From: an uncultured Bryobacteraceae bacterium
GTDB lineage: Bacteria > Acidobacteriota > Terriglobia > Bryobacterales > Bryobacteraceae
DNA: 64,000 bases
Assembly: GCA_937920635.1 (NCBI GenBank)
Contig: CAKZUE010000022.1
Coordinates: forward strand, 62,001-126,000
Direction of reading: 5' to 3'
The notes below the pieces were generated by a model, which was not told the origin of the DNA, searched no databases, and saw only the letters and a program-made list of their open reading frames with translations. Within the stretch, counting starts at the first letter, position 1. The number at the start of each line of letters is the position of its first letter. The translations under genes and the position numbers were made by a program. Of the stretch, positions 1-64,000 are shown piece after piece.

Positions 1-1127
1 TGCGCCGCCTCCTGCAACATGGAGGACGGCACTTCCACCGACACGACGTCTTCAAAGACGTTCACCACGCGCCGCGTCATCGAGGTGATGCGCGCATAAA
101 TGTTGACGATGGCTTTCGAGATCTCGCCTTCCTGTTTGAACTGCAGGTCCTTGCGGTTGAATTGCAGCGTGATGGTGGACAGCACCGTGCTGGAGGTGGT
201 CGGGAAGAAGTCCGCCCGCGCCTGCATGGGCAGCAGGTTGTACAGGATGCGCGAATTGACCTGCGCCTCCAGGTCGCGGAATTTGATCTTGGGCGCCTTC
301 TGCAGGTCGGCGTACTGTTGCAGGCGCTCGAACTGGTTCATGCGCGCCGGCAGCGGCGAGTTGCCCACCCCGAGCCGCGTGCCGTCGGTGCGGTTGAAGC
401 GGTCCGCCTTGTCCGCCAGCCCCATCTGCTCCATCAGCGTCAGACCCGCGCCGGGCACCATCAGCAGGGCGTCCTTCTCGCTCGGATCCATGGTCATGCG
501 GTATTCCCCCGTCATCGACTTGTCGACAAATTCGATGACGATGTCGGTCTGCATGCCGACGCCTTCCAGATAGCGGTAACGCCACTTCTCAAAGGGGTAC
601 GTGGACGTGGTGCCGCCGCCCTCTTCCCACGGGCGTTCATACGTGCCGCCAGAGGGACGGGACTCGATTTCGTCCGGGGGACCAAAGGTGATGTAGATGC
701 GCCCGCGGTCGGTCTTCCATCCGGGGATGCCCGAGGCGAAGCGCTCATTGGCGTATGCGATGCGGCGGTAGTGCTCTTCCTTGTACTCGTTCTCCATCGT
801 GTCCGGAGTCGGGTCGCGCCGCAGCCAGAACTGCTCGATGAACTGCTCCCGCTCTTCGTCGGTCTGAAGGTTCTTAAACGCCCGCTTCTCTTCATCCGTG
901 ATGATGTAGAGGACGTCCTCTTCCAGCCACTTCCGGTAGGGCGTCTCCAGCTCTTTCCGAAGCCTCTCCGCCTGCCGGCGCTTTTCCTTCTCCGACAACG
1001 GACGGGCGAGCGTCTCCCGCTGCCCGCTGTCGGCGTTCCTGTTCCTTCGTTGAGCTGAAGCTGTATCCGCCGCCGGAGCCAGCAGGACCAGCGCCACCAC
1101 GAAAGCGTAGAACGAGCATCGCTTCAT
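1..1127 (-). CDS. GWxTD domain-containing secreted protein (3' end beyond the window)
   Basis: About 375 residues are visible and the reading frame runs off the left edge, so the C-terminus is missing. The start ATG (1125-1127) follows a GGGGAG ribosome site. Residues 1-25 form a signal peptide (KRCSFYAFVVALVLLAPAA). The defining motif GWKTDRGRIYITFGPPDEIE lies near residues 140-160. It follows a charged segment with EQFWLRRDPTPDT, which is also typical of the family. GWxTD proteins are exported proteins of unknown function, common in Acidobacteria and Bacteroidetes. No enzymatic role can be assigned. Confidence 0.85.
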   Translation of the reverse strand, partial: MKRCSFYAFVVALVLLAPAADTASAQRRNRNADSGQRETLARPLSEKEKRRQAERLRKELETPYRKWLEEDVLYIITDEEKRAFKNLQTDEEREQFIEQFWLRRDPTPDTMENEYKEEHYRRIAYANERFASGIPGWKTDRGRIYITFGPPDEIESRPSGGTYERPWEEGGGTTSTYPFEKWRYRYLEGVGMQTDIVIEFVDKSMTGEYRMTMDPSEKDALLMVPGAGLTLMEQMGLADKADRFNRTDGTRLGVGNSPLPARMNQFERLQQYADLQKAPKIKFRDLEAQVNSRILYNLLPMQARADFFPTTSSTVLSTITLQFNRKDLQFKQEGEISKAIVNIYARITSMTRRVVNVFEDVVSVEVPSSMLQEAA

Positions 1128-1239
1128 AGCAGACTCCCCACCGCTTGGCTTGCAATAGCCAGTGCCAGTCCCAGTGCTTGCACCACTTTCAGTGTAACTC
1201 AACTTCTCAGGGGTGGATGCCGCGAATCGGCGCCCGGTT

Positions 1240-2007
1240 TCAGTCTGCCGCGCCGGACTCAGACTGCGGCTCCAGCACAACGAAGGCTTCGCCTTCTCTT
1301 CCCGAGGCGAACGGGCTGAAATTGGTGGCCACGTCGTACACGTCCACGCCCTCCGCCCGCTTCAGACCGTTGACAACCATGTAGGTCACAGGTGTCATCG
1401 CCGCCTCGTACAGCACTTTGCCCAGGTAGCCGCTGAAGATCAGGTTCAGAATCGTCGTCCACGACTCCCGCCCGGCGAACGCCACCGTCATCACCACGAT
1501 CGAATCCACCAACTGCCCCACCGCGGTGGACCCGATGGTCCTCATCCAAAGCGCCCGCCCCCGCGTCCAGACCTTCATCCGGGCCATGACGTAGGCGTTG
1601 GCGAACTCGCCCGCCCAGTACGCCAGAAGGCTCGCCGCCACCATGCGCGGCACAAAGCCGAAGACGATCTCGAAGGCTTCCTGATAGCGGAAGTCCGGCG
1701 CCGGCGGAAGCCAGACCACCAGCATCCCGAACAGCGCCATCAGCGCGGAGCCGAAAAAGCCCAGCCAGATGGCGCGCCGCGAGCCGGCATAGCCGTAGAC
1801 CTCGGTGAAGATGTCGCCAAAGATGTAAGTGATGGGGAACAGCAGTTGCGCCCCGCTGATCCGGAACGGCCCGATGGCGCAGATCTTCGGCCCGATCAGG
1901 TTCGAGATAAGCAGAACGGTGACGAAGACGACAACCAGCGTCTCGTAGAAGCGGAAGTTGTGGTTGGGGCGCTCGAGCAGGTTTTTGCCCAGGGCCGGAA
2001 ACGCCAT
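1240..2007 (-). CDS. YhhQ/DUF165 family queuosine-precursor (vitamin-uptake type) transporter
   Basis: Inner-membrane protein of 255 residues with about six transmembrane segments. Family hallmarks are LLISNLIGPKICAIGPF near the N-terminus, ITYIFGDIFTEVYGY in the second helix, the AYWAGEFANAYVMARMK segment, and the late helix with GQLVDSIVVM. Family members import queuosine precursors or related small molecules; the substrate here is inferred from the family only. The start at 2007 (MAFPALGKN) is chosen because the 11 extra residues from an upstream ATG at 2040 look non-conserved; neither start has a clear ribosome site. The neighbour at 2060 is on the same strand with a gap of about 50 nt, so co-transcription is possible. 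Confidence 0.85.
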   Translation of the reverse strand: MAFPALGKNLLERPNHNFRFYETLVVVFVTVLLISNLIGPKICAIGPFRISGAQLLFPITYIFGDIFTEVYGYAGSRRAIWLGFFGSALMALFGMLVVWLPPAPDFRYQEAFEIVFGFVPRMVAASLLAYWAGEFANAYVMARMKVWTRGRALWMRTIGSTAVGQLVDSIVVMTVAFAGRESWTTILNLIFSGYLGKVLYEAAMTPVTYMVVNGLKRAEGVDVYDVATNFSPFASGREGEAFVVLEPQSESGAAD

Positions 2008-2059
2008 ACTTGAACGATGATCGGCTCCGGCCCGTGGCATCAGGAAAACAAGGGGCTTG

Positions 2060-2533
2060 TTACTGCTTGTCCATGACGAACTTCAGCGAGAAGTCGCCCT
2101 GTGGCGTGCTGATGTCCGTCTTCACGGTAAGCACCTTGCCCTCCTCCGACAGGCTCCAGGTCTCGACGGACTTGATCTGGTTGCCCTGGATCTCGCGCTT
2201 CACGGTGATCTCGAGCGCGTCGCCCTTCCACACGGGCGTCACCATCATCGGACCCATCGGCGTCTCCACGGTCTTTTCCTTGCCGTCGATGACATACTCG
2301 ACATCGTTCGAGCGTTCCTGCCCCTGAAACGCCTGCACGGTGGTCATCTTCAGATTCGGGTCCTTGTGGTCAATGGTCCGTTCGAACTTGTCCGGTCCGC
2401 TGGGCATCGGCCCGAAGTCGGACTTCGCATTGTTCAGCTTCCAGACCCCCGAGAAGTTGGGCTTCTCCGCGCCAGCCAGGCACAGAGAAAAAAGCGCCGC
2501 AACAGCGGCGGGCAACATTATGCGTCTCATCAT
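2060..2533 (-). CDS. small secreted protein, function unknown
   Basis: 157 residues. A signal peptide (MMRRIMLPAAVAALFSLCLAGAEKP) is followed by a mature part that opens with NFSGVWKLNNAKSDFGP, a pattern of small exported beta-rich, lipocalin-like proteins common in Acidobacteria. The start at 2533 is supported by AAGGAAGGGG about 8 nt upstream. An ATG at 2554 lies upstream of that site and would put it inside the gene, so it is rejected. No catalytic motif is visible; I do not recognise a function. Confidence 0.75.
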   Translation of the reverse strand: MMRRIMLPAAVAALFSLCLAGAEKPNFSGVWKLNNAKSDFGPMPSGPDKFERTIDHKDPNLKMTTVQAFQGQERSNDVEYVIDGKEKTVETPMGPMMVTPVWKGDALEITVKREIQGNQIKSVETWSLSEEGKVLTVKTDISTPQGDFSLKFVMDKQ

Positions 2534-2566
2534 GCAAAGCCCCTTCCTTTCCACGCGGGGCTTGCC

Positions 2567-3937
2567 TCAGGATAGCGCAAAAACCGTTTGCGGCCGGAGC
2601 AGAAACGGGGGCACGATGCCGCAGAGGTTGCCAAGCGGGAGCACGTCATCGTGCAGGGGCAGGCCAAGCGTGCCGCGCAGAAACTCCCTCCGCCTCTGGC
2701 ATCGGTCCATCAGATCCGGGTGCATCCTCCGCAATTCCGCCTGCAAGGCGGCGTCCGCCAGCAGGTAGCCGTCTTCCATGCGCGACGAATAGAACACCGG
2801 ATGCGAAGGGATCACGTCCGCCTGCATCACCATGCCGCTCGTCAGGCGCTCTGTAGATCCTTCACAGGGCGGCGCGGAGAGCCACTCGTCGAAGTGGATC
2901 AGATGGCCGGGGTTCAGGAACACGCCGAATTTCTCGAACGGCAGATGCTCGTGAATCGCCCGCCACAGATCGCCGCCCGTAGCGCCGATCCGCAGCGCCT
3001 GGAACCACGCCCCCATCGCCTCAAAGTACGGTCCGGCGAACTCCTCCACATAGCCTCGCGCCGCTTCAGGCAGGTCCGCCGCGCTCTCCGCCACCCAGCC
3101 GCAGCGGCAGCAGTTGGCGCCCCAATAACAGATGCCGCAGGAAAACCGCCCGCCGCGCGTCACGCGCTCTCCGCAGGCGCTCGAAAGGCTCGCCCGGTTG
3201 TTGCCGCACTTCAGCGTCATGTGGCAGCCGAGCGGCACGCCGTTGTAGCGCGCCTCTTTGAGCAGTTCGTAATCCATGGCGCCGGGGCGGACCGCCCGCA
3301 GCACGCGCTTCATGCCCTCGCTGGCCAGCGCCTGCGTCCACTCGAAGAACGCGACCTCCTGCGGCGCCGCCTCCTGCCGCAGCTCGATCAGCAGTCGCGT
3401 GGCATTGAGAACGTTCTCGTAGCCGGCGGCGAAGCGCAGTTCATCGGCGAGAAAAGCCGGAAGGTCCAGCCGCTGCGGCGGCTGGAGCGGCTTCCAGCCC
3501 GCCGCGCCGACACGCGAATGCGCATCGATGCCGCAGTCCTTCAGAATCTCCGCCAGCGGACGCCCGCCCCGGCGCGGCTGGTCCGGCAGCGAAAGCTCGG
3601 GGTGGCGCTCCAGCAGGATGTCCCCCGCTGCCACGGGCGGCGCCGCCGGGGCGTAGTTCATGCACTCGTTGCCTGCCAGCAGCAGCGGCTTGCCGTCGAG
3701 CCCCGTGATCAGCAGCGCCTCTTCGAAGCGCGGGTCAAAGCCGGTGAGCCATTGCAGGTTGGCGAAGTGCTCGCGGTCGCCATACACGGCGAGGTGCGTC
3801 AGCCGCGCTTCCTCCATGCGCTCGCGCAGCCGCGCCAGCCGGCGTGCATACTCCTCGCGCGAGACGCGCCAGCCGGGAGGCTCGGCGGCTGTGCCGAATT
3901 CCGGCCATTCGATCTCGATCAGGCGCGCTTTCCCCAT
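2567..3937 (-). CDS. M24 (Xaa-Pro aminopeptidase/creatinase) family homologue with a degenerate metal site
   Basis: 456 residues. Residues 25-150 resemble the creatinase/prolidase N-terminal domain (REEYARRLARLRERMEEARL, then a WLTGFDPRFEEALL segment). The C-terminal pita-bread domain is recognisable by NPGHLIHFDEW and by MEDGYLLADA near the end. True M24 peptidases use Asp, Asp, His, Glu, Glu as metal ligands. Here the segment that should carry the two Asp instead holds a cysteine-rich stretch (CGICYWGANCCRCGW, near residues 265-280), and the first Glu segment reads GMVMQADVIP. It may be a non-peptidase or have a different metal site. It lies 42 nt downstream of the permease gene and is probably the last gene of that operon. 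Confidence 0.75.
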   Translation of the reverse strand: MGKARLIEIEWPEFGTAAEPPGWRVSREEYARRLARLRERMEEARLTHLAVYGDREHFANLQWLTGFDPRFEEALLITGLDGKPLLLAGNECMNYAPAAPPVAAGDILLERHPELSLPDQPRRGGRPLAEILKDCGIDAHSRVGAAGWKPLQPPQRLDLPAFLADELRFAAGYENVLNATRLLIELRQEAAPQEVAFFEWTQALASEGMKRVLRAVRPGAMDYELLKEARYNGVPLGCHMTLKCGNNRASLSSACGERVTRGGRFSCGICYWGANCCRCGWVAESAADLPEAARGYVEEFAGPYFEAMGAWFQALRIGATGGDLWRAIHEHLPFEKFGVFLNPGHLIHFDEWLSAPPCEGSTERLTSGMVMQADVIPSHPVFYSSRMEDGYLLADAALQAELRRMHPDLMDRCQRRREFLRGTLGLPLHDDVLPLGNLCGIVPPFLLRPQTVFALS

Positions 3938-3979
3938 CCGGCCTCCCCAACCAGAATCCGCCGAAAATGTTCGGGCGGC

Positions 3980-5434
3980 CTACTTCGTGCCCGCCGCTTC
4001 TTCCACCAGGCTGCGTTGCAGGTGGCTCCGGCTGCGGCTGTAGCTGAAGTACACCGCCAGCCCGGCGATCATCCAGGCGAAAAACGCGTACTTCGTGATC
4101 CGGTCCAGGCTGAACATCAGCAGCAGGCAGAACAGCATTCCCAGCACCGGCACCAGCGGCACCAGTGGCGTCCTGAACGGACGCGGCGTCTCCGGGTGCG
4201 TCCGCCGCATGATGATCACGCCGGCGCACACCAGCGTGAACGCCCACAGCGTTCCCATCGAGGTCAGGTTGCCCAGTTGCTGGATCGGCGTGAAGGCGCC
4301 CAGCACCGCCACGAAGACCATCAGCAGCAGGTTCGACTTCCAGGGAGTGGCGAACTTCGCGTGCAGTTCGGAAAACATCGACGGCAGCAGCCCGTCGCGC
4401 GACATCGAATAAAACACACGGGACTGCCCCAGCAGCATCACCAGCATCACGGAAGTGAGCCCGGCGAGAGAGCCCAGCTTCATCAGGAAGCCCAGCCACG
4501 GCACGCTCTTCATCCGGTCGACCGCCACGGCGAGCGGCGCGGACACGTTCAGGTCTTTGTAATTCACCACGCCCGTGAGCACGCCCGCGTACAGGATGTA
4601 GAGCACGGTGCAGATCACCAGCGAGCCGACGATGCCGATGGGCATGTCGCGCTTGGGATTGCGCGCCTCCTGCGCCGCCGTCGACACGGCGTCGAATCCG
4701 ATGTAGGCGAAGAAGATCTGTCCCGCTGCCGCCAGCACGCCCGTCCAGCCGAAATCGCCAAACCTGCCGGTGGTGTTTTCCGGCAGGAAGGGCTTGTAGT
4801 TGTCGTAGTTGATGAAGAAGTAGCCCAGCCCGATGAACAGCACCACCACGGCGAGCTTCACCGCCACGATCAGCGCGTTGAACCGCGCCGACTCCTGAAT
4901 GCCGATGATCAGGATCGTTGAAATGATCATGATGATGATCACGCTCGGCAGGTTGATCATGCCCGGCACGGGGTCCCACGGGGAGTGAATCAGGTTCTGA
5001 GGCAGGTGAATGCCGAACGATTCCACGATCGACACCATGTAACCCGACCACGAGACCGACACCGTCGCCGCGCCAATGGCGTATTCCAGAACAAGCGCCC
5101 AGCCGATGATCCATGCCAGCAGCTCGCCCATCGTTGCGTAGGCGTACGTGTAAGCACTTCCCGCCACCGGGATCATGGTGGCGAACTCGCTGTAGCAGAA
5201 GCCGGCGAACGCGCACGCCACCGCCGCCAGAATGAAGCTGTACACGACGGCGGGACCGGCGTGCTGCGCCGCCGCCACGCCGGTCAGCGAAAAGATGCCG
5301 GCGCCGATGATGGCGCCGATGCCCAGCGCCACCAGTTGCGTGGCGGTCAGCGTGCGCTTCAGCGAATGGCCGTGCGCGTCAACGCTCGATTCGCTCAGAA
5401 TCTTCTCCAGCGGTTTTCGGGCAAAGAGACTCAT
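3980..5434 (-). CDS. APC-superfamily amino-acid permease (CAT-like)
   Basis: 484 residues with about 12-14 hydrophobic segments. The family signature is the first helix with IGAIIGAGIFSLTGVAAAQH, then FCYSEFATMIPVAGSAYTYA and FFAYIGFDAVSTAAQEARNP, typical of cationic or broad amino-acid permeases such as YfnA/CAT. The substrate is not determined. The start ATG at 5432-5434 overlaps the stop of the upstream permease as ATGA, so the two are translationally coupled; a longer in-frame extension would run back into that gene. Confidence 0.88.
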   Translation of the reverse strand: MSLFARKPLEKILSESSVDAHGHSLKRTLTATQLVALGIGAIIGAGIFSLTGVAAAQHAGPAVVYSFILAAVACAFAGFCYSEFATMIPVAGSAYTYAYATMGELLAWIIGWALVLEYAIGAATVSVSWSGYMVSIVESFGIHLPQNLIHSPWDPVPGMINLPSVIIIMIISTILIIGIQESARFNALIVAVKLAVVVLFIGLGYFFINYDNYKPFLPENTTGRFGDFGWTGVLAAAGQIFFAYIGFDAVSTAAQEARNPKRDMPIGIVGSLVICTVLYILYAGVLTGVVNYKDLNVSAPLAVAVDRMKSVPWLGFLMKLGSLAGLTSVMLVMLLGQSRVFYSMSRDGLLPSMFSELHAKFATPWKSNLLLMVFVAVLGAFTPIQQLGNLTSMGTLWAFTLVCAGVIIMRRTHPETPRPFRTPLVPLVPVLGMLFCLLLMFSLDRITKYAFFAWMIAGLAVYFSYSRSRSHLQRSLVEEAAGTK

Positions 5435-6843
5435 GCCTCGGACCTCGATGTGGATTCGCGCCGCTTCCGCCACGCCAGGTAGACCGGGATGCCGGTCAGC
5501 ACGATCAGCAGACCGGGCCAGGTGTAGCTGGGTTTGTACAGAAGCAGCATCAGTTCAATGAACGCCGCCGCCGCAATGTAAACCGCCGGCAGCAGCGGAT
5601 AGCCGAACGCACGGTAGGGCCGCTCGGCCTCGGGGCGCGTGCGCCGGAGCACGAACAGCCCCGCAATGGTCAGGATGTAAAAGAGCAAAACAGCGAAGAT
5701 AACATAGTCGAGCAGATCGCTGTAGCGGCCTGTCAGCGTGAGAAACGCGGCCCACGCCCCCTGCATCCACAGGCTGTGGTTGGGCGTATGGGTCCGCTCG
5801 TTCACCCGCCCGGCGGCGGCGAAGAACAGTCCGTCCCGCGCCATGGCGTAATAGACGCGCGCGCCGGCAAAGATCATGCCGTTCAGGCATCCAAAGGTAG
5901 ACACCATCACTGCCAGTGCCATCACCTGCGTGGCAGCCGGTCCGAGAATCGACTGGATCACCGCCGTGGCGACGCGATCCTCCGGCACGCGCTGGATTCC
6001 CTCCAGCGGCAGCGCCATCAGGTACACCAGATTGCACGCCAGATAAATCACCGATACGACGCCCACCCCCAGAGCTAGCGACAGCGGCAGGTTGCGCTTC
6101 GGGTTCTTCACCTCTCCAGCCGTGAAAGTGACGTTGTTCCAGGCGTCGGAGCTGAACAGCGCCCCCACCATCGCCACCGCCGTCAGCCGCACGGCGTCCC
6201 AGGCGCTCCAGGGCACTTCCCAGAAGCGGCCGAAATTGCGGTCCATCGCCTCCGGCTGCCGCCCGAAAAAGACGCCCGCGGCGATCAATCCGGCAAGGGC
6301 GCCGATCTTGGCGATGGTGAAAATGTTCTGCACGCGCGCGCCGGCCTCGATGCCGCGCGTATTGTGCCACGTCAGAGCCAGGATCAGGCCAATGGCCACC
6401 AGCATCTGCGTGTTCACGCCGGCGGGACCGATCTTCACCAGCCAGACGTCAGCCGAAACCGCGGGCACGAACACGCCCAGGAACTTGGCGAACGCCACCG
6501 CCACCGCCGCCAGCGTGCCGCACTGGATCACCGCGAACAGCGTCCAGCCGTACAGAAACCCCCACAGCGGGCCGAACGCCTCGCGCAGGTACACGTACTG
6601 CCCTCCCGCGCGCGGCATCATCGCCGCCAGCTCCCCGTAGCTCAACGCCGCGATCATCGTCAGCAGCGCCGTCGCCACCCACGTCGACATCAGCAGCGCC
6701 GGCGAAGCCACCTGCCGCGCGATGTCGGCCGACACGATGAACACGCCGCTGCCGATCATCGACCCCATGACGATCGTCGTCGAATCGAGCAGCCCCAGCC
6801 GCTGCACCAGCCCCGTCTGCGTCACCGTGTCAGTGCGATCCAT
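5431..6843 (-). CDS. APC-superfamily amino-acid permease (LAT/SteT-like)
   Basis: 470 residues with about 12 transmembrane segments. Family motifs: GSMIGSGVFIVSADIARQ in helix 1, AALSYGELAAMMPRAGGQY in helix 3, and SDAWNNVTFTAGEVKNP in the middle, as in L-type (LAT/SteT) amino-acid exchangers. Substrate cannot be read from sequence. The 5' end overlaps the thiE 3' end by 22 nt and the 3' end overlaps the next permease as ATGA. Two permeases of different APC branches in one operon with thiE suggests coordinated uptake or exchange of amino acids. Confidence 0.88.
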   Translation of the reverse strand: MDRTDTVTQTGLVQRLGLLDSTTIVMGSMIGSGVFIVSADIARQVASPALLMSTWVATALLTMIAALSYGELAAMMPRAGGQYVYLREAFGPLWGFLYGWTLFAVIQCGTLAAVAVAFAKFLGVFVPAVSADVWLVKIGPAGVNTQMLVAIGLILALTWHNTRGIEAGARVQNIFTIAKIGALAGLIAAGVFFGRQPEAMDRNFGRFWEVPWSAWDAVRLTAVAMVGALFSSDAWNNVTFTAGEVKNPKRNLPLSLALGVGVVSVIYLACNLVYLMALPLEGIQRVPEDRVATAVIQSILGPAATQVMALAVMVSTFGCLNGMIFAGARVYYAMARDGLFFAAAGRVNERTHTPNHSLWMQGAWAAFLTLTGRYSDLLDYVIFAVLLFYILTIAGLFVLRRTRPEAERPYRAFGYPLLPAVYIAAAAFIELMLLLYKPSYTWPGLLIVLTGIPVYLAWRKRRESTSRSEA

Positions 6844-7454
6844 TCTTCCATGCGCCCCCGGACAGCCGCCTTGGTCATCTCCTCCGGCATCAGGTCCCCG
6901 ATCACGGCCACCGAATCCACGCCCGCGCGCAACACCGCCCGCGCGTAGTCCCGCGTGATCCCGCCGATCGCCACCAGCGGTTTCTCCGTCAGAGCGCGCA
7001 ACGCCGGCAGCCGCTCCAGCCCCAGCGCCGGGTCGGGATTTTCTTTCGAGAGGGTCTCGAACACCGGGCCGATGGCCAGGTAATCCGCGGGCTCCTCCGC
7101 GGCGGCGCGCAACTGCGCTTCATTGTGCGTGGAGTAGCCGAGAATGCGCGTCTCGCCCAGCACCCGCCGCGCCAGCCGCGGCGGCAGGTCTTTCTGGCCC
7201 AGATGGACGCCGGCATCGAGCAGCGCCGCGATGTCGGCGCGGTCGTCGATGATGAGCCGCGCCTCCGCGCGCAGACACAAAACAGCCAATTGCGAGGCTG
7301 TTTCAAACACGGTGCGCGAGAAATGTCCTTTATGGCGCAGTTGCAGGATCCGCGCGCCGCCCTCGAGCAGCGCTTCGGCGAACCACAGCGGGTCCCGGCC
7401 CCGCCGCGCCAGCGCGCCCGTGTCCACGATCGGATAGACCCTCGGAAGCTCCAT
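6822..7454 (-). CDS. thiE: thiamine-phosphate synthase
   Basis: 210 residues, usual family length. Joins the pyrimidine (HMP-PP) and thiazole (THZ-P) moieties to give thiamine phosphate. Visible motifs are ILQLRHKGHFSR (diphosphate-binding loop), LIIDDRADIAALLDAGVHLG, GPVFETLSKENPDPALG and KPLVAIGGIT (phosphate-binding GG). The start at 7454 (MELPRVYP) is chosen because a longer frame would translate an intergenic hairpin repeat at 7456-7486. There is no TPP riboswitch in the 66 nt between this gene and the GTPase gene. No other thiamine gene is nearby. Confidence 0.9.
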   Translation of the reverse strand: MELPRVYPIVDTGALARRGRDPLWFAEALLEGGARILQLRHKGHFSRTVFETASQLAVLCLRAEARLIIDDRADIAALLDAGVHLGQKDLPPRLARRVLGETRILGYSTHNEAQLRAAAEEPADYLAIGPVFETLSKENPDPALGLERLPALRALTEKPLVAIGGITRDYARAVLRAGVDSVAVIGDLMPEEMTKAAVRGRMEEWIALTR

Positions 7455-7455
7455 G

Positions 7456-7486
7456 AAAAAGGGGACAGGAACACAATACCCCTTTT
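7456..7486 (+). repeat. GGGGACAGG hairpin repeat, type A, copy 1
   Basis: AAAAAGGGG, then a 14-nt loop (ACAGGAACACAATA), then CCCCTTTT: an imperfect palindrome that abuts the thiE start codon. The same element recurs at 37498, 52255 and, inverted, at 62866. Here it separates the GTPase stop from thiE. Confidence 0.85.
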
Positions 7487-7520
7487 CGCGCCGCCCGCGC
7501 ACGCGCTCCCCCGCCGGGCT

Positions 7521-9257
7521 CTACCCGTCCGACGCCCCGCGCAACGCCTGCTCCAGCCGCTCCAGGTCCTGCCGGATCTCGTCCGCCTGCCCCTGCGCCG
7601 TGCTGAGCACCTGCTCCACGGTGTGGACCAGCGATTCGAGCCGCCGCTTCGACTCCGCCAGCAGCGTCCCGCAGGCTCCGGCGACTGCGTCATTCCATTG
7701 CGACGTCAGCCGCGCCAGGTTGATCTCCACCGCTCTCTCGATCTTGTTCCGGAAATGCCGCCGCACCATGCCGCCGAATAGGGCCATGGGAATCGCCCAC
7801 GACAGCAGCTCCCAGTTCCGGTCGAAGATCTTGCCGACGCGGATGTCCGGCTCCCGCGGTTCGGCAACCTGCATCTCCATCTGGGAGGTCTTCAGCGGCA
7901 CGCCCAGCGTCTCCAGCATTTTCTCGGATAGCCGGTTCCGGAAGTCCTGCAACGATTGCGACAACTGCCGGCTCACCCGCCGCACCGGTTCGAGAAACTC
8001 CTGCCGGTGGGCCGAGGAAAGCGTTGCCAGCTCGCGCCGCAGCGCCCCTTCCAGCCACGCCTCGAAGCGGTCCATCGCCGTCTGGAGGCTCGCCGTCCAG
8101 CCCGGGAACTGCGCTTCGAATTCGCTGAGCAGCCTTTTTACGATCCCCTCCGCCTCCGGGCGCAACCGGCTCTCGATCGACGCACGCGAAGTGGCCGTGG
8201 CGTGCCGGACGATCAGTTCCAGCCCCAGCCGCGTGTCGTCGAGCACCGCTTTCTCGCCCAGCACTCGCTGCCGCAGTTGTTCCCGCTCGCTGTCGGCGCG
8301 CTGGGCAGCCTTCAGCGCCACAATCAGATACTCGGCTGTTTCCTCCCCCAGGGACTCTATCTTGTGCTGGAGGATCTCTTCCCACTGCGTGGCGCCGTCT
8401 TTGCGGAACCGCCCCAGCAGCTCGTCTTCGATCTTCCGCCGGCAGTCTTCAAACCCGGGCTTCGCGGAATACGGATACACGGGCAGCCCGCCATCCCAGC
8501 GCGCGGCCAGTTGCCGGCGCACGAACTCTTCCACCTGCCCGCGGTCCTCGGCGTCGAGAAGGTCGACTTTGGTCAGCAGCAACGCAATCCGCGGCGTGTA
8601 GCGCTCCAGCTCCGCGATCAGCGCGATGTCGTGCTGCGTCAGCGGCGGATCCACGCTCACCGCCACCAGCGCCAGCCCCACGTTCGGCAGCCAGTCGCGC
8701 GACGCCTCCGTGTTGTGCTCCAGCACGCTCTCCATGCCGGGCGTATCCACGAACCGGATGCCCCGGTAGCGCTCCATCTCCGGCAGCCAGACGCGCACCC
8801 GTTCGGCGCCCTTCCGGTTGCCGGGGTTCCGGCTTTCGTCGACATAGTCGCGCAACGCCTCCACCGGGATCCGTTCACGGCGCCCGCCGGCAAATTCGAC
8901 TTCCGCCCGCTCGGGCTTCCCGTACTCGAGTTCGGTGACAATGCTGGTAACGGGAATCACGCCCACCGGCAGCAGCGAACGGCCGAGGAGATCGTTGAGA
9001 AAAGTCGTCTTGCCGGCCTTGAACCGCCCGAGAATGGCTACGTTAACGGCTCTTTCCGCGGCGAATTGACGCGTGCTTTCCAGGAAATCCCCGAGAGCTT
9101 CCAGTTGGTATTTCCCGATCAGCGAGTCGATCAGATCCAGCGCGCGCAGGTGTCTGCCGCCATTGCCCTGCGAGGGATCGTTCAGCGGCGCCGGTGCGCC
9201 CTGCTTTGCCGCCGCCCCTTCTGGCCTCGCCCTGTCTTCAGCCGTGTGTTCCATCAT
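7521..9257 (-). CDS. bacterial dynamin-like GTPase
   Basis: 578 residues. The GTPase domain is in the first half: P-loop GRFKAGKTTFLNDLLG, G2-like threonine in GVIPVTSIVTEL, G3 DTPGM and G4 TKVD. It is followed by long alpha-helical, glutamate/arginine-rich segments and a short hydrophobic segment near the C-terminus (SWAIPMALFGGMV), as in membrane-remodelling dynamin-like proteins with a paddle. Likely binds the inner membrane; cargo unknown. The start at 9257 (MMEHTAED) is preceded by a purine-rich stretch; an upstream ATG at 9296 is possible. It lies 117 nt downstream of the hydrogenase protease gene on the same strand. Confidence 0.85.
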   Translation of the reverse strand: MMEHTAEDRARPEGAAAKQGAPAPLNDPSQGNGGRHLRALDLIDSLIGKYQLEALGDFLESTRQFAAERAVNVAILGRFKAGKTTFLNDLLGRSLLPVGVIPVTSIVTELEYGKPERAEVEFAGGRRERIPVEALRDYVDESRNPGNRKGAERVRVWLPEMERYRGIRFVDTPGMESVLEHNTEASRDWLPNVGLALVAVSVDPPLTQHDIALIAELERYTPRIALLLTKVDLLDAEDRGQVEEFVRRQLAARWDGGLPVYPYSAKPGFEDCRRKIEDELLGRFRKDGATQWEEILQHKIESLGEETAEYLIVALKAAQRADSEREQLRQRVLGEKAVLDDTRLGLELIVRHATATSRASIESRLRPEAEGIVKRLLSEFEAQFPGWTASLQTAMDRFEAWLEGALRRELATLSSAHRQEFLEPVRRVSRQLSQSLQDFRNRLSEKMLETLGVPLKTSQMEMQVAEPREPDIRVGKIFDRNWELLSWAIPMALFGGMVRRHFRNKIERAVEINLARLTSQWNDAVAGACGTLLAESKRRLESLVHTVEQVLSTAQGQADEIRQDLERLEQALRGASDG

Positions 9258-9374
9258 GGCAGTCGCCTCGTCCTCTCTTGCCCGCAAACCGGGCATCGGG
9301 TAGGAGTCATCGGCCGTGGGAAACGGCGATTCAGGGCGGACTCCACCGCCACCGATCTCATTATCCCAAATGGT

Positions 9375-9836
9375 TCAGCCGGCCACTTCGGCCAGGATGA
9401 GCTGAATCAGCCCTGGCAATGCCAGCGCACAGGTCTTCGACAGTTCCATGCCGGGGGCCAGGCACTCCGGCTCCATGCCGATCAGCACCACCCGCGCGGG
9501 CAGCACGCCCAGCGCACGCGCCTGATCCAGCGCCTCCGCCACCCCGAACTCGTGCAGCGACAGCGGCCTTGCCACGCCGGCCAGGTCGCCGCGCGAACGG
9601 ATCTCCATGCGGTAAAGCGTCCCCGGCCGCCCACCGCCCCGCACGGCGTCCACCAGGATCAGCTTCCCGTAGCCCTTCAGCTCGGCCAGCAGTTCGTCCA
9701 GCGCCGTGCCCGCGTCCACCGCGTCCACGCCGCCGGGCAATCCCCGCGCCATCAGCGCCCGCACGGCGTGCACTCCGATCCCTTCATCGCCGAGCAAAAC
9801 GTTGCCCACGCCGGCGACGAGCGTTCTCTTCTCCAT
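9375..9836 (-). CDS. [NiFe] hydrogenase maturation endopeptidase (HyaD/HybD family, M52)
   Basis: 153 residues. It removes the C-terminal peptide of the hydrogenase large subunit once nickel is inserted. Hallmarks: VAGVGNVLLGDEGIGVH at the N-terminus (with the conserved metal-binding Glu), DAGT after strand 2, ILVDAVRGG and the late SLHEFG motif with the metal-binding His. The gene lies 6 nt downstream of the large-subunit gene that would be its substrate, and that substrate has a 15-residue tail to remove. Confidence 0.92.
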   Translation of the reverse strand: MEKRTLVAGVGNVLLGDEGIGVHAVRALMARGLPGGVDAVDAGTALDELLAELKGYGKLILVDAVRGGGRPGTLYRMEIRSRGDLAGVARPLSLHEFGVAEALDQARALGVLPARVVLIGMEPECLAPGMELSKTCALALPGLIQLILAEVAG

Positions 9837-9842
9837 GCCCGC

Positions 9843-11327
9843 TCAAACCACGCGCGCCGTGGCCAGCAACCGCCCGCGCGAAGTCACCAGATGCACGGCG
9901 CAGGCGATGCAGGGATCAAAAGACCGCACGATGCGGGCGACCTCAAAGGGGTTGTTTTCGTCTTTCACCGGGGTTCCGAGAAGGGCTTCCTCCATCGGCC
10001 CGGGCTGCCCCTTGCTGTCGTGTGGCGAAGCATTCCATGTCGTCGGCACCACCGCCTGGTAGCGCTCGATCTTCTGGTTCCGGATCGCGATCCAGTGGCC
10101 CAGCGCCCCGCGCGGGGCGTCCCAGAGGCCCACCCCTGAGGCTGATTCCGGCATCTTGTGCCCGACTGCTACCGGTTCGTCGAGCCTGATCTGGAGCACC
10201 CAGTCTGCCATGGCGTCGGCGAGCGCTTTCGCCTCCAGCGCCCGCGCCAGGTGCCGGCCCATCACCGAGCACAGATTCTCCCGCTTCAGCCGCAACTGGG
10301 TCAGCGCGCCGTCGATGGCCTTTGCCAGCGCAGGGTTCGCGCCGTCGGCGGTGTTCACCATGGCCCGCGCCAGCGGCCCTACCTCGTAAGCAGCGCCGTC
10401 ATAGCGAGGCGCCTTCAGCCAGCTATAGGCCCCCGCCTTGCTCCGGTCAGGCTCGGTCGTCTCCTTCGAGGGGTGCGCTGGCGGTCCCTCGCGGTACCAG
10501 GAGAACTTGACGTCCTCGGCGATCTTCGACGGATCCACGGGGAGGAGTTTGCCGTCAACGACACGCCCCATCTGGAATAACCGCGCGCGCTTGCCCACGT
10601 CCGGCTCCGCGTCCAGATCAAACGCTCCGTAGGAGAGGAACCGGCGGCACCCGCGCCCGATTTCGGCGTAATCCCGGTAGACGCCCGCGATCGTCATTAC
10701 GTCCGGGATGTAGATATTGTCGATGAACTCGCGCAGCTCCTTCAGCCGCCACAGGAAGGTCGTCACTTTGTCCACAGCCGGCGTCACCGTCACTCCGCCC
10801 GGCACGACCGAGGCGCAGTGCGGCATTTTCCCGGAAAATACGGCCGACATTTCGTGCGCTTTTAGCCGGATATGGAGAGCCTGGACATAATGGCTGACGA
10901 TTTCCTGGCTCACCTTGTCAGGCAGCCGGTAGTCGGCTTCGAAGCGCGGAATGAAAGGAGGAAATTCGGGACCGCGGACAAAATCCAGCGCGGCAAGATG
11001 ATAAAAATGCAGGATATGCGACTGGATGTAGTTCGCGCCCTGAATCAGATTCCGGATGATGCGTCCGTTGTGCGGCGGCATGATCCCCAGCGCCTTGTCC
11101 AGGCACTGCGCGCTAGCCAGGGCGTGCGCCGTGGGACAGACGCCGCAGAACCGCTGCGTGATCTGCACGGCGTCCAGCGGATCGCGCCCGGCGAGGATCT
11201 GCTCGAAGCCCCGGTATAGCGTGCCCGCGCATCTGGCTTCGACCACTTTCCCGCCGTCCACCACCGCCTCGATGCCCAGATGGCCCTCGATCCGCGTCAA
11301 GGGGTCGACAATCACCTTGGCAGGCAT
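9843..11327 (-). CDS. [NiFe] hydrogenase large (catalytic) subunit, group 1 type
   Basis: 494 residues. Oxidises H2 at the Ni-Fe site on the outer side of the inner membrane. Both cysteine motifs are present: L1 RFCGVCPTAH near residue 60, preceded by RGFE, and L2 DPCIACAVH near the C-terminus. Fifteen residues follow the last His (LVTSRGRLLATARVV), the usual removable tail. Start ATG has an excellent AAAGGAGGTG ribosome site. The partner small subunit ends 4 nt upstream. No cytochrome b gene or hyp assembly genes are in this window, so assembly genes must lie elsewhere. Confidence 0.95.
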   Translation of the reverse strand: MPAKVIVDPLTRIEGHLGIEAVVDGGKVVEARCAGTLYRGFEQILAGRDPLDAVQITQRFCGVCPTAHALASAQCLDKALGIMPPHNGRIIRNLIQGANYIQSHILHFYHLAALDFVRGPEFPPFIPRFEADYRLPDKVSQEIVSHYVQALHIRLKAHEMSAVFSGKMPHCASVVPGGVTVTPAVDKVTTFLWRLKELREFIDNIYIPDVMTIAGVYRDYAEIGRGCRRFLSYGAFDLDAEPDVGKRARLFQMGRVVDGKLLPVDPSKIAEDVKFSWYREGPPAHPSKETTEPDRSKAGAYSWLKAPRYDGAAYEVGPLARAMVNTADGANPALAKAIDGALTQLRLKRENLCSVMGRHLARALEAKALADAMADWVLQIRLDEPVAVGHKMPESASGVGLWDAPRGALGHWIAIRNQKIERYQAVVPTTWNASPHDSKGQPGPMEEALLGTPVKDENNPFEVARIVRSFDPCIACAVHLVTSRGRLLATARVV

Positions 11328-11330
11328 TGC

Positions 11331-12281
11331 TCACCTCCTTTGATACAGCGGGGAGTGCGCGTCCGGGAACCCCGGCTCGGTGCACCCCATGCAGGGAGCG
11401 TTGGCGTTGATGCACCAGTTCACGCCGCTGTTCCACTGCCGGATGGGGCAGTCGGCGTGCGTAAACGGTCCTTTGCAGCCGATCTCGAGCATGCAGCCTG
11501 CTTCACCGAACTTCGTGGCGAAAATGCCGTCGTCGAGATAGTCGCGGAAGATGCAGCGGTTGTGCACGCTCTTGCCGTAGTACACCTTGAGCCGCCCGTG
11601 CTCGTCGAGGTCCTTGGCCGGCGGGATTCCATACAGGAGCACGCGCACTACGGTCCCGATAAACCAGTCCGGGTGGCATGGACAGCCGGGGATGTTGATG
11701 ACGGGAACATTCACCGAGAGCATCTTCAGCACATCGCCCACGCCTTTCGACTGCGTCGGGTTGGGCGCCGCTGACGGGATGCCGCCGTAGGCGGCGCAGG
11801 TGCCGACCGCCAGAATCGCCATCGCGCCCGGCGCCAGCCGCCGCATCCATTCAAGCATCGTTACCGGTTTGCCATCTTCCTCGCCGAGAGTGCCGTCGAT
11901 GCCGCCATCGCGCGTCGGAATCGCACCCTCGACGATGAACACGTACTTGCCCTTGTTCTTCTGTGCCGTTTCCCACGCGGCATCCGTCGACAAGCGCCCC
12001 GCCGCCGCCATCAGCGTGGAGTGGTAGTTCAGGAACAACTGATGACCAGGCAGGATCTGGTCGAGGATGACGTTCTTGATGCTCGGGTGAATCGTGTTGA
12101 TCACCGACACCGAGCACCCGCTGCACGCAGAATCCTGCATCCAGATCAGCGGATACTCTTTGACAGCGCCGGCGAGCGCCGCGCCCACGCGCGGCAGAAA
12201 CGCCTCATGGAAGGGAGTCAACGCCGTGGCTGCCGAAGCCCACCGCATGAACTCCCGCCGAGGAATGCCGTGGTTGCCCAT
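11331..12281 (-). CDS. [NiFe] hydrogenase small (electron-transfer) subunit with Tat signal
   Basis: 316 residues. Carries the Fe-S clusters that take electrons from the Ni-Fe site. The N-terminus has a twin-arginine motif RREFMRW, so the folded dimer is exported by Tat. Proximal-cluster ligands are in DSACSGCSVS; later cysteines lie in VGTCAAYGG, PGCPCHPDW and a C-terminal Cys-rich part that ends CTEPGFPDAHSPLYQRR. There is no C-terminal membrane anchor, which points to a soluble periplasmic enzyme. Start 12281 is set by GGAGGGC 3 nt upstream. The gene overlaps the upstream cytochrome by 77 nt. Confidence 0.93.
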   Translation of the reverse strand: MGNHGIPRREFMRWASAATALTPFHEAFLPRVGAALAGAVKEYPLIWMQDSACSGCSVSVINTIHPSIKNVILDQILPGHQLFLNYHSTLMAAAGRLSTDAAWETAQKNKGKYVFIVEGAIPTRDGGIDGTLGEEDGKPVTMLEWMRRLAPGAMAILAVGTCAAYGGIPSAAPNPTQSKGVGDVLKMLSVNVPVINIPGCPCHPDWFIGTVVRVLLYGIPPAKDLDEHGRLKVYYGKSVHNRCIFRDYLDDGIFATKFGEAGCMLEIGCKGPFTHADCPIRQWNSGVNWCINANAPCMGCTEPGFPDAHSPLYQRR

Positions 12282-12693
12282 ACTGCCCTCCTGCAACCGT
12301 CTTGGCTTCCCTGACGTGACACTCGGCGCATTTCAGGGGCGCCTTCTTGCCCGCTGCCACCTGCTTCTTGTGACAGTCGATGCAGACGCCGCTTTGCGCC
12401 GTGGAATTGTGAAAAGCAGCTTGCCGCGACGTCTTCACCCCCGCCGACGGGGGCTTCGTGTGACATTCGCGGCATGCCTGGTTCTCCCTGGTCTCCGGTT
12501 TCTCCGGCTTGGATGCGTGGTGGCACGTCACGCACTCCTTGCCAGTGAGAGCCTCGTGCTGTTGGTGCGGAAACTTGACGCTTCCCAGGGCCGCATCCTT
12601 CATCAGGATCACTTCCGGCGCCTTCGGCGCGGAAGGCTTGGGCCCTTGTGCGCCAGCAGCCATGCAGAGCAATCCGAGAAGCAGAACTCGCAT
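12205..12693 (-). CDS. tetraheme cytochrome c (class III-like), hydrogenase electron acceptor
   Basis: 162 residues with a signal peptide (MRVLLLGLLCMAAGAQ). Four CxxCH heme motifs: CVTCH (54-58), CRECH (74-78), CIDCH (104-108), CAECH (122-126); His43 and His46 are possible axial ligands. It sits first in the hydrogenase operon, so it is the likely periplasmic acceptor of electrons from H2. The last 35 residues after the final heme motif are encoded within the start of the small-subunit gene in another frame and look unstructured; either the long overlap is real or an indel has extended the frame. Confidence 0.85.
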   Translation of the reverse strand: MRVLLLGLLCMAAGAQGPKPSAPKAPEVILMKDAALGSVKFPHQQHEALTGKECVTCHHASKPEKPETRENQACRECHTKPPSAGVKTSRQAAFHNSTAQSGVCIDCHKKQVAAGKKAPLKCAECHVREAKTVAGGQYGQPRHSSAGVHAVGFGSHGVDSLP

Positions 12694-12740
12694 ACGGCCT
12701 CTAACAGATAATCAGACCTGATTTACCTTGATATAGTGCT

Positions 12741-12767
12741 TTTATACTAACCGCCCGCTTGTGTCAA
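12741..12767 (-). promoter_or_regulatory. sigma70-like promoter of the hydrogenase operon
   Basis: Minus-strand reading: TTGACA (12762-12767), 15-nt spacer, TATAAA (12741-12746), about 50 nt before the cytochrome c start. The boxes match consensus in AT-rich sequence that stands out here; the spacer is 2 nt short of ideal. Confidence 0.55.
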
Positions 12768-12892
12768 GGGGTGCGCAAGGCCTACCGGCGGCAGCCCCGG
12801 GCTTCCAATCGGACGCGAAGACACAGGAATCTCCCCGCCCCCAGACAATTCAGGCAGTCCCCTTTCGGCCGGGGACGGGCGTCCCTGCGGTT

Positions 12893-13288
12893 TTACCTAA
12901 AGAACGGGGGCGCCAGCACGATCCATTTCAGGCTGAACAGCGCCACCAGCGAGGCCACTCCCGCCGCCGCCACCATGCGAACCGCATTGCGGTAAGCCAG
13001 CGTCAGCGCCCCGCTTCCCTGCTCGTGCGAATTTGCGGCGAGCTGTTTCTCCAGCCTGCGGCACTCACGATATCTGGCCACCCAATAAACCCCAAGCAGC
13101 GTCATTCCGGCCCCCAGCGCCCACCGTCCGGCCAGGCCCATCCCGCTTCCATCCTGCGCGAGAATTATGATCGCCTCTGCCATGGCCAGCGCGATCCAGG
13201 CGGTGGCGGTCCAGAGGGCCAGGGAGCGCTTTGCAGGCGTCTGATACTCGCTCAATTCGAGCTGCCCGGTTTGCTCCTGCCCGAACAT
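12893..13288 (-). CDS. small membrane protein, function unknown
   Basis: 131 residues with three hydrophobic stretches (WTATAWIALAMAEAIIILA, LAGRWALGAGMTLLGVYWV, VAAAGVASLVALFSLKWIV). No family recognised. Start uncertain: ATG at 13288 gives a compact protein with a soluble lead; ATGs at 13315 or 13345 add Pro/Arg-rich residues that look non-coding. No ribosome site at any of them. Divergent from the phosphatase-like gene at 13463. The 174-bp gap between them holds nothing clear apart from likely promoters. Confidence 0.6.
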   Translation of the reverse strand: MFGQEQTGQLELSEYQTPAKRSLALWTATAWIALAMAEAIIILAQDGSGMGLAGRWALGAGMTLLGVYWVARYRECRRLEKQLAANSHEQGSGALTLAYRNAVRMVAAAGVASLVALFSLKWIVLAPPFFR

Positions 13289-13462
13289 GGGCACAGATGG
13301 AACCGACGGACGCATGAAGCAAGGGCTCAAACAGCCCGGCGGTCTCATTCGGCCGCGCAGACACCCATGCCGGAAGCGCACCGGCGTTTCCGGATGGCCG
13401 GGCAAGGACGGTCAACCCTGCCGGCTGCGCACTTCCTTCTGATAGGCTGCCAGAGAGGCCAC

Positions 13463-14551
13463 ATGATTCGTGCATGCATCCTTCTATTGGCTCTGGCCGC
13501 CTCCACGCTGTTCGCCCAGCCGACGCGGCGCACACAGAACGTCGTCATCCTGATGACCGACGGGTTGCGCTGGCAGGAGGTCTTCTCCGGCGCAGATGCC
13601 GCGCTGATGGACCGCAAGGCTGGCGGCGTGGCGGACGCGGCCGCGCTGCGGGACCAGTTCTGGCGGGCCACGCCGGAAGACCGCCGCGCGGCCCTGCTGC
13701 CGTTCTTCTGGTCCTCCGCCGCCCGCCAGGGGCAGGTGTTCGGCGACCGCTCGCTCCGCTCGGAAGCGCGCGTCACCAACGGCCTCTACTTTTCTTACCC
13801 CGGCTATAGCGAAACCTTCTGCGGCGTGGCCGATCCGCGCATCGACTCGAATGAGAAACGCTACAACCCGAACCTGAACGTGCTCGAGTTCCTCCACCGC
13901 CGCCCCGGCTTCGAGGGCCGCGTGGCCGCCTTCGGCGCCTGGGAGCTGTTTCCCTGGATCCTGAACGCTCCTCGCACAGGACTCCTGGTCAACGCCGGCT
14001 ACGAGCCGCTGCGCCTTCCGGAAAACAATGCGCGCATCGAATTGCTGAACGCCCTGAAGGCGGAAACCGAGTATTGGGACTCGGAAGCGTTCGACTCTTT
14101 CACATTCCACACCGCGCTTGAATATCTGCGCGCGAATAAGCCCCGCGTGCTCGCCATTTTGCTGGGCGAAACCGACGAATGGGCCCATGCCGGCCGTTAT
14201 GATCTCTACCTGAAATCCGCCCGCCGTGTGGACGAATACGCCCGCCGGTTGTGGGAGACGCTGCAGTCCATGCCCGAGTACCGAGGCTCAACCACCCTGA
14301 TCCTCGCTACCGACCACGGCCGCGGAGCGGACAGGAAAACGTGGCGCAGCCACGGGCGCCGCATCCCGGAATCGCAGTACATCTGGATGGCTTTTCTCGG
14401 CCCCGACACCCGTCCGCTGGGCGTGCGCGAAAACACAGCGCCCGTGACGCAGGCGCAGCTTGCGGCCACCATCGCCGCTTTTCTCGGAGAAGACTTCCGC
14501 ATCGCCGTGCCGGCTGCCGCGGCTCCTGTCCGGGACGTGCTGCCCCAATAG
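13463..14551 (+). CDS. secreted alkaline-phosphatase/sulfatase-superfamily protein
   Basis: 362 residues with a signal peptide (MIRACILLLALAASTLFAQ). The mature part begins NVVILMTDGLRWQEVFSGAD, the metal-binding strand of the AP superfamily (Asp of LMTDG). Later LLGETDEWAHAGRYDLY supplies Asp and His, and LILATDHGRGADRKTWRSHG supplies the Asp-His pair and the last His. This is the pattern of type I phosphodiesterases and related hydrolases. The exact substrate is unknown. Start chosen at the signal peptide, after AGAGAGG; upstream codons in frame are not coding-like. Confidence 0.85.
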   Translation: MIRACILLLALAASTLFAQPTRRTQNVVILMTDGLRWQEVFSGADAALMDRKAGGVADAAALRDQFWRATPEDRRAALLPFFWSSAARQGQVFGDRSLRSEARVTNGLYFSYPGYSETFCGVADPRIDSNEKRYNPNLNVLEFLHRRPGFEGRVAAFGAWELFPWILNAPRTGLLVNAGYEPLRLPENNARIELLNALKAETEYWDSEAFDSFTFHTALEYLRANKPRVLAILLGETDEWAHAGRYDLYLKSARRVDEYARRLWETLQSMPEYRGSTTLILATDHGRGADRKTWRSHGRRIPESQYIWMAFLGPDTRPLGVRENTAPVTQAQLAATIAAFLGEDFRIAVPAAAAPVRDVLPQ

Positions 14552-14569
14552 AACCCGCCCCCTTCCTGC

Positions 14570-14575
14570 TACATT
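14570..14575 (+). promoter_or_regulatory. -10-like box close to the M16 peptidase start
   Basis: TACATT ends 6 nt before ATG 14582, with no Shine-Dalgarno. Suggests a leaderless transcript. Confidence 0.4.
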
Positions 14576-14581
14576 GTGGCT

Positions 14582-15898
14582 ATGCTCCGATTCGCAGGCC
14601 TGCTGCTCGTGGCGGCGCTCGCCGTGGATGCCCAGATGGTCCAGGTTACCGAACACACCCTTTCCAACGGAATGAAGATCCTCATCCACGAGGACCACGA
14701 CGTGCCCAACGTGGCTCTGTATTTGTTCTTCAAAGTGGGCTCGCGCAACGAGCGCCCCGGCGCCACCGGCATCAGCCACTTCTTCGAACACATGATGTTC
14801 AACGGAGCGAAAAAATACGGCCCCAAGCAGTTCGACATCCAGATGGAAAAGGCGGGCGGGCGCAACAACGCCTACACCAGCCGCGACGTCACCGTCTACA
14901 CCGACTGGTTTCCCCGCTCCGCCCTGGAGCTGATGTTCGACATGGAAGCCGACCGCATCCGCGATCTCTCGTTTGATCCGAAAATCGTCGAGAGCGAGCG
15001 CGGCGTGGTCAGCTCGGAGCGCCGCACTTCGGTCGACAACAGCCCCTTCGGCACGCTTTACGAGCAGCTCAACGCCACCGCCTACATCGCCCACCCCTAT
15101 CAATGGCCGGTCGTCGGCTGGGCGTCTGATATCGAGGCCTGGACCATGGACGACCTCAAGGCCCACTACCGCATGGGGTACGCGCCCAACAACTGCGTCG
15201 TGGTAGTTTCCGGTGACATCACCCCTGCCGATGTCCTGCCTCTCGCGAAGAAGTATTTCGAGCCGATCCCCAGGCAGGAGCCGCCGCCGCCCGTGCGCAC
15301 CGTGGAGCCGCCGCAGTTGGGCGAGCGGCGCGTGGAAGTCCGCCGACCGGCGAATCTGCCGCTGCTGATGCTGAGCTACCACATCGGCGCCGCCCGGGAT
15401 CCCGATTTCCCCGTCTATGAAGTCATCGAAACGCTGCTCACCGGCGGGCGCAGTTCGCGCCTCCATCAAAGGCTCGTGGAAAAGGAACAACTGGTGTTGA
15501 ACGTAGGAGGCGGCGTCCGCCCCTCGCTGGACCCCGGCCAGTTTCTGTTCACCTTCCAGGTCCGCACCGGCAGGCAGCCGGGGGAGGTCGAGAAGTCGTT
15601 GTATGAAGAGCTGGAGCGGCTTGGGCGCGAACCCGTCCCGGCCGAGGAGCTTCAAAAGGCGAAAAATCAGATCCTCGCCGATTTTTACCGCCAGTTGAAA
15701 ACCATCTCCGGCAAGGCCAACCTCCTGGGCAGCTACGAGGTGTTCTACGGATCCTGGAACCAGATCAACCAGGCGCCCGCGCGAATCGAAAAAGTCACCG
15801 CCGACGATGTGCAGCGCGTGGCGGCGCGGATCTTCTCTCCCCGCAACCGCACCGCCGGCACACTGGTTCCCGAACAGCGCGCGGAGGTGAAACAATGA
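14582..15898 (+). CDS. M16 family zinc peptidase (active partner)
   Basis: 438 residues with a signal peptide (MLRFAGLLLVAALAVDAQ). The inverted zinc motif is intact: HFFEHMMF, with the third ligand Glu in VESERGVVSSER about 75 residues later. Also seen: GGRNNAYTSRDVTVY and the middle-domain segment LMLSYHIGAARDPDF. Secreted or periplasmic M16 peptidases degrade small proteins and peptides. The gene overlaps the next M16 gene as ATGA, so a 1:1 heterodimer is expected. A GTG at 14576 would add two residues. Confidence 0.92.
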   Translation: MLRFAGLLLVAALAVDAQMVQVTEHTLSNGMKILIHEDHDVPNVALYLFFKVGSRNERPGATGISHFFEHMMFNGAKKYGPKQFDIQMEKAGGRNNAYTSRDVTVYTDWFPRSALELMFDMEADRIRDLSFDPKIVESERGVVSSERRTSVDNSPFGTLYEQLNATAYIAHPYQWPVVGWASDIEAWTMDDLKAHYRMGYAPNNCVVVVSGDITPADVLPLAKKYFEPIPRQEPPPPVRTVEPPQLGERRVEVRRPANLPLLMLSYHIGAARDPDFPVYEVIETLLTGGRSSRLHQRLVEKEQLVLNVGGGVRPSLDPGQFLFTFQVRTGRQPGEVEKSLYEELERLGREPVPAEELQKAKNQILADFYRQLKTISGKANLLGSYEVFYGSWNQINQAPARIEKVTADDVQRVAARIFSPRNRTAGTLVPEQRAEVKQ

Positions 15899-17289
15899 GA
15901 ACCGCTCTGGGAATCTCTCTGATGGCCATGACTGTCTCCATCTCCGCCCAGGTGAAGCTGCCGGACTTCACACGCGAGCAGCTTCCGAACGGCGCCACTT
16001 TGATCCTCCTGCCCCGCCACGATGTGCCTCTGGTCAGCGTGCGCGCCGTTTTTCGCGGAGGGGCCGAAAGCGAGCCGGCGGGCATGAACGGCATTACGGC
16101 GGTCACGGTGGAAATGATGCGCCGCGGCGCGGGCCAGCGCTCCGCGGCCCAGATCGACCTCGATCTCGATTTCCTCGGCGCGGCGCTGAGCTCGGGCGCC
16201 AACCGGCAGGCGGCGTTTTTCGCGCTGGAATTCCTGTCCAAAACCGCGCCGGAAGCGATGGCGATTTTCGGCGATATTCTCACCCAGCCAATCTTCCCCG
16301 AAGACGAAGCGCGCAAGGTGCTGGCCCAGACGGCCGACCGCGTGCGCTCTTCCAAAGACAACCCCGGCGCGGCGGTCGGCCAGTATTTCAACGGGTTCTT
16401 TTATCCCCCAGGACACCCATACCGCCATTCCGGCAGCCCGGACGAGATCTCCGTGGCGCGGATCAACCGGGAGGAGATCCAGAAGCATTACCGGCGCATG
16501 GCGGCGGGCAGGAATCTGATTTTCGTCGCCGCGGGAGATTTCGACCCCGGACAGTTCGCCCCGCTGGCGCGCCGCATCGCCGGAGCGCTGCCCGCGGGTG
16601 AAGCCGGGCAGCAGCCCGCGCCGCAGGAACCGCGCCTGGAACGCCCGCGCCTGCTTCTTGTCGACAAGCCTGACGCCACCCAGACGTACTTCCGCATCGG
16701 CATGCCGGGCATCCACCGCCGCCACCCGGACCGCATCGCGCTGCTGGTCGCCAACACGCTGTTCGGCGGGCGGTTCACATCGCTGTTGAATGACGCTCTG
16801 CGCGTCAACGCCGGGCTCACTTACGGCGCCAATTCGATTCTGGATCAGGACCGCCTGAGCGGCGCCATCGCCATCAACTCCTACACCCCCACCGCAACCA
16901 CGGTGAAAGCCATCGATCTCGCCCTCGATGTGCTGCGGCGGTTTGCCGAAAAGGGCGTCTCGCAGGAACAGCTTGACTCCGCCCGCGCCTATATCAAGGG
17001 CAATTTCCCCACAGACCGGCTGGAAACCTCCGACCAGCTCTGCTCGATCCTCGCGGAATTGGAAATCTTCGGACTCGGCCGGAGCGAAATAGACGGGTTC
17101 TTCCAGCAGCTCGATGCGCTGACGGTGGAGACCGTGAATGCCGCCATCCGCCGCCGGTTCACCACGGAGAATCTCCAGTTCTGCCTGGTCGGCAACGCGT
17201 CGGCTATTGAAAAAGATGTCGCCAAATTCGCCGGCGCGATGAAGGTGATTTCCATCAAGACGGAAGGCTTTGCCGCTCCGGAATTTTGA
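15895..17289 (+). CDS. M16 family peptidase homologue lacking the zinc motif (partner subunit)
   Basis: 464 residues with a signal peptide (MRTALGISLMAMTVSISAQ). Follows the M16 fold: LPNGATLILLPRHDVPLVSV, then the position of the HxxEH motif reads NGITAVTVEMMRRG with no His. Middle and C-terminal halves keep FRIGMPGIHRRHPDR and LRVNAGLTYGANS. This is the known architecture of heterodimeric M16B peptidases, where the inactive chain supplies the R/Y pair (here the LTYGANS region) to shape the substrate pocket. ATGA overlap with the active partner. Confidence 0.88.
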   Translation: MRTALGISLMAMTVSISAQVKLPDFTREQLPNGATLILLPRHDVPLVSVRAVFRGGAESEPAGMNGITAVTVEMMRRGAGQRSAAQIDLDLDFLGAALSSGANRQAAFFALEFLSKTAPEAMAIFGDILTQPIFPEDEARKVLAQTADRVRSSKDNPGAAVGQYFNGFFYPPGHPYRHSGSPDEISVARINREEIQKHYRRMAAGRNLIFVAAGDFDPGQFAPLARRIAGALPAGEAGQQPAPQEPRLERPRLLLVDKPDATQTYFRIGMPGIHRRHPDRIALLVANTLFGGRFTSLLNDALRVNAGLTYGANSILDQDRLSGAIAINSYTPTATTVKAIDLALDVLRRFAEKGVSQEQLDSARAYIKGNFPTDRLETSDQLCSILAELEIFGLGRSEIDGFFQQLDALTVETVNAAIRRRFTTENLQFCLVGNASAIEKDVAKFAGAMKVISIKTEGFAAPEF

Positions 17290-17302
17290 TCAGGAGGATC
17301 CA

Positions 17303-18007
17303 GTGCTGGAGACGTGGGGCCTTTCGCGGGGTGAAATCAGCCAGCTACGCCGTCTCAGCACCCCGGAGCGCGTGCAGCGTTTCCTGGACGAACTGCCCTA
17401 CAATCACGACACCGACCCGCATACCTGCTTTTCTCCGCGCCTGGTTCTGCGCCACGGGCGCGCCCATTGCATGGAGGGCGCGATGCTCGCCGCCGCGGCT
17501 TTCCGGCTCGCCGGGCGGCCGCCGCTCATCGTCGATCTTGCCGCCGTGCGTGACGACGATCACGTGCTGGCCGTATATCGCGAGGGGCGCGCGTGGGGCG
17601 CGGCAGCCAAGTCGAGCTATTCCGGCCTGCGCTTCCGCGACCCCGTTTACCGCACCTTGCGCGAGCTCGTCATGAGCTACTTCCCGCACTATTACAATCC
17701 GGAGGGCGAGAAAACCCTGCGCGCCTACTCGCGCCCGGTGAATCTGGCGCGGTTCGACTCTCTCGGCTGGATGGCCAGCGAGGAGGATGTCTGGTACATC
17801 CCCGAGCATCTGGTGCACATCCCCCACATCCGTCTGCTCACATCGGCGGAGGTCCGCCGTCTCAGCCGCATGGATGGCCTGCTCTATGAGGCGGGCATGG
17901 TGGGGCGCTCGCTCCATGCACTCTCAAACCCGGCGCACGGGCCAAAGGTCCCGCAGCGTCCGCGGCGAGGTCAGCTCCCGCCAGCTCGCCTCGAAGCGCT
18001 CCGTTAG
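17303..18007 (+). CDS. transglutaminase-like cysteine-protease-fold protein
   Basis: 234 residues. The GTG start at 17303 has a perfect AGGAGG 6 nt upstream; no ATG is close. A Cys/His/Asp-type arrangement is visible: Cys in GRAHCMEGAMLAAAAFRL near residue 60, and His in DDDHVLAVYR about 30 residues later, as in transglutaminase-like proteins. No signal peptide, so cytoplasmic. It follows the M16 pair by 13 nt and may be co-transcribed. Its 3' end overlaps the convergent gene at 17924 by 84 nt, so its last 28 residues (PKVPQRPRRGQLPPAR) may be poorly conserved. Confidence 0.75.
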   Translation: MLETWGLSRGEISQLRRLSTPERVQRFLDELPYNHDTDPHTCFSPRLVLRHGRAHCMEGAMLAAAAFRLAGRPPLIVDLAAVRDDDHVLAVYREGRAWGAAAKSSYSGLRFRDPVYRTLRELVMSYFPHYYNPEGEKTLRAYSRPVNLARFDSLGWMASEEDVWYIPEHLVHIPHIRLLTSAEVRRLSRMDGLLYEAGMVGRSLHALSNPAHGPKVPQRPRRGQLPPARLEALR

Positions 18008-18790
18008 TTCCGGCGCGCCGGCCAGAATGTCCTCCAGCCCGAATTGCCGGGCGGCAGGCCCGTTTTTCGCCACGGAAGCCAGGTGCCGCTCGACGTCCTC
18101 CCATCGGTCCGTGAGCCCGCCGGAATCGATCAACACCACGCGGCTCTGAATGACGCCGAAATTCTTCAGGTGCGCGTCGACCGAGAAGACGCCGCGGCGC
18201 CACGCGGCGCGGCGCAGTTCGAGCAGCCGCTCCAGCCAGCGCTCCACTTCGTTCCAGTTGCCCTCCGCGGCGAGCTTCCTCACCCGGTCGTAGAGCGTCT
18301 CCTCCACCCGCTCGGTCGCCTCGGTCACCACCAGCCAGCCGGGCCATCCGGCCACCTTCACCAGCGTCGGAGGGAAGGTCACCGTCTCCGGCACCAGCGA
18401 CGTGCCCGAGAGATGCTTCACCGCGAGATATTCGCCGCGCACGTCCCGGTGCACAAACTTCTGCCACACCCGCCCCCAGTGAGTACTGAACCACACGCCG
18501 CGCGGCACCGCCGCCACCGCCACCTGCAACGCCATGCGCAACGCCCGCAGCGGCGTGGATGGGTGCGAGAACCACCGCGCGGTGATCCGCCCCGGCAGCC
18601 ACCGCTCCAGCCGCTTCATCATGCGCCAGATCAGGATCAGCGCAATGATCTCGCTGGCGCCCCGCTCGCGCTTCACCACCCAATTCTCGCTTGCGTAGAC
18701 CACCTTGCCCACGCCCTCGCCGATCCGCTTCAGCCGCCCGCGGGTGAGTTCCTCAGGGGCCGCCTCAAGAGCCTGCAACGGCGTCCGCAT
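17924..18790 (-). CDS. protein-kinase-fold (lipopolysaccharide-kinase-like) protein
   Basis: 288 residues. N-terminal lobe has GEGVGKVVYASENWVVKRE (Gly-rich loop and a possible ATP-binding Lys). The catalytic loop is represented by GVFSVDAHLKNFGV (Asp and Asn as in HRDxxxxN) and the metal-binding Asp by VVLIDSGGLTDRW. The spacing resembles small kinases such as Kdo/heptose kinases or eukaryote-like PIP49 types. Substrate unknown. The start follows GGGAGAAAACG. The gene is divergent from the MOT1 transporter and convergent with 17303-18007. Confidence 0.7.
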   Translation of the reverse strand: MRTPLQALEAAPEELTRGRLKRIGEGVGKVVYASENWVVKRERGASEIIALILIWRMMKRLERWLPGRITARWFSHPSTPLRALRMALQVAVAAVPRGVWFSTHWGRVWQKFVHRDVRGEYLAVKHLSGTSLVPETVTFPPTLVKVAGWPGWLVVTEATERVEETLYDRVRKLAAEGNWNEVERWLERLLELRRAAWRRGVFSVDAHLKNFGVIQSRVVLIDSGGLTDRWEDVERHLASVAKNGPAARQFGLEDILAGAPELTERFEASWRELTSPRTLRDLWPVRRV

Positions 18791-18909
18791 CGTTTTCTCC
18801 CGCCATCATGCTCTGGCCCGAGAATATCATTTCTGCGCCCGAAGACAAGCCTGTTATGCTGGAAATTGGCTTTTGCGCATGCCCGCCGCCGGCCGCGGCT
18901 TCTGATTTC

Positions 18910-20082
18910 ATGACGCACGCCGACTCCCCCGCTTCCGCAGTGCAGAAGCCCCGCCTGCGCTTCAACCGCCACGAATGGTCGGGCGCCTTCGGCGATATGG
19001 GCACGGACCTGCCTCTGCTGGTGGGCATGATCCTCGCCGCGCGGCTCGATGCCGCAAGCGTCCTCGCCGCCTTTGGCCTCATGCAGATCCTGACCGGCGT
19101 CTGGTACCGCATGCCGATGCCCGTGCAGCCGCTGAAGGCCATGGCTGCCCTGGTCATCGCCCAGAAACTGCCTGCGGCCACTTTGTACGGGGGCGGGCTG
19201 GCAATCGGCGTCATCATGCTGGCGCTGTCGCTGTCCGGCGCCATCACCTGGGTGGCGCGCATTGTTCCCAAACCGGTGGTGCGCGGCATCCAGCTCGGGC
19301 TCGGACTTCAGCTCGCTTCGATTGCTCTGAAAGATTACGTGCGCTCAGACGGAACGGCAGGTTGGATCCTTGCCGTTGCGGGATTCGTGCTGACCGCCAT
19401 CCTGATGCGCCTGCACCGTTTTCCCGCCGCCGCCGCCGTCATCGCGCTTGGTCTGGCATACGCCTTCGCTTTCAAGCTTTCCGCCGGGGATTTCGCCCGC
19501 GCCGCCGGATTCAGCCTGCCTCAGCTTCACACCGTCGCCTGGCCCGACATCTGGACGGGCTTCCTTGTGCTCGCCCTGCCTCAACTGCCGCTCTCGCTGG
19601 CCAATTCCGTGCTGGCGACCCGGCAGGTGGCGGCCGACCTGTTTCCCGGGCGGCCGCTCACCGTGCGGAGGATCGGCCTCACCTATTCGCTGATGAATCT
19701 CGTCAATCCGTTCCTCGGCGGAGCGCCCACCTGCCATGGCTCGGGCGGCATGGCGGGCCACTATGCGTTCGGCGGCCGCACCGGCGGATCAGTGGTAATT
19801 TACGGCTCCCTGTTTCTTGTTTTGGGGCTATTTTTCAGTGGTGGATTCCAGAAAATCATTGAGATATTCCCTTTGCCAGTGCTGGGAATTCTACTGCTAT
19901 TTGAAAGCCTGGCCCTGATTTTGCTGGTGCGCGATATCGCCGCGGAGCGGACGGATTTCGCCGTAGCCGCGCTGGTCGGCCTGACCGCGCTCTTCCTGCC
20001 CTACGGGTACGTGATCGGCATGGTGGCAGGCACGCTGCTATACTCCGCCGCGCGCCGCGGCTGGATCGCCTTCGGCCGGTGA
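18910..20082 (+). CDS. MOT1-type molybdate/sulfate transporter
   Basis: 390 residues with about 10-11 hydrophobic segments. Signatures of the MOT1 family: EWSGAFGDMGTDLPLLVGMI, MPVQPLKAMAALVIAQ, and GGAPTCHGSGGMAGHYAFGG. Likely imports molybdate across the inner membrane; sulfate is possible. No ABC-type mod genes or molybdoenzyme genes nearby. ATG 18910 is chosen as the last start before the conserved part; an ATG at 18856 would add 18 residues and lies in a TATGCT box that could be the -10 element. Confidence 0.85.
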   Translation: MTHADSPASAVQKPRLRFNRHEWSGAFGDMGTDLPLLVGMILAARLDAASVLAAFGLMQILTGVWYRMPMPVQPLKAMAALVIAQKLPAATLYGGGLAIGVIMLALSLSGAITWVARIVPKPVVRGIQLGLGLQLASIALKDYVRSDGTAGWILAVAGFVLTAILMRLHRFPAAAAVIALGLAYAFAFKLSAGDFARAAGFSLPQLHTVAWPDIWTGFLVLALPQLPLSLANSVLATRQVAADLFPGRPLTVRRIGLTYSLMNLVNPFLGGAPTCHGSGGMAGHYAFGGRTGGSVVIYGSLFLVLGLFFSGGFQKIIEIFPLPVLGILLLFESLALILLVRDIAAERTDFAVAALVGLTALFLPYGYVIGMVAGTLLYSAARRGWIAFGR

Positions 20083-20089
20083 ACCGGCC
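20074..20089. other. short GC hairpin between convergent genes
   Basis: GGCCGGT-GA-ACCGGCC spans the MOT1 stop codon in the 15-nt gap before the NmrA-like gene's stop. A bidirectional pause or terminator is possible but no T-run follows on either strand. Confidence 0.35.
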
Positions 20090-20097
20090 AGCCGGGT

Positions 20098-21048
20098 TCA
20101 CTGAACGGGAATCCTGCCCCGGTTCGCCTCCACCCATTGCCGGAATGTCAGCATCCCTGGATGCAGCTCCCGGGAAAGCTGAGGGTCCCTCGCCTTGCAG
20201 AATTCGTCTGAGAATTCCGTGTTGAACTGGAACATATTGCCCAGGTCCTCCGCGTGTGGAAATCCCAGTTGCCGGAAGACCGCATGCGGCAGCGGCTCGT
20301 AATGCACCGGCTCGCCGGCCGCCTCGCTCAGCCCGGCGGCCATCTCCGCCCCCGTCAGGTGCTCGGACGCTACGCCCACCCGCGCGCCGACGAATTCCCC
20401 GCCACGCTTGAGAATGCCGTAGGCGCATCCCCCGATGTCTGCCGCCGCAATCCCCGGAAGCTTCCGGTCCGCCATGGGGAGCGTCAGCACCAGCCTGCCG
20501 GAAGCATCCCTGACGGGTCCCGACCCGAAATGGATGAAGTTGTCCCAGTAAAAACTTGTCAGCAGATACGTGACGGGAAGCCCGAGGCCGGCGAAAACGG
20601 CATCGGCCTCGCCTTTGGAATCGAAGTGCGGCACCTTGTACCGTCCCATGAGAGTCGGCATCCTGCCGTCTTCCAATGGAACGAATTTCCGCGTGTCCTC
20701 CAGCGTCGACCAGATCACATGCTTCAGGCCGGCCTTCTTGGCCGCATGGGCCATCGCCGAGGCTTGCGCCAGCTCTCGTTCCGGCGAGAAATGGTGCCAG
20801 AAGAAAGTCACGCAGTACGCGGCATAGGCGCCTATAAACGCCCGGGCCACGCTGTCCGGGTCGTCCACGTCGGCCGCCACCACTTCCGCCCCAAGTTGCG
20901 CCAGCGCCCGCGCTTCAGCCGAGGCTGGATTGCGCGTCAGCGCGCGTACCGCGAATGGACTCTGCGGATCGCTCAGGATCGCCCGCGCCAACCCGCCCCC
21001 CTGGGCTCCCGTGGCCCCGGCGATTGCAACAACAGGTTTCTCTTGCAT
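20098..21048 (-). CDS. NmrA/HSCARG-like NAD(P)-binding protein
   Basis: 316 residues with an N-terminal Rossmann motif VAIAGATGAQGGGLARAIL. NmrA-type features: RALTRNPASAEARALAQLG after strand 2, VVAADVDDPDSV, and HVIWSTLEDTRKF instead of the SDR Tyr-x3-Lys. Such proteins sense the NADP state or act as atypical reductases; which is unclear. Start has GAGAGGAAG just upstream. No operon partner is obvious. Confidence 0.82.
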   Translation of the reverse strand: MQEKPVVAIAGATGAQGGGLARAILSDPQSPFAVRALTRNPASAEARALAQLGAEVVAADVDDPDSVARAFIGAYAAYCVTFFWHHFSPERELAQASAMAHAAKKAGLKHVIWSTLEDTRKFVPLEDGRMPTLMGRYKVPHFDSKGEADAVFAGLGLPVTYLLTSFYWDNFIHFGSGPVRDASGRLVLTLPMADRKLPGIAAADIGGCAYGILKRGGEFVGARVGVASEHLTGAEMAAGLSEAAGEPVHYEPLPHAVFRQLGFPHAEDLGNMFQFNTEFSDEFCKARDPQLSRELHPGMLTFRQWVEANRGRIPVQ

Positions 21049-21171
21049 CTTCCTCTCCCCTCTGATTCGCTCGTGCCCAGGTTTACGCCGGCCCTTCAGC
21101 AGGCGGCGCTTGCGAAACCACCCGGCGGCTGCTTCACGGCCCAGTGATCCGGGCCGCCGGGCGGCTGTGCG

Positions 21172-21669
21172 TCAACTGCGCGGCAGCGCGGCGCCCTCCA
21201 GCTCGAGAAGCGTCCTCTTCGCCTCAAGACCGCCGGAAAAGCCCGTCAGCGCGCCGCCGGATCCGATCAGCCGGTGGCACGGAATGATCACCGGCAGCGG
21301 ATTCCGTCCGGCTGCCGCCCCGACGGCTCGCGCAGAGCCCGGACGTCCCAGCGCCCGCGCCATCTCGCCGTACGTTCTCACCTCGCCGAACGGAATCTCG
21401 AACAGCGCCTTCCACACCTCGCACTGAAAGTGCGTGCCCTCGAGCTCGAACGGAACCTCGAACCGCTTCCTCGATCCGCTTGCGTACTCCTCCAGCTCGC
21501 GCCGCGCCTGCTGGAGTACGGGCTCTTCCTCGTTCCGGCAGCCTTTTTCGAAACCCGGCGGCAAGGCCGCCGCGGATTCGCCAAAGGCCGCGCGGCGCAA
21601 CACGCCGTCTTCCGCCATCACGAACAGATAGAGGCGCGGCGCCAGCCTGACGGCAGTCCACTCCGGCAT
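21172..21669 (-). CDS. ogt: methylated-DNA-[protein]-cysteine S-methyltransferase
   Basis: 165 residues. Repairs O6-alkylguanine by transferring the alkyl group to its own cysteine. The active site is IIPCHRLIGSGG; the DNA-binding helix segment FGEVRTYGEMARALGRPGSARAVG and the C-terminal TGFSGGLEAKRTLLELEG are present. Cytoplasmic, single-turnover. A TATGCT -10-like box ends 6 nt before the ATG and there is no ribosome site, so the message may be leaderless. Confidence 0.93.
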   Translation of the reverse strand: MPEWTAVRLAPRLYLFVMAEDGVLRRAAFGESAAALPPGFEKGCRNEEEPVLQQARRELEEYASGSRKRFEVPFELEGTHFQCEVWKALFEIPFGEVRTYGEMARALGRPGSARAVGAAAGRNPLPVIIPCHRLIGSGGALTGFSGGLEAKRTLLELEGAALPRS

Positions 21670-21675
21670 GGCTCC

Positions 21676-21681
21676 AGCATA
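21676..21681 (-). promoter_or_regulatory. -10-like box close to ogt
   Basis: TATGCT on the minus strand, 6 nt before the ogt ATG, no Shine-Dalgarno between. Confidence 0.4.
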
Positions 21682-21706
21682 GCGCTGCCGGCCCGCCGGC
21701 GCCCGC

Positions 21707-22669
21707 TTACCTGCGCACGGTGGCCACGTTGTTCTTGTCCACCAGCAGCGTTCCGGTGTCGATGAACAGCGGCAGCGGCGAGCGCGGATCGTTGCGGAAA
21801 TCCGCCACGAGCGAAGCGGGCTTCCGCAGCGCCACGTCGGCCAGCGCCTTCAGCCCGTAATAGCCCATCGTGTAAGGCTTCTGCGCGATCGTCGCCGCGA
21901 TCTTGCCCTTTTCGATCCACTCCAGAGTGCTCTGCGTGGCGTCCATCGCCAGGATTACTTTGCCGTCGATCCTGGCGCGGTCGAGCACGTCGGCGATCTC
22001 CGCCCCCGAGAGCGATTCCAACGCCACAAATGCGTCCGGAACCATCTTCTTCTGCACATATTCATCCGCCAGATCGAACGCCAGGCTGGCATTCCCTTTC
22101 ATGTCCTGCACGGCAGCGATCTTGATCCCCGGCGAGGCGTCCAGCACCGCGCGGTAGCCGTCCAGCCGCTCTTTGACGTTTTCCTGTCCCGCGATTGTGA
22201 AGAAAACGACAGTGCCCTTCCCGTTGAGCAGTTTCACCAGCAGCCGCCCGCCCATTTGGCCCGCTTCATAATTGTTCGTGCCAACGAAAAAAAGCCGCCG
22301 GCTCTGGGGCGCGTCGGCATCCACGGTCACCACCGGCACGCCGCCTTCCACCGCCGAGTTGATGTCGGGCGTCAGCAACTCCGCATTGCCGGCGCTGACC
22401 AGCACGCCCGCAGGCTTCTTGGCCAGAATCCGCCGCAGTTCCTCCCGCTCCGCCTGTGCGTCGTAGGTATCAGGACCTACCACTTCCGCCTGCACGCCGA
22501 GTTCCCTGGCTGCCGCCAGAAATCCGGCCCCGGCCTCCTGCCAGTAAGGAATCTTCGGATTCGCGCAAACCAGGAAATACTTCTCCGTTGTCTGATGCGC
22601 CGGCCCGGAACCGCCACACCCCCACAATCCGAGGAGAAAGAGCAAACAGGGAATCCATCGCCGTTTCAT
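21707..22669 (-). CDS. sugar-type ABC transporter substrate-binding lipoprotein (ribose-binding family)
   Basis: 320 residues. Lipoprotein signal with lipobox LGLWGC near residues 14-18. The two-lobe periplasmic-binding fold (Peripla_BP_4 type) shows in FLVCANPKIPYWQEAGAGF, AVEGGVPVVTVDADAP, FFVGTNNYEAGQMGG and TIAQKPYTMGYYGLKAL. Sugar or autoinducer ligand unknown. No permease or ATPase gene is adjacent, so it is an orphan binding protein, perhaps linked to a receptor or a distant transporter. Possible GGAG ribosome site 13 nt before the start. Confidence 0.87.
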   Translation of the reverse strand: MKRRWIPCLLFLLGLWGCGGSGPAHQTTEKYFLVCANPKIPYWQEAGAGFLAAARELGVQAEVVGPDTYDAQAEREELRRILAKKPAGVLVSAGNAELLTPDINSAVEGGVPVVTVDADAPQSRRLFFVGTNNYEAGQMGGRLLVKLLNGKGTVVFFTIAGQENVKERLDGYRAVLDASPGIKIAAVQDMKGNASLAFDLADEYVQKKMVPDAFVALESLSGAEIADVLDRARIDGKVILAMDATQSTLEWIEKGKIAATIAQKPYTMGYYGLKALADVALRKPASLVADFRNDPRSPLPLFIDTGTLLVDKNNVATVRR

Positions 22670-22786
22670 GTCAGTGTCACTCCGTTCGAGGTTCGGCCGC
22701 CGCCCAGTCTACGCTCGAGGCGAGCCGGGCACAAGCATTCCCTTCCATTCTGCCGTTTCGGCTCTGATGGGTTCAAATCCCACGCA

Positions 22787-23611
22787 TCACCTGCGGCCCG
22801 GCCGCAGGTTGCTGCCCTTCGGATCCAGCATTTTGAGCCCCGCCGGAAGCGTGAACAGCTCGTCGCCAAGCCCGCGGTTGATCGTCACCGCATCGGCGTA
22901 CATCTCGAAGTTCCTCTCTCCGTTGCGTTCGCGCCGCACGGCGAACGGCCACATCACGCCTCCGCCGACATCACGGTACTTGTCGAAGATCGTCACTTCT
23001 TCGATCCGGAACTTGAGCTTCGGATCCCGCCGTTCCCATTGCTGCCGGACGGGGAATTTCGACGACTGGTGGAACCACACCGTGGTCTGGCGGTTGGCTC
23101 CATCGACGATGCGGACCACGTTGCACGGCTGGCGGTCCACGATGTCGGTTCCCACCGGATCGAACGCCATGCCCGGCTCCTTCAGCCGCACCCGCAGCGT
23201 GTGCAGCACATTGTGCAGCAACGTTTCCTTGTACGACTCATACAGCGCCTCGCCCATGGGCCTGGCGCCGCGGTAGGTCACTTCCCAGCCGCCGTCTTCG
23301 TTGAAGATGATGTAGACGTCCTCGTTCTTGCCGAACGCCCGCCGCTCCCGCTGCCCGAGAAAATCCGCCTGCATCGGCTCGGGCGCCGTGAGATAGCGGA
23401 TGTAGAATTTCACCCGGCTCATGCCGGAGAGATCCTCGCGGTAGAATGCGTAACTGCGGCCCTCCTCCACGCGGTCCCGCATGGCGAGAAACTTCTCGCC
23501 GCCCAGAGCCTGGAGCGCGTCGTCCACCACCTGTTTGGCCCACTCCGCCGTCCGCGGCGCCTGCCCGAACAGGGCGGGCGCGCACAACATCCACAAGGCC
23601 AGCCTGCGCAT
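22787..23611 (-). CDS. secreted protein, outer-membrane lipoprotein-sorting-like fold
   Basis: 274 residues with a signal peptide (MRRLALWMLCAPALFGQ). The pattern resembles LolA/LolB-like half-barrel proteins: LQALGGEKFLAMRDRVEEGR, a Tyr-rich strand YIRYLTAPEPMQ, then GANRQTTVWFHQSSKFPVR and FDKYRDVGGGVMWPF. These small exported proteins are numerous in Solibacter-type genomes and have no proven role. A TAGAAT box ends 6 nt before the start. Confidence 0.75.
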   Translation of the reverse strand: MRRLALWMLCAPALFGQAPRTAEWAKQVVDDALQALGGEKFLAMRDRVEEGRSYAFYREDLSGMSRVKFYIRYLTAPEPMQADFLGQRERRAFGKNEDVYIIFNEDGGWEVTYRGARPMGEALYESYKETLLHNVLHTLRVRLKEPGMAFDPVGTDIVDRQPCNVVRIVDGANRQTTVWFHQSSKFPVRQQWERRDPKLKFRIEEVTIFDKYRDVGGGVMWPFAVRRERNGERNFEMYADAVTINRGLGDELFTLPAGLKMLDPKGSNLRPGRR

Positions 23612-23617
23612 TCCTTG

Positions 23618-23623
23618 ATTCTA
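23618..23623 (-). promoter_or_regulatory. -10-like box close to the secreted protein gene
   Basis: TAGAAT on the minus strand, 6 nt before ATG 23611; AAGGA lies between, so a very short leader with a ribosome site is also possible. Confidence 0.4.
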
Positions 23624-24079
23624 CCGTTGCCCGCTGCGGATCCAGAGCTGCCGCACCGCGGCCGGCAACAGGAGAAAGTCCCGCCAGTAGGGCTGTCCGC
23701 CCTCCCCGGCGAGAAAGAGGCCGCGCCGCATCAGCCACCACTGCGTTCCCATCGACAGGGCTGATTGCGCCCAGGAAACGAAGATTCCCGCCCGCCGCAC
23801 GCCCGGACTTAACGCTTCATGCGCGCCCCACTCGATGAGGTGAACGCTCACCGGCACGCACACCATCAGGATCAGCGCCGCCCTCCACCTGGGCGCGTGG
23901 AAGCGCAGCCTTTGCGCCAGCGCGCCCGTCAGCCCGGCCAGACAGGCGAAGAGCAGAAACTGTGTCGCCGCGCCCGCCGCCGCCTCTGAAAGGCCGGCCC
24001 GCCACGTCGCAATGGCGAACGGAATGCCGCGGTACAGGCCGCTGTTCAGCGCAGTCTTCCAGTTCCAGAGCGGGTTCAC
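23621..24079 (-). CDS. small membrane protein, last gene of the glycosyltransferase operon
   Basis: 152 residues, about four hydrophobic segments (FLLFACLAGLTGAL, WRAALILMVCVPVSVHLIEW among them). The GTG start at 24079 overlaps the glycosyltransferase stop as GTGA, so the start is firm and translation is coupled; an in-frame extension upstream would be the glycosyltransferase gene in the wrong frame. No family recognised. Possibly anchors or supplies lipid to the preceding glycosyltransferase. Confidence 0.7.
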   Translation of the reverse strand: MNPLWNWKTALNSGLYRGIPFAIATWRAGLSEAAAGAATQFLLFACLAGLTGALAQRLRFHAPRWRAALILMVCVPVSVHLIEWGAHEALSPGVRRAGIFVSWAQSALSMGTQWWLMRRGLFLAGEGGQPYWRDFLLLPAAVRQLWIRSGQR

Positions 24080-25257
24080 GCTACGCAGTTCGCCTCCGCC
24101 CGGTGACGCACACGCTGCGCCAGCGCCTGTTGATAAGCCGCCCAGACTGTCTCCCCCACTGCCTGCCAGGTGCGCTTTTCGGCCGCGCGCCGCGCCGCTT
24201 CGCCCAGCCGGCGGCGCAGTTCGGGCCGTTGCGCCAGCTCCACAACCGCCGCGGCCAATTCTTCCGTGGTGCGGCAAACCCTGCCCGTGATGCCGTTCAA
24301 CACGATCGTCGCCGGCCCTCCCCGGCCCATCACCACGCATGGGACGCCGGAGGCCATGGCCTCCTGCACAACGTTGCCATAGGCATCGGTCTCGCTCGGG
24401 AACACGAACACATCGAAATTCGCGTAGGCCCGCGCCAGCTCCTCCCCGCGCAACACGCCTCGCAGATGCGCATTCGCAACGTTGGCGGCGAGCCATTCCC
24501 GTTCCCCTCCACCGCCCACGATCTCGATCCGGAACGGCCCGGCGCCGGCTTCAGCCAGCGCAGCCGCCACCCCTCTCAGGCTCCGCACGGATTTCTCGGG
24601 CGACAGCCTTCCGACGTAGCCAACCGTGAGTGCGCCGTCTCTGCGGTCCCGTTTCCGCGGATGGAACAGATCGCAATCCACACCGCGCAACATCAGGCCG
24701 ACCGGCTTGCCCGTGGCGCGCTCGAGCGCGGCGGCGATCTCCCGGTTCGGCGCCAGAATCAGCCGCGCCTGCCGGTAATACAGAGCCAGTCCCCGCCAGC
24801 TCCACCGCCGCGCCGCCTCCCGCATCCACCCCGGCGCCCATTCCGGGAGCCGCAGCGCCGCATAGTCGTGCACATTGGTATGCCAGCTCATCACGACCGG
24901 AAGCTTCAGAAGCCACGCGGCGATCGAGCCGAGAAATCCCGTATGATTGGGCCCCGTGATGTGAATCAAATCAGCGCCGAATTCCTGCAACGATCGGCGC
25001 ACCAAAGCCAGATGACGGAGAAAAAGCAGGTCGAATTTCAGGTCGTTTTCCAGCCGGAAATGAACCGGGCTGGTCTTCAAAGACAGCCTCCTCCCGCTGC
25101 CGTGCTCCTCGAGCCCCGTCTCTTGCCCCGCATGAACCACCAGCATCGGCAGCCCCTGCCGGAGCGCATGCTGCTCGAGCATCCGGCAGGTCAACGCCAC
25201 TCCGTTGACCTCCAGCAGGCTGTCGGCGAAGAGAGCCACCCGGGGCGCGCCGCTCAT
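24076..25257 (-). CDS. GT4-family glycosyltransferase
   Basis: 393 residues with GT-B fold. N-terminal donor/acceptor part begins RVALFADSLLEVNGVALT; the C-terminal nucleotide-sugar part has VGYVGRLSPEKSV, then the hallmark FVFPSETDAYGNVVQEAMAS with the conserved Glu, and GVPCVVMGRGGPATIVL. Similar to mannosyl- or glucosyl-diacylglycerol transferases, but acceptor unknown. Start 25257 overlaps the PHP gene stop as ATGA and has GAGGAAG upstream. Confidence 0.88.
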   Translation of the reverse strand: MSGAPRVALFADSLLEVNGVALTCRMLEQHALRQGLPMLVVHAGQETGLEEHGSGRRLSLKTSPVHFRLENDLKFDLLFLRHLALVRRSLQEFGADLIHITGPNHTGFLGSIAAWLLKLPVVMSWHTNVHDYAALRLPEWAPGWMREAARRWSWRGLALYYRQARLILAPNREIAAALERATGKPVGLMLRGVDCDLFHPRKRDRRDGALTVGYVGRLSPEKSVRSLRGVAAALAEAGAGPFRIEIVGGGGEREWLAANVANAHLRGVLRGEELARAYANFDVFVFPSETDAYGNVVQEAMASGVPCVVMGRGGPATIVLNGITGRVCRTTEELAAAVVELAQRPELRRRLGEAARRAAEKRTWQAVGETVWAAYQQALAQRVRHRAEANCVA

Positions 25258-26387
25258 GCCACTTCCTCGGCTTCCTTCAGCATATGCCGCATCGCGGACC
25301 GCACGCCATGCCACTCCGCCGCGCGAGCCAGAGCGACGAACAGGCGAATCAGAGAAGGTTCCCTTCCCTCCGGAAACGCCTGCGCCAGCGGCAGAACCTC
25401 CCCGGTTGCGCTCCGGAAAAATACGCGGTCGCTCCAGCGCACCCACCCGTAGCTGTGATCGGGTTGGTCCCGCATTACGTCGCAAATGGCGGAAACGATC
25501 CTCGCCGCCATCGGCTCGCGGTACTGCTTCATGACAAGCACCATGCTATCAGCCCCGCCGCGAACTTCTTCCACGAAGCTTTCGAAGTCCTTCGCGCCAG
25601 TAAGGTTCAGCAGCGTGTTGGGCTCGCAACCGTGCCGGTCGCCACCGGAGACACAAGGCTTGCGGTAACGCGCGGCCAGATCCAGAGTCCGCACGTTCTC
25701 TCTCCAGGGCCGCAGCCCGTTCAGCTCCAGCGCGTGGATCCAGCGCCTGTAACGCGCCAGAAACTGTTCCGCCATGGCGGCGTGATAATTCGCCCCGTTT
25801 CCCTTCTCATCCCAGTACGGATGATTGAACACAAGAAGCACCCGCGGCTCCGCAGCCAGCGCCTCCAGCAGGGATTCGATCAACTCGGCCTCCGGCGCCG
25901 CTGTGTAAGAGGCCATCTCCCGGGCCAGACTCCGCGCCTGTTCCCCGGGCAGGTTGTGAACGCCCAGATGAAAGACCGTGCCGCGCCATGGCACGGTCCA
26001 CTCTACGCTGATGGGTGCGTTGCGCCCCTCTTCCAGCACGCGCAGCGCCAGCGGCGCTTCAATCGAATCGTGGTCGGTGATCGAAACCAGCGCGTTCAGC
26101 CCGAGCCGCTCGATCTGCCCGCGCTCCACGCGCAACGCTTCGCGCGGGCCCAGCGGCGGCGTCCACCACGCCGATGCATAGTCCAGCTCGCGCCCGTGAA
26201 CACGGCGGTACCGGGCCTCATAGCGGTCCAGCAGCGGACCCAGCCAGGGGCACGCCTCACGGCAGCGCGGGATGAAGTCTAGCGGCTCTTTCGAGCACGA
26301 GGTGTGGCTGTGCAGGGAGACCGCTGTCCGCAGCTCGCCGCTCCGCCAGCCGCGCCGCCATTCAAAGTGGATCCGGGTGCTTGCCAT
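25254..26387 (-). CDS. PHP-domain metal-dependent phosphoesterase-like protein
   Basis: 377 residues. PHP motifs: SLHSHTSCS (metal His-x-His), SITDHDS, HLGVHN, LVFNHPYWDE and SGGDRHG near residue 260. The fold binds three metals and usually hydrolyses phosphate esters. Start has GGAGGCG 1-7 nt upstream. First gene of an operon with the glycosyltransferase and a small membrane protein; removal of phosphate from a glycolipid intermediate is a plausible but unproven role. Confidence 0.82.
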   Translation of the reverse strand: MASTRIHFEWRRGWRSGELRTAVSLHSHTSCSKEPLDFIPRCREACPWLGPLLDRYEARYRRVHGRELDYASAWWTPPLGPREALRVERGQIERLGLNALVSITDHDSIEAPLALRVLEEGRNAPISVEWTVPWRGTVFHLGVHNLPGEQARSLAREMASYTAAPEAELIESLLEALAAEPRVLLVFNHPYWDEKGNGANYHAAMAEQFLARYRRWIHALELNGLRPWRENVRTLDLAARYRKPCVSGGDRHGCEPNTLLNLTGAKDFESFVEEVRGGADSMVLVMKQYREPMAARIVSAICDVMRDQPDHSYGWVRWSDRVFFRSATGEVLPLAQAFPEGREPSLIRLFVALARAAEWHGVRSAMRHMLKEAEEVA

Positions 26388-26472
26388 CGCCTCCAGACTC
26401 GCCGCCTCAGATGAAAACAGCGTGTCTGGAGAGTGAATTGAGGATCAAACAAAACAGATCAGAATTGTTTGA

Positions 26473-27996
26473 CTACTCCGCCTTGCCGCAGCATTTCTTG
26501 TACTTCTTCCCGCTGCCGCAGGGACAAGGATCGTTGCGCCCCACCTTTTCGCTCTTCGCCGGCCCGGCGCCCGGCGCCTCCAGGTCTTCCTCTTCGAACT
26601 CGTCCTCCTCAGGGAAGAACATCGGGCGGTAGCCCTCGCGTTCGAGGCGCATGTCGAGAGCATGCGCCACCTCTTCTTCTTCCTCGCCGGAAAGCCCGCC
26701 GGCGCGCTCGGCGATCTTCTCGAACAGCCGCCGCACGCTCTTCGGCGTCGTCTCGTGCCGGACGGCCAGCGCGTAGCTGAACAGCGCCGCCTCCCGCAGG
26801 TCATCGTGCTGGAAAAAGGGCACAAGCTCGAGCGCCAGCTCCTCGGCGGGCAGAACGCCGACGGCATAGATCGCCTCGCGCGCCACGGCCGGGTCCCCGC
26901 TTTTCAGCGCCGCGGCAATCTGGGGCAGATACCGCCGGCTGCGCGTGCGCCACATGGCCTCGACAGCGGCCGCGCGCGTCTCAGCGCGATCATAAGCCTG
27001 AAGCACGAAGCGGCGGAACTCTTCGCCCGCGCCCGGCTCGGCCAGCGCAGTCAGCGCGCCGGTCCATTCCTCGGCAGGCCGCGCCGGGTCCCGCAGCACG
27101 TCATTCAGAAGATGAGAGACCTCCGGCTCGCCGGCCCGCCCAGCCAGCCCCCGCAGCGCCGCTCCCCGCACCGCCGCGTCAGCGTCCAGGCGCGCACAGT
27201 CGAGGAGCCGGTCCCGGACTCTGTCGCTGATTTCAGTATCGGCGAAGCTCGCCGCCGCTGCGGCGCGGTAGCGCGGGTCCGGGTGATCGAGGTATTCCAG
27301 CACGTCCGCCGGCGCGAGGAAGTCGAACAGCGGCGGCGCTTCCTCGGGATACAGAGCGAGGATGTCAAAGGGCTCGATCTCCTCTCTCTGGCGTCGGGAC
27401 TCGATCTCCTCAATCGCCTCCACCAGCGCCCTGCGCTCGTGTGTGTGGCCGCCGCCCTCGGGCAGGCGTTCCAAAGCCCCGCGCAAGTCGGGCAGCAGCT
27501 CGGGGTCGCCGCAGAGCGAAGCGCACATTGCGCCTTCATAAGGGTCCGCCTCGATCGCCTCACGGATCAGACCGCGCAGCTCAGGGTGAGGCACGCCAAG
27601 CGATGCCAGCACGAACAACACGTCCGGCCGGTCATCTTCGGGCGCCGTCCTGTACGCTTCCAGCAGCGGCTCCACCGCCGCTTCGCCCAGCTCGACAAAG
27701 GCCTCCACCAGGGCATCGGGAACGCCTTCGTGGCTGTGCTTCAACAGCTCCAGATAGAAGGGCAGCGCCCGCGGCGTGCGGAAGCTGCGATACAGGTCGA
27801 AGATCTGCTCGGTGAGGTCCGCCACCGCATCTTCACCCGGACTGGCGGCCAACTTGTCGAGCGCATCCAGAGTCTCTTCCTGGCGCGCCAGCAGGGAGCG
27901 CAGCAGACGCTGATCAAAGCCGATGCGGCCCTGTTCGGCCGCCCGCAACAGGTTCAGCGCCGGCGTCCGGTCGTATTGGTCGGGGAATATCGGCAT
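26473..27996 (-). CDS. HEAT-repeat protein with C-terminal SEC-C zinc motif
   Basis: 507 residues. The bulk is alpha-solenoid-like repeats (for example [57 protein letters not shown]). The last 20 residues are a SEC-C zinc-binding motif ([19 protein letters not shown]), preceded by an acidic linker ([11 protein letters not shown]). SEC-C tails bind ribosomes or SecB-like partners; the rest of the protein has no SecA features. Role is probably scaffold or protein quality control, by inference. Lies just past the ribosomal-operon terminator. Confidence 0.85.
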
Positions 27997-28000
27997 GGCG

Positions 28001-28032
28001 GAAAAAGATGGGGCGGCGCAGCCGCGCCGCCC
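28001..28032 (-). terminator. intrinsic terminator after the L9 gene
   Basis: On the minus strand, stem GGGCGGCGC, loop GGCT, stem GCGCCGCCC, then CATCTTTTTCC: a perfect 9-bp GC stem and T5 run 25-56 nt after the rplI stop. Confidence 0.8.
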
Positions 28033-28056
28033 GCGTTGGAGGAGACAGGCGGGAGA

Positions 28057-28509
28057 TTACTCGCCTTCTTCCTTGTTCACGATCACCGGGATCTGCACGG
28101 AGACCTCGCGGTGCAGCTTCAGCGTGACCTTGTGCTCGCCCAGGGTCTTGATGGGCTGTTCCATCACGATTTTCTTGCGGTCGATCGAGTAGCCCTGTTT
28201 TTCGAGCAGTTCGGCGATGTCCTTGGCCGTCACCGAGCCGAAGAGCTGGTCGGCTTCGCCAGCCTTCTGCGTGGTGGTCAGCGTCACCGCGGACAGCATC
28301 CGGGCCAGTTCCTCGGCGGAGGATTTCTCCTTCGCCTCGCGGCGCAGGGCGGCCTGGCGCTCCTGTTCGACGATCTTCCTGTTGGCTTCCGTGGCGGGCA
28401 CGGCCAGGCGGCGCGGCAGAAGGAAGTTGCGCGCAAAGCCCTCGGCCACCTTCACCACCTGCCCGCGCGTGCCGAGTTTCTCGACGTCTTCACGAAGGAT
28501 GACTTCCAT
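28057..28509 (-). CDS. rplI: 50S ribosomal protein L9
   Basis: 150 residues, full length. N-terminal domain MEVILREDVEKLGTRGQVV, typical GFARNFLLPRRLAVPATEAN, long connecting helix, C-terminal domain with FGSVTAKDIAELLEKQGY. Binds 23S rRNA. Starts 3 nt after rpsR. Last gene of the operon. Confidence 0.97.
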   Translation of the reverse strand: MEVILREDVEKLGTRGQVVKVAEGFARNFLLPRRLAVPATEANRKIVEQERQAALRREAKEKSSAEELARMLSAVTLTTTQKAGEADQLFGSVTAKDIAELLEKQGYSIDRKKIVMEQPIKTLGEHKVTLKLHREVSVQIPVIVNKEEGE

Positions 28510-28512
28510 CGC

Positions 28513-28827
28513 TCACTTCTCCTTTGGCACCGTGCCCACGAAAGGCAGCAGCGCCATCATGCGGGCGATCTTGATCGCCTCGGTAATCCGCCGCTGGTTC
28601 TGCGCATTCAGCCCCGAGATGCGGCGCGGAATGATCTTGCCCCGCTCGGTCAGGAATTGCGACAGCAATTTTACGTCTTTATAGTCGATATAGTCGATCT
28701 TTTCCAGGCAAATCCGGTCGACTTTCCTGCGGCGGAAATACTGCCGCTTGCCGGTTGCAATGGCCTTGTCAGTGCCTGTCGGCCTTTGACTGGCCGCGAT
28801 GGGACGTCCGCTTTTCTGTTCTGCCAT
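28513..28827 (-). CDS. rpsR: 30S ribosomal protein S18
   Basis: 104 residues. Core [20 protein letters not shown] and the RNA-binding [17 protein letters not shown] motif are intact. About 25 residues longer than most S18 at the N-terminus ([18 protein letters not shown]), before [12 protein letters not shown]. Lies between S6 and L9 in the usual order. Confidence 0.96.
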
Positions 28828-28851
28828 GGCTGATTTCTCCCTCCAGGATCC

Positions 28852-29328
28852 TCAGGACTCCTCGGTTTCGGCCGCCGGCACGGGGGCGCCCGGCGCAGGC
28901 GCTGCCGGAGCCGCGGGCATCGCCGGAGCCGCGGGCATCGCCGGAACCGCGGGCATGGCCGGGGCGGCCACGGGCTGCGGCGCGGGGCGCTTCCTGGCGC
29001 GCTTCTCCCGCTGCTTGGTCTTCTTGGCCAGTTTCTTCAGCTTTTCGTCGATCCGGACGGTCACCCAGCGCAGCACCATGTCGGTGACGCGCATGCGGTG
29101 CTCGATGTCCTTCACCGGTTCCGGCGGCGCCGTGAACTGGATCAGCACGTAATAGCCCTCGGTGAACTTGTCGATCTTGTAAGCCAGCTTGCGCCGGCCC
29201 CATTTGTCCACCTTGTCCACCGTTCCGCCGCTCTGGGTGATGACGCCTTTGATCTGCTCAATAAAAGCGTCGATCTGCTCTTCCGGCGTGTCCGGCTCGA
29301 CAAAGAAGAGTTCCTCGTAGATTCTCAT
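28852..29328 (-). CDS. rpsF: 30S ribosomal protein S6 with Ala/Pro-rich tail
   Basis: 158 residues. The S6 core (MRIYEELFFVEPDTPEEQID to HRMRVTDMVLRWVTVRID) is normal at about 100 residues. It is followed by a basic segment and an unusual tail built of the six-residue unit MPAAPA/MPAVPA. Most S6 tails are short and acidic; this one is neutral and repetitive. Start 29328 overlaps the pth stop as ATGA and has AGAGGAAG 2 nt upstream, which excludes a longer N-terminus. Confidence 0.95.
   Translation of the reverse strand: MRIYEELFFVEPDTPEEQIDAFIEQIKGVITQSGGTVDKVDKWGRRKLAYKIDKFTEGYYVLIQFTAPPEPVKDIEHRMRVTDMVLRWVTVRIDEKLKKLAKKTKQREKRARKRPAPQPVAAPAMPAVPAMPAAPAMPAAPAAPAPGAPVPAAETEES
28904..28957 (-). 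repeat. 18-bp tandem repeat in the S6 gene
   Basis: Three units of 18 bp (gccggagccgcgggcatc and close variants) encode three MPA(A/V)PA repeats. Nearly identical DNA suggests recent slippage expansion. Confidence 0.85.
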
Positions 29329-29927
29329 TCTTCCTCTCTTTTCGTTCCGGGGGCGCGGCGGTTGTAAGCCGCCATGGCCTTTTCGACGCCCTCGGTGATG
29401 ATGGATTCGGCCGCCTGGCAAGCTTCATCCAGCAGCCGGTCCAATTCCTGCCTTTGCCCGCTCCGCATGGGAGCGAGCACGAACTTCGCGCCATCGCGGA
29501 CCTCGTGGCCCGGATGGATGCCCAGCCGCAGCCGGGCGAAATCCTGCCGGCCCAGGCAGCGGATGATGTCTTCCACTCCATGGTGTCCGCCGGCCGAACC
29601 CTTTGGACGGATCCGCAGGCTCAGCCACGGCAGGTCCAGATCGTCGTAGATCACCAGGAGCCGCTCCGGACCCAGCTCCGCTTTTTCGAGCAGCCCTTTC
29701 ACCGACTGCCCGCTCAGATTCATGAACGTCTGCGGCTTGGCCAGCAGCGCCAGCTTGCCGCCGATCCGGCCCTGACCGACCAACGCCCGGCATTCGTACC
29801 GGCTCAGCCGGATCGAATGCCTTCCGGCGAGCCGGTCCACCGTGAGAAAGCCCAGATTGTGCGGCGTCCATTCGTATTCGGGTCCCGGATTGCCGAGCCC
29901 CACCACCAGCACATCGACTTCCGCCAT
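29325..29927 (-). CDS. pth: peptidyl-tRNA hydrolase
   Basis: 200 residues. Recycles peptidyl-tRNA. Active-site residues seen: Asn in GLGNPGPEY, catalytic His in TPHNLGF, Asp in VIYDDLDLP; KPQTFMNLSGQSV and SAGGHHGVEDI are conserved. Lies 22 nt after the L25 gene and overlaps rpsF as ATGA. This order (prs, L25, pth, S6) is common in bacteria. Confidence 0.97.
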   Translation of the reverse strand: MAEVDVLVVGLGNPGPEYEWTPHNLGFLTVDRLAGRHSIRLSRYECRALVGQGRIGGKLALLAKPQTFMNLSGQSVKGLLEKAELGPERLLVIYDDLDLPWLSLRIRPKGSAGGHHGVEDIIRCLGRQDFARLRLGIHPGHEVRDGAKFVLAPMRSGQRQELDRLLDEACQAAESIITEGVEKAMAAYNRRAPGTKREEE

Positions 29928-29948
29928 GGCGTTCCGGCCCGGAACCGG

Positions 29949-30623
29949 TTACTTCTTCTTCTCGCCGCTTTCTTCTTCTTCCTTCTTGCCTTTCTTGACG
30001 ACTTCGGGCTCGGCGGCGGCTGCCTCTCCCGCCGCCGCTTCGGCCGCCGCTTCCTCCGCACCGCGCGTCGTCACGACGTGCGAGATCACCAGATCCGGCG
30101 GGCTGAGCAGCTTCATCGAGCCGGTCAGCGGCAGCTCGCCGGCCCGCAGACTCTGCCCGATGCGAAGCCCGGACACGTCCACCGAGAAGTGCTCGGGAAT
30201 CTCATCCGGCAGGCACTCGATCTCGACCTCGCGGCTGACGACCTCGTACAGGCCGCCCTGTTCCTTCACGCCCCGCGGATCGCCCGTGGTATGGACGGGC
30301 ACCTTCACTTGCAGGCGCTTGGTCAGGTCGATGCGCTTGAGATCGATGTGCAAGAGATTGCTCTTCACCGGATCGTGCTGCCAGTCGACCACCATCGCCG
30401 GAGTTGTCTCCACGCCCTGGATGTCCAGGTTGAAGATGGTGTTCACGCCGGAGGAAGAGCGCAGGATCTTTTCGATCTCCTTCGGGTTGACGCTGATCGC
30501 CACCGACTCCTTCCCCGCGCCATAGACGACCGCCGGGATCCGCATGCGCGCCCGCAGGCGGCGGGCTTCGTTTTTGCCCCGCGCCGGCCGCGGCTCGGCC
30601 GCAATGGTGATGTCCTTCTTCAT
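29949..30623 (-). CDS. rplY: 50S ribosomal protein L25 (CTC form)
   Basis: 224 residues: an N-terminal 5S rRNA-binding domain (RRLRARMRIPAVVYGAGKES) and the longer C-terminal TL5/CTC domain (LHIDLKRIDLTKRLQVKVP, ECLPDEIPEHFSVDVSGL). The last 35 residues are a low-complexity Ala/Glu/Lys tail. Lies 21 nt after prs. Confidence 0.95.
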   Translation of the reverse strand: MKKDITIAAEPRPARGKNEARRLRARMRIPAVVYGAGKESVAISVNPKEIEKILRSSSGVNTIFNLDIQGVETTPAMVVDWQHDPVKSNLLHIDLKRIDLTKRLQVKVPVHTTGDPRGVKEQGGLYEVVSREVEIECLPDEIPEHFSVDVSGLRIGQSLRAGELPLTGSMKLLSPPDLVISHVVTTRGAEEAAAEAAAGEAAAAEPEVVKKGKKEEEESGEKKK

Positions 30624-30644
30624 AACACTGCTCCTGTCCTTGTC

Positions 30645-31592
30645 TCAGACGAATAAACTGCTCACCGAGGTGGCTTCGTGAATGCTGAGCATGGCTTTGG
30701 CCAGCAAAGATGCCACCGACAAAACGCGGATCCGCGCGCACGCACGCGCTTCCTCCCGCAGCGGGATCGAATCGGTCACGATGACTTCCCGCAGCGCCGA
30801 CCTCTCAATGTTCTCGACGGCAGGTCCGGAAAGGATCGCGTGCGTCGCGCACGCCGTCACGCTCGCCGCACCCGCCTTGAGCAACGCCGCGCTCGACTTG
30901 CCCAGCGTCCCCGCCGTGTCGATCAGGTCGTCCACCAGCAGGCAGTCCAGCCCCTGGACGTCGCCGATGATGTTCATCACGTCGCTCTCGTTGGGCCGCT
31001 CGCGGCGCTTGTCGATAATCGCCAGCGGCGCATCCAGCCTCTTGGCGAACGCCCGCGCCCGCTCCACGCCGCCCGCGTCGGGCGAAACGACGATCAGGCG
31101 TGAAAGCTCGAAGTTCTGCTTCACGTAATCGATCATCACCGGCGCCGCGAACAGATGATCCACCGGAATGTCGAAAAAGCCCTGGATCTGCGCCGCGTGC
31201 AGGTCCAGCGTCAGCAGCCGGTCCGCGCCCGCGCGCTCCAGCATGCTGGCGATCACCTTGGCCGAAATCGGCACCCGCGGGCGGTCCTTGCGGTCCTGCC
31301 TCGCGTAGCCGTAGTAGGGCATCACAGCCGTGATGCGGTCCGCCGAGGCGCGCTTGAGAGCGTCGATCATCAGGATCAGCTCCATCAGGTGGCGGTCCGC
31401 CGGCGGGCAGGTCGGCTGGATCACGAACACGTCCGCGCCGCGCACGTTCTCCGTAATCTGCACCCAGATCTCGCCATCGGAAAACGTCTTGACCGTCGCG
31501 CCGGCCAGTTCCACGCCCAGCTCGCGGCAGATGGAGCGCGCCAGCGCCGGGTTGGCGTTTCCGCTCAGAACCTTGAACCGATCACAATTCAT
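30645..31592 (-). CDS. prs: ribose-phosphate pyrophosphokinase (PRPP synthetase)
   Basis: 315 residues, family length. Makes PRPP for nucleotide, His and Trp synthesis. Motifs: SDGEIWVQITENVRG, PYYGYARQDRKDRPR, LDLHAAQIQGFFDIPVDHL, SPDAGGVERA and the PRPP loop LLVDDLIDTAGT. Start 31592 (MNCDRFKVLSGN) is the conserved one; it overlaps the ispE 3' end by 11 nt. Confidence 0.96.
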   Translation of the reverse strand: MNCDRFKVLSGNANPALARSICRELGVELAGATVKTFSDGEIWVQITENVRGADVFVIQPTCPPADRHLMELILMIDALKRASADRITAVMPYYGYARQDRKDRPRVPISAKVIASMLERAGADRLLTLDLHAAQIQGFFDIPVDHLFAAPVMIDYVKQNFELSRLIVVSPDAGGVERARAFAKRLDAPLAIIDKRRERPNESDVMNIIGDVQGLDCLLVDDLIDTAGTLGKSSAALLKAGAASVTACATHAILSGPAVENIERSALREVIVTDSIPLREEARACARIRVLSVASLLAKAMLSIHEATSVSSLFV

Positions 31593-32538
31593 GTCTCTCG
31601 TACCGGCTGACGGGCGGCCATGTGTTGCCAGCCACGTGTTCCCGCAAACTCCCCAGCACACGCGCGCGATACCGCGCCCGGCTGAGCATCGTCGTCGAGA
31701 AAACTTTCAGAGGTTCCTTGGAGAATTTCGGAAGGGCTCCCTGAAGTTTGGCCCGGTCTGGAAACACCCCGAAGAGTGCTGCCCCGCTGCCGGAGAGCCG
31801 TGCAGCATGAGCCCCGAACCGCTCGAGTTTTCTCTTCCACCGCTCCAGCTCCGGATGAAGCGCGAAGACGGCGGCCTCGAAATCGTTCTCTGAGCCGGAC
31901 AGATCTTCCATCCGCCAGACAAACGATTGGAAAACATTCAGTTTACGGGAATCGAACGGGGAAGTCAATGCGGGCCGCCCGAGCGCCTGGTAAGCCTCCC
32001 CCGTTGACACGTGCACCGGCGGCGCCACGATCAATACGTTCCACGGCGGCGCCTCCGGCAAGGGATACAGCTCCTCGCCCCGCCCCAGCCCCAGAGCGGT
32101 TCCCCCGTACAGGAAAAACGGCACGTCGCTGCCGAGCGATGCCGCGATGGCGTGCAGGCTGTCGGGAGTGCAGCACCGTCCAGTGAGCGGCCCCAGGGCC
32201 AGCAACACCGCCGCGGCGTTGCTCGACCCGCCGCCGAGCCCGGCGCCCATCGGAATCCGCTTCGAGAGCTTCATCCGCAGCCTGCCGCGCACGCCCTCGC
32301 TTTCACAGAACAGCCGTGCCGCGCGCAACACCAGGTTGTCCGGGATCGCCAGCGCGTCCTCGAGTTCAACAGCCAGCCCGCGCCGCGCGGGCGTGAACTC
32401 GAACTCGATTTGGTCGTGCAGTCCCACCGTCTGGAACACGGTGCGCAGCTCGTGGTAGCCGTCCGCCCTTTTTCCCAGCACCTTCAAGCTGAGGTTCACC
32501 TTCGCAAAGGAAGGTACGGCGGCGCGGCGCGGAGGCAT
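31582..32538 (-). CDS. ispE: 4-diphosphocytidyl-2-C-methyl-D-erythritol kinase
   Basis: 318 residues. GHMP kinase of the MEP isoprenoid pathway. N-terminal FAKVNLSLKVLGKRADGYHE carries the catalytic Lys; the ATP loop is PMGAGLGGGSSNAAAVLLAL; the C-terminal loop is LSGSGAALFGVF. Starts within the apt stop (ATGA). Confidence 0.95.
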   Translation of the reverse strand: MPPRRAAVPSFAKVNLSLKVLGKRADGYHELRTVFQTVGLHDQIEFEFTPARRGLAVELEDALAIPDNLVLRAARLFCESEGVRGRLRMKLSKRIPMGAGLGGGSSNAAAVLLALGPLTGRCCTPDSLHAIAASLGSDVPFFLYGGTALGLGRGEELYPLPEAPPWNVLIVAPPVHVSTGEAYQALGRPALTSPFDSRKLNVFQSFVWRMEDLSGSENDFEAAVFALHPELERWKRKLERFGAHAARLSGSGAALFGVFPDRAKLQGALPKFSKEPLKVFSTTMLSRARYRARVLGSLREHVAGNTWPPVSRYERHEL

Positions 32539-33059
32539 CACTTCTCGTAATGGATCAGCGAAAACACGTCGTAACCGGCCAGTTTGTCCCGGCCGTGCAG
32601 GAAGTCCAGTTCCACCAGGAACCCCAGCCCCACCACGGCGCCACCGAGCTTCTCCACCAGCTTCGCCACGGCGGCGGCAGTGCCGCCGGTGGCCAGCACG
32701 TCGTCGATGATCAGCACGCGCTGTCCCGGCGTGATGGCGTCCTTGTGCATCTGGAGGCTGTCGGTGCCGTATTCGAGCGCATACTCGACGCTCACCGTCT
32801 CCGCCGGAAGCTTGCCCGGCTTGCGCACCGGCACGAATCCCGCCCCCAGCGCGTAGGCCATCGCCGGGGCGAAGAAGAAGCCGCGCGCCTCGACGCCCAC
32901 CACGAGATCCACCTGGATCCCTTCGTAGTGCGCCTTCAGCGCGTCGATGGTGTCGCGCCACCCCTGCGGGTGCTTCAACAATGTGGTGATGTCGTAGAAA
33001 TGGATGCCGGGCTTGGGGAAATCCGGCACCTCGCGGATCAGGCTCTTGAGATCAGGCAT
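32538..33059 (-). CDS. apt: adenine phosphoribosyltransferase
   Basis: 173 residues. Salvages adenine to AMP with PRPP. Motifs: [37 protein letters not shown] and the PRPP loop [16 protein letters not shown]. In an operon with prs, which makes its co-substrate. Lies 14 nt after the acylphosphatase gene. Confidence 0.95.
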
Positions 33060-33073
33060 GGGCGCAGGTGGAT

Positions 33074-33361
33074 TCAGGACCGGATGGAGAATCCACTTGA
33101 TTGTAACAAAGGCGCCTCCTGCTCCTCGACGTGGCGCACGTCGCTGAAGCGCGGCCCCTGCCGCAGCCGCATCGAGAACTCGTCGAGCTGCTCCGCCGAG
33201 CCGCAGGCGTAGACCTCGACGCTGCCGTCATCGCAGTTCCGCACCCAGCCGTTCACGCCGATCTGCGACGCCCAATGCTGCGCGAACCAGCGGTAACCCA
33301 CGCCCTGCACCCGCCCCTTGACGATGAACCGCCGCGCCTGCTTCCGAGCCTGCCTCGCCAT
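33074..33361 (-). CDS. acyP: acylphosphatase
   Basis: 95 residues. Hydrolyses acyl phosphates. Hallmarks: [20 protein letters not shown] (catalytic Arg in the loop) and [20 protein letters not shown] (catalytic Asn). The start at 33361 (MARQARKQ) is preferred over an ATG at 33370 because a GATAAT box at 33369-33374 overlaps the latter and lies 7 nt before the former. First gene of the nine-gene operon down to rplI. Confidence 0.92.
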
Positions 33362-33368
33362 GACTCCC

Positions 33369-33374
33369 ATTATC
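33369..33374 (-). promoter_or_regulatory. -10-like box for the acyP-to-rplI operon
   Basis: GATAAT on the minus strand, 7 nt before ATG 33361; back to back with the hemB box. Confidence 0.5.
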
Positions 33375-33384
33375 TCTGCGCGGG

Positions 33385-33390
33385 TACAAT
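33385..33390 (+). promoter_or_regulatory. -10-like box for hemB
   Basis: TACAAT, 9 nt before the hemB ATG at 33400, no Shine-Dalgarno at a useful distance. Confidence 0.5.
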
Positions 33391-33399
33391 CAGGATGTC

Positions 33400-34377
33400 A
33401 TGCCCTTCCCCGTCCACCGCATGCGCCGCATGCGCGCCACAGAGCCTCTCCGCCGGCTGGTGCGCGAAACCACGCTCGAGCCTGCCGATTTCATCCTGCC
33501 TCTGTTCGTCACCGAAGGCGGGCGCGTCCGGAACCCGATTTCGTCGATGCCCGGCAACTTCCAGCTCTCCATCGACGAGCTGATCAAAGAATGTTCCGAA
33601 TGCATCGAGCTTGGCCTCGGCGGCGTCATCCTGTTCGGCATCCCGGAACACAAGGACGAAACGGCCAGCGAGGCCTACCGCGAGGACGGCATCGTGCAGC
33701 GCGCCGTCCGGGCTCTGAAGGACCGTTACCCGTCACTGGTGGTGATCACCGACGTCTGCAACTGCGAGTACACAAGCCACGGCCATTGCGGCAAAGTGGT
33801 GGGCAACGACGTCGACAATGACTCGACGCTCGAGTGGCTCGCCGCCTCGGCCGTCTCCCACGCCCGCGCAGGCGCCGACATTGTCGCGCCGTCAGACATG
33901 ATGGACGGGCGCGTCGCCGCCATCCGCCGCGCGCTCGACGCAGCGGGCTTCGTCAAAACGCCCATCCTGAGCTACGCCGCCAAGTACGCGAGCGTCTTTT
34001 ACGGTCCGTTTCGAGAAGCCGCCGAGAGCGCGCCGCAGTTCGGCGACCGCCGCAGCTACCAGATGGACCCGCCCAACGCGCGCGAGGCGATGCGCGAGAT
34101 CGCGCTCGACATCGAGGAAGGCGCCGACATGATCATGGTCAAGCCCGCCATGCCCTACCTCGACATCCTCCGCATGGCGCGGGACCGTTTCGATGTGCCG
34201 CTGGCGGCGTATCAGGTCTCCGGCGAATTCTCCATGATCAAAGCCGCCGCCGCCAACGGCTGGCTCGACGAGCAGCGCGCCATGATGGAGTCGCTCACCG
34301 CCATCCGCCGCGCCGGCGCGGACGTGATCCTCACCTACTTCGCCCGCCAAGCCGCGCGGCTGCTTCAGCGCGGCTGA
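33400..34377 (+). CDS. hemB: delta-aminolevulinic acid dehydratase (porphobilinogen synthase)
   Basis: 325 residues. Condenses two 5-aminolevulinate molecules in heme synthesis. The zinc cysteines are present in [14 protein letters not shown], and both Schiff-base lysines in [14 protein letters not shown] and [13 protein letters not shown]. So this is a zinc-dependent enzyme. Single gene with its own promoter; no other hem gene nearby. Confidence 0.97.
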
Positions 34378-34413
34378 CACGGCAGGCGCCTCGCGGATTC
34401 GTCTCAGAAGCCC

Positions 34414-34442
34414 TTGACTCCCGTCTCAGGCGCGATCATACT
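34414..34442 (+). promoter_or_regulatory. sigma70-like promoter of the methyltransferase gene
   Basis: TTGACT (34414-34419), 17-nt spacer, CATACT (34437-34442). The best spaced -35/-10 pair in the window; 57 nt before the start codon. Confidence 0.65.
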
Positions 34443-34452
34443 TGCGCGATAA

Positions 34453-34475
34453 GGACAATCTCGACGAAATTGTCC
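34453..34475. promoter_or_regulatory. inverted repeat, likely repressor operator
   Basis: GGACAAT-N9-ATTGTCC, just after the expected transcription start (about 34449). A 7-9-7 dyad of this size and place fits a dimeric regulator, identity unknown. Confidence 0.55.
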
Positions 34476-34499
34476 ACAAATCAGACAGAGGGGCTGACT

Positions 34500-35561
34500 A
34501 TGAACAAACCACAGGGTACCGTGGACGAGTCGAAGCTCGCCCTCTTCCTCAACGACATCGTGCGCGACATGGGAGCCGCGATGCACGCCGTGCTGGTAGT
34601 GATTGGCGACCGTCTCGGGCTGTACGAGGCCATGACCGGCGCCGGTCCGCAAACTCCGGCGCAGATCGCCGTTCGCGCCGGCGCCGATGAGCGCTACACA
34701 CAGGAATGGCTCAACGCCAACGCCGCTTCCGGTTGGGTCACGTATCATCCGGCGGACGGCACATACGAACTGTCACCCGAGCAGCAGTTCGTGATTTCGG
34801 CGATGGACGTGCCCGGAGCGTATCAGATCGTCGCTTCCTGCTTCTGTGATGCCGACAAGCTGGCTGGCGCAATCGCCTGCGGCGCCGGCTTCGGCTGGCA
34901 CGAGCACCACCATGGGTTGTTCGAAGGAACAGAACGGTTCTTCCGCCCCAACTACCTCGCCCACCTGGTCACTGAATGGATCCCTGCGCTCGACGGCGTG
35001 CGAGAGAAATTGGAGCGAGGCGGGAACGTGGCCGACGTCGGCTGCGGGCACGGCGCCTCCACGCTGATCATGGCCCAGGCCTTCCCGAACTCCCTCTTCA
35101 CCGGCTTCGACTACCACGAGGGATCTATCGAGAAAGCCAGGCGGCGGGCCGCCGAAGCCGGAGCCGAAAGGAACGTGCGGTTCGAAAGCGCCGCGGCCAA
35201 AGACTTTCCCGGCTCCGGCTACGACCTGGTAACTTTCTTCGATTGCCTCCATGACATGGGCGATCCGGTGGGCGCGGCGCGCCACGTGTTGTCCGCGCTC
35301 GCGCCGGGCGGCACATGGATGATCGTCGAACCTTTTGCCGGCGACCGCGTGGAAGACAACCTGAACCCGGTGGGCCGCGTTTTTTACTCCGCCTCCACCG
35401 TCGTCTGCACGCCCGCATCGCGCGCCCAGGAAGTGGGGATGGCTCTTGGTGCGCAAGCGGGAGAGAAGCGGATGCGTGAAATCGTCCTCGAGGGCGGATT
35501 TCGGCACTTCCGCCGTGCCGCAGAAACGCCGTTCAACCTTGTGTTTGAGGCCAGGGCCTGA
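34500..35561 (+). CDS. SAM-dependent methyltransferase with N-terminal winged-helix domain
   Basis: 353 residues. N-terminal helical/winged dimerisation part (residues 1-100, MHAVLVVIGDRLGLYEAM, TPAQIAVRAGADERYTQEWL), then class I SAM domain with motif I VADVGCGHGASTLIMA, acidic TGFDYHEGSIEKA and FFDCLHDMGDP. Resembles Rv2258c-type and polyketide O-methyltransferases. Substrate unknown. A ribosome-like GAGGGG lies 8 nt upstream. Monocistronic, with a full promoter and operator, so probably inducible. Confidence 0.85.
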   Translation: MNKPQGTVDESKLALFLNDIVRDMGAAMHAVLVVIGDRLGLYEAMTGAGPQTPAQIAVRAGADERYTQEWLNANAASGWVTYHPADGTYELSPEQQFVISAMDVPGAYQIVASCFCDADKLAGAIACGAGFGWHEHHHGLFEGTERFFRPNYLAHLVTEWIPALDGVREKLERGGNVADVGCGHGASTLIMAQAFPNSLFTGFDYHEGSIEKARRRAAEAGAERNVRFESAAAKDFPGSGYDLVTFFDCLHDMGDPVGAARHVLSALAPGGTWMIVEPFAGDRVEDNLNPVGRVFYSASTVVCTPASRAQEVGMALGAQAGEKRMREIVLEGGFRHFRRAAETPFNLVFEARA

Positions 35562-35700
35562 AGCCGTCCAGCAGTGTCATGCCGCCCCGGCAGCGCGGCA
35601 TCCGGAACCGCGCGTGGGGCTGCCTTAACGGCCAGCCTGTTCAGGACCCAGGACTCTGAAATGCCGCGCTAAAGACAATTCCCCGCCGGACCTCGTGTGA

Positions 35701-35706
35701 TATGTT
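35701..35706 (+). promoter_or_regulatory. -10-like box for the transketolase genes
   Basis: TATGTT, 10 nt before ATG 35717, with no Shine-Dalgarno. Confidence 0.4.
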
Positions 35707-35716
35707 AGTAGCTTCC

Positions 35717-36538
35717 ATGGAACGCACGAAAGACCCCGCTGCGCTTGCTTCCATCTGCAAGCAGATCCGCCGCCATATCATCACCATGACCGGCGCCGCG
35801 AAGAGCGGCCATCCGGGCGGTTCGCTATCCGCGGTCGAAATCGTGACGACACTCTATTGGGACGTCATGCGCCACGACCCCGCGCGCCCGGACTGGCCCG
35901 ACCGCGACCGCTTCATTCTCTCAAAGGGCCACGCCGCGCCGGTTCTGTACGCGGCGCTCGCCGAGTGCGGCTACACGCCGAAAGAGGCGCTGAACACGCT
36001 GCGCAAACTCGGCTCGATTTACCAGGGGCACCCCGACAAGCGCTTCATCCCTGTGCTGGAAGCCTCCACCGGTTCGCTCGGCGAGGGCTTGAGCGCGGGC
36101 ATCGGCATGGCGCTCGCCGCGCGGCTCGACAAGCGTGATTACCGCACCTACGTCCTGCTGGGAGACGGCGAAATCCAGGAAGGCCAGATCTGGGAGGCGG
36201 CCATGTTCGCCTCCTATCAAAAGATCGACAACATCTGCGCCATCGTGGATTACAACAAGATCCAGCTCGACGGCTTTGTGAAAGAGATTCTCGATCTGGA
36301 GCCGCTCGCCGACAAGTGGCGCGCCTTCGGCTGGCACGTCATCGAACTCGACGGCCACGACATTCCTGCGCTGCAAAAGGCCTTTGCCGAAGCCGCCGCC
36401 ACAAAGGGAAAACCCGCTGTGATCATCGCCCACACCGTGAAGGGCAAGGGCGTCAGCTTCATGGAAAACAATCCGAAATACCACGGCGTCGCGCCCACGC
36501 CCGAGGAAGTCGAACTCGCCCTGAAGGAGCTTGCCTGA
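35717..36538 (+). CDS. transketolase, N-terminal (thiamine diphosphate) subunit
   Basis: 273 residues, the N-terminal third of a normal transketolase. ThDP/Mg site GDGEIQEGQIWEAAMFASYQ with Asn in VDYNKIQLDG; substrate-binding SGHPGGSLSAVEIV and STGSLGEGLSAGIGMA. Works with the product of the next gene as a split enzyme of the pentose phosphate pathway, as in archaea and many bacteria. An ATG at 35702 lies inside the -10-like box and is less likely. Confidence 0.93.
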   Translation: MERTKDPAALASICKQIRRHIITMTGAAKSGHPGGSLSAVEIVTTLYWDVMRHDPARPDWPDRDRFILSKGHAAPVLYAALAECGYTPKEALNTLRKLGSIYQGHPDKRFIPVLEASTGSLGEGLSAGIGMALAARLDKRDYRTYVLLGDGEIQEGQIWEAAMFASYQKIDNICAIVDYNKIQLDGFVKEILDLEPLADKWRAFGWHVIELDGHDIPALQKAFAEAAATKGKPAVIIAHTVKGKGVSFMENNPKYHGVAPTPEEVELALKELA

Positions 36539-36539
36539 C

Positions 36540-37499
36540 ATGTTGATCGCCGCGAAATACGAGAAAAAGCTCGGCCCCGCCACGCGCGAGGCATTCGGAC
36601 GCGCGCTGGCGGAGCTCGGCCGTGAAAACCCTGACATCGTGGTCGGCGACGCGGACCTGACCAAGTCCACGATGACCACTTATTTCGCCAAGGAGTTCCC
36701 GGAGCGTCTGTTCGAGTGCGGCATCGCCGAGGCGAACATGGTGGCCATTGGCGCGGGCCTCGCGCTGGCAGGCAAGATCCCCTTCGTGTCCAGCTTTTCG
36801 GCGTTCGTCATGACCAAGGGCTTCGAGCAGCTCCGCGTGCTCGTCGCCTATCCGAACGTCAATCTGAAAGTGGTCGGCACCCACAGCGGCATTTCGATCG
36901 GCGAGGATGGCCCTTCGCAGATGAGCGTGGAGGAGATCGCCCTGGCCTGCGCGTTGCCAAACTTCGTCGTGATTTCGCCCGCTGATGAGGCCGCCACGAA
37001 GTGGGCCGTGCGCTGGGCCGCCGAGCACTACGGCCCCGTGTTCATCCGCACGGGGCGGCCCAAGGCGCCCATCGTCTACAACTCGGACGCCTCTTTCGAA
37101 ATCGGCAAAGCCGTCGAACTCGTGCCGGGCACGGACGTCACCATCGTCGCCACCGGATTGATGGTCGCCGAGGCGCTGCTCGCCGCAGGACAACTGGAAG
37201 GCGAGGGCATCTCGGCCCGCGTGCTCGACATCCACACGATCAAACCGCTGGACGAAGAGGCGCTGGAGCGCGCCGCCCGCGAGACGGGCGCTCTGGTCGT
37301 CGTCGAAGAGCATCTGGTCGACTCCGGCCTTGGCGTGCGCGTGGCGCAGGCGCTGGCCAAGCGCTGCCCCGCCCCGGTGGAGTTCATCGGCCTCGAAGGC
37401 TACGCCGAATCCGGCTCGCCTGACGAACTGCTGGACAAGTACGGCCTGCGCGCCCCGAACATCGTCGACGCCGTGCGCCGCGTCCTCGCCCGCAAATAA
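36540..37499 (+). CDS. transketolase, C-terminal subunit
   Basis: 319 residues: the PYR domain (LFECGIAEANMVAIGAGLAL with catalytic Glu) and the C-terminal domain (VLDIHTIKPLDEEALERAA, VVVEEHLVDSGLG). Partner of the preceding subunit; ATG 36540 comes 1 nt after its stop, with GAAGGAG upstream. The stop codon lies at the edge of a type A hairpin repeat. Could instead be a transketolase-like dihydroxyacetone enzyme, but the pair is standard. Confidence 0.93.
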   Translation: MLIAAKYEKKLGPATREAFGRALAELGRENPDIVVGDADLTKSTMTTYFAKEFPERLFECGIAEANMVAIGAGLALAGKIPFVSSFSAFVMTKGFEQLRVLVAYPNVNLKVVGTHSGISIGEDGPSQMSVEEIALACALPNFVVISPADEAATKWAVRWAAEHYGPVFIRTGRPKAPIVYNSDASFEIGKAVELVPGTDVTIVATGLMVAEALLAAGQLEGEGISARVLDIHTIKPLDEEALERAARETGALVVVEEHLVDSGLGVRVAQALAKRCPAPVEFIGLEGYAESGSPDELLDKYGLRAPNIVDAVRRVLARK

Positions 37500-37527
37500 A
37501 AGGGGACAGGAACACAATTCCCCTTTT
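37498..37527 (+). repeat. GGGGACAGG hairpin repeat, type A, copy 2
   Basis: AAAAGGGG-ACAGGAACACAATT-CCCCTTTT; begins in the transketolase stop codon. May end transcription since the 3' arm is CCCCTTTT. Confidence 0.85.
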
Positions 37528-37645
37528 CCGAAGAGGGCCGGCCAGAGATCCTGAGTGTGCGGTGAGGCGAAACTGCGCGCCGGGCCTGGCTTTTCGCCGC
37601 GCTGGCCTGCTTCAGGCGCCTGTGAAAGAATCGGTAACAGGAGCA

Positions 37646-37686
37646 GGCCTGCGGTCCTGACCGGGAAGACCGGGCCGCCGCAGGCC
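37646..37686 (+). other. hairpin before the TonB receptor
   Basis: GGCCTGCGG (37646-37654) pairs with CCGCAGGCC (37678-37686), a perfect 9-bp stem around a 23-nt loop, directly before the first ATG of the receptor. Possible leader control of translation, or a repeat remnant. Confidence 0.4.
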
Positions 37687-37687
37687 C

Positions 37688-40600
37688 ATGCAAATACCTT
37701 TCTACACGAAACAAAAGCTTATGTTCAGGTTTCAAACGATTTTTACCTTGCTTGTACTGCTTTCTCCGTTGTGGATCCCGGCGCCGGCCGCGGCCCAGTC
37801 GCCGTTGGGCGCGGTGACCGGCCTCGCTCTCGACCCGAGCGGTGCGCCCGTGCCGGAAGCGCGGATTTCGTTGGAAAACACCGCCACCGGCGTGCGCCAG
37901 GAAACGCGCACGAACTCCGCGGGCAACTACGCCTTCGTGAACCTCGCGCCGGGGCCGTACCGGCTGAGCGCCGAGGCGCAGGGGTTCCGCAAATTTGAAG
38001 CCACGGGTGTCGATGTCGCAGCCTACCGCACGATCCGGCAGGACGTGCGCTTCGAGCTGGCCTCGACGGCCACCGAGGTCACCGTGACGGCCGCAGCCAG
38101 CCCGGTGGTGCAGAGCGAGACGCCGAGCGTCGGCTCGCAACTCAACTCCAGGCTGATTCTGGAAATGCCCACCAACCTGCGCAGCGTGTACAACAACGCC
38201 GGCGACTCGGGGCTGATCGCCAATCTCATGCCCCTGGCCGTGCCTGGCGTGGTGCAGATGGGAAGCGGCGCGTACTGGATGAGCCCCGGCGCCGGGCCCA
38301 ACGGCCTGCGGCTCAAAGTGGACGGCATCGACACGACGTTTGGAAATTTCGGCAGCCCCGACCCCGTCTCCCAGCCTTCGATGGAGTCGGTGGAAGAATT
38401 CACCGCCAACATCGCCGGCAACCGCGCCGAATTCAGCGGCCTGGGCAACGTGACGACGGTAACCAAAACCGGCACGAACGAAATGCACGGCGCTGTCTTC
38501 TGGTATGCCCGCAACGCCGCGCTGGACGCGCGCAATCCTTTTCTTCCGTCGCGCGCCTTCCAGAACATCCACAACTACGGCGGCACGATCAGCGGTCCGC
38601 TGCGCAAGGACCGGACCTTCTTCCATGCCACTGCCGATCTCACCGATGGCGTGCGGGGCTACACCTTCACCTCGAACGTCCCCACGCTGGCTCTGCGCCG
38701 CGGCGAGTTCGCTGCCGCGGTGCGCGACCCTCTCGCAGGCAACGCGCCCTTCGCCGACAACCGCATCCCCGCCTCGCGCATTGCGCCGGAAGCCGTGCGC
38801 GCCCAGGACCTGCTCTATCCTCTGCCAAACTTCGGTCCCGAGACGCTGACCGTGGGCAACTACCGCGCCGCGTTCAACGGACCCGAATGGCACCGCCTGC
38901 TGGAAGGACGCGTCGACCACAACTTCAGCAGCGTCCAGGCGGGGTTCCTCCGCTATCAGTACAAGCACGACGATTACGATATCCCCGGCGCGCGCAGCCC
39001 GCTGCCGCCGGTGACGGCGGGAACGTCGAACAACGTGCGCAAAATGCACATGGGCGTGGCGGGGCACTCGTGGACGATCGGTCCGTCGATGTTCAACGAA
39101 TTCAGGGCCGGGCTGGTCCATCTGGAGTCGTCCTCCAGCGCCAACGTGAAAGGGCAGGACCTGCTGGACCGCATCGGCATCCGCGGGCTGCCGCCGCGCC
39201 CTGGCGCGCCGGGCGTGCCGCGGTTCAACGTCGCGGGACTCAGCGCGTTCACGCAGATTCTCCTGAACCCCGTCATTGACGGCCATCTCCAGCTCTCCGA
39301 CAATCTGACGCGTGTCTCCGGGCGCCACACGGTCAAGGCGGGCGTCGAATACATCCGGTGGTTCGTCAACCGGCACGTGACGTCCAACCCGGCCCTGTTC
39401 GGCGACTTCAGCTTCACCAACCGCTTCAGCGGGCAGCCGTATGGCGATTTCCTGCTCGGTTTGCCGACCACGGTGGCCAGAATCGACCCCTGGGCGGCGC
39501 AGTATTTCCGGTGGAATGACCTGTCATTTTTCGTGCAGGACGACTGGAAAATCCATCCGCGTTTCAGCCTGAATTTCGGGCTGCGCTACGAGTTCAACGG
39601 GCCTCCTTACGCGCGGGACGATAATTTCTACAACTTCAACACGGCCAATGGAGCGGTGACGCTGGCCTCGGCGGCGGCGCGGCGGCTGATCAGCCCGTAC
39701 TACCCTGCCGCCCTGCCTGTCGAGACAGCAGGCGACGCCGGACTGGACCGCACCCTGCGGCGCGCAGACCGCAACAACTGGGCGCCGCGGCTGGGCTTCT
39801 CCTGGCGGCTGGACGAGCAGGGGCGCACGGTGGTGCGCGGCGGCGCGGGGATCTACTACGGCCATTTCAGCGTGGCGGCGCTCGGCGGCCAGGTGGCGGG
39901 TCCCTTCGCCGTCTCCACAACGAGCAACAACGCAATAACCGCAGGCCAGCCGCTGTTCACCCTGGCCAACCCTTTCGCCGCGCCCGGCTCGGCGGGCACG
40001 GTGAACCTGAACGGTCTGACGCCGGATCTCCGCAACATGTATTCGGTGCAATACACGCTCACCGTCGAACGCGAGCTCAGCCGAAACCTCGGCTTGCGTC
40101 TCAGCTACATCGGCACCAAAGGGACGCAGCTGCCGTATCTGCGCAACATCAACCAGCCGCTGCCCTCCACGCAGCCCTTCGCGCAGGCGCGCCGACCGTA
40201 TGCGCTCTACAACAATGTCGTCTTCGCCGAAAACGGCGCCAACAACAGCTATCAGGGTTTGCAGGCGGGCGTGCTGAAGCGCTATTCGCGCGGGCTCCAG
40301 TTGCAGTCCACCTGGATCTGGGCCAAGCAGCTCAGCGAGGTCGACGACACGAACAACGCCGAGCTGAACACGCAGATCGAAAACGCCTACGACCGCCGCC
40401 GCGACCGCGCCAATGTGTACTCCGTCCCCCGCCATCAATGGCAGAATCAGGCGCTGTGGGACGTCCCGTTCGGGCGCGGACCCGTGCTGGGCGGCTGGCA
40501 GCTCAATTTCCTGCTGAACCTGAGCACGGGCCACTGGCTGAATCCGGTGTTCACCGGCGCGGATCCCTCGAACACAAACACCTTCGGCGGGCGCCCGGAC

Positions 40601-40948
40601 GTCGTGGGCCAGTTGCAGTATCCGCGCACGCTGGCAGCGTGGTTTGACCGCGCCGCATTCGCCGCGCCGCCGGCTAACGCAGGGCGTTTCGGCAACGCCG
40701 GGCGCAATCTCGTGGAAGGACCAGGCTACATCGTCTTCAACACCGGCGTGATGAAGCGCTTCCCGACGCCGGGCGAGACGCAACTCGAACTGGGCGCCTC
40801 GTTCACCAACATCCTGAACCATTTCAACTACGGCCAGCCCAATATGACGGTCAACGTCACCGCCGGCGGCACGATCACCAGCACGCATGTCTTCCTGCCC
40901 GCGGGAACGCCGCGTCAGGGCATGCTCAGCCTGCGATGGAAATTCTGA
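37688..40948 (+). CDS. TonB-dependent receptor-like protein with carboxypeptidase-regulatory domain (Oar-like)
   Basis: 1086 residues. Signal peptide ends near AAAQSPLG; residues 40-125 are a carboxypeptidase-regulatory-like (Ig) domain (TGLALDPSGAPVPEARISL, GNYAFVNLAPGPYRLSAEA). A plug-like part follows (LRLKVDGIDTTFGNFG, VEEFTANIAGNRAEF), then a long outer-membrane beta-barrel ending in the aromatic LSLRWKF. Such receptors are abundant in Solibacter-type genomes, and their substrates are mostly unknown. An ATG at 37721 (MFRFQTIF) gives a cleaner signal peptide and may be the true start. The nucleoside hydrolase gene follows by 24 nt. Confidence 0.9.
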   Translation: MQIPFYTKQKLMFRFQTIFTLLVLLSPLWIPAPAAAQSPLGAVTGLALDPSGAPVPEARISLENTATGVRQETRTNSAGNYAFVNLAPGPYRLSAEAQGFRKFEATGVDVAAYRTIRQDVRFELASTATEVTVTAAASPVVQSETPSVGSQLNSRLILEMPTNLRSVYNNAGDSGLIANLMPLAVPGVVQMGSGAYWMSPGAGPNGLRLKVDGIDTTFGNFGSPDPVSQPSMESVEEFTANIAGNRAEFSGLGNVTTVTKTGTNEMHGAVFWYARNAALDARNPFLPSRAFQNIHNYGGTISGPLRKDRTFFHATADLTDGVRGYTFTSNVPTLALRRGEFAAAVRDPLAGNAPFADNRIPASRIAPEAVRAQDLLYPLPNFGPETLTVGNYRAAFNGPEWHRLLEGRVDHNFSSVQAGFLRYQYKHDDYDIPGARSPLPPVTAGTSNNVRKMHMGVAGHSWTIGPSMFNEFRAGLVHLESSSSANVKGQDLLDRIGIRGLPPRPGAPGVPRFNVAGLSAFTQILLNPVIDGHLQLSDNLTRVSGRHTVKAGVEYIRWFVNRHVTSNPALFGDFSFTNRFSGQPYGDFLLGLPTTVARIDPWAAQYFRWNDLSFFVQDDWKIHPRFSLNFGLRYEFNGPPYARDDNFYNFNTANGAVTLASAAARRLISPYYPAALPVETAGDAGLDRTLRRADRNNWAPRLGFSWRLDEQGRTVVRGGAGIYYGHFSVAALGGQVAGPFAVSTTSNNAITAGQPLFTLANPFAAPGSAGTVNLNGLTPDLRNMYSVQYTLTVERELSRNLGLRLSYIGTKGTQLPYLRNINQPLPSTQPFAQARRPYALYNNVVFAENGANNSYQGLQAGVLKRYSRGLQLQSTWIWAKQLSEVDDTNNAELNTQIENAYDRRRDRANVYSVPRHQWQNQALWDVPFGRGPVLGGWQLNFLLNLSTGHWLNPVFTGADPSNTNTFGGRPDVVGQLQYPRTLAAWFDRAAFAAPPANAGRFGNAGRNLVEGPGYIVFNTGVMKRFPTPGETQLELGASFTNILNHFNYGQPNMTVNVTAGGTITSTHVFLPAGTPRQGMLSLRWKF

Positions 40949-40972
40949 ACAGGCCGGCCGCAACATGACAGA

Positions 40973-41893
40973 ATGAACGGCATGAAACGGCTGTTCCCTG
41001 CCCTGCTGTTGTGCGGCAGTCTCGCGGCCCAGACCCGCGTCTGGATCGACGCCGACACGGCCAATGAAATCGACGACCTCTACGCCATCACGCGCATGCT
41101 GGCGGCGCCGGAGCTGGACATTGTTGCGCTGAGCTCGGCGCAGTGGAGCAAATCGCCCGCGGCGGAGGGCAACACTCTGGAAGCCAGCCAGCGGCTCAAC
41201 GAAGCCCTGCTCGGACTCACAGGCAGGATGTCCATTCCGCACCCGCGCGGCTCGGCAGTGGGCGTCTACTGGTGGGGCGCCGACCGGGCGGCGTACTCGG
41301 CCGCGGCGTATCATCTGATCCGCGCCGCGCACGCGACGCCCGCGGGGCAGAAACTGACCGTGATCTCGCTGGGCGCGCTGACCAACATCGCCTCCGCGCT
41401 GATGATCGATCCTTCCATCGCGCCGAAGATGCGGTTGTACTGGCTGGGCGCGTTCATCGACACCGAACGCGGCGTGTGGGACAAGAGCGAGTTCAACTGC
41501 CTGAATGACATTCCCGCTCTCAATGAAGCGCTCAACAGGAGCGATCTCGAAATGCGCGTGATGCCCGCCAGCGTGGCGCGCGCGCTCACCTTCGACTACG
41601 GTTCCACCGCGGCGGGACTGGAAAAACACGGACGCCTGGGCCAGTTCCTGCTCGACCGCTGGAAACAGCACTCGCCCGGCTCATCCACCTGGATCATGTG
41701 GGATCTGGCTGCGGCGGAGTGGCTGCTGAAGCCGGAACTGGTGAAGTGGAAGAAGCTCCGGACACCGCCGGAAAACACGCAGCGCGAGGTGGATGTGGCC
41801 GTGTCGATCGACGCCGCCGCCATGCGGGCGGACTTCTGGAGGGCGATGGACCGCCTCAGCCAGCAGGAACCTGCGCGCCCGCCGCAGCCGTAA
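40973..41893 (+). CDS. secreted nucleoside hydrolase-like protein
   Basis: 306 residues with a signal peptide (MKRLFPALLLCGSLAAQ). The metal/ribose motif is WIDADTANEIDDLYAI (DxDxxxxxDD form of the IUNH family); VISLGALTNIASALM and FNCLNDIPALNEAL follow the family pattern with Asn and Asp of the ribose site. Probably cleaves nucleosides or ribosides outside the cytoplasm. Its position right after a TonB receptor suggests linked uptake. Start at 40973 or 40982. Confidence 0.82.
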   Translation: MNGMKRLFPALLLCGSLAAQTRVWIDADTANEIDDLYAITRMLAAPELDIVALSSAQWSKSPAAEGNTLEASQRLNEALLGLTGRMSIPHPRGSAVGVYWWGADRAAYSAAAYHLIRAAHATPAGQKLTVISLGALTNIASALMIDPSIAPKMRLYWLGAFIDTERGVWDKSEFNCLNDIPALNEALNRSDLEMRVMPASVARALTFDYGSTAAGLEKHGRLGQFLLDRWKQHSPGSSTWIMWDLAAAEWLLKPELVKWKKLRTPPENTQREVDVAVSIDAAAMRADFWRAMDRLSQQEPARPPQP

Positions 41894-41971
41894 TCGAACC
41901 GCGTGGCCGCCCATGACGGCTCCGGCCCGGCTCTGGCAGAATAGAAGCAGGCCGTCCGGCCGGCGCTTGCC

Positions 41972-42406
41972 ATGTTTTTCAAACGACCCAAACCGCGTGA
42001 ACTCAGCTTCTCCGAGCACCTCAACAATCTCAAGGCTGCCGGCTTTGAGGTGCAGCCAGGACCGCAGGGAACCACCCTGGTGACGCGGAACCGCCTGGGC
42101 GCGCTGCTGAAAGAGGGGCGGGACGGCAAGCCGCAGATCCTCGACACGGGCATCGTGCTGGGCAGCGAGCTGGCGGTGCTCACCGATATCGGATTTCAGA
42201 AGATCTTCCTGGCGCCCAGCGGAAAGCGAACGGCGGCGCTGGCTGAGCATCTGCACGCGCTGCACGCCTTCAAAGAGGACCTGGTGGAGCAGCTCGGGCT
42301 GGAGAGCCTTTACAACGAGAGCCTCGGCACCACGAACGAGAAGCATCTCTACGACCGCGTCGCAGGGCGCGACACCGGCGCGGCGCGCCGCCCCTGGCAG
42401 CGCTGA
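41972..42406 (+). CDS. small conserved hypothetical protein
   Basis: 144 residues, soluble, no signal peptide. Recognisable order: RELSFSEHLNNLKAAGFEVQ, TLVTRNRLGALLKEGRDGKP, then LAEHLHALHAFKEDLVEQLG and ESLYNESLGTTNEKHLYDRV. I do not recognise a family; the well-ordered charge pattern and codon use support a real gene. Convergent with 42421-42663. Confidence 0.65.
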   Translation: MFFKRPKPRELSFSEHLNNLKAAGFEVQPGPQGTTLVTRNRLGALLKEGRDGKPQILDTGIVLGSELAVLTDIGFQKIFLAPSGKRTAALAEHLHALHAFKEDLVEQLGLESLYNESLGTTNEKHLYDRVAGRDTGAARRPWQR

Positions 42407-42420
42407 AAGCATCCGCGGCG

Positions 42421-42663
42421 TCAGCCGCGCTTCGGGCGGAACTTCCAGCAGTAAAAGACCCCGAAGAAGAACAGACACAGGCCCCACCACAAGCCGGCAC
42501 GCAGCTCCTTCATCACGACGTCATGCACGCCGGGATGGTTGTGATAGTAGAGATCGGCGCCGGCGATCATCGCGCCGTAGATCAGCAGCAGGGTTCCGAC
42601 GAAGAACCAGATGGAAACTCCCGTGTCTTTGTCTCCGGTCAAAGCAGGCAACTCCTTCCCCAT
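42421..42663 (-). CDS. small two-helix membrane protein
   Basis: 80 residues with two hydrophobic helices (IWFFVGTLLLIYGAMIAGADLY and GLWWGLCLFFFGVFYCW) and a basic end (KFRPKRG). No known family; resembles small accessory membrane proteins of respiratory complexes. Lies 39 nt after deoB on the same strand. Confidence 0.65.
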   Translation of the reverse strand: MGKELPALTGDKDTGVSIWFFVGTLLLIYGAMIAGADLYYHNHPGVHDVVMKELRAGLWWGLCLFFFGVFYCWKFRPKRG

Positions 42664-42702
42664 ACAATACCTGAAACCCGCGCCTGCGGTGGACGGGCGG
42701 CA

Positions 42703-43875
42703 TCAGGAGCACAGGCTGGAAAGGAAGCCCGCCCCGGCGGGCACGCGGGCGCCGAAGTTCTCGGCGATGGTTTGCCCGATGTCGGCGAGCGACGCCCGCA
42801 GCCCCAGATCGCGCCCGCGGGCGGCAGAAGGACCAAACGCCAGCAGCGGAACATACTCGCGGTTGTGATCGGTGGACGGAGTAGTGGGGTCGCAGCCGTG
42901 ATCGGCGGTGAAGATGGCGAGGTCGCCCGGCTGGAGCGCCGCTTCCAACGAGGGCAGCCACGCATCCACTTCTTCCAGAGCGCGCGAGTAGCCTTCGGGG
43001 TCGTTCCGGTGCCCGTAGAGCATATCGAAATCCACCAGGTTGGCAAAAATCAGCCCTTCGGAATGGGTCCGCATGGCCTCCAGAATTCTTGCCATTCCGT
43101 CGGAATTGCTCTTCGTTTTATACGAGCTTGATATGCCCCGCCCGAGGTAAATGTCTGCGATTTTCCCCACGCCGGTCACCGGAACGCCGCGCTCCGCCAG
43201 CACGTCCAGCAGCATCCCCGGCGGAGGCGGGACAGCGTAGTCATGGCGGTTGGCCGTGCGGACGAACGCGCCCGGCGCGCCCGTGAACGGCCGCGCAATC
43301 ACACGCCCCACCTCGTGCTCGCCGCGGAGAAGCTCCCTGGCCGTCTCGCAGATCCGGTAGAGCTCTGGAAGCGGAATCACCTCTTCATGCGCGGCGATCT
43401 GAAAGACGCTGTCGGCGGAAGTGTAGACAATTGGCTTGCCCGTGCGCAGGTGCTCTTCGCCCAATTCGCGGATGATTTCGGTTCCGGAGGCGGGCTTGTT
43501 GCCCAGCGTGCCGCGGCCGATGCGCCGCTCGAATTCCTCCATCAATTCCCGCGGAAATCCGTTCGGATAGAGAGGGAAAGGCTTCCGCAATATGATCCCG
43601 GCCAGCTCCCAGTGGCCCGTGGTGGTGTCCTTGCCGGGCGAGGCCAGCGCGCAGCGGCCGTAGCAGGCCAGCGGATCAACGGCGGCTGTCAGATGCGCAA
43701 ACGGGCGGATGTTGGCCAGCCCGAGGCGCTCCAGATTGGGCAGGCGCAGCGGCCGGAGTTCGGCGCAGTGGCCGAGCGTATCGCCGGGCATATCGTCGCC
43801 GAATTCGCGCCAGTCGGGCATGGCGCCGATGCCAACGCTGTCGAGCACTACCAGGATGACGCGGCGAAAGCTCAT
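42703..43875 (-). CDS. deoB: phosphopentomutase
   Basis: 390 residues. Interconverts (deoxy)ribose 1- and 5-phosphate. AP-superfamily metal site: VILVVLDSVGIGAMPDW and TADHGCDPTTPSTDHNREYV, with GKDTTTGHWELAG in the middle. Starts inside the TlpA stop (ATGA). Supplies sugar phosphates for nucleoside catabolism, in line with the nucleoside hydrolase nearby. Confidence 0.95.
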   Translation of the reverse strand: MSFRRVILVVLDSVGIGAMPDWREFGDDMPGDTLGHCAELRPLRLPNLERLGLANIRPFAHLTAAVDPLACYGRCALASPGKDTTTGHWELAGIILRKPFPLYPNGFPRELMEEFERRIGRGTLGNKPASGTEIIRELGEEHLRTGKPIVYTSADSVFQIAAHEEVIPLPELYRICETARELLRGEHEVGRVIARPFTGAPGAFVRTANRHDYAVPPPPGMLLDVLAERGVPVTGVGKIADIYLGRGISSSYKTKSNSDGMARILEAMRTHSEGLIFANLVDFDMLYGHRNDPEGYSRALEEVDAWLPSLEAALQPGDLAIFTADHGCDPTTPSTDHNREYVPLLAFGPSAARGRDLGLRASLADIGQTIAENFGARVPAGAGFLSSLCS

Positions 43876-45125
43876 GGAGCGGGCGTCTCCAGAGCCTCAC
43901 GGATCCGCTCAGAGAGCATGTCGACGAAACGGTCGGCGATAAAGCCGTTCATGCGGCTGAAGACCTGCCCGCGTCGGTCCAGCACCATGGCGGTGGGAAT
44001 CGAGCTGACGCGCAGCAGCGAAGCCAGCCCGTCCTCGAAATACGACAGCGGCCCCCAGCCCTGCTGCTTCAGAAACGGCGCCACCACGGTGCGGTCCTCA
44101 TCGGTGGAAACGCGGAGAAAGACCACGTCCTCGCGGCCGCGGAAGCGCTTCCGCACCTGTTCATAAAGCGGATGCTGCGCCCGGCAGGGACCGCACCACG
44201 TGGCCCAGAAGTCGATCACCACGACCTTGCCTTTCAGGCTCGCCAGGGCGAGCCTCTCGCCCGTCGTGCTGGACAGCGTGAACTCTTCCACGCTCTTCGC
44301 CCCATAGTTGGGATCGAATGCTTTGAGCCGCGCCCGGCGCGCCTCCTGTAGCGCGGCGGCACGGTCCCAGGCATGCAGCAGGGCGCGGGCGAAGGCGGCT
44401 TCGTCGCCGTGCGCTTTTTGCGCGAGCCCGGCCAGCCGCTGCCTGTCCCGCGCAGGGTCAGGCTCGCCCGTGCGGTCCGCGCCCAGTGCCACCGCCTCGG
44501 CGGCGGCATCGAGGGCTTCGCGGAAGCGTCCGGCGCGCTCCAGGATCCGCGCGCGCTCACGCGCGTTGTCTACTGTCGGGCACGCCGCCCACCCGGCAAG
44601 CGCGGCAGCCAGCGCCTCGTCCGTCCTGCCAAGATTGTCGAGCGCCCGGGCTTCAAATGTGCGGGCGCGCGCCAATGCATATTCGGTCTCGTCGAGCCGC
44701 CGGCCGCGCAGCGGGCGGTATTCGGCCTTCTGCTGCTCCTCGTGCTCCTTCTCGAGCGACTGCGCCAGCAGCCGGGCGTAGCGCAGGGCCCGCTCCTGAT
44801 CCTCGCGCTTTTCCGAATCGAGCAGCGCCCGGGTGACCTGATCCAGCAATTGCAGGCTGCGCGAGCCCGCTTCGATGGCGCGCACGCCGTATTCGAGCAG
44901 CAGCCGCCGGTCCCGCAGATCGACGGCCGCCTGAGCCAGCACCCGCTCGATCTCGGCCCGCTGCGGGGAATCGGGATTCTGCTTCAGGTGCCGTTCCAGC
45001 GCACGGGCGTAATCCACGGCGCTCGAGCCCGCTTCCACCAGCGCGCGGTCGAGTTCCTCCTCGGCCGCCCCTGCGGGAGCGGGCGGCTGGCCCCACAGCA
45101 GCAGCGCCCACAGGACCGCCGTCAC
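43872..45125 (-). CDS. TlpA-type thioredoxin with long N-terminal TPR-like domain
   Basis: 417 residues. Signal peptide (VTAVLWALLLWGQPPAPAGA); residues 30-280 are helical, TPR-like (ALERHLKQNPDSPQRAEIER, ALDNLGRTDEALAAALAGW); C-terminal thioredoxin fold with WATWCGPCRAQHPLYEQV. Periplasmic thiol-disulfide exchange is likely. GTG start at 45125 overlaps the upstream gene as GTGA. An upstream in-frame extension exists but is the shadow of that gene. Confidence 0.87.
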   Translation of the reverse strand: MTAVLWALLLWGQPPAPAGAAEEELDRALVEAGSSAVDYARALERHLKQNPDSPQRAEIERVLAQAAVDLRDRRLLLEYGVRAIEAGSRSLQLLDQVTRALLDSEKREDQERALRYARLLAQSLEKEHEEQQKAEYRPLRGRRLDETEYALARARTFEARALDNLGRTDEALAAALAGWAACPTVDNARERARILERAGRFREALDAAAEAVALGADRTGEPDPARDRQRLAGLAQKAHGDEAAFARALLHAWDRAAALQEARRARLKAFDPNYGAKSVEEFTLSSTTGERLALASLKGKVVVIDFWATWCGPCRAQHPLYEQVRKRFRGREDVVFLRVSTDEDRTVVAPFLKQQGWGPLSYFEDGLASLLRVSSIPTAMVLDRRGQVFSRMNGFIADRFVDMLSERIREALETPAP

Positions 45126-45775
45126 TGCCTGCCCTCGCCCGCCGGCCCGGCTTCGCTGCCCTCTTCGGTCTGGAACAGCGCCAGCAGCTTCTCCGCGCGC
45201 TCGCGCGCCATGTTGAGATACGACGAGTTGGCCGCCACGCGCTTCAGCAGAGGCACGTATTGATCCACGCCCACAAGGCGCTTGCGGTCCCACGCGGCCT
45301 CAATGCGGAGAATCGCCTGGTTCACGCCCAGGCGGTCGTATTTCACGGCGCGCTCCAGGTCGGCCTGGAGGATCGCCGATTCGCACATGCGCTCAAACCA
45401 GTCGTGCAGGAGCTGCGCGTCGGGGTCGAGCGTATGGTTGAATTTCGTCTCGAACCGCTCCTGGCCCTGCTCCCACCGCAGCAGCTTGTCGCCCATGCGG
45501 GCGACCTTGAGGCCCGACTCGAGAGGCTTGCGGAAGCGGTCGAGCTTCTCGCTCAGCTCCCAGACGACGCGCGTCTCGCGCGGGCGCAGTTGAAACGCGA
45601 TGGGAAACTCCTCGTCCGCCGCCTCGCGGTACTCGGCGCGCCCGGCGCGGTCGAGCCGGATCTCCATGTACGGCGGCTTGCTGCCGGGAAAGGTCTTCGA
45701 GTAGAACAGCCGGGGGCCGTCGGCGGCGGGCGCGGACAGGGCGATGCAGGAGAGAAACAGCAGGGTGCGGATCAT
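45122..45775 (-). CDS. secreted protein of unknown function
   Basis: 217 residues with a signal peptide (MIRTLLFLSCIALSAPAADG). Begins RLFYSKTFPGSKPPYMEIRL; the middle is helical (MCESAILQADLERAVKYDRL). No family recognised; it is coupled to both ruvC (ATGA) and the TlpA gene (GTGA), and may be a partner of the latter. Confidence 0.75.
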   Translation of the reverse strand: MIRTLLFLSCIALSAPAADGPRLFYSKTFPGSKPPYMEIRLDRAGRAEYREAADEEFPIAFQLRPRETRVVWELSEKLDRFRKPLESGLKVARMGDKLLRWEQGQERFETKFNHTLDPDAQLLHDWFERMCESAILQADLERAVKYDRLGVNQAILRIEAAWDRKRLVGVDQYVPLLKRVAANSSYLNMARERAEKLLALFQTEEGSEAGPAGEGRQ

Positions 45776-46257
45776 AACGGCACGGGTGTCGAGCGGCGCG
45801 CTGCGTGGCAGATCGCCACCGCCAAAGCATCAGACGCGTCGGCCGGGCGCGGGGCTTCGTCGAGTTTCAGCAACACGCGGGTCATCCACGCCACCTGCTG
45901 CTTGTCGGCCCGGCCGTTGCCGACCACGGCGAGCTTCACCTGCGCGGGCGGGTAGGCGGCAACGGGCAAGCCGGCTTCGGCGCAAACGAACAGCGCCACG
46001 CCGCGCACGTGGGTCAGCTTAAGCGCGCTGCGGATGTTGTCGCCTGTGAAGGTGTCTTCGACAGCCGCCTCCTGCGGTGTGTATGCGGCGATCACTTCCC
46101 TCAGCTTCCCGCCGATCTCTTTGAGCCGCACGGCGAAGTCCTGCCCGGAATCGCTGCGGATGGCCCCGCAGGCCACCATCCGGTGGCGCGTGCCATCGCT
46201 GTCGATAATCCCGTAGCCGGTGCTCTGGCTGCCGCAGTCGATGCCCAGTATCCGCAC
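45772..46257 (-). CDS. ruvC: Holliday junction resolvase RuvC
   Basis: 161 residues. Cuts Holliday junctions with RuvAB. Catalytic acids: Asp7 in ILGIDCGSQSTGYG, Glu in AAVEDTFTGDN, Asp pair in ADASDALAVAICHA. Usual length and partner order (yebC upstream by 28 nt); ruvA and ruvB are not here. Confidence 0.95.
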   Translation of the reverse strand: MRILGIDCGSQSTGYGIIDSDGTRHRMVACGAIRSDSGQDFAVRLKEIGGKLREVIAAYTPQEAAVEDTFTGDNIRSALKLTHVRGVALFVCAEAGLPVAAYPPAQVKLAVVGNGRADKQQVAWMTRVLLKLDEAPRPADASDALAVAICHAARRSTPVPL

Positions 46258-46285
46258 TCGCTCCCCGCGTCCGGCCGCAGCCGGC

Positions 46286-47020
46286 TCACTCGCCGGCTTC
46301 TTCGCCGAAGTCGGCGTTCGTATAGACGTTCTGCACGTCGTCGTGCTCCTCGAGCGCCTCCATCAGCTTCATGACGCCGGGCATGTTTTTGGGATCCACT
46401 TCCATCAGGTTCTTGGGAACCATGCCGATTTCAGCCGAAGCCGTCGGGATGCCCGCCTTCTCCAGCGCCTCCAGCACCGCATGGTGGGACTCGGGCGCCG
46501 AAAGGATCTCCCAGTGCTCCCCTTCCAGCTTCACGTCGTCGGCGCCGGCTTCCAGCGCCAGCTCCATCAACTGGTCTTCGGTGGCCTTGTCCTTTTCGAT
46601 CAGGATCTGGCTCTTGCGCTCGAACATCCAGCCCACCGAGCCGAGTTCGCCGAGGTTGCCGCCGTTTTTGGAGAAAATATGCCGGATTTCGCTCACCGTG
46701 CGGTTGCGGTTGTCGGTGGCCGCTGCCACCATGATGGCGACGCCACCCGGGCCGTAGCCTTCAAACAGAATCTCTTCAATGGCGCCGCCTTCGATTTCGC
46801 CGGTGCCGCGCTGGATGGCCCGCTTGATGTTTTCGGCGGGCATGGAGACCGCCTTGGCAGCCAGGATGGCCGTGCGCAGGCGGGGATTGGCGTCGGGATC
46901 GCCGCCGTTGCGGGCGGCGATGGTGATTTCCTTGATGAGCCGCGTGAACAGCTTGCCGCGCTTGGCGTCCAGGGCCGCTTTCTTGTGTTTGATCGTCGCC
47001 CACTTGGAATGTCCGGACAT
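46286..47020 (-). CDS. YebC/PmpR family transcriptional or translational regulator
   Basis: 244 residues. Start at MSGHSKWATIKHKKAALDAK, which is the universal N-terminus; a longer frame has unrelated residues. Other signatures: NIKRAIQRGTGEIEG, EEILFEGYGPGGVAIMV and FSKNGGNLGELGSVGWMF. YebC proteins bind DNA or relieve ribosome stalling at proline stretches. A minus-strand TATCCT at 47081-47086 is a possible -10 with a 50-nt leader. Confidence 0.95.
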   Translation of the reverse strand: MSGHSKWATIKHKKAALDAKRGKLFTRLIKEITIAARNGGDPDANPRLRTAILAAKAVSMPAENIKRAIQRGTGEIEGGAIEEILFEGYGPGGVAIMVAAATDNRNRTVSEIRHIFSKNGGNLGELGSVGWMFERKSQILIEKDKATEDQLMELALEAGADDVKLEGEHWEILSAPESHHAVLEALEKAGIPTASAEIGMVPKNLMEVDPKNMPGVMKLMEALEEHDDVQNVYTNADFGEEAGE

Positions 47021-47134
47021 GGCTGACCTCTCGCCTGGGAATGCTTGATCGGGACGGGGCGTGACCGGCCCCAATTGGACAGGATACCATCGGCATGGCA
47101 CGAGAGCCAGAGGCCGCCCTATCAGAAACCGGGC

Positions 47135-47614
47135 TCAGTTCAGCCGCGCCGCCAGCTCGCGCGCCGCCATGTCGGCGTCTTTTTCAGGCAGCCCGGCGAC
47201 ACCTGCCACCCACGGCCCCTTGGCGAAGACGAACACCATCCGGTCGCCGTCCTTTCCGTAATAACCGCCAAAGTGTGCGATCAGCTTCGGATTGTCCATG
47301 CGCTTCTTGTAGTCGAACAGCAGCAGCGCCGCCGCCTCGGGCACGGAGGTGCGGATCAGGAACATGTCGAATTCCTGCTTGCCGCGCCTGTAATGGGCCA
47401 CACTGCCGCCGGGCAGGAACTCGCGGCCAAGGACATGATCCTCCACCACCTGGGCTTCCACGCGGCCTTCGGCCGGAAAACGGTGCGTCTCGTCGGCAAT
47501 GGCACGCTTCTTCTTCGCCGGAGCTTCGGCCTTCTTTTCCGCCGAGCCGCCTCCGCAGCCGCCCAACAAAAACGCAGCCGCCAGAATTGCAGACATCATC
47601 ATCCTGAACCGCAT
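47135..47614 (-). CDS. small lipoprotein, function unknown
   Basis: 159 residues with lipobox LLGGC near residues 16-20, then a Lys/Ala-rich linker. The mature part has FDMFLIRTSVPEAAALLLFD and a Gly-Tyr segment HFGGYYGKDGDRMVFVFAKG. No family recognised. Possible -10 TAGGAT 9 nt upstream of the ATG. Confidence 0.7.
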   Translation of the reverse strand: MRFRMMMSAILAAAFLLGGCGGGSAEKKAEAPAKKKRAIADETHRFPAEGRVEAQVVEDHVLGREFLPGGSVAHYRRGKQEFDMFLIRTSVPEAAALLLFDYKKRMDNPKLIAHFGGYYGKDGDRMVFVFAKGPWVAGVAGLPEKDADMAARELAARLN

Positions 47615-47683
47615 AGCGCTTTGATCCTATCACCGCAGAACGCCGCGTGCGCGGGGCATGCCTGCCTGTGCCGCGCGCAAAAG

Positions 47684-47725
47684 AAAAAACCGGGGACAGG
47701 CCCGCCCGGGCGGGAATTTTCCGTG
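47684..47725 (+). repeat. GGGGACAGG repeat, type B, copy 1
   Basis: AAAAAACCGGGGACAGGCCC followed by GCCCGGGCGGGAATTTTCCGTG. Shares the GGGGACAGG core with type A; contains a CCCGCCCGGGCGGG palindrome. The gap to coaX is otherwise GC-rich and empty. Confidence 0.7.
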
Positions 47726-47837
47726 CTGTTCTCCGCGCCGAAACCGCTCGTCCCCGCAGCCTCCGGCCGCTTCACTCGCGGTTTTGTTGCGCCTTCGGCG
47801 CCCGGGCCAAAGCCCTGATTCCGAGCCGCCGCGGTGC

Positions 47838-47843
47838 TAGCCT
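47838..47843 (+). promoter_or_regulatory. -10-like box for coaX
   Basis: TAGCCT, 12 nt before the coaX ATG; no Shine-Dalgarno. Confidence 0.4.
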
Positions 47844-47855
47844 GATTCTTTAGCC

Positions 47856-48626
47856 ATGCTGCTGGCCATTGACGCAGGCAACACCAACATCACCGTCGGG
47901 CTGTTCGATGGGGACCGCATCCTCACTCGGTGGCGGCTGCGCACCGTGCACGAGCGCACGCCGGACGAATGGGGCATCCAGTTGCGCAGCCTGTTCGCGC
48001 TGGAAAACTTCGCTTTCGATCAGGTGGACGGCGTCGCCGCCGCCACGGTGGTGCCGCCGCTGGAGTCGAGCCTCACCGCCATGGCGCGGCGCTACTTCGG
48101 CGCCGAGCCATTCTGGATCACGGGAACCACGGACACCGGGCTCAGCGTTCTTTACGACAACCCGCGCGAAGTCGGCGCCGACCGTATCGTCAATGCCGTC
48201 GCGGCGTTGGAAAAATATGGCGGACCGTGCATCGTCGTCGATCTGGGAACGGCCATCACTTTTGACGCCGTTAGCGCACGGCGCGAGTATCTGGGCGGAG
48301 TCATCTGCCCGGGCATCGGCATTTCCATCGCCGGCCTGTTTCAGAAAACGGCGCGCCTGCCCATGGTCGATTTCCGCGATCCCGGCCGCCTGATCGGCAC
48401 CAACACCGTGGCCAGCATGCAATCCGGGCTCTATTACGGGCTCATCGCCATGATCGATGGCATCGTCGAGCGCATGGCCGCCGAGCTCGGCCCGGACACG
48501 CGCACCGTGGCTACGGGTGGACACGCGGCGCTCGTCACCCGCGGCTCGAAATGGGTCAAGACCGCCGACGAAGACCTGACGCTGGAAGGATTGCGCCTGA
48601 TCTGGGAGAAAAACCGCCGCTCATGA
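47856..48626 (+). CDS. coaX: type III pantothenate kinase
   Basis: 256 residues. First step of CoA synthesis. ASKHA-fold motifs: LLAIDAGNTNITVGLFDG, VGADRIVNAVAALEKYG, CIVVDLGTAITFDAVS, GVICPGIGISIAGLF. Usual length. Overlaps the next gene as ATGA. Confidence 0.95.
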   Translation: MLLAIDAGNTNITVGLFDGDRILTRWRLRTVHERTPDEWGIQLRSLFALENFAFDQVDGVAAATVVPPLESSLTAMARRYFGAEPFWITGTTDTGLSVLYDNPREVGADRIVNAVAALEKYGGPCIVVDLGTAITFDAVSARREYLGGVICPGIGISIAGLFQKTARLPMVDFRDPGRLIGTNTVASMQSGLYYGLIAMIDGIVERMAAELGPDTRTVATGGHAALVTRGSKWVKTADEDLTLEGLRLIWEKNRRS

Positions 48627-49312
48627 CCGCGCCCGAAGACGCCGAATGGAAGCTGAATTACTTCAGCTATTTCACGGAAATCGAGGAGCATTTTCAGCGC
48701 GCCCGCGGCACGGGGCTGTTTCTGATGTCGCCGCTCGACTGGGCGCTGGTTGAGTCCTGGAAAAACGCGGGCGTGCCGCTGGAAGCCGTCCTGCGCGGCA
48801 TCGACGCGGCGTTCGAGAAGTGGCGCTCCCGCAGGCAGCGCACCCAGCGCGTCAACAGCCTCGCCTATTGCGCCCAGGCGGTGATGCAGGAAGCCGAGGC
48901 GATGGCCAGGAACCGGGCGGACGCCGCAGAAAGCTCCGCCGAGCCCGGCATCCCTCCGGAAGCCGTGCGCCAGCACCTCGAGAAAGGCGCTTCGGCGCTG
49001 GCGGCGCTGGAGGGCTATGAAGAGATCGCCGCGTCTCTGCGTGCGATCCTTTCCGAGTTCGAACGCCACGCAGCCGACCTGCGCGAACTCGAACTGCGGT
49101 TGACGGCGCTCGAAGACAGGATGGCGTCCATCGCCCGCACCAGGCTGAGCGAAGAGCAGTTGCTCGCCATGCGGCGCGAACTCGAGCGCGACGTCGCCCC
49201 TTACCGCAGCCGGATGAGCGCCGAGCAACTGGCGCGGCTCGAGAAGTCCTTCCTCGACCGCAAGGTCTACGAGGCTGCCGGGCTGCCGCGGCTGAGCCTG
49301 TTCTATCTGTAG
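48623..49312 (+). CDS. conserved hypothetical protein coupled to coaX
   Basis: 229 residues, soluble and mostly helical. N-terminus EWKLNYFSYFTEIEEHFQRA, then MSPLDWALVESWKNAGVPLE and IDAAFEKWRSRR; long coiled-coil-like middle; ends with ARLEKSFLDRKVYEAAGLPR. The N-terminal part resembles DnaD/replication-type helical domains only loosely, so I assign no function. Start overlaps coaX as ATGA. Confidence 0.7.
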   Translation: MTAPEDAEWKLNYFSYFTEIEEHFQRARGTGLFLMSPLDWALVESWKNAGVPLEAVLRGIDAAFEKWRSRRQRTQRVNSLAYCAQAVMQEAEAMARNRADAAESSAEPGIPPEAVRQHLEKGASALAALEGYEEIAASLRAILSEFERHAADLRELELRLTALEDRMASIARTRLSEEQLLAMRRELERDVAPYRSRMSAEQLARLEKSFLDRKVYEAAGLPRLSLFYL

Positions 49313-49368
49313 GGCGTCGCCCAGCCGCTTGCGGGCCCGGCCAGTCCTCAAATGAGTGAAAAATTCTC

Positions 49369-49396
49369 TTGACCGCCGGCTTGGGCATGATATAGA
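49369..49396 (+). promoter_or_regulatory. sigma70-like promoter of a small-RNA candidate
   Basis: TTGACC (49369-49374), 16-nt spacer, TATAGA (49391-49396). No start codon with a protein-like frame follows; the structured element at 49403-49504 does. Confidence 0.65.
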
Positions 49397-49407
49397 CTGC
49401 GGAACAA

Positions 49408-49419
49408 CAGCGTACGCTG
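49408..49419. promoter_or_regulatory. 12-bp perfect palindrome after the promoter
   Basis: CAGCGTACGCTG, 5 nt after the expected start site. Could be an operator or a small 5' hairpin of the RNA. Confidence 0.4.
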
Positions 49420-49461
49420 ACAACAACGCCAGCGTTTTCCTCCGATTCTGGCTGGCTGTTC

Positions 49462-49504
49462 GCCGGTGAGGGTCTTCCTCCGAGTCCTCACCGGCTTTCT
49501 CTTT
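49462..49504 (+). terminator. intrinsic terminator of the small-RNA candidate
   Basis: 10-bp GC-rich stem with a 14-nt loop and the tail TTTCTCTTT. Could also end read-through from coaX. Confidence 0.6.
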
Positions 49505-49686
49505 CCGGGCTTTGGACAGCGGCCGGATGTAAGGCCGGACTTCACCTGTAAGCACGGAAGCGCAGGACTCGGCCCCGCCGCGGGTCTGTGGCACGCGCGG
49601 AGGGGGCGTGGCCGCGCATCCGTGCCGCGCGTGGAGGCGGCGCCAGAGGCCGGAGCGGGCGGCCCCTGCATGGTCAGCCCCGCGTT
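49505..49686. other. GC-rich intergenic stretch without a gene
   Basis: No coding frame that looks real. One 9-bp inverted repeat CACGCGCGG/CCGCGCGTG (49592-49600 and 49625-49633) could form a hairpin near the 3' end of the FkbM gene. Confidence 0.5.
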
Positions 49687-50595
49687 TCAGCGAAGGTAGA
49701 GCACTTCGGGGCGGACCAGCCGCTGCTCGGGCGCATCGCAGGCGCCGCATTCCACCTGATAGCCGCTCCAGGCTTCCCGCGCCGCCTGGGGCACCTCCAA
49801 CGGGTGCTCCCAATCGTGATACACGGCGATCGAGAGCCGCGGGTGATGGCGCGCGAGCGTCTGGCGGGCGCCCCGAAGAGCGCGGACCTCAGCGCCCTCG
49901 ATGTCCATCTTGATGAAGTCGATACGCTCGAGGCCGAGCTCCGCCGCCAGCGAGTCGATCGTTACCAGCGGGACGCGGACGGTGCGCGTCACCTTGCTGA
50001 GGTTCATCACGAACGTGGCGGCCGCTTCGTTGCCTTCCTCGATTTTGAGCTCGAGTTCGTCGGGACGGTCCCAGACACCTTTGGGCACCAGCAGGACGCG
50101 CCCCGAGGCGATCTCCGGGGCGAAGTTGCGGCGCAGGCATTCGATGTTGTCCGGCGCCGGCTCGATGGCCACCACCCGGGCGGCGCCCGCATTCAGCGCG
50201 AACCGGGTGAAGACGCCGACGTTGGCGCCGCAGTCGAGCACTGTGTCGCCCTTCTGGACAAAGTGCGCGCCGCTGCCATACAGATGAACAGCCTGTTCGG
50301 CCAGGTTGAACGGCAGGGTGTAGTGGCTGCCCGGAGCAGCCCAGAAACGGCCATACGGGGTGTCGTACAGTTCGAGCCCCTCCAATTCCTTTTGCAGAAG
50401 CCTTGTTTTGGAGAGGATTTCGTCCTTGACGCGCGTCAATTCGCGCTTGTGTTCGGGGATGCGCCATGCCTGACGGGGCGGGCAGCCGCGGTTGTCGCGA
50501 AACGTGGCAATCAGGTAATAACGCAGGGGCAGATACTGCCAGGCGCCGGCGGCAAGGGCAGCCAGCAGCGCGGGCACAACAATCCACTTCTTCAC
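49687..50595 (-). CDS. FkbM family methyltransferase with N-terminal membrane anchor
   Basis: 302 residues. N-terminal hydrophobic anchor (WIVVPALLAALAAGAWQYL), then class I SAM fold: motif I TVLDCGANVGVFTRFAL, acidic VVAIEPAPDNIECLRRN, and the FkbM motif IDFIKMDIEGAEVRALRGA. O-methylates sugars or lipids in known cases; substrate unknown. GTG start; a TAGCCT box is 7 nt upstream. Confidence 0.88.
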   Translation of the reverse strand: MKKWIVVPALLAALAAGAWQYLPLRYYLIATFRDNRGCPPRQAWRIPEHKRELTRVKDEILSKTRLLQKELEGLELYDTPYGRFWAAPGSHYTLPFNLAEQAVHLYGSGAHFVQKGDTVLDCGANVGVFTRFALNAGAARVVAIEPAPDNIECLRRNFAPEIASGRVLLVPKGVWDRPDELELKIEEGNEAAATFVMNLSKVTRTVRVPLVTIDSLAAELGLERIDFIKMDIEGAEVRALRGARQTLARHHPRLSIAVYHDWEHPLEVPQAAREAWSGYQVECGACDAPEQRLVRPEVLYLR

Positions 50596-50602
50596 AGCCC
50601 TC

Positions 50603-50608
50603 AGGCTA
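50603..50608 (-). promoter_or_regulatory. -10-like box for the FkbM gene
   Basis: TAGCCT on the minus strand, 7 nt before GTG 50595. Confidence 0.4.
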
Positions 50609-50639
50609 GCATGCGCGTTCGGGCGGGGGCCGGGCGTCG

Positions 50640-50645
50640 TATCCT
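50640..50645 (+). promoter_or_regulatory. -10-like box for tdk
   Basis: TATCCT, 8 nt before ATG 50654; no Shine-Dalgarno. Confidence 0.45.
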
Positions 50646-50653
50646 GTCAGGTG

Positions 50654-51307
50654 ATGGAAGTCATCCTGGGACACCTCGGCTGGATCGAGGTGATTTGCGG
50701 CCCGATGTTTTCGGGCAAGAGCGAGGAGCTGATCCGGCGGCTGCGGCGGGCGCTGATTGCGCGCAAGAGAGTCCAGGTGTTCAAGCCGGTGCTCGATAAC
50801 CGCTACTCGGCCGACGAAATCGTCAGCCACGGAGACGCACGGATGAAGTCCGAAGTCGTCGGCTCCGCATCGGAGATCCTCGCCCGGCTCGACTGGCGCA
50901 CGCAAGTGGTTGGAATCGACGAGGCGAACTTCCTGGGTCAGGATCTGGTCGGCGTGGCCCAGCAGATGGCTGATTCGGGCAAACAGGTGCTCATCGCCGG
51001 CCTCGACACCGACTACATGGGGCGCCCGTTTCCGCCCATCCCGGATTTGCTGTGCCTGGCCGAATCGATCACCAAGACGCTGGCCATCTGTATGCGCTGC
51101 GGCAACCCCGCCAAGCACACGCAGCGGCTGGTGGAGAGCGAGGACCTGATCGTGGTGGGCGCCGCCGGGGTCTACGAAGCCCGCTGCCGCCGCTGCTTCG
51201 AACCTGGCGTTCCGAAACAGGAGTACCTGGATTTCGCGCGGCCCCGGAGGCTGAACTCCACCGCGAGTCAGCCCGAGACCGAGCCGCGGGTGCCGGCGGA
51301 ACGATGA
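50654..51307 (+). CDS. tdk: thymidine kinase (type II, zinc-containing)
   Basis: 217 residues. Salvages thymidine to dTMP. P-loop VICGPMFSGKSEELIRRL, catalytic Glu in VVGIDEANFLGQDL, lasso loop with two Cys pairs CMRCGN and CRRCFEPG for zinc. Slightly long C-terminus (Pro/Glu-rich). A GTG one codon upstream could also serve. Confidence 0.95.
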   Translation: MEVILGHLGWIEVICGPMFSGKSEELIRRLRRALIARKRVQVFKPVLDNRYSADEIVSHGDARMKSEVVGSASEILARLDWRTQVVGIDEANFLGQDLVGVAQQMADSGKQVLIAGLDTDYMGRPFPPIPDLLCLAESITKTLAICMRCGNPAKHTQRLVESEDLIVVGAAGVYEARCRRCFEPGVPKQEYLDFARPRRLNSTASQPETEPRVPAER

Positions 51308-51356
51308 TAAACTGTTCATGTACGGGCAGATTGATCCCGATTGAGGAGTATCAGGC

Positions 51357-52250
51357 GTGAGCGATCCCAACTACGTGCCACCGCAGGGCCAACAGCCCAC
51401 GTACGTGTACCCCACCCATAGCGGTGGAGGTGGAGTGAAGACGGCCATTCTGTTCGGCGCGGTGATCGCGCTGGTCGCGGCCAATGTCTACCTGTTTCTT
51501 CAGGTGGACTCGCTGAAGAAGGAGATGGCGCAGAACCGCGAGACGCTGATGGCCGAAGTCAGCAGGGCGCGCGAAGCGTCCACAGTCACCTCCGCAGCGG
51601 CGCAGCGCAACCTCGACGCGCTGAAAGACGAACTGGAGGCTGCCCGGCGGCAGGTTGCCACCGCCACCGGCCAGGCCAAGCTGGAGGCGCAGAAGCACGC
51701 CGAAGAGCTGGCCGCACGCCTGGCGCAGCAGCAGAAGGCTTCCGAAGCCCAGCTCCGAGGCCAGATCTCGCAGGTGGAGCAGACCGCCGCCACCAAGATC
51801 GGCGAAGTGTCCACCGAAGTCAGCACCGTCAAGACCGACCTGAGCAGCACGAAATCGGAGCTGGAAAAGACGATTGCGCAACTGAAGAGCGTCTCGGGCG
51901 ACCTCGGCGTGCAGAGCGGGCTGATCGCGACCAACTCGAAGGAACTGGCCGCGCTGAAGGCGCTCGGCGAGCGCAACTACTTCGAATTCAACCTGGGCAA
52001 GACGAAGGAGCCGCAGCGCATTGGCGACGTGATGATCCAGTTGAAGCGGACCGACCAGAAGCGCAACCGCTACACCATCGATATCATCGCCGACGACAAA
52101 AAGGTCGAGAAGAAGGACAAGACGATTAACGAGCCGGTGCAATTCTACACGTCGAAGGCCCGGCAGCCGTATGAGATCGTCGTCAATGAAGTCCGCAAGG
52201 ACGTCATCGTCGGCTACCTGTCCACGCCCAAAGTGCAGGCGGCGCGCTGA
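51357..52250 (+). CDS. membrane-anchored coiled-coil protein
   Basis: 297 residues. Short cytoplasmic Pro/Gln/Tyr-rich N-terminus, one membrane helix (TAILFGAVIALVAANVYLFL), then a long coiled coil of Ala/Glu/Gln/Lys (residues 50-200) and a beta-rich end (YFEFNLGKTKEPQRIGDVMI, YTIDIIADDKKVEKKDKT). GTG start with GAGGAG about 10 nt upstream. Family unknown; likely exposes its end to the periplasm. Confidence 0.8.
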   Translation: MSDPNYVPPQGQQPTYVYPTHSGGGGVKTAILFGAVIALVAANVYLFLQVDSLKKEMAQNRETLMAEVSRAREASTVTSAAAQRNLDALKDELEAARRQVATATGQAKLEAQKHAEELAARLAQQQKASEAQLRGQISQVEQTAATKIGEVSTEVSTVKTDLSSTKSELEKTIAQLKSVSGDLGVQSGLIATNSKELAALKALGERNYFEFNLGKTKEPQRIGDVMIQLKRTDQKRNRYTIDIIADDKKVEKKDKTINEPVQFYTSKARQPYEIVVNEVRKDVIVGYLSTPKVQAAR

Positions 52251-52254
52251 GCGC

Positions 52255-52287
52255 AAAAAAGGGGACAGGAACACAATTCCCCTTTTT
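52255..52287 (+). repeat. GGGGACAGG hairpin repeat, type A, copy 3
   Basis: AAAAAAGGGG-ACAGGAACACAATT-CCCCTTTTT, 5 nt after the coiled-coil gene's stop. Might double as a terminator. Confidence 0.85.
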
Positions 52288-52304
52288 CCCGTCCGCCCGT
52301 ACGC

Positions 52305-52360
52305 AAAACCGGACACAGCCCCGCCCGGGCGGCAATTCTCCGTGATGTTGTTCGTGCCGC
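52305..52360 (+). repeat. GGGGACAGG repeat, type B, decayed copy 2
   Basis: AAAACCGGACACAGCCCCGC, then CCGGGCGGCAATTCTCCGTGATG. Matches the 47684 copy with substitutions, and follows a type A copy by 17 nt. Confidence 0.6.
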
Positions 52361-52394
52361 AAGAAAGCCGCGTCAGGAGGCCAGGGCCGCTTTT

Positions 52395-53495
52395 TCAGAG
52401 CTCCTGCACGCGGATCTGCTTGAATTCCACCCAGTAACCCGGACGGTGCGCCTGCAATTCAATGAAGCCGGCTTCGGTTCGCGTCAGCATGGAATATTCC
52501 AACACCGTCTCGCCGTTGATGCGCACCTTGCAGTCCCTGCCCTGCACGCGCAGCTCGAAGAGGAACCACTTTTCATCTTCGATGCGCGGATATCTGGCCC
52601 GCTGATAGTGGTACAAAGAACCCGTGGGAAAGTGCGCGTCCGGCACGGGATGCAGTTGGATTTCGTAAGCATACGCGGGATTGGTTCCCTTGCCGGCGCT
52701 GCGGAAAATCACTCCGCTGTTATGCTGCGGGCAGCCGCGCACGTAGCATTGCAGGTAAAAATCCTGGAACTTTTCCTTCGTCCCCAACAGCCCGTCGCCG
52801 TCAAGGCGCAGCACGCCGCCGATGGCTAGCGCCACGGGCTTGCCCACCGTGGGGCGCCAGTTGGCTTCCAGGTCTTCCGGCTTCTCGTAGAGCGCTTTCC
52901 AGGGCTCGCTTCCCGGCAATTCCTTCACGCGCAGCCGCCGGAAGCGGACTGGCGACGAGGCGCCGGCGATGCCGATGTAGCCGGAGCGGAGGCGGTCCCG
53001 CAGTTGCGGATGCGTGCGCTGGTTCAAATCTTGGACCATTTCCCCGTTGATCCAGACACGCAAGGCCGGCTCGTCGGCCAGAATCCGGAAATCATTCCAG
53101 CCTTTTTTCACGTTGACTTTTCTGGGCGCAATGACGGGAAAGACCGCGCCGCAGGAGTAAGCGTTCGGCCTTTCTTCCGGCTGGTGGAAGATTTTGATCT
53201 GGATGCCGGCTTCCGTGGGATAGCCGTGCATCGGCGCGTGCAGATAAATGCCGGAGTCGTTCCAGGCGTCAATGAAGAATTCCCCGCGCAGCTCAAAGTT
53301 CTGATACGGTTTCGCCGAGCGCAGCCAGGCGGGGAACGACGCGTGCGCCTGCACGTCCACATCGCTCCCGCGCACGGCGAAGGCGGAGTCGGGACCGTCG
53401 ACGGTCAACCAGTCGCGCAACGGGGTGAAACCGTCCTCTTCCGGCTGCCAGGCGGCGATCAAAGGCAATGAGAGGAAGTCACGTCTGGCGATCAT
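52395..53495 (-). CDS. DUF1080 (3-keto-disaccharide hydrolase) protein, two domains
   Basis: 366 residues: two concanavalin-like DUF1080 domains (residues 20-190 and 200-366). Markers: FELRGEFFIDAWNDSGIYL with GYPTEAGIQIKIF in the first, FYLQCYVRGCPQHNSGVIFR and AYEIQLHPVPDAHFPTGSLY in the second, each ending with a strand like VRFRRLRVKEL or VEFKQIRVQEL. Secreted glycoside-processing role likely. N-terminus ARRDFLSLPLIAAW looks like a Tat-type signal. Start at 53495 has AAAGG upstream and TACAAT 10 nt before it; ATG 53507 would fall in that box. Confidence 0.87.
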   Translation of the reverse strand: MIARRDFLSLPLIAAWQPEEDGFTPLRDWLTVDGPDSAFAVRGSDVDVQAHASFPAWLRSAKPYQNFELRGEFFIDAWNDSGIYLHAPMHGYPTEAGIQIKIFHQPEERPNAYSCGAVFPVIAPRKVNVKKGWNDFRILADEPALRVWINGEMVQDLNQRTHPQLRDRLRSGYIGIAGASSPVRFRRLRVKELPGSEPWKALYEKPEDLEANWRPTVGKPVALAIGGVLRLDGDGLLGTKEKFQDFYLQCYVRGCPQHNSGVIFRSAGKGTNPAYAYEIQLHPVPDAHFPTGSLYHYQRARYPRIEDEKWFLFELRVQGRDCKVRINGETVLEYSMLTRTEAGFIELQAHRPGYWVEFKQIRVQEL

Positions 53496-53505
53496 GGCGC
53501 CTTTC

Positions 53506-53511
53506 ATTGTA
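53506..53511 (-). promoter_or_regulatory. -10-like box for the DUF1080 gene
   Basis: TACAAT on the minus strand, 10 nt before ATG 53495. Confidence 0.4.
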
Positions 53512-53556
53512 TGACTCGCCGGGCCTGGCCGTAACACGAAGCGGGCCTGCCGGTGA

Positions 53557-53562
53557 TATGGT
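53557..53562 (+). promoter_or_regulatory. -10-like box for the 53570 gene
   Basis: TATGGT, 7 nt before ATG 53570. Confidence 0.4.
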
Positions 53563-53569
53563 GCAAGAG

Positions 53570-53992
53570 ATGCCTCCCCGGCGGCACACGCGCAGGTTCT
53601 GTCTCCTCGCCCTGATGGGGGCGGCCTGTTCGCGCCCGCGGGCGCGGGGCATCCCCGATCCGCCGGAGACCCTGGCAGTGGTCTGGAAAAGAGAGGGGAT
53701 GGAGCGCCCGCCCGTGGACACCGCCCCTCAGGCGGTGCGCGCCTGGCGCCCGGTGGAGTGGCTGCGCGCGAGCTACCGTTCCTATGCTTCCGTGGTGCTG
53801 GTGGACGCATACCGGATGACGTCGGAATCCGTGGCGTTCGAGGCGCGCCAGAAGTGGCGCAGCGAGCCGGGTTCGGTGGCTTTCCACTGGCGCGACCTGC
53901 TCATCGTCTGCTCTTCGCCGGTGGAGCCCATGCAGGGGCTGATGGAGTTTTCTGCGAAACTGGAATCGGAATGGCTGGCAACGGGCCGCTGA
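53570..53992 (+). CDS. small lipoprotein-like protein next to the transglutaminase gene
   Basis: 140 residues. N-terminus MPPRRHTRRFCLLALMGAAC with a lipobox-like LMGAAC. The rest is a single compact domain (WLRASYRSYASVVLVDAYRM, SVAFHWRDLLIVCSSPVEPM) of no known family. Its 3' end overlaps the transglutaminase start by 22 nt, so it may be a partner. Start is inferred from the lipobox and the box at 53557. Confidence 0.65.
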   Translation: MPPRRHTRRFCLLALMGAACSRPRARGIPDPPETLAVVWKREGMERPPVDTAPQAVRAWRPVEWLRASYRSYASVVLVDAYRMTSESVAFEARQKWRSEPGSVAFHWRDLLIVCSSPVEPMQGLMEFSAKLESEWLATGR

Positions 53993-56109
53993 CGAAGCCT
54001 CCCGGCGCTCCGGAGCGCTTCCACGAATCGGCCGTCCTGCTGATGCTCGGGGCCGCATGGTGTGCGCTGGCGGGATCGGGATCGCTTTCGCGGGACTTCC
54101 AGGATCTGCTGTTTCTCGCTTCGGCGGGCGCCGCCCTGTTGTGGCGGGCATTGACGGCGGCAGGCCTGCTCAGAGCGGCCGTTCCCACGCGGTGGGCCAA
54201 CGCCGCCACCGTCGCCTACCTGATCTACTATCCGGCGGATACACTCTGGGTCTCGCGGGATTTCCTGAAAGCCACGCTGCATCTGGTCTTCTTTGTCTTC
54301 CTGGTGAAAATCGTGACAGCGCGCACGCCCAGGGACTTTCTCCTGCTGAAGCTGGTGGCTTTTCTGGCACTGCTGGCTGCGTCCATCATCTCCGAGAGCC
54401 TGACGTATCTCGTCTTTCTGTGCCTGTTTCTGGCCGCCGCCATCGCCGCTCTGGCCAGCGAAGAGATCCTGCGCTCGCAGGCGGGCCGCAGGACGGTCGC
54501 CGGAGGCGCGGAGAGGCTTGCCAGAAGGCTGGCGCGCCTGACCGCGCTGTCGAGCCTGGCGGTGCTGGCGCTGACCGCGGCGCTGTTCTTCTTCCTGCCG
54601 CGAACCGCGCGCGCCGCCTTCGAGCACTTCCTGAAACCCTCCCTGCGCAGCTCCGGCTTCGCCCCGGAAGTGCTGCTGGGGCAGGTGGGCGAAATCCAGC
54701 GCCAGACGGCCACGGTGTTCCACGCGCGCTTCCTGGACCGCCGCGTCCCCACGCTGAAGTGGCGCGCCACGGCGCTGGGCGAGTTCGATGGATGGCGATG
54801 GTACAGTTCGCAGGCCCGGGAAGGGCGCGCGCTGCGGCCCGTCGAGGGTCTGGTAAAGCTGCTCGAGGACGATCAGCTCCGCCTGCCCGGGCGCCGCTTC
54901 ACGTACGAAGTCCTGCTGCACAACACGAGCTCCGACTGGCTGTTCCTGGCAGGCAAGCCGGAGTATCTGCGGGTGGCCACGCCCGTGGTGCTGGAATCGG
55001 CCGCCACCGGCTACCGCGTGCCTCTGGCGGGCGGCGAGGGCTTCCGCTATGTGGTGCACGCCACGTTGCCCGCGTCCCCGAGCAACGCGCCGCTGCCTCC
55101 CGACGAGCGCAACTTCTATCTGCGGCTTCCTGTTGTCGATCCGCGGGTGATTGAACTGGCGCGCCGGATCACCGCAGGGGCGCGGTCCGACGCCGAGCGG
55201 GCTGCCCGGATCGAGGCTTGGCTGCTGGGCAATTTCCGCTATTCCCTGCACGCTCTGGATCGCGAGGTGGACGATCCGCTGGCCTACTTCCTGTTCGAAG
55301 GCAGGCGGGGCCACTGCGAGTACTTCGCCTCGGCCATGGCCGTGCTGCTGCGGGCCGTGTGGGTTCCTTCCCGCGTGGCGGTGGGCTACCGCGAGGGCAG
55401 CTACAACTCGCTCACCGGCTGGCACGTCGTGCGCGCCTCCGATGCGCATAGCTGGGTGGAGGCGTGGATCGACGGACGGGGCTGGGCGGAATATGATCCG
55501 ACGCCGCCAGACCCGGAGCAGCCGGCGGCGACCCTGTGGGACCGGATCTCGCTTTGGTCGGACGCTCTGGGCGTGTTCTGGCAGGAGTGGGTGCTGGGCT
55601 ACGACCTCGACCGCCAGCTCTCGCTGGCCATGCAGGTGGATCAGTCGCGGCGGCGCTTCGCATGGGTGCGCTGGCCGGATTGGATGCGCAGGCTCGGCTC
55701 GCCGGGCGAGGCGGGCGCGGCTCCTGCGCCACTGGCCGGGCTCCTGGCCGCGGTCGGTGCGGCCGTCGTGTTCTACCGATTCCGGCGTGCGCTCTGGCGG
55801 CAGTGGCGTATCCTGACCGGCAGCCGCAAACTGCGCCGGGGCGCGGCGGCGCCGCACGACGCGGCGGTGATCTATGAGACGATGCTGGCCAGGCTCCGGC
55901 GGCTAGGGTTCGAGAAGCCTCCGTGGATGACCCCGGCCGAATTCGCCGCCTGCCTGCCCGAGGGCGAGACAGGCTCGGCGGTCCGCGGCTTCACGGCCTC
56001 CTACCATGCCTTCCGGTTCGGCGCCGATCCGCGCGCCGCACTCGATCTGGCCGCCTGGATGGACCGCATCGAGCGGCTGCCCAAACGGCGCCCCCAGCCC
56101 CCGCGTTGA
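53971..56109 (+). CDS. TgpA-like membrane transglutaminase (DUF3488-transglutaminase-DUF4129)
   Basis: 712 residues. N-terminal DUF3488 membrane part with six or seven helices (residues 20-200), then a periplasmic transglutaminase core with catalytic Cys in GHCEYFASAMAVLLRA, His in SDAHSWVEAWI and Asp in EYDPTPPDP. One more helix (PLAGLLAAVGAAVVFYRF) and a C-terminal DUF4129-like domain follow. Homologues lie beside MoxR and DUF58 genes; those are absent here. Likely crosslinks or cleaves envelope peptides. Confidence 0.88.
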   Translation: MAGNGPLTKPPGAPERFHESAVLLMLGAAWCALAGSGSLSRDFQDLLFLASAGAALLWRALTAAGLLRAAVPTRWANAATVAYLIYYPADTLWVSRDFLKATLHLVFFVFLVKIVTARTPRDFLLLKLVAFLALLAASIISESLTYLVFLCLFLAAAIAALASEEILRSQAGRRTVAGGAERLARRLARLTALSSLAVLALTAALFFFLPRTARAAFEHFLKPSLRSSGFAPEVLLGQVGEIQRQTATVFHARFLDRRVPTLKWRATALGEFDGWRWYSSQAREGRALRPVEGLVKLLEDDQLRLPGRRFTYEVLLHNTSSDWLFLAGKPEYLRVATPVVLESAATGYRVPLAGGEGFRYVVHATLPASPSNAPLPPDERNFYLRLPVVDPRVIELARRITAGARSDAERAARIEAWLLGNFRYSLHALDREVDDPLAYFLFEGRRGHCEYFASAMAVLLRAVWVPSRVAVGYREGSYNSLTGWHVVRASDAHSWVEAWIDGRGWAEYDPTPPDPEQPAATLWDRISLWSDALGVFWQEWVLGYDLDRQLSLAMQVDQSRRRFAWVRWPDWMRRLGSPGEAGAAPAPLAGLLAAVGAAVVFYRFRRALWRQWRILTGSRKLRRGAAAPHDAAVIYETMLARLRRLGFEKPPWMTPAEFAACLPEGETGSAVRGFTASYHAFRFGADPRAALDLAAWMDRIERLPKRRPQPPR

Positions 56110-56315
56110 ATTTGCGGAGCCGGGTTTTTTCGTTCGTGAGCCAGAACGTCGCCGGAATCCGGTTCCCTATGTGAAGGTGCCGTCCGGGCCGCTCTGGAGG
56201 AGGACGCTGAAAAGTGGCCGCGGCCCGGAACGCCCTTCGAACCGGGACCGGGAGGAGGAACGTGAAGCCGGCTCCCGTGCATCACCAGCCTCACGGCGGG
56301 CTTGGCCCGCGATTG

Positions 56316-56355
56316 GCGCCCCGCAGCGGAAAGGAGGAGTTCCGCCGCGGGGCGC
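56316..56355 (+). other. strong hairpin with Shine-Dalgarno-like loop
   Basis: GCGCCCCGC-A-GCGGAA, loop AGGAGGAG, TTCCGC-C-GCGGGGCGC: 15 base pairs with one mismatch. Ends 53 nt before the sigma-factor gene. The 299-nt gap between the transglutaminase and sigma genes holds nothing else clear. Confidence 0.6.
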
Positions 56356-56388
56356 GCTGATTTTCGGCATCCTGCCATCGGCAAGCGC

Positions 56389-56394
56389 TACAAT
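56389..56394 (+). promoter_or_regulatory. -10-like box for the sigma-factor gene
   Basis: TACAAT, 14 nt before ATG 56409. Confidence 0.4.
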
Positions 56395-56408
56395 GCCGTA
56401 CAAGGCTC

Positions 56409-57005
56409 ATGGACGACAGCGGGCAGCACGATCTCACCCGCCTGCTCCATCAATGGGGTACAGGGGATGCAAAAGCCCTGGAGGAGCTGGTCGAACTCGT
56501 CTATCCCGAGCTGCGCCGCATCGCCTCGCGCTATTTGCAGGGGCGGCAGGGCCAGACTCTCCAAAGCACGGCGCTCGTCCACGAGGCCTATCTGCGGCTC
56601 GCCGGACGGCAGGATTTCCACTGGAAAGACCGCGCCCACTTCTATGCCGTCGCCGCCCGCATCATCCGCGGCATTCTGGTGGATCATTACCGGGCCCAGC
56701 GCGCAGCCAAGCGCGGCGGCGAAGCGGAACGCGTCACGCTCGAAGAATCCTCCCTGGCGCCCGCACCGGCGTCCGATCCCGTCGATCTGCTGGATCTCGA
56801 CGCAGCCCTCCACGAACTCGAGCAGCTCGATCCGCAACAGGCGCGCATCGTCGAGCTGCGGTACCTCGCCGGACTGAGCATCGAGGAGACGGCCCATGTC
56901 GCCGGCGTCTCCCCGGCAACAGTAAAGCGCGACTGGCTTGTGGCCAAGGCCTGGATCCGGCGCCGCCTCTCCGGCGGCCCGCCTCAGGCTGGCGGCGGAA
57001 GCTGA
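56409..57005 (+). CDS. ECF-type RNA polymerase sigma factor (Acidobacteria/Planctomycetes type)
   Basis: 198 residues. Region 2: LLHQWGTGDAKALEELVELV, LRRIASRYLQGRQGQTLQST, with the typical ALVHEAYLRLAGRQDFHWKDRAHF split by DRAHFYAVAARIIRGILVDH. Region 4: VELRYLAGLSIEETAHVAGV and SPATVKRDWLVAKAWIRRRL. Matches the sigma subfamily that is paired with Ser/Thr kinases rather than with a classical anti-sigma factor. Next gene, a kinase, starts 4 nt after its stop. Confidence 0.93.
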   Translation: MDDSGQHDLTRLLHQWGTGDAKALEELVELVYPELRRIASRYLQGRQGQTLQSTALVHEAYLRLAGRQDFHWKDRAHFYAVAARIIRGILVDHYRAQRAAKRGGEAERVTLEESSLAPAPASDPVDLLDLDAALHELEQLDPQQARIVELRYLAGLSIEETAHVAGVSPATVKRDWLVAKAWIRRRLSGGPPQAGGGS

Positions 57006-57009
57006 ACTC

Positions 57010-62524
<5,515 letters not shown>

Positions 62525-62537
62525 CCCGCCGCTGAAC

Positions 62538-62615
62538 AAAACCGGGGACAGGCCCGCCTGGCACCAATTTCATCTTTCAAAAAAACGGGGACAGGCCCGC
62601 CTGGCACCAGTTTTC
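62538..62615 (+). repeat. GGGGACAGG repeat, type B, two tandem copies
   Basis: ACCGGGGACAGGCCCGCCTG with the tail GCACCAATTT (62538-62570) and ACGGGGACAGGCCCGCCTGG with CACCAGTTTT (62579-62615). Near-identical units 41 nt apart, right after ligA. Confidence 0.8.
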
Positions 62616-62865
62616 GGTCACTCGCTCCGCGCCGGGGACCGCTCGCTTTCGGGGCCTACAGCCCCTTCGCTCGCGGCAACACACCGCGCGCGAAGGCGGC
62701 GCAGCGGCCGGAGTGAGCGGACTCGCTGCGGCTGCGGGTGGGCTGCGGTGGCGGTGTTTGTTGCCGCGGTGTTGAGACCGCTTGGTCGCGCCTGCGGCGC
62801 TCCCGCGCGGCTCGAATGCGCTTGCGGCGCGTCCGCTGCGGCTTCTGGCGGGGCTGGTTTCGGGG

Positions 62866-62898
62866 AAAAAGGGGAATTGTGTTCCTGTCCCCTTTTTT
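62866..62898 (-). repeat. GGGGACAGG hairpin repeat, type A, copy 4 (inverted)
   Basis: AAAAAGGGG-AATTGTGTTCCTGT-CCCCTTTTTT, the reverse complement of the other type A copies. Confidence 0.85.
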
Positions 62899-63096
62899 GC
62901 GGCCGCCCGCCCGCTCCCAATGTCAACCTCCCCCGAGATTCACGTTTTGGAGCGGGCCGGCGGCCGAACTGCTCCCACTGTAAACCGCCCGCCCCGGCCG
63001 CCGCCAGCGCGGCGGCACACTTTCGGGGCGATTTCAACAGGTTTTTCTCCGTTTGCCTGCAACGCGTTAGACTGTGAATAGCGTGGACGCGCTGTG

Positions 63097-63102
63097 TATA
63101 AA
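63097..63102 (+). promoter_or_regulatory. -10-like box for nagA
   Basis: TATAAA, 11 nt before ATG 63114; no Shine-Dalgarno. Confidence 0.4.
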
Positions 63103-63113
63103 ACGTGATTGCC

Positions 63114-64000
63114 ATGAAATGTTCTGGAATGGACGCCTTCACGGGAGAGCCCGTCGAGGTGCAGGCCGAGCAGGGCGTGATCACCGCCGTCGAGCCCCTG
63201 CTGGAACGCCCCTCTTCCCTGCCCTGGCTGTCGCCCGGTTTCATCGATCTCCAGGTGAACGGTTACGCGGGCGCCGACTACTGTTCCGCAGACACCTCCC
63301 TCGAAGCCATCGCCCGCTCCCTGGAGGCGCAGTTCGCCTGCGGCGTCACGCGCCTGTTCGCCACCGTCATCACCGGCTCTCCGGAAGGCATGGTGAACGC
63401 CATCCGGAACCTGGCGCGGGCGCGGCGCGAGCTGCCGCGCGGCCGGGCGATTGAAGGCATCCATGTGGAAGGGCCGTTTATTTCCCCGGCGGACGGTCCG
63501 CGGGGCGCCCATCCGCGCGCCTTTGTGCGTCCTCCGGACATTGACGAATTCCGCCGCTGGCAGGACGCGGCGGAGGGGCTGGTCCGCATGGTCACGGTGT
63601 CGCCGGAATGGCCGCAGGCGCCGGCGTTCATCGAGGCCATCACCGGAGAGGGCGTGGTGGCGGCGATCGGCCACCTGGACGCGGCGCAGGAGCAGATCGA
63701 TGCGGCGGTGCGCGCTGGCGCCCGCATCTCCACGCATCTCGGCAACGGCTGCCATGCCGCGCTGCCGCGGCATCCCAATTATCTGTGGCATCAACTCGCC
63801 GAAGACCGCCTGGCGGCCTCCTTCATCGTGGACGGCATCCACCTCGGCACGGACTTCCTCCGCGTGGCCTTGCGGGCCAAGGGCGTCGAGCGCAGCGTAT
63901 TGATCACGGACGCCGTGGCGCCGGCCGGCTGCGAACCCGGCCCGTACCGGCTGGGAGACGTGGATGTCGAGCTCCGCCCGGAAGGCAGAGTGACCCTGCG
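63114..64000 (+). CDS. nagA: N-acetylglucosamine-6-phosphate deacetylase (3' end beyond the window)
   Basis: About 295 residues visible; the frame is open at the right edge. Amidohydrolase motifs in NagA order: SPGFIDLQVNGYAGADY, GIHVEGPFISPADGPRGAHP (metal-binding Glu), AAIGHLDAAQEQIDAA (His), STHLGNGCHAALPRHPNYLW (His), FIVDGIHLGTDFLRVAL and VLITDAVAPAG (catalytic Asp). Feeds GlcNAc-6-P from chitin or peptidoglycan into central metabolism. Start ATG 63114 follows a -10-like box. Confidence 0.9.
   Translation, partial: MKCSGMDAFTGEPVEVQAEQGVITAVEPLLERPSSLPWLSPGFIDLQVNGYAGADYCSADTSLEAIARSLEAQFACGVTRLFATVITGSPEGMVNAIRNLARARRELPRGRAIEGIHVEGPFISPADGPRGAHPRAFVRPPDIDEFRRWQDAAEGLVRMVTVSPEWPQAPAFIEAITGEGVVAAIGHLDAAQEQIDAAVRAGARISTHLGNGCHAALPRHPNYLWHQLAEDRLAASFIVDGIHLGTDFLRVALRAKGVERSVLITDAVAPAGCEPGPYRLGDVDVELRPEGRVTL

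Follow-up and report, generated by a model that had tools for sequence, protein, structure and literature searches.

The ar14/NfeR1 RNAs of Alphaproteobacteria (the "cuckoo" family) fold into three hairpins, each with CCUCCUCCC in an unpaired region; the motif is conserved and the stems are divergent (PMC10746234). The LhrC RNA of Listeria has three UCCC sites, located in loop A, in the linker and in the terminator loop, which bind the Shine-Dalgarno (SD) region of the lapB mRNA; LhrC is multicopy, and RsaE and FsrA are among the other sRNAs with the UCCC motif (PMC4132741).

The locus analysed here lies at 49369-49506 (+) of the window, by which we mean the whole 64-kb stretch of DNA under study. 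Like the ar14/cuckoo RNAs, it has several hairpins with the same anti-SD loop on divergent stems; there are two here, but the second CCTCCGA occurs in only 15 of 75 distinct homologues. It departs from them in carrying UUCCUCCGA(G) in the loop instead of CCUCCUCCC, in belonging to another phylum and in having the terminator hairpin as its constant part. The sequence CCTCCTCCC was found in 0 of 96 homologues when the hairpin and the 100 nt upstream of it were searched. With LhrC the locus shares a C-rich anti-SD site in the terminator loop and a redundancy of sites. The differences are that it has UCCUCCGA in place of UCCC (there is no TCCC in TTCCTCCGA, the 9-mer of its loops) and that, in contrast to the multicopy LhrC, it gives a single match in 151 of the 159 matched genomes and two in the other 8. 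In mode of action the RNA would look like the ar14/cuckoo and LhrC RNAs, without their motifs; it looks like the same solution as in Alphaproteobacteria and Listeria, namely an anti-SD loop present once or several times per RNA. Two other groups invite comparison. The CcsR sRNAs of Rhodobacter have C/U-rich anti-SD loops, on a transcript shared with the gene for a small RNA-binding protein; a C/U-rich anti-SD loop is what our locus has in common with CcsR. In protein-titrating RNAs such as CsrB and RsmZ, it is the transcribed strand whose hairpin loops display GGA, whereas here the strand with the T run carries CCTCC and GGA lies on the other strand.

Solibacter usitatus presumably belongs to the same GTDB family as the window. 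The Solibacter-1 motif, reported from this organism, has no Rfam number in the table that lists it, and the same source gives Acido-1 (RF01686) and Acido-Lenti-1 (RF01687) as non-coding RNA candidates of Acidobacteria (PMC2864571). The covariance models of Acido-1 and Acido-Lenti-1 do not match our locus. An Rfam 15 scan of the window gave no match at the element, a local scan to E 10 returned only sR28 (E 4.2, below its cut-off), and a scan of 20 homologous loci (147 kb) gave 0 matches. An earlier note on this DNA had proposed an undescribed small-RNA candidate, and no Rfam covariance model, that of Acido-1 included, speaks against it. Among the open-licence papers listed in our searches we found no description of this RNA and, apart from the Solibacter-1 candidate, no described sRNA in Bryobacteraceae. 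Leaving Solibacter-1 aside, the element looks like an undescribed gene-silencing RNA. It provides a well-supported RNA family for Bryobacteraceae, as we take the bacterial family to be.

Anatomy of the locus and its conservation in the genus

The element follows a 253-aa ORF without Pfam match, which ends at 49312; a type III pantothenate kinase gene lies closely upstream of that ORF. On its other side lies a convergent FkbM-type methyltransferase gene (49687-50595, minus strand). Its parts are:

49369..49396 (+), -35/-10 promoter TTGACC-16-TATAGA of sigma-70 type, with -35 TTGACC at 49369-49374, a 16-nt spacer and -10 TATAGA at 49391-49396; sequence reading and promoter scan
49408..49419 (+), 12-bp palindrome CAGCGTACGCTG, the lineage-specific 5' hairpin; sequence reading
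49428..49456 (+), hairpin 1, with stem arms GCCAGC (49428-49433) and GCTGGC (49451-49456) and TTCCTCCGA in the loop at 49437-49445; sequence and folds
49462..49495 (+), hairpin 2, the terminator and family-defining module, with an 11-bp stem (arms GCCGGTGAGGG at 49462-49472 and TCCTCACCGGC at 49485-49495) and the 12-nt loop TCTTCCTCCGAG, in which TTCCTCCGA occupies 49475-49483; covariance model R1
49496..49506 (+), T-rich terminator tail TTTCTCTTTCC, directly 3' of hairpin 2 (tail TTTCTCTTT from 49496); sequence reading

Direct reading agrees with the earlier note on the promoter and on the two hairpins, each with TTCCTCCGA in its loop. TGA precedes TATAGA, making an extended -10, and the promoter scan reported one site in 1.4 kb (0.1 expected), with its second hexamer two bases further on than TATAGA. 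The 12-bp palindrome that the note had placed at the expected start does exist; it sits just downstream of that start. The terminator is borne out by the T-rich tail after hairpin 2 and by at least five T in the eight bases after the stem in 85 of 96 homologues, but not by the terminator scan, which accepts loops of 3-8 only and gave 0 sites at the element (1.0 expected by chance).

When 61 genomes were searched with BLASTN, each of the four remaining members of the genus gave matches that span the expected transcript. Among the five genus genomes, mean pairwise identity reaches 84% for the 5' hairpin, 95% for hairpin 1 and 96.5% for hairpin 2. It drops to 35% for the linker that precedes hairpin 1 and to 32% for the downstream flank (32-62% over the linkers and this flank), and stands at 65% for the upstream flank. 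The conserved blocks coincide with the hairpins, as they do for an RNA gene. In one relative the palindrome reads ACGGCGTGCGCCGT, that is, its changes are paired. TTGAC can be seen by eye at a similar place in the four same-genus relatives, one of which (G002) has a poor -10. As aligned with MAFFT, the -35 columns show 53% identity and the -10 columns 56%, no higher than the 65% of the upstream flank; a shifted row is part of the reason. Among the homologues that have hairpin 1 its stem is invariant, so that covariation lends hairpin 1 no support; in alignments A1 and A2, hairpin 1 is shifted in 3 of 8 rows. The expectation that the stems covary holds for hairpin 2 (see below); the GCCAGC/GCTGGC stem offers no variation by which to judge it. 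A lack of conservation in near relatives had been named beforehand as the point on which the proposal would fall: the hairpins are kept within the genus, and hairpin 2 across the family.

Hairpin 2 as the constant part across the family

In other genera, BLASTN matches are mostly limited to hairpin 2. An alignment of 18 sequences (A3) has 98.5% of its stem cells paired, as against 86.7% when shuffled, and two-sided changes in 7 of 11 pairs (3.4 when shuffled), with an almost constant loop. The covariance model built from these 18 sequences, R1, matches 154 of 200 family genomes at E 0.01, covering 60 of 76 genera and 115 of 140 genomes of good quality; the 25 good-quality genomes without a match are an upper bound on true absences, as are all misses here, the R1 searches having used strict filters. 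At E 1e-5, 159 of the order's 257 genomes have a match, none of them outside a single family that, going by record titles, we take as Bryobacteraceae (Acidobacteriota). A sample of 399 genomes across the class has 69 with a match at E 1e-6, again without exception from the family of the window. In the window's own genome there is one R1 match, the other BLAST matches being short fragments.

An exact pattern scan over 84,980 species, one genome per species, returned 70 loci, 65 of them labelled acidobacterial. The other five are labelled Arcobacter, Bordetella, Acidimicrobiia, Sumerlaeaceae and Planctomycetota; L075 passes R1, and the Planctomycetota locus (L077), which fails R1 at E 1e-4, is taken as a chance match. 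A viral origin was rejected, the exact pattern having 0 matches in viral contigs. At one locus (L199; G177:C88, 72-113 and 271-312, minus strand) the RNA is duplicated in tandem at a distance of about 200 nt, and both copies have a second CCTCC upstream.

The larger alignment A4 (96 matches, 86 distinct rows) has 97.7% of cells paired, compared with 85.2% in shuffles, and two-sided changes in 143 cells, compared with 37.5. When the partner columns were slid by one to three positions, paired cells fell to 31-47%. On a weaker measure, the number of pairs with two-sided changes, the alignment scores 8, the shuffles average 6.3, and 38 of 500 shuffles attain the score of 8. The stem of hairpin 2 varies by paired changes around a loop core, UCCUCCGA, that is nearly constant. 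Among the 86 distinct rows, TCCTCCGA is present in 85 and CCTCC in all 86, the preceding bases being variable, and the loop reads CCCTCCTCCGAG in 4 of the 96 homologues; 69 of the 96 rows behind these loop statistics were fetched by a pattern containing the loop, and the rest by BLAST or R1, which also reward it.

Because the rows had been fetched in this way, we added a test that located the hairpin without recourse to its loop. A conserved neighbour, a 463-aa membrane-protein-like sequence without Pfam hit, which to us reads like an Nramp transporter, was searched for in 101 family genomes. It matched in 34, of which 30 loci were read, 29 of them with DNA downstream of the gene, and uninterrupted stems of at least 9 bp were listed within 230 nt downstream. 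Hairpins of at least 11 bp were present in 17 of the 29 genomes, and in 17 of 17 such a loop contained CCTCC, as CCTCCGA in 15, CCTCCAG in one and CCTCCTA in one, the neighbour having been chosen for often adjoining the RNA, which leaves the test free of loop selection and not of locus selection. The remaining 12 genomes had no hairpin of at least 9 bp, two of them offering less than 230 nt to read. Seven of the 26 listed hairpins lacked CCTCC; one of these has a stem of 12 bp, and the other six have stems of 9-10 bp.

The homologues fall into lineage types that are unlike upstream of hairpin 2, and hairpin 2 is the only part common to the types seen. Once similar upstream parts and rows with less than 90 nt upstream had been removed from the 96, 75 distinct RNAs were left. 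An upstream CCTCCGA is found in 15 of these (0.65 in shuffles) and an upstream CCTCC in 28 (9.3 expected), counts that 0 of 300 shuffle sets reached in either case; GGAGG is not enriched (4 of 75; 5.75 expected). By eye, 14 of the 15 upstream CCTCCGA copies lie in a predicted hairpin loop, on stems that differ between lineages. The two-loop RNA of the window is one of several types, its second loop being a lineage-specific addition. The two identical loops emphasized in the earlier note are therefore real at this locus and do not define the family.

A coding explanation was tried on 11 homologues and rejected: they share no start codon upstream of hairpin 2, in line with the earlier statement that no coding frame explains the element. 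A GTG within the stem of hairpin 2, at the same place in 7 of the 11, is the one start that is shared, and the frame it opens continues past the terminator into sequence that is dissimilar between homologues and ends at different points. Parts of the three frames stay open across homologues, but no start is common to them, and the changes in hairpin 2 are paired.

Proposed function and alternative readings

We think it probable that the locus encodes a trans-acting sRNA of about 90-100 nt, with its own promoter and with hairpin 2 as its end, which silences by base pairing at SD sequences, probably with the assistance of Hfq. Computation shows a gene-like anatomy, a hairpin 2 conserved in structure and in loop, a motif that recurs in a second hairpin, and genes for Hfq. 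The loop is complementary to the SD core, and the sRNA-type features comprise a consensus match to a promoter, a terminator with U-rich end and a conserved seed, with covariation on hairpin 2 only. A conserved anti-SD loop core, a U-rich terminator and Hfq genes together argue for a trans-acting sRNA that blocks ribosome-binding sites. We infer that transcription would start at the RNA's own promoter and stop at hairpin 2, and that the exposed loop UCUUCCUCCGAG would pair with mRNAs at UCGGAGGA-like SD sites; in the lineage of the window, the second loop UUCCUCCGA of hairpin 1 may pair likewise. Such pairing would block binding of the 30S subunit and so repress translation of the putative target set, with Hfq probably bound to the U-rich 3' end. 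An Hfq gene is present in 19 of 19 genomes searched in the family (f1), a count of genes and not of binding. Hfq was also found in both genomes searched of f2, whereas in the neighbouring family f3 the search gave no Hfq for 8 of 10 genomes (G038, G040-G043 and G045-G047).

Several other readings have to be weighed. Folding alone cannot assign the strand, since both strands fold about equally well: the 100-nt RNA has -40.6 kcal/mol (z -5.2) and the opposite strand over the same 100 nt has -42.6 kcal/mol (z -4.3), 0 of 200 shuffles being as good in either case. Hairpins with GGA loops act as decoys of CsrA/Rsm-type proteins, and TCGGAGGAA stands in both hairpins of the minus strand, so one could envision a minus-strand RNA that titrates such a protein through GGAGGA. 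The T run follows the plus-strand stem in the 85 homologues mentioned above, whereas the A run (five A in the eight bases before the stem) that a minus-strand terminator requires is seen in 0 of 96; it is on these grounds that the plus strand was assigned, and the promoter-like site is on the plus strand as well. We consider a minus-strand decoy very unlikely. Still further from credible is a chance pair of hairpins without function. The two copies of TTCCTCCGA in the element are the only ones in the 64-kb window, with 0.60 expected, and at least two copies did arise in 12 of 100 window shuffles, but conservation in 159 of the 257 order genomes, with paired changes in the stem, makes accident a barely tenable account.

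The readings that retain some weight concern what the plus-strand hairpin does. It might be only a conserved intrinsic terminator, or the 3' UTR end of the co-oriented upstream gene, its loop being kept because it serves termination or shields the 3' end of the mRNA rather than for pairing. In 61 of 66 loci (60 of 65 without L077) the closest ORF on the upstream side points the same way, which would suit this reading, as would the restriction of the shared sequence to hairpin 2. However, termination needs no fixed loop, and here it is the stem that varies, by paired changes, while UCCUCCGA stays; moreover, the upstream genes come from several unrelated clusters, a promoter-like site intervenes between gene and hairpin in the window, and the loop motif recurs in a second hairpin that is not a terminator. 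We therefore hold the terminator reading to be unlikely, and we give slightly less credence still to the idea that the loops are bound by a protein (an RNA-binding regulator or a ribosomal protein), the RNA serving as decoy or scaffold instead of pairing with mRNAs. That the conserved core UCCUCCGA is longer than CCUCC alone, that it occupies two loops here and that no family-wide mRNA target emerged would all fit a protein site. Against this, the core is the exact complement of SD-type sites, and two of the 17 genomes in the neighbour set keep CCTCC and lose the GA (CCTCCAG and CCTCCTA), which favours an anti-SD core.

On the preferred reading, that of a base-pairing RNA, targets should carry the loop complement ahead of their start codons. 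In the window's own genome the pattern CGGAGGAN{3,9}ATG has 82 matches and its reverse 19, an excess that shows SD sites in general and not a preference for this loop. Among 30 of these sites inspected, five head an ORF of at least 100 aa, two of the five lying inside long open frames. The 9-nt complement precedes ATG at 24 sites in the five genus genomes (G000, 3; G001, 2; G002, 8; G003, 7; G004, 4), compared with 4 for the reversed sequence; one of the 24 is the sRNA's own antisense. Orthologous ORFs stand behind these sites in no more than two pairs, a doubtful pair of short ORFs and a protein of about 1030 aa. In this second pair (L216 and L217, from two genus genomes), all 12 loop-complementary bases are present, one base before the ATG, and the mRNA is a candidate target; a search of the window's own genome did not turn up this gene. 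The leaders of L216 and L217 (about 60 nt before position 1501) are nearly identical, the proteins being 70% identical, and hold CTCGGAGGAAGA before the ATG.

Over the wider set, an 11-nt complement precedes ATG in 77 of 200 genomes, with 96 matches listed and about 30 for the reversed sequence (hand counts). Thirty of these loci were read and mostly have unrelated ORFs downstream; three represent one shared site deep in long open frames, and two share a 63-aa ORF. For the multi-target role that the earlier note suggested, a target conserved across the family was found neither with the 9-nt complement in the five genus genomes nor with the 11-nt complement in the 200. GGAGG before the ATG of an ORF of at least 100 aa was counted at 35 sites in 510 kb of family DNA (L077 left out), a small sample for flank statistics. 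It is tempting to speculate, though we hold this more tentatively than the base-pairing function itself and would put it at rather less than an even chance, that the RNA is a family-wide regulator in which the terminator hairpin, with its near-invariant anti-SD loop and covarying stem, is the functional constant part joined to fast-changing 5' parts. A second copy of the loop would have been gained in several lineages (the GCCAGC, GGGCGAU and GACGC types), possibly independently, and the RNA might act as a general modulator of a small set of mRNAs with strong GGAGG sites, not of one mRNA.

Two observations concern other parts of the window. A fluoride riboswitch (RF01734, 43.6 bits) at 9294-9359 (-) stands directly before a 591-aa ORF for a dynamin-type GTPase (7521-9296, minus strand), which is a Dynamin_N protein and not an obvious fluoride channel gene. 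The 18-mer AAAAGGGGACAGGAACAC occurs in four exact copies where 0 are expected, at 7457-7474, 37498-37515 and 52257-52274 (+) and at 62879-62896 (-); in the two copies that were read, CCCCTTTT comes next, which makes this a dispersed palindromic element.
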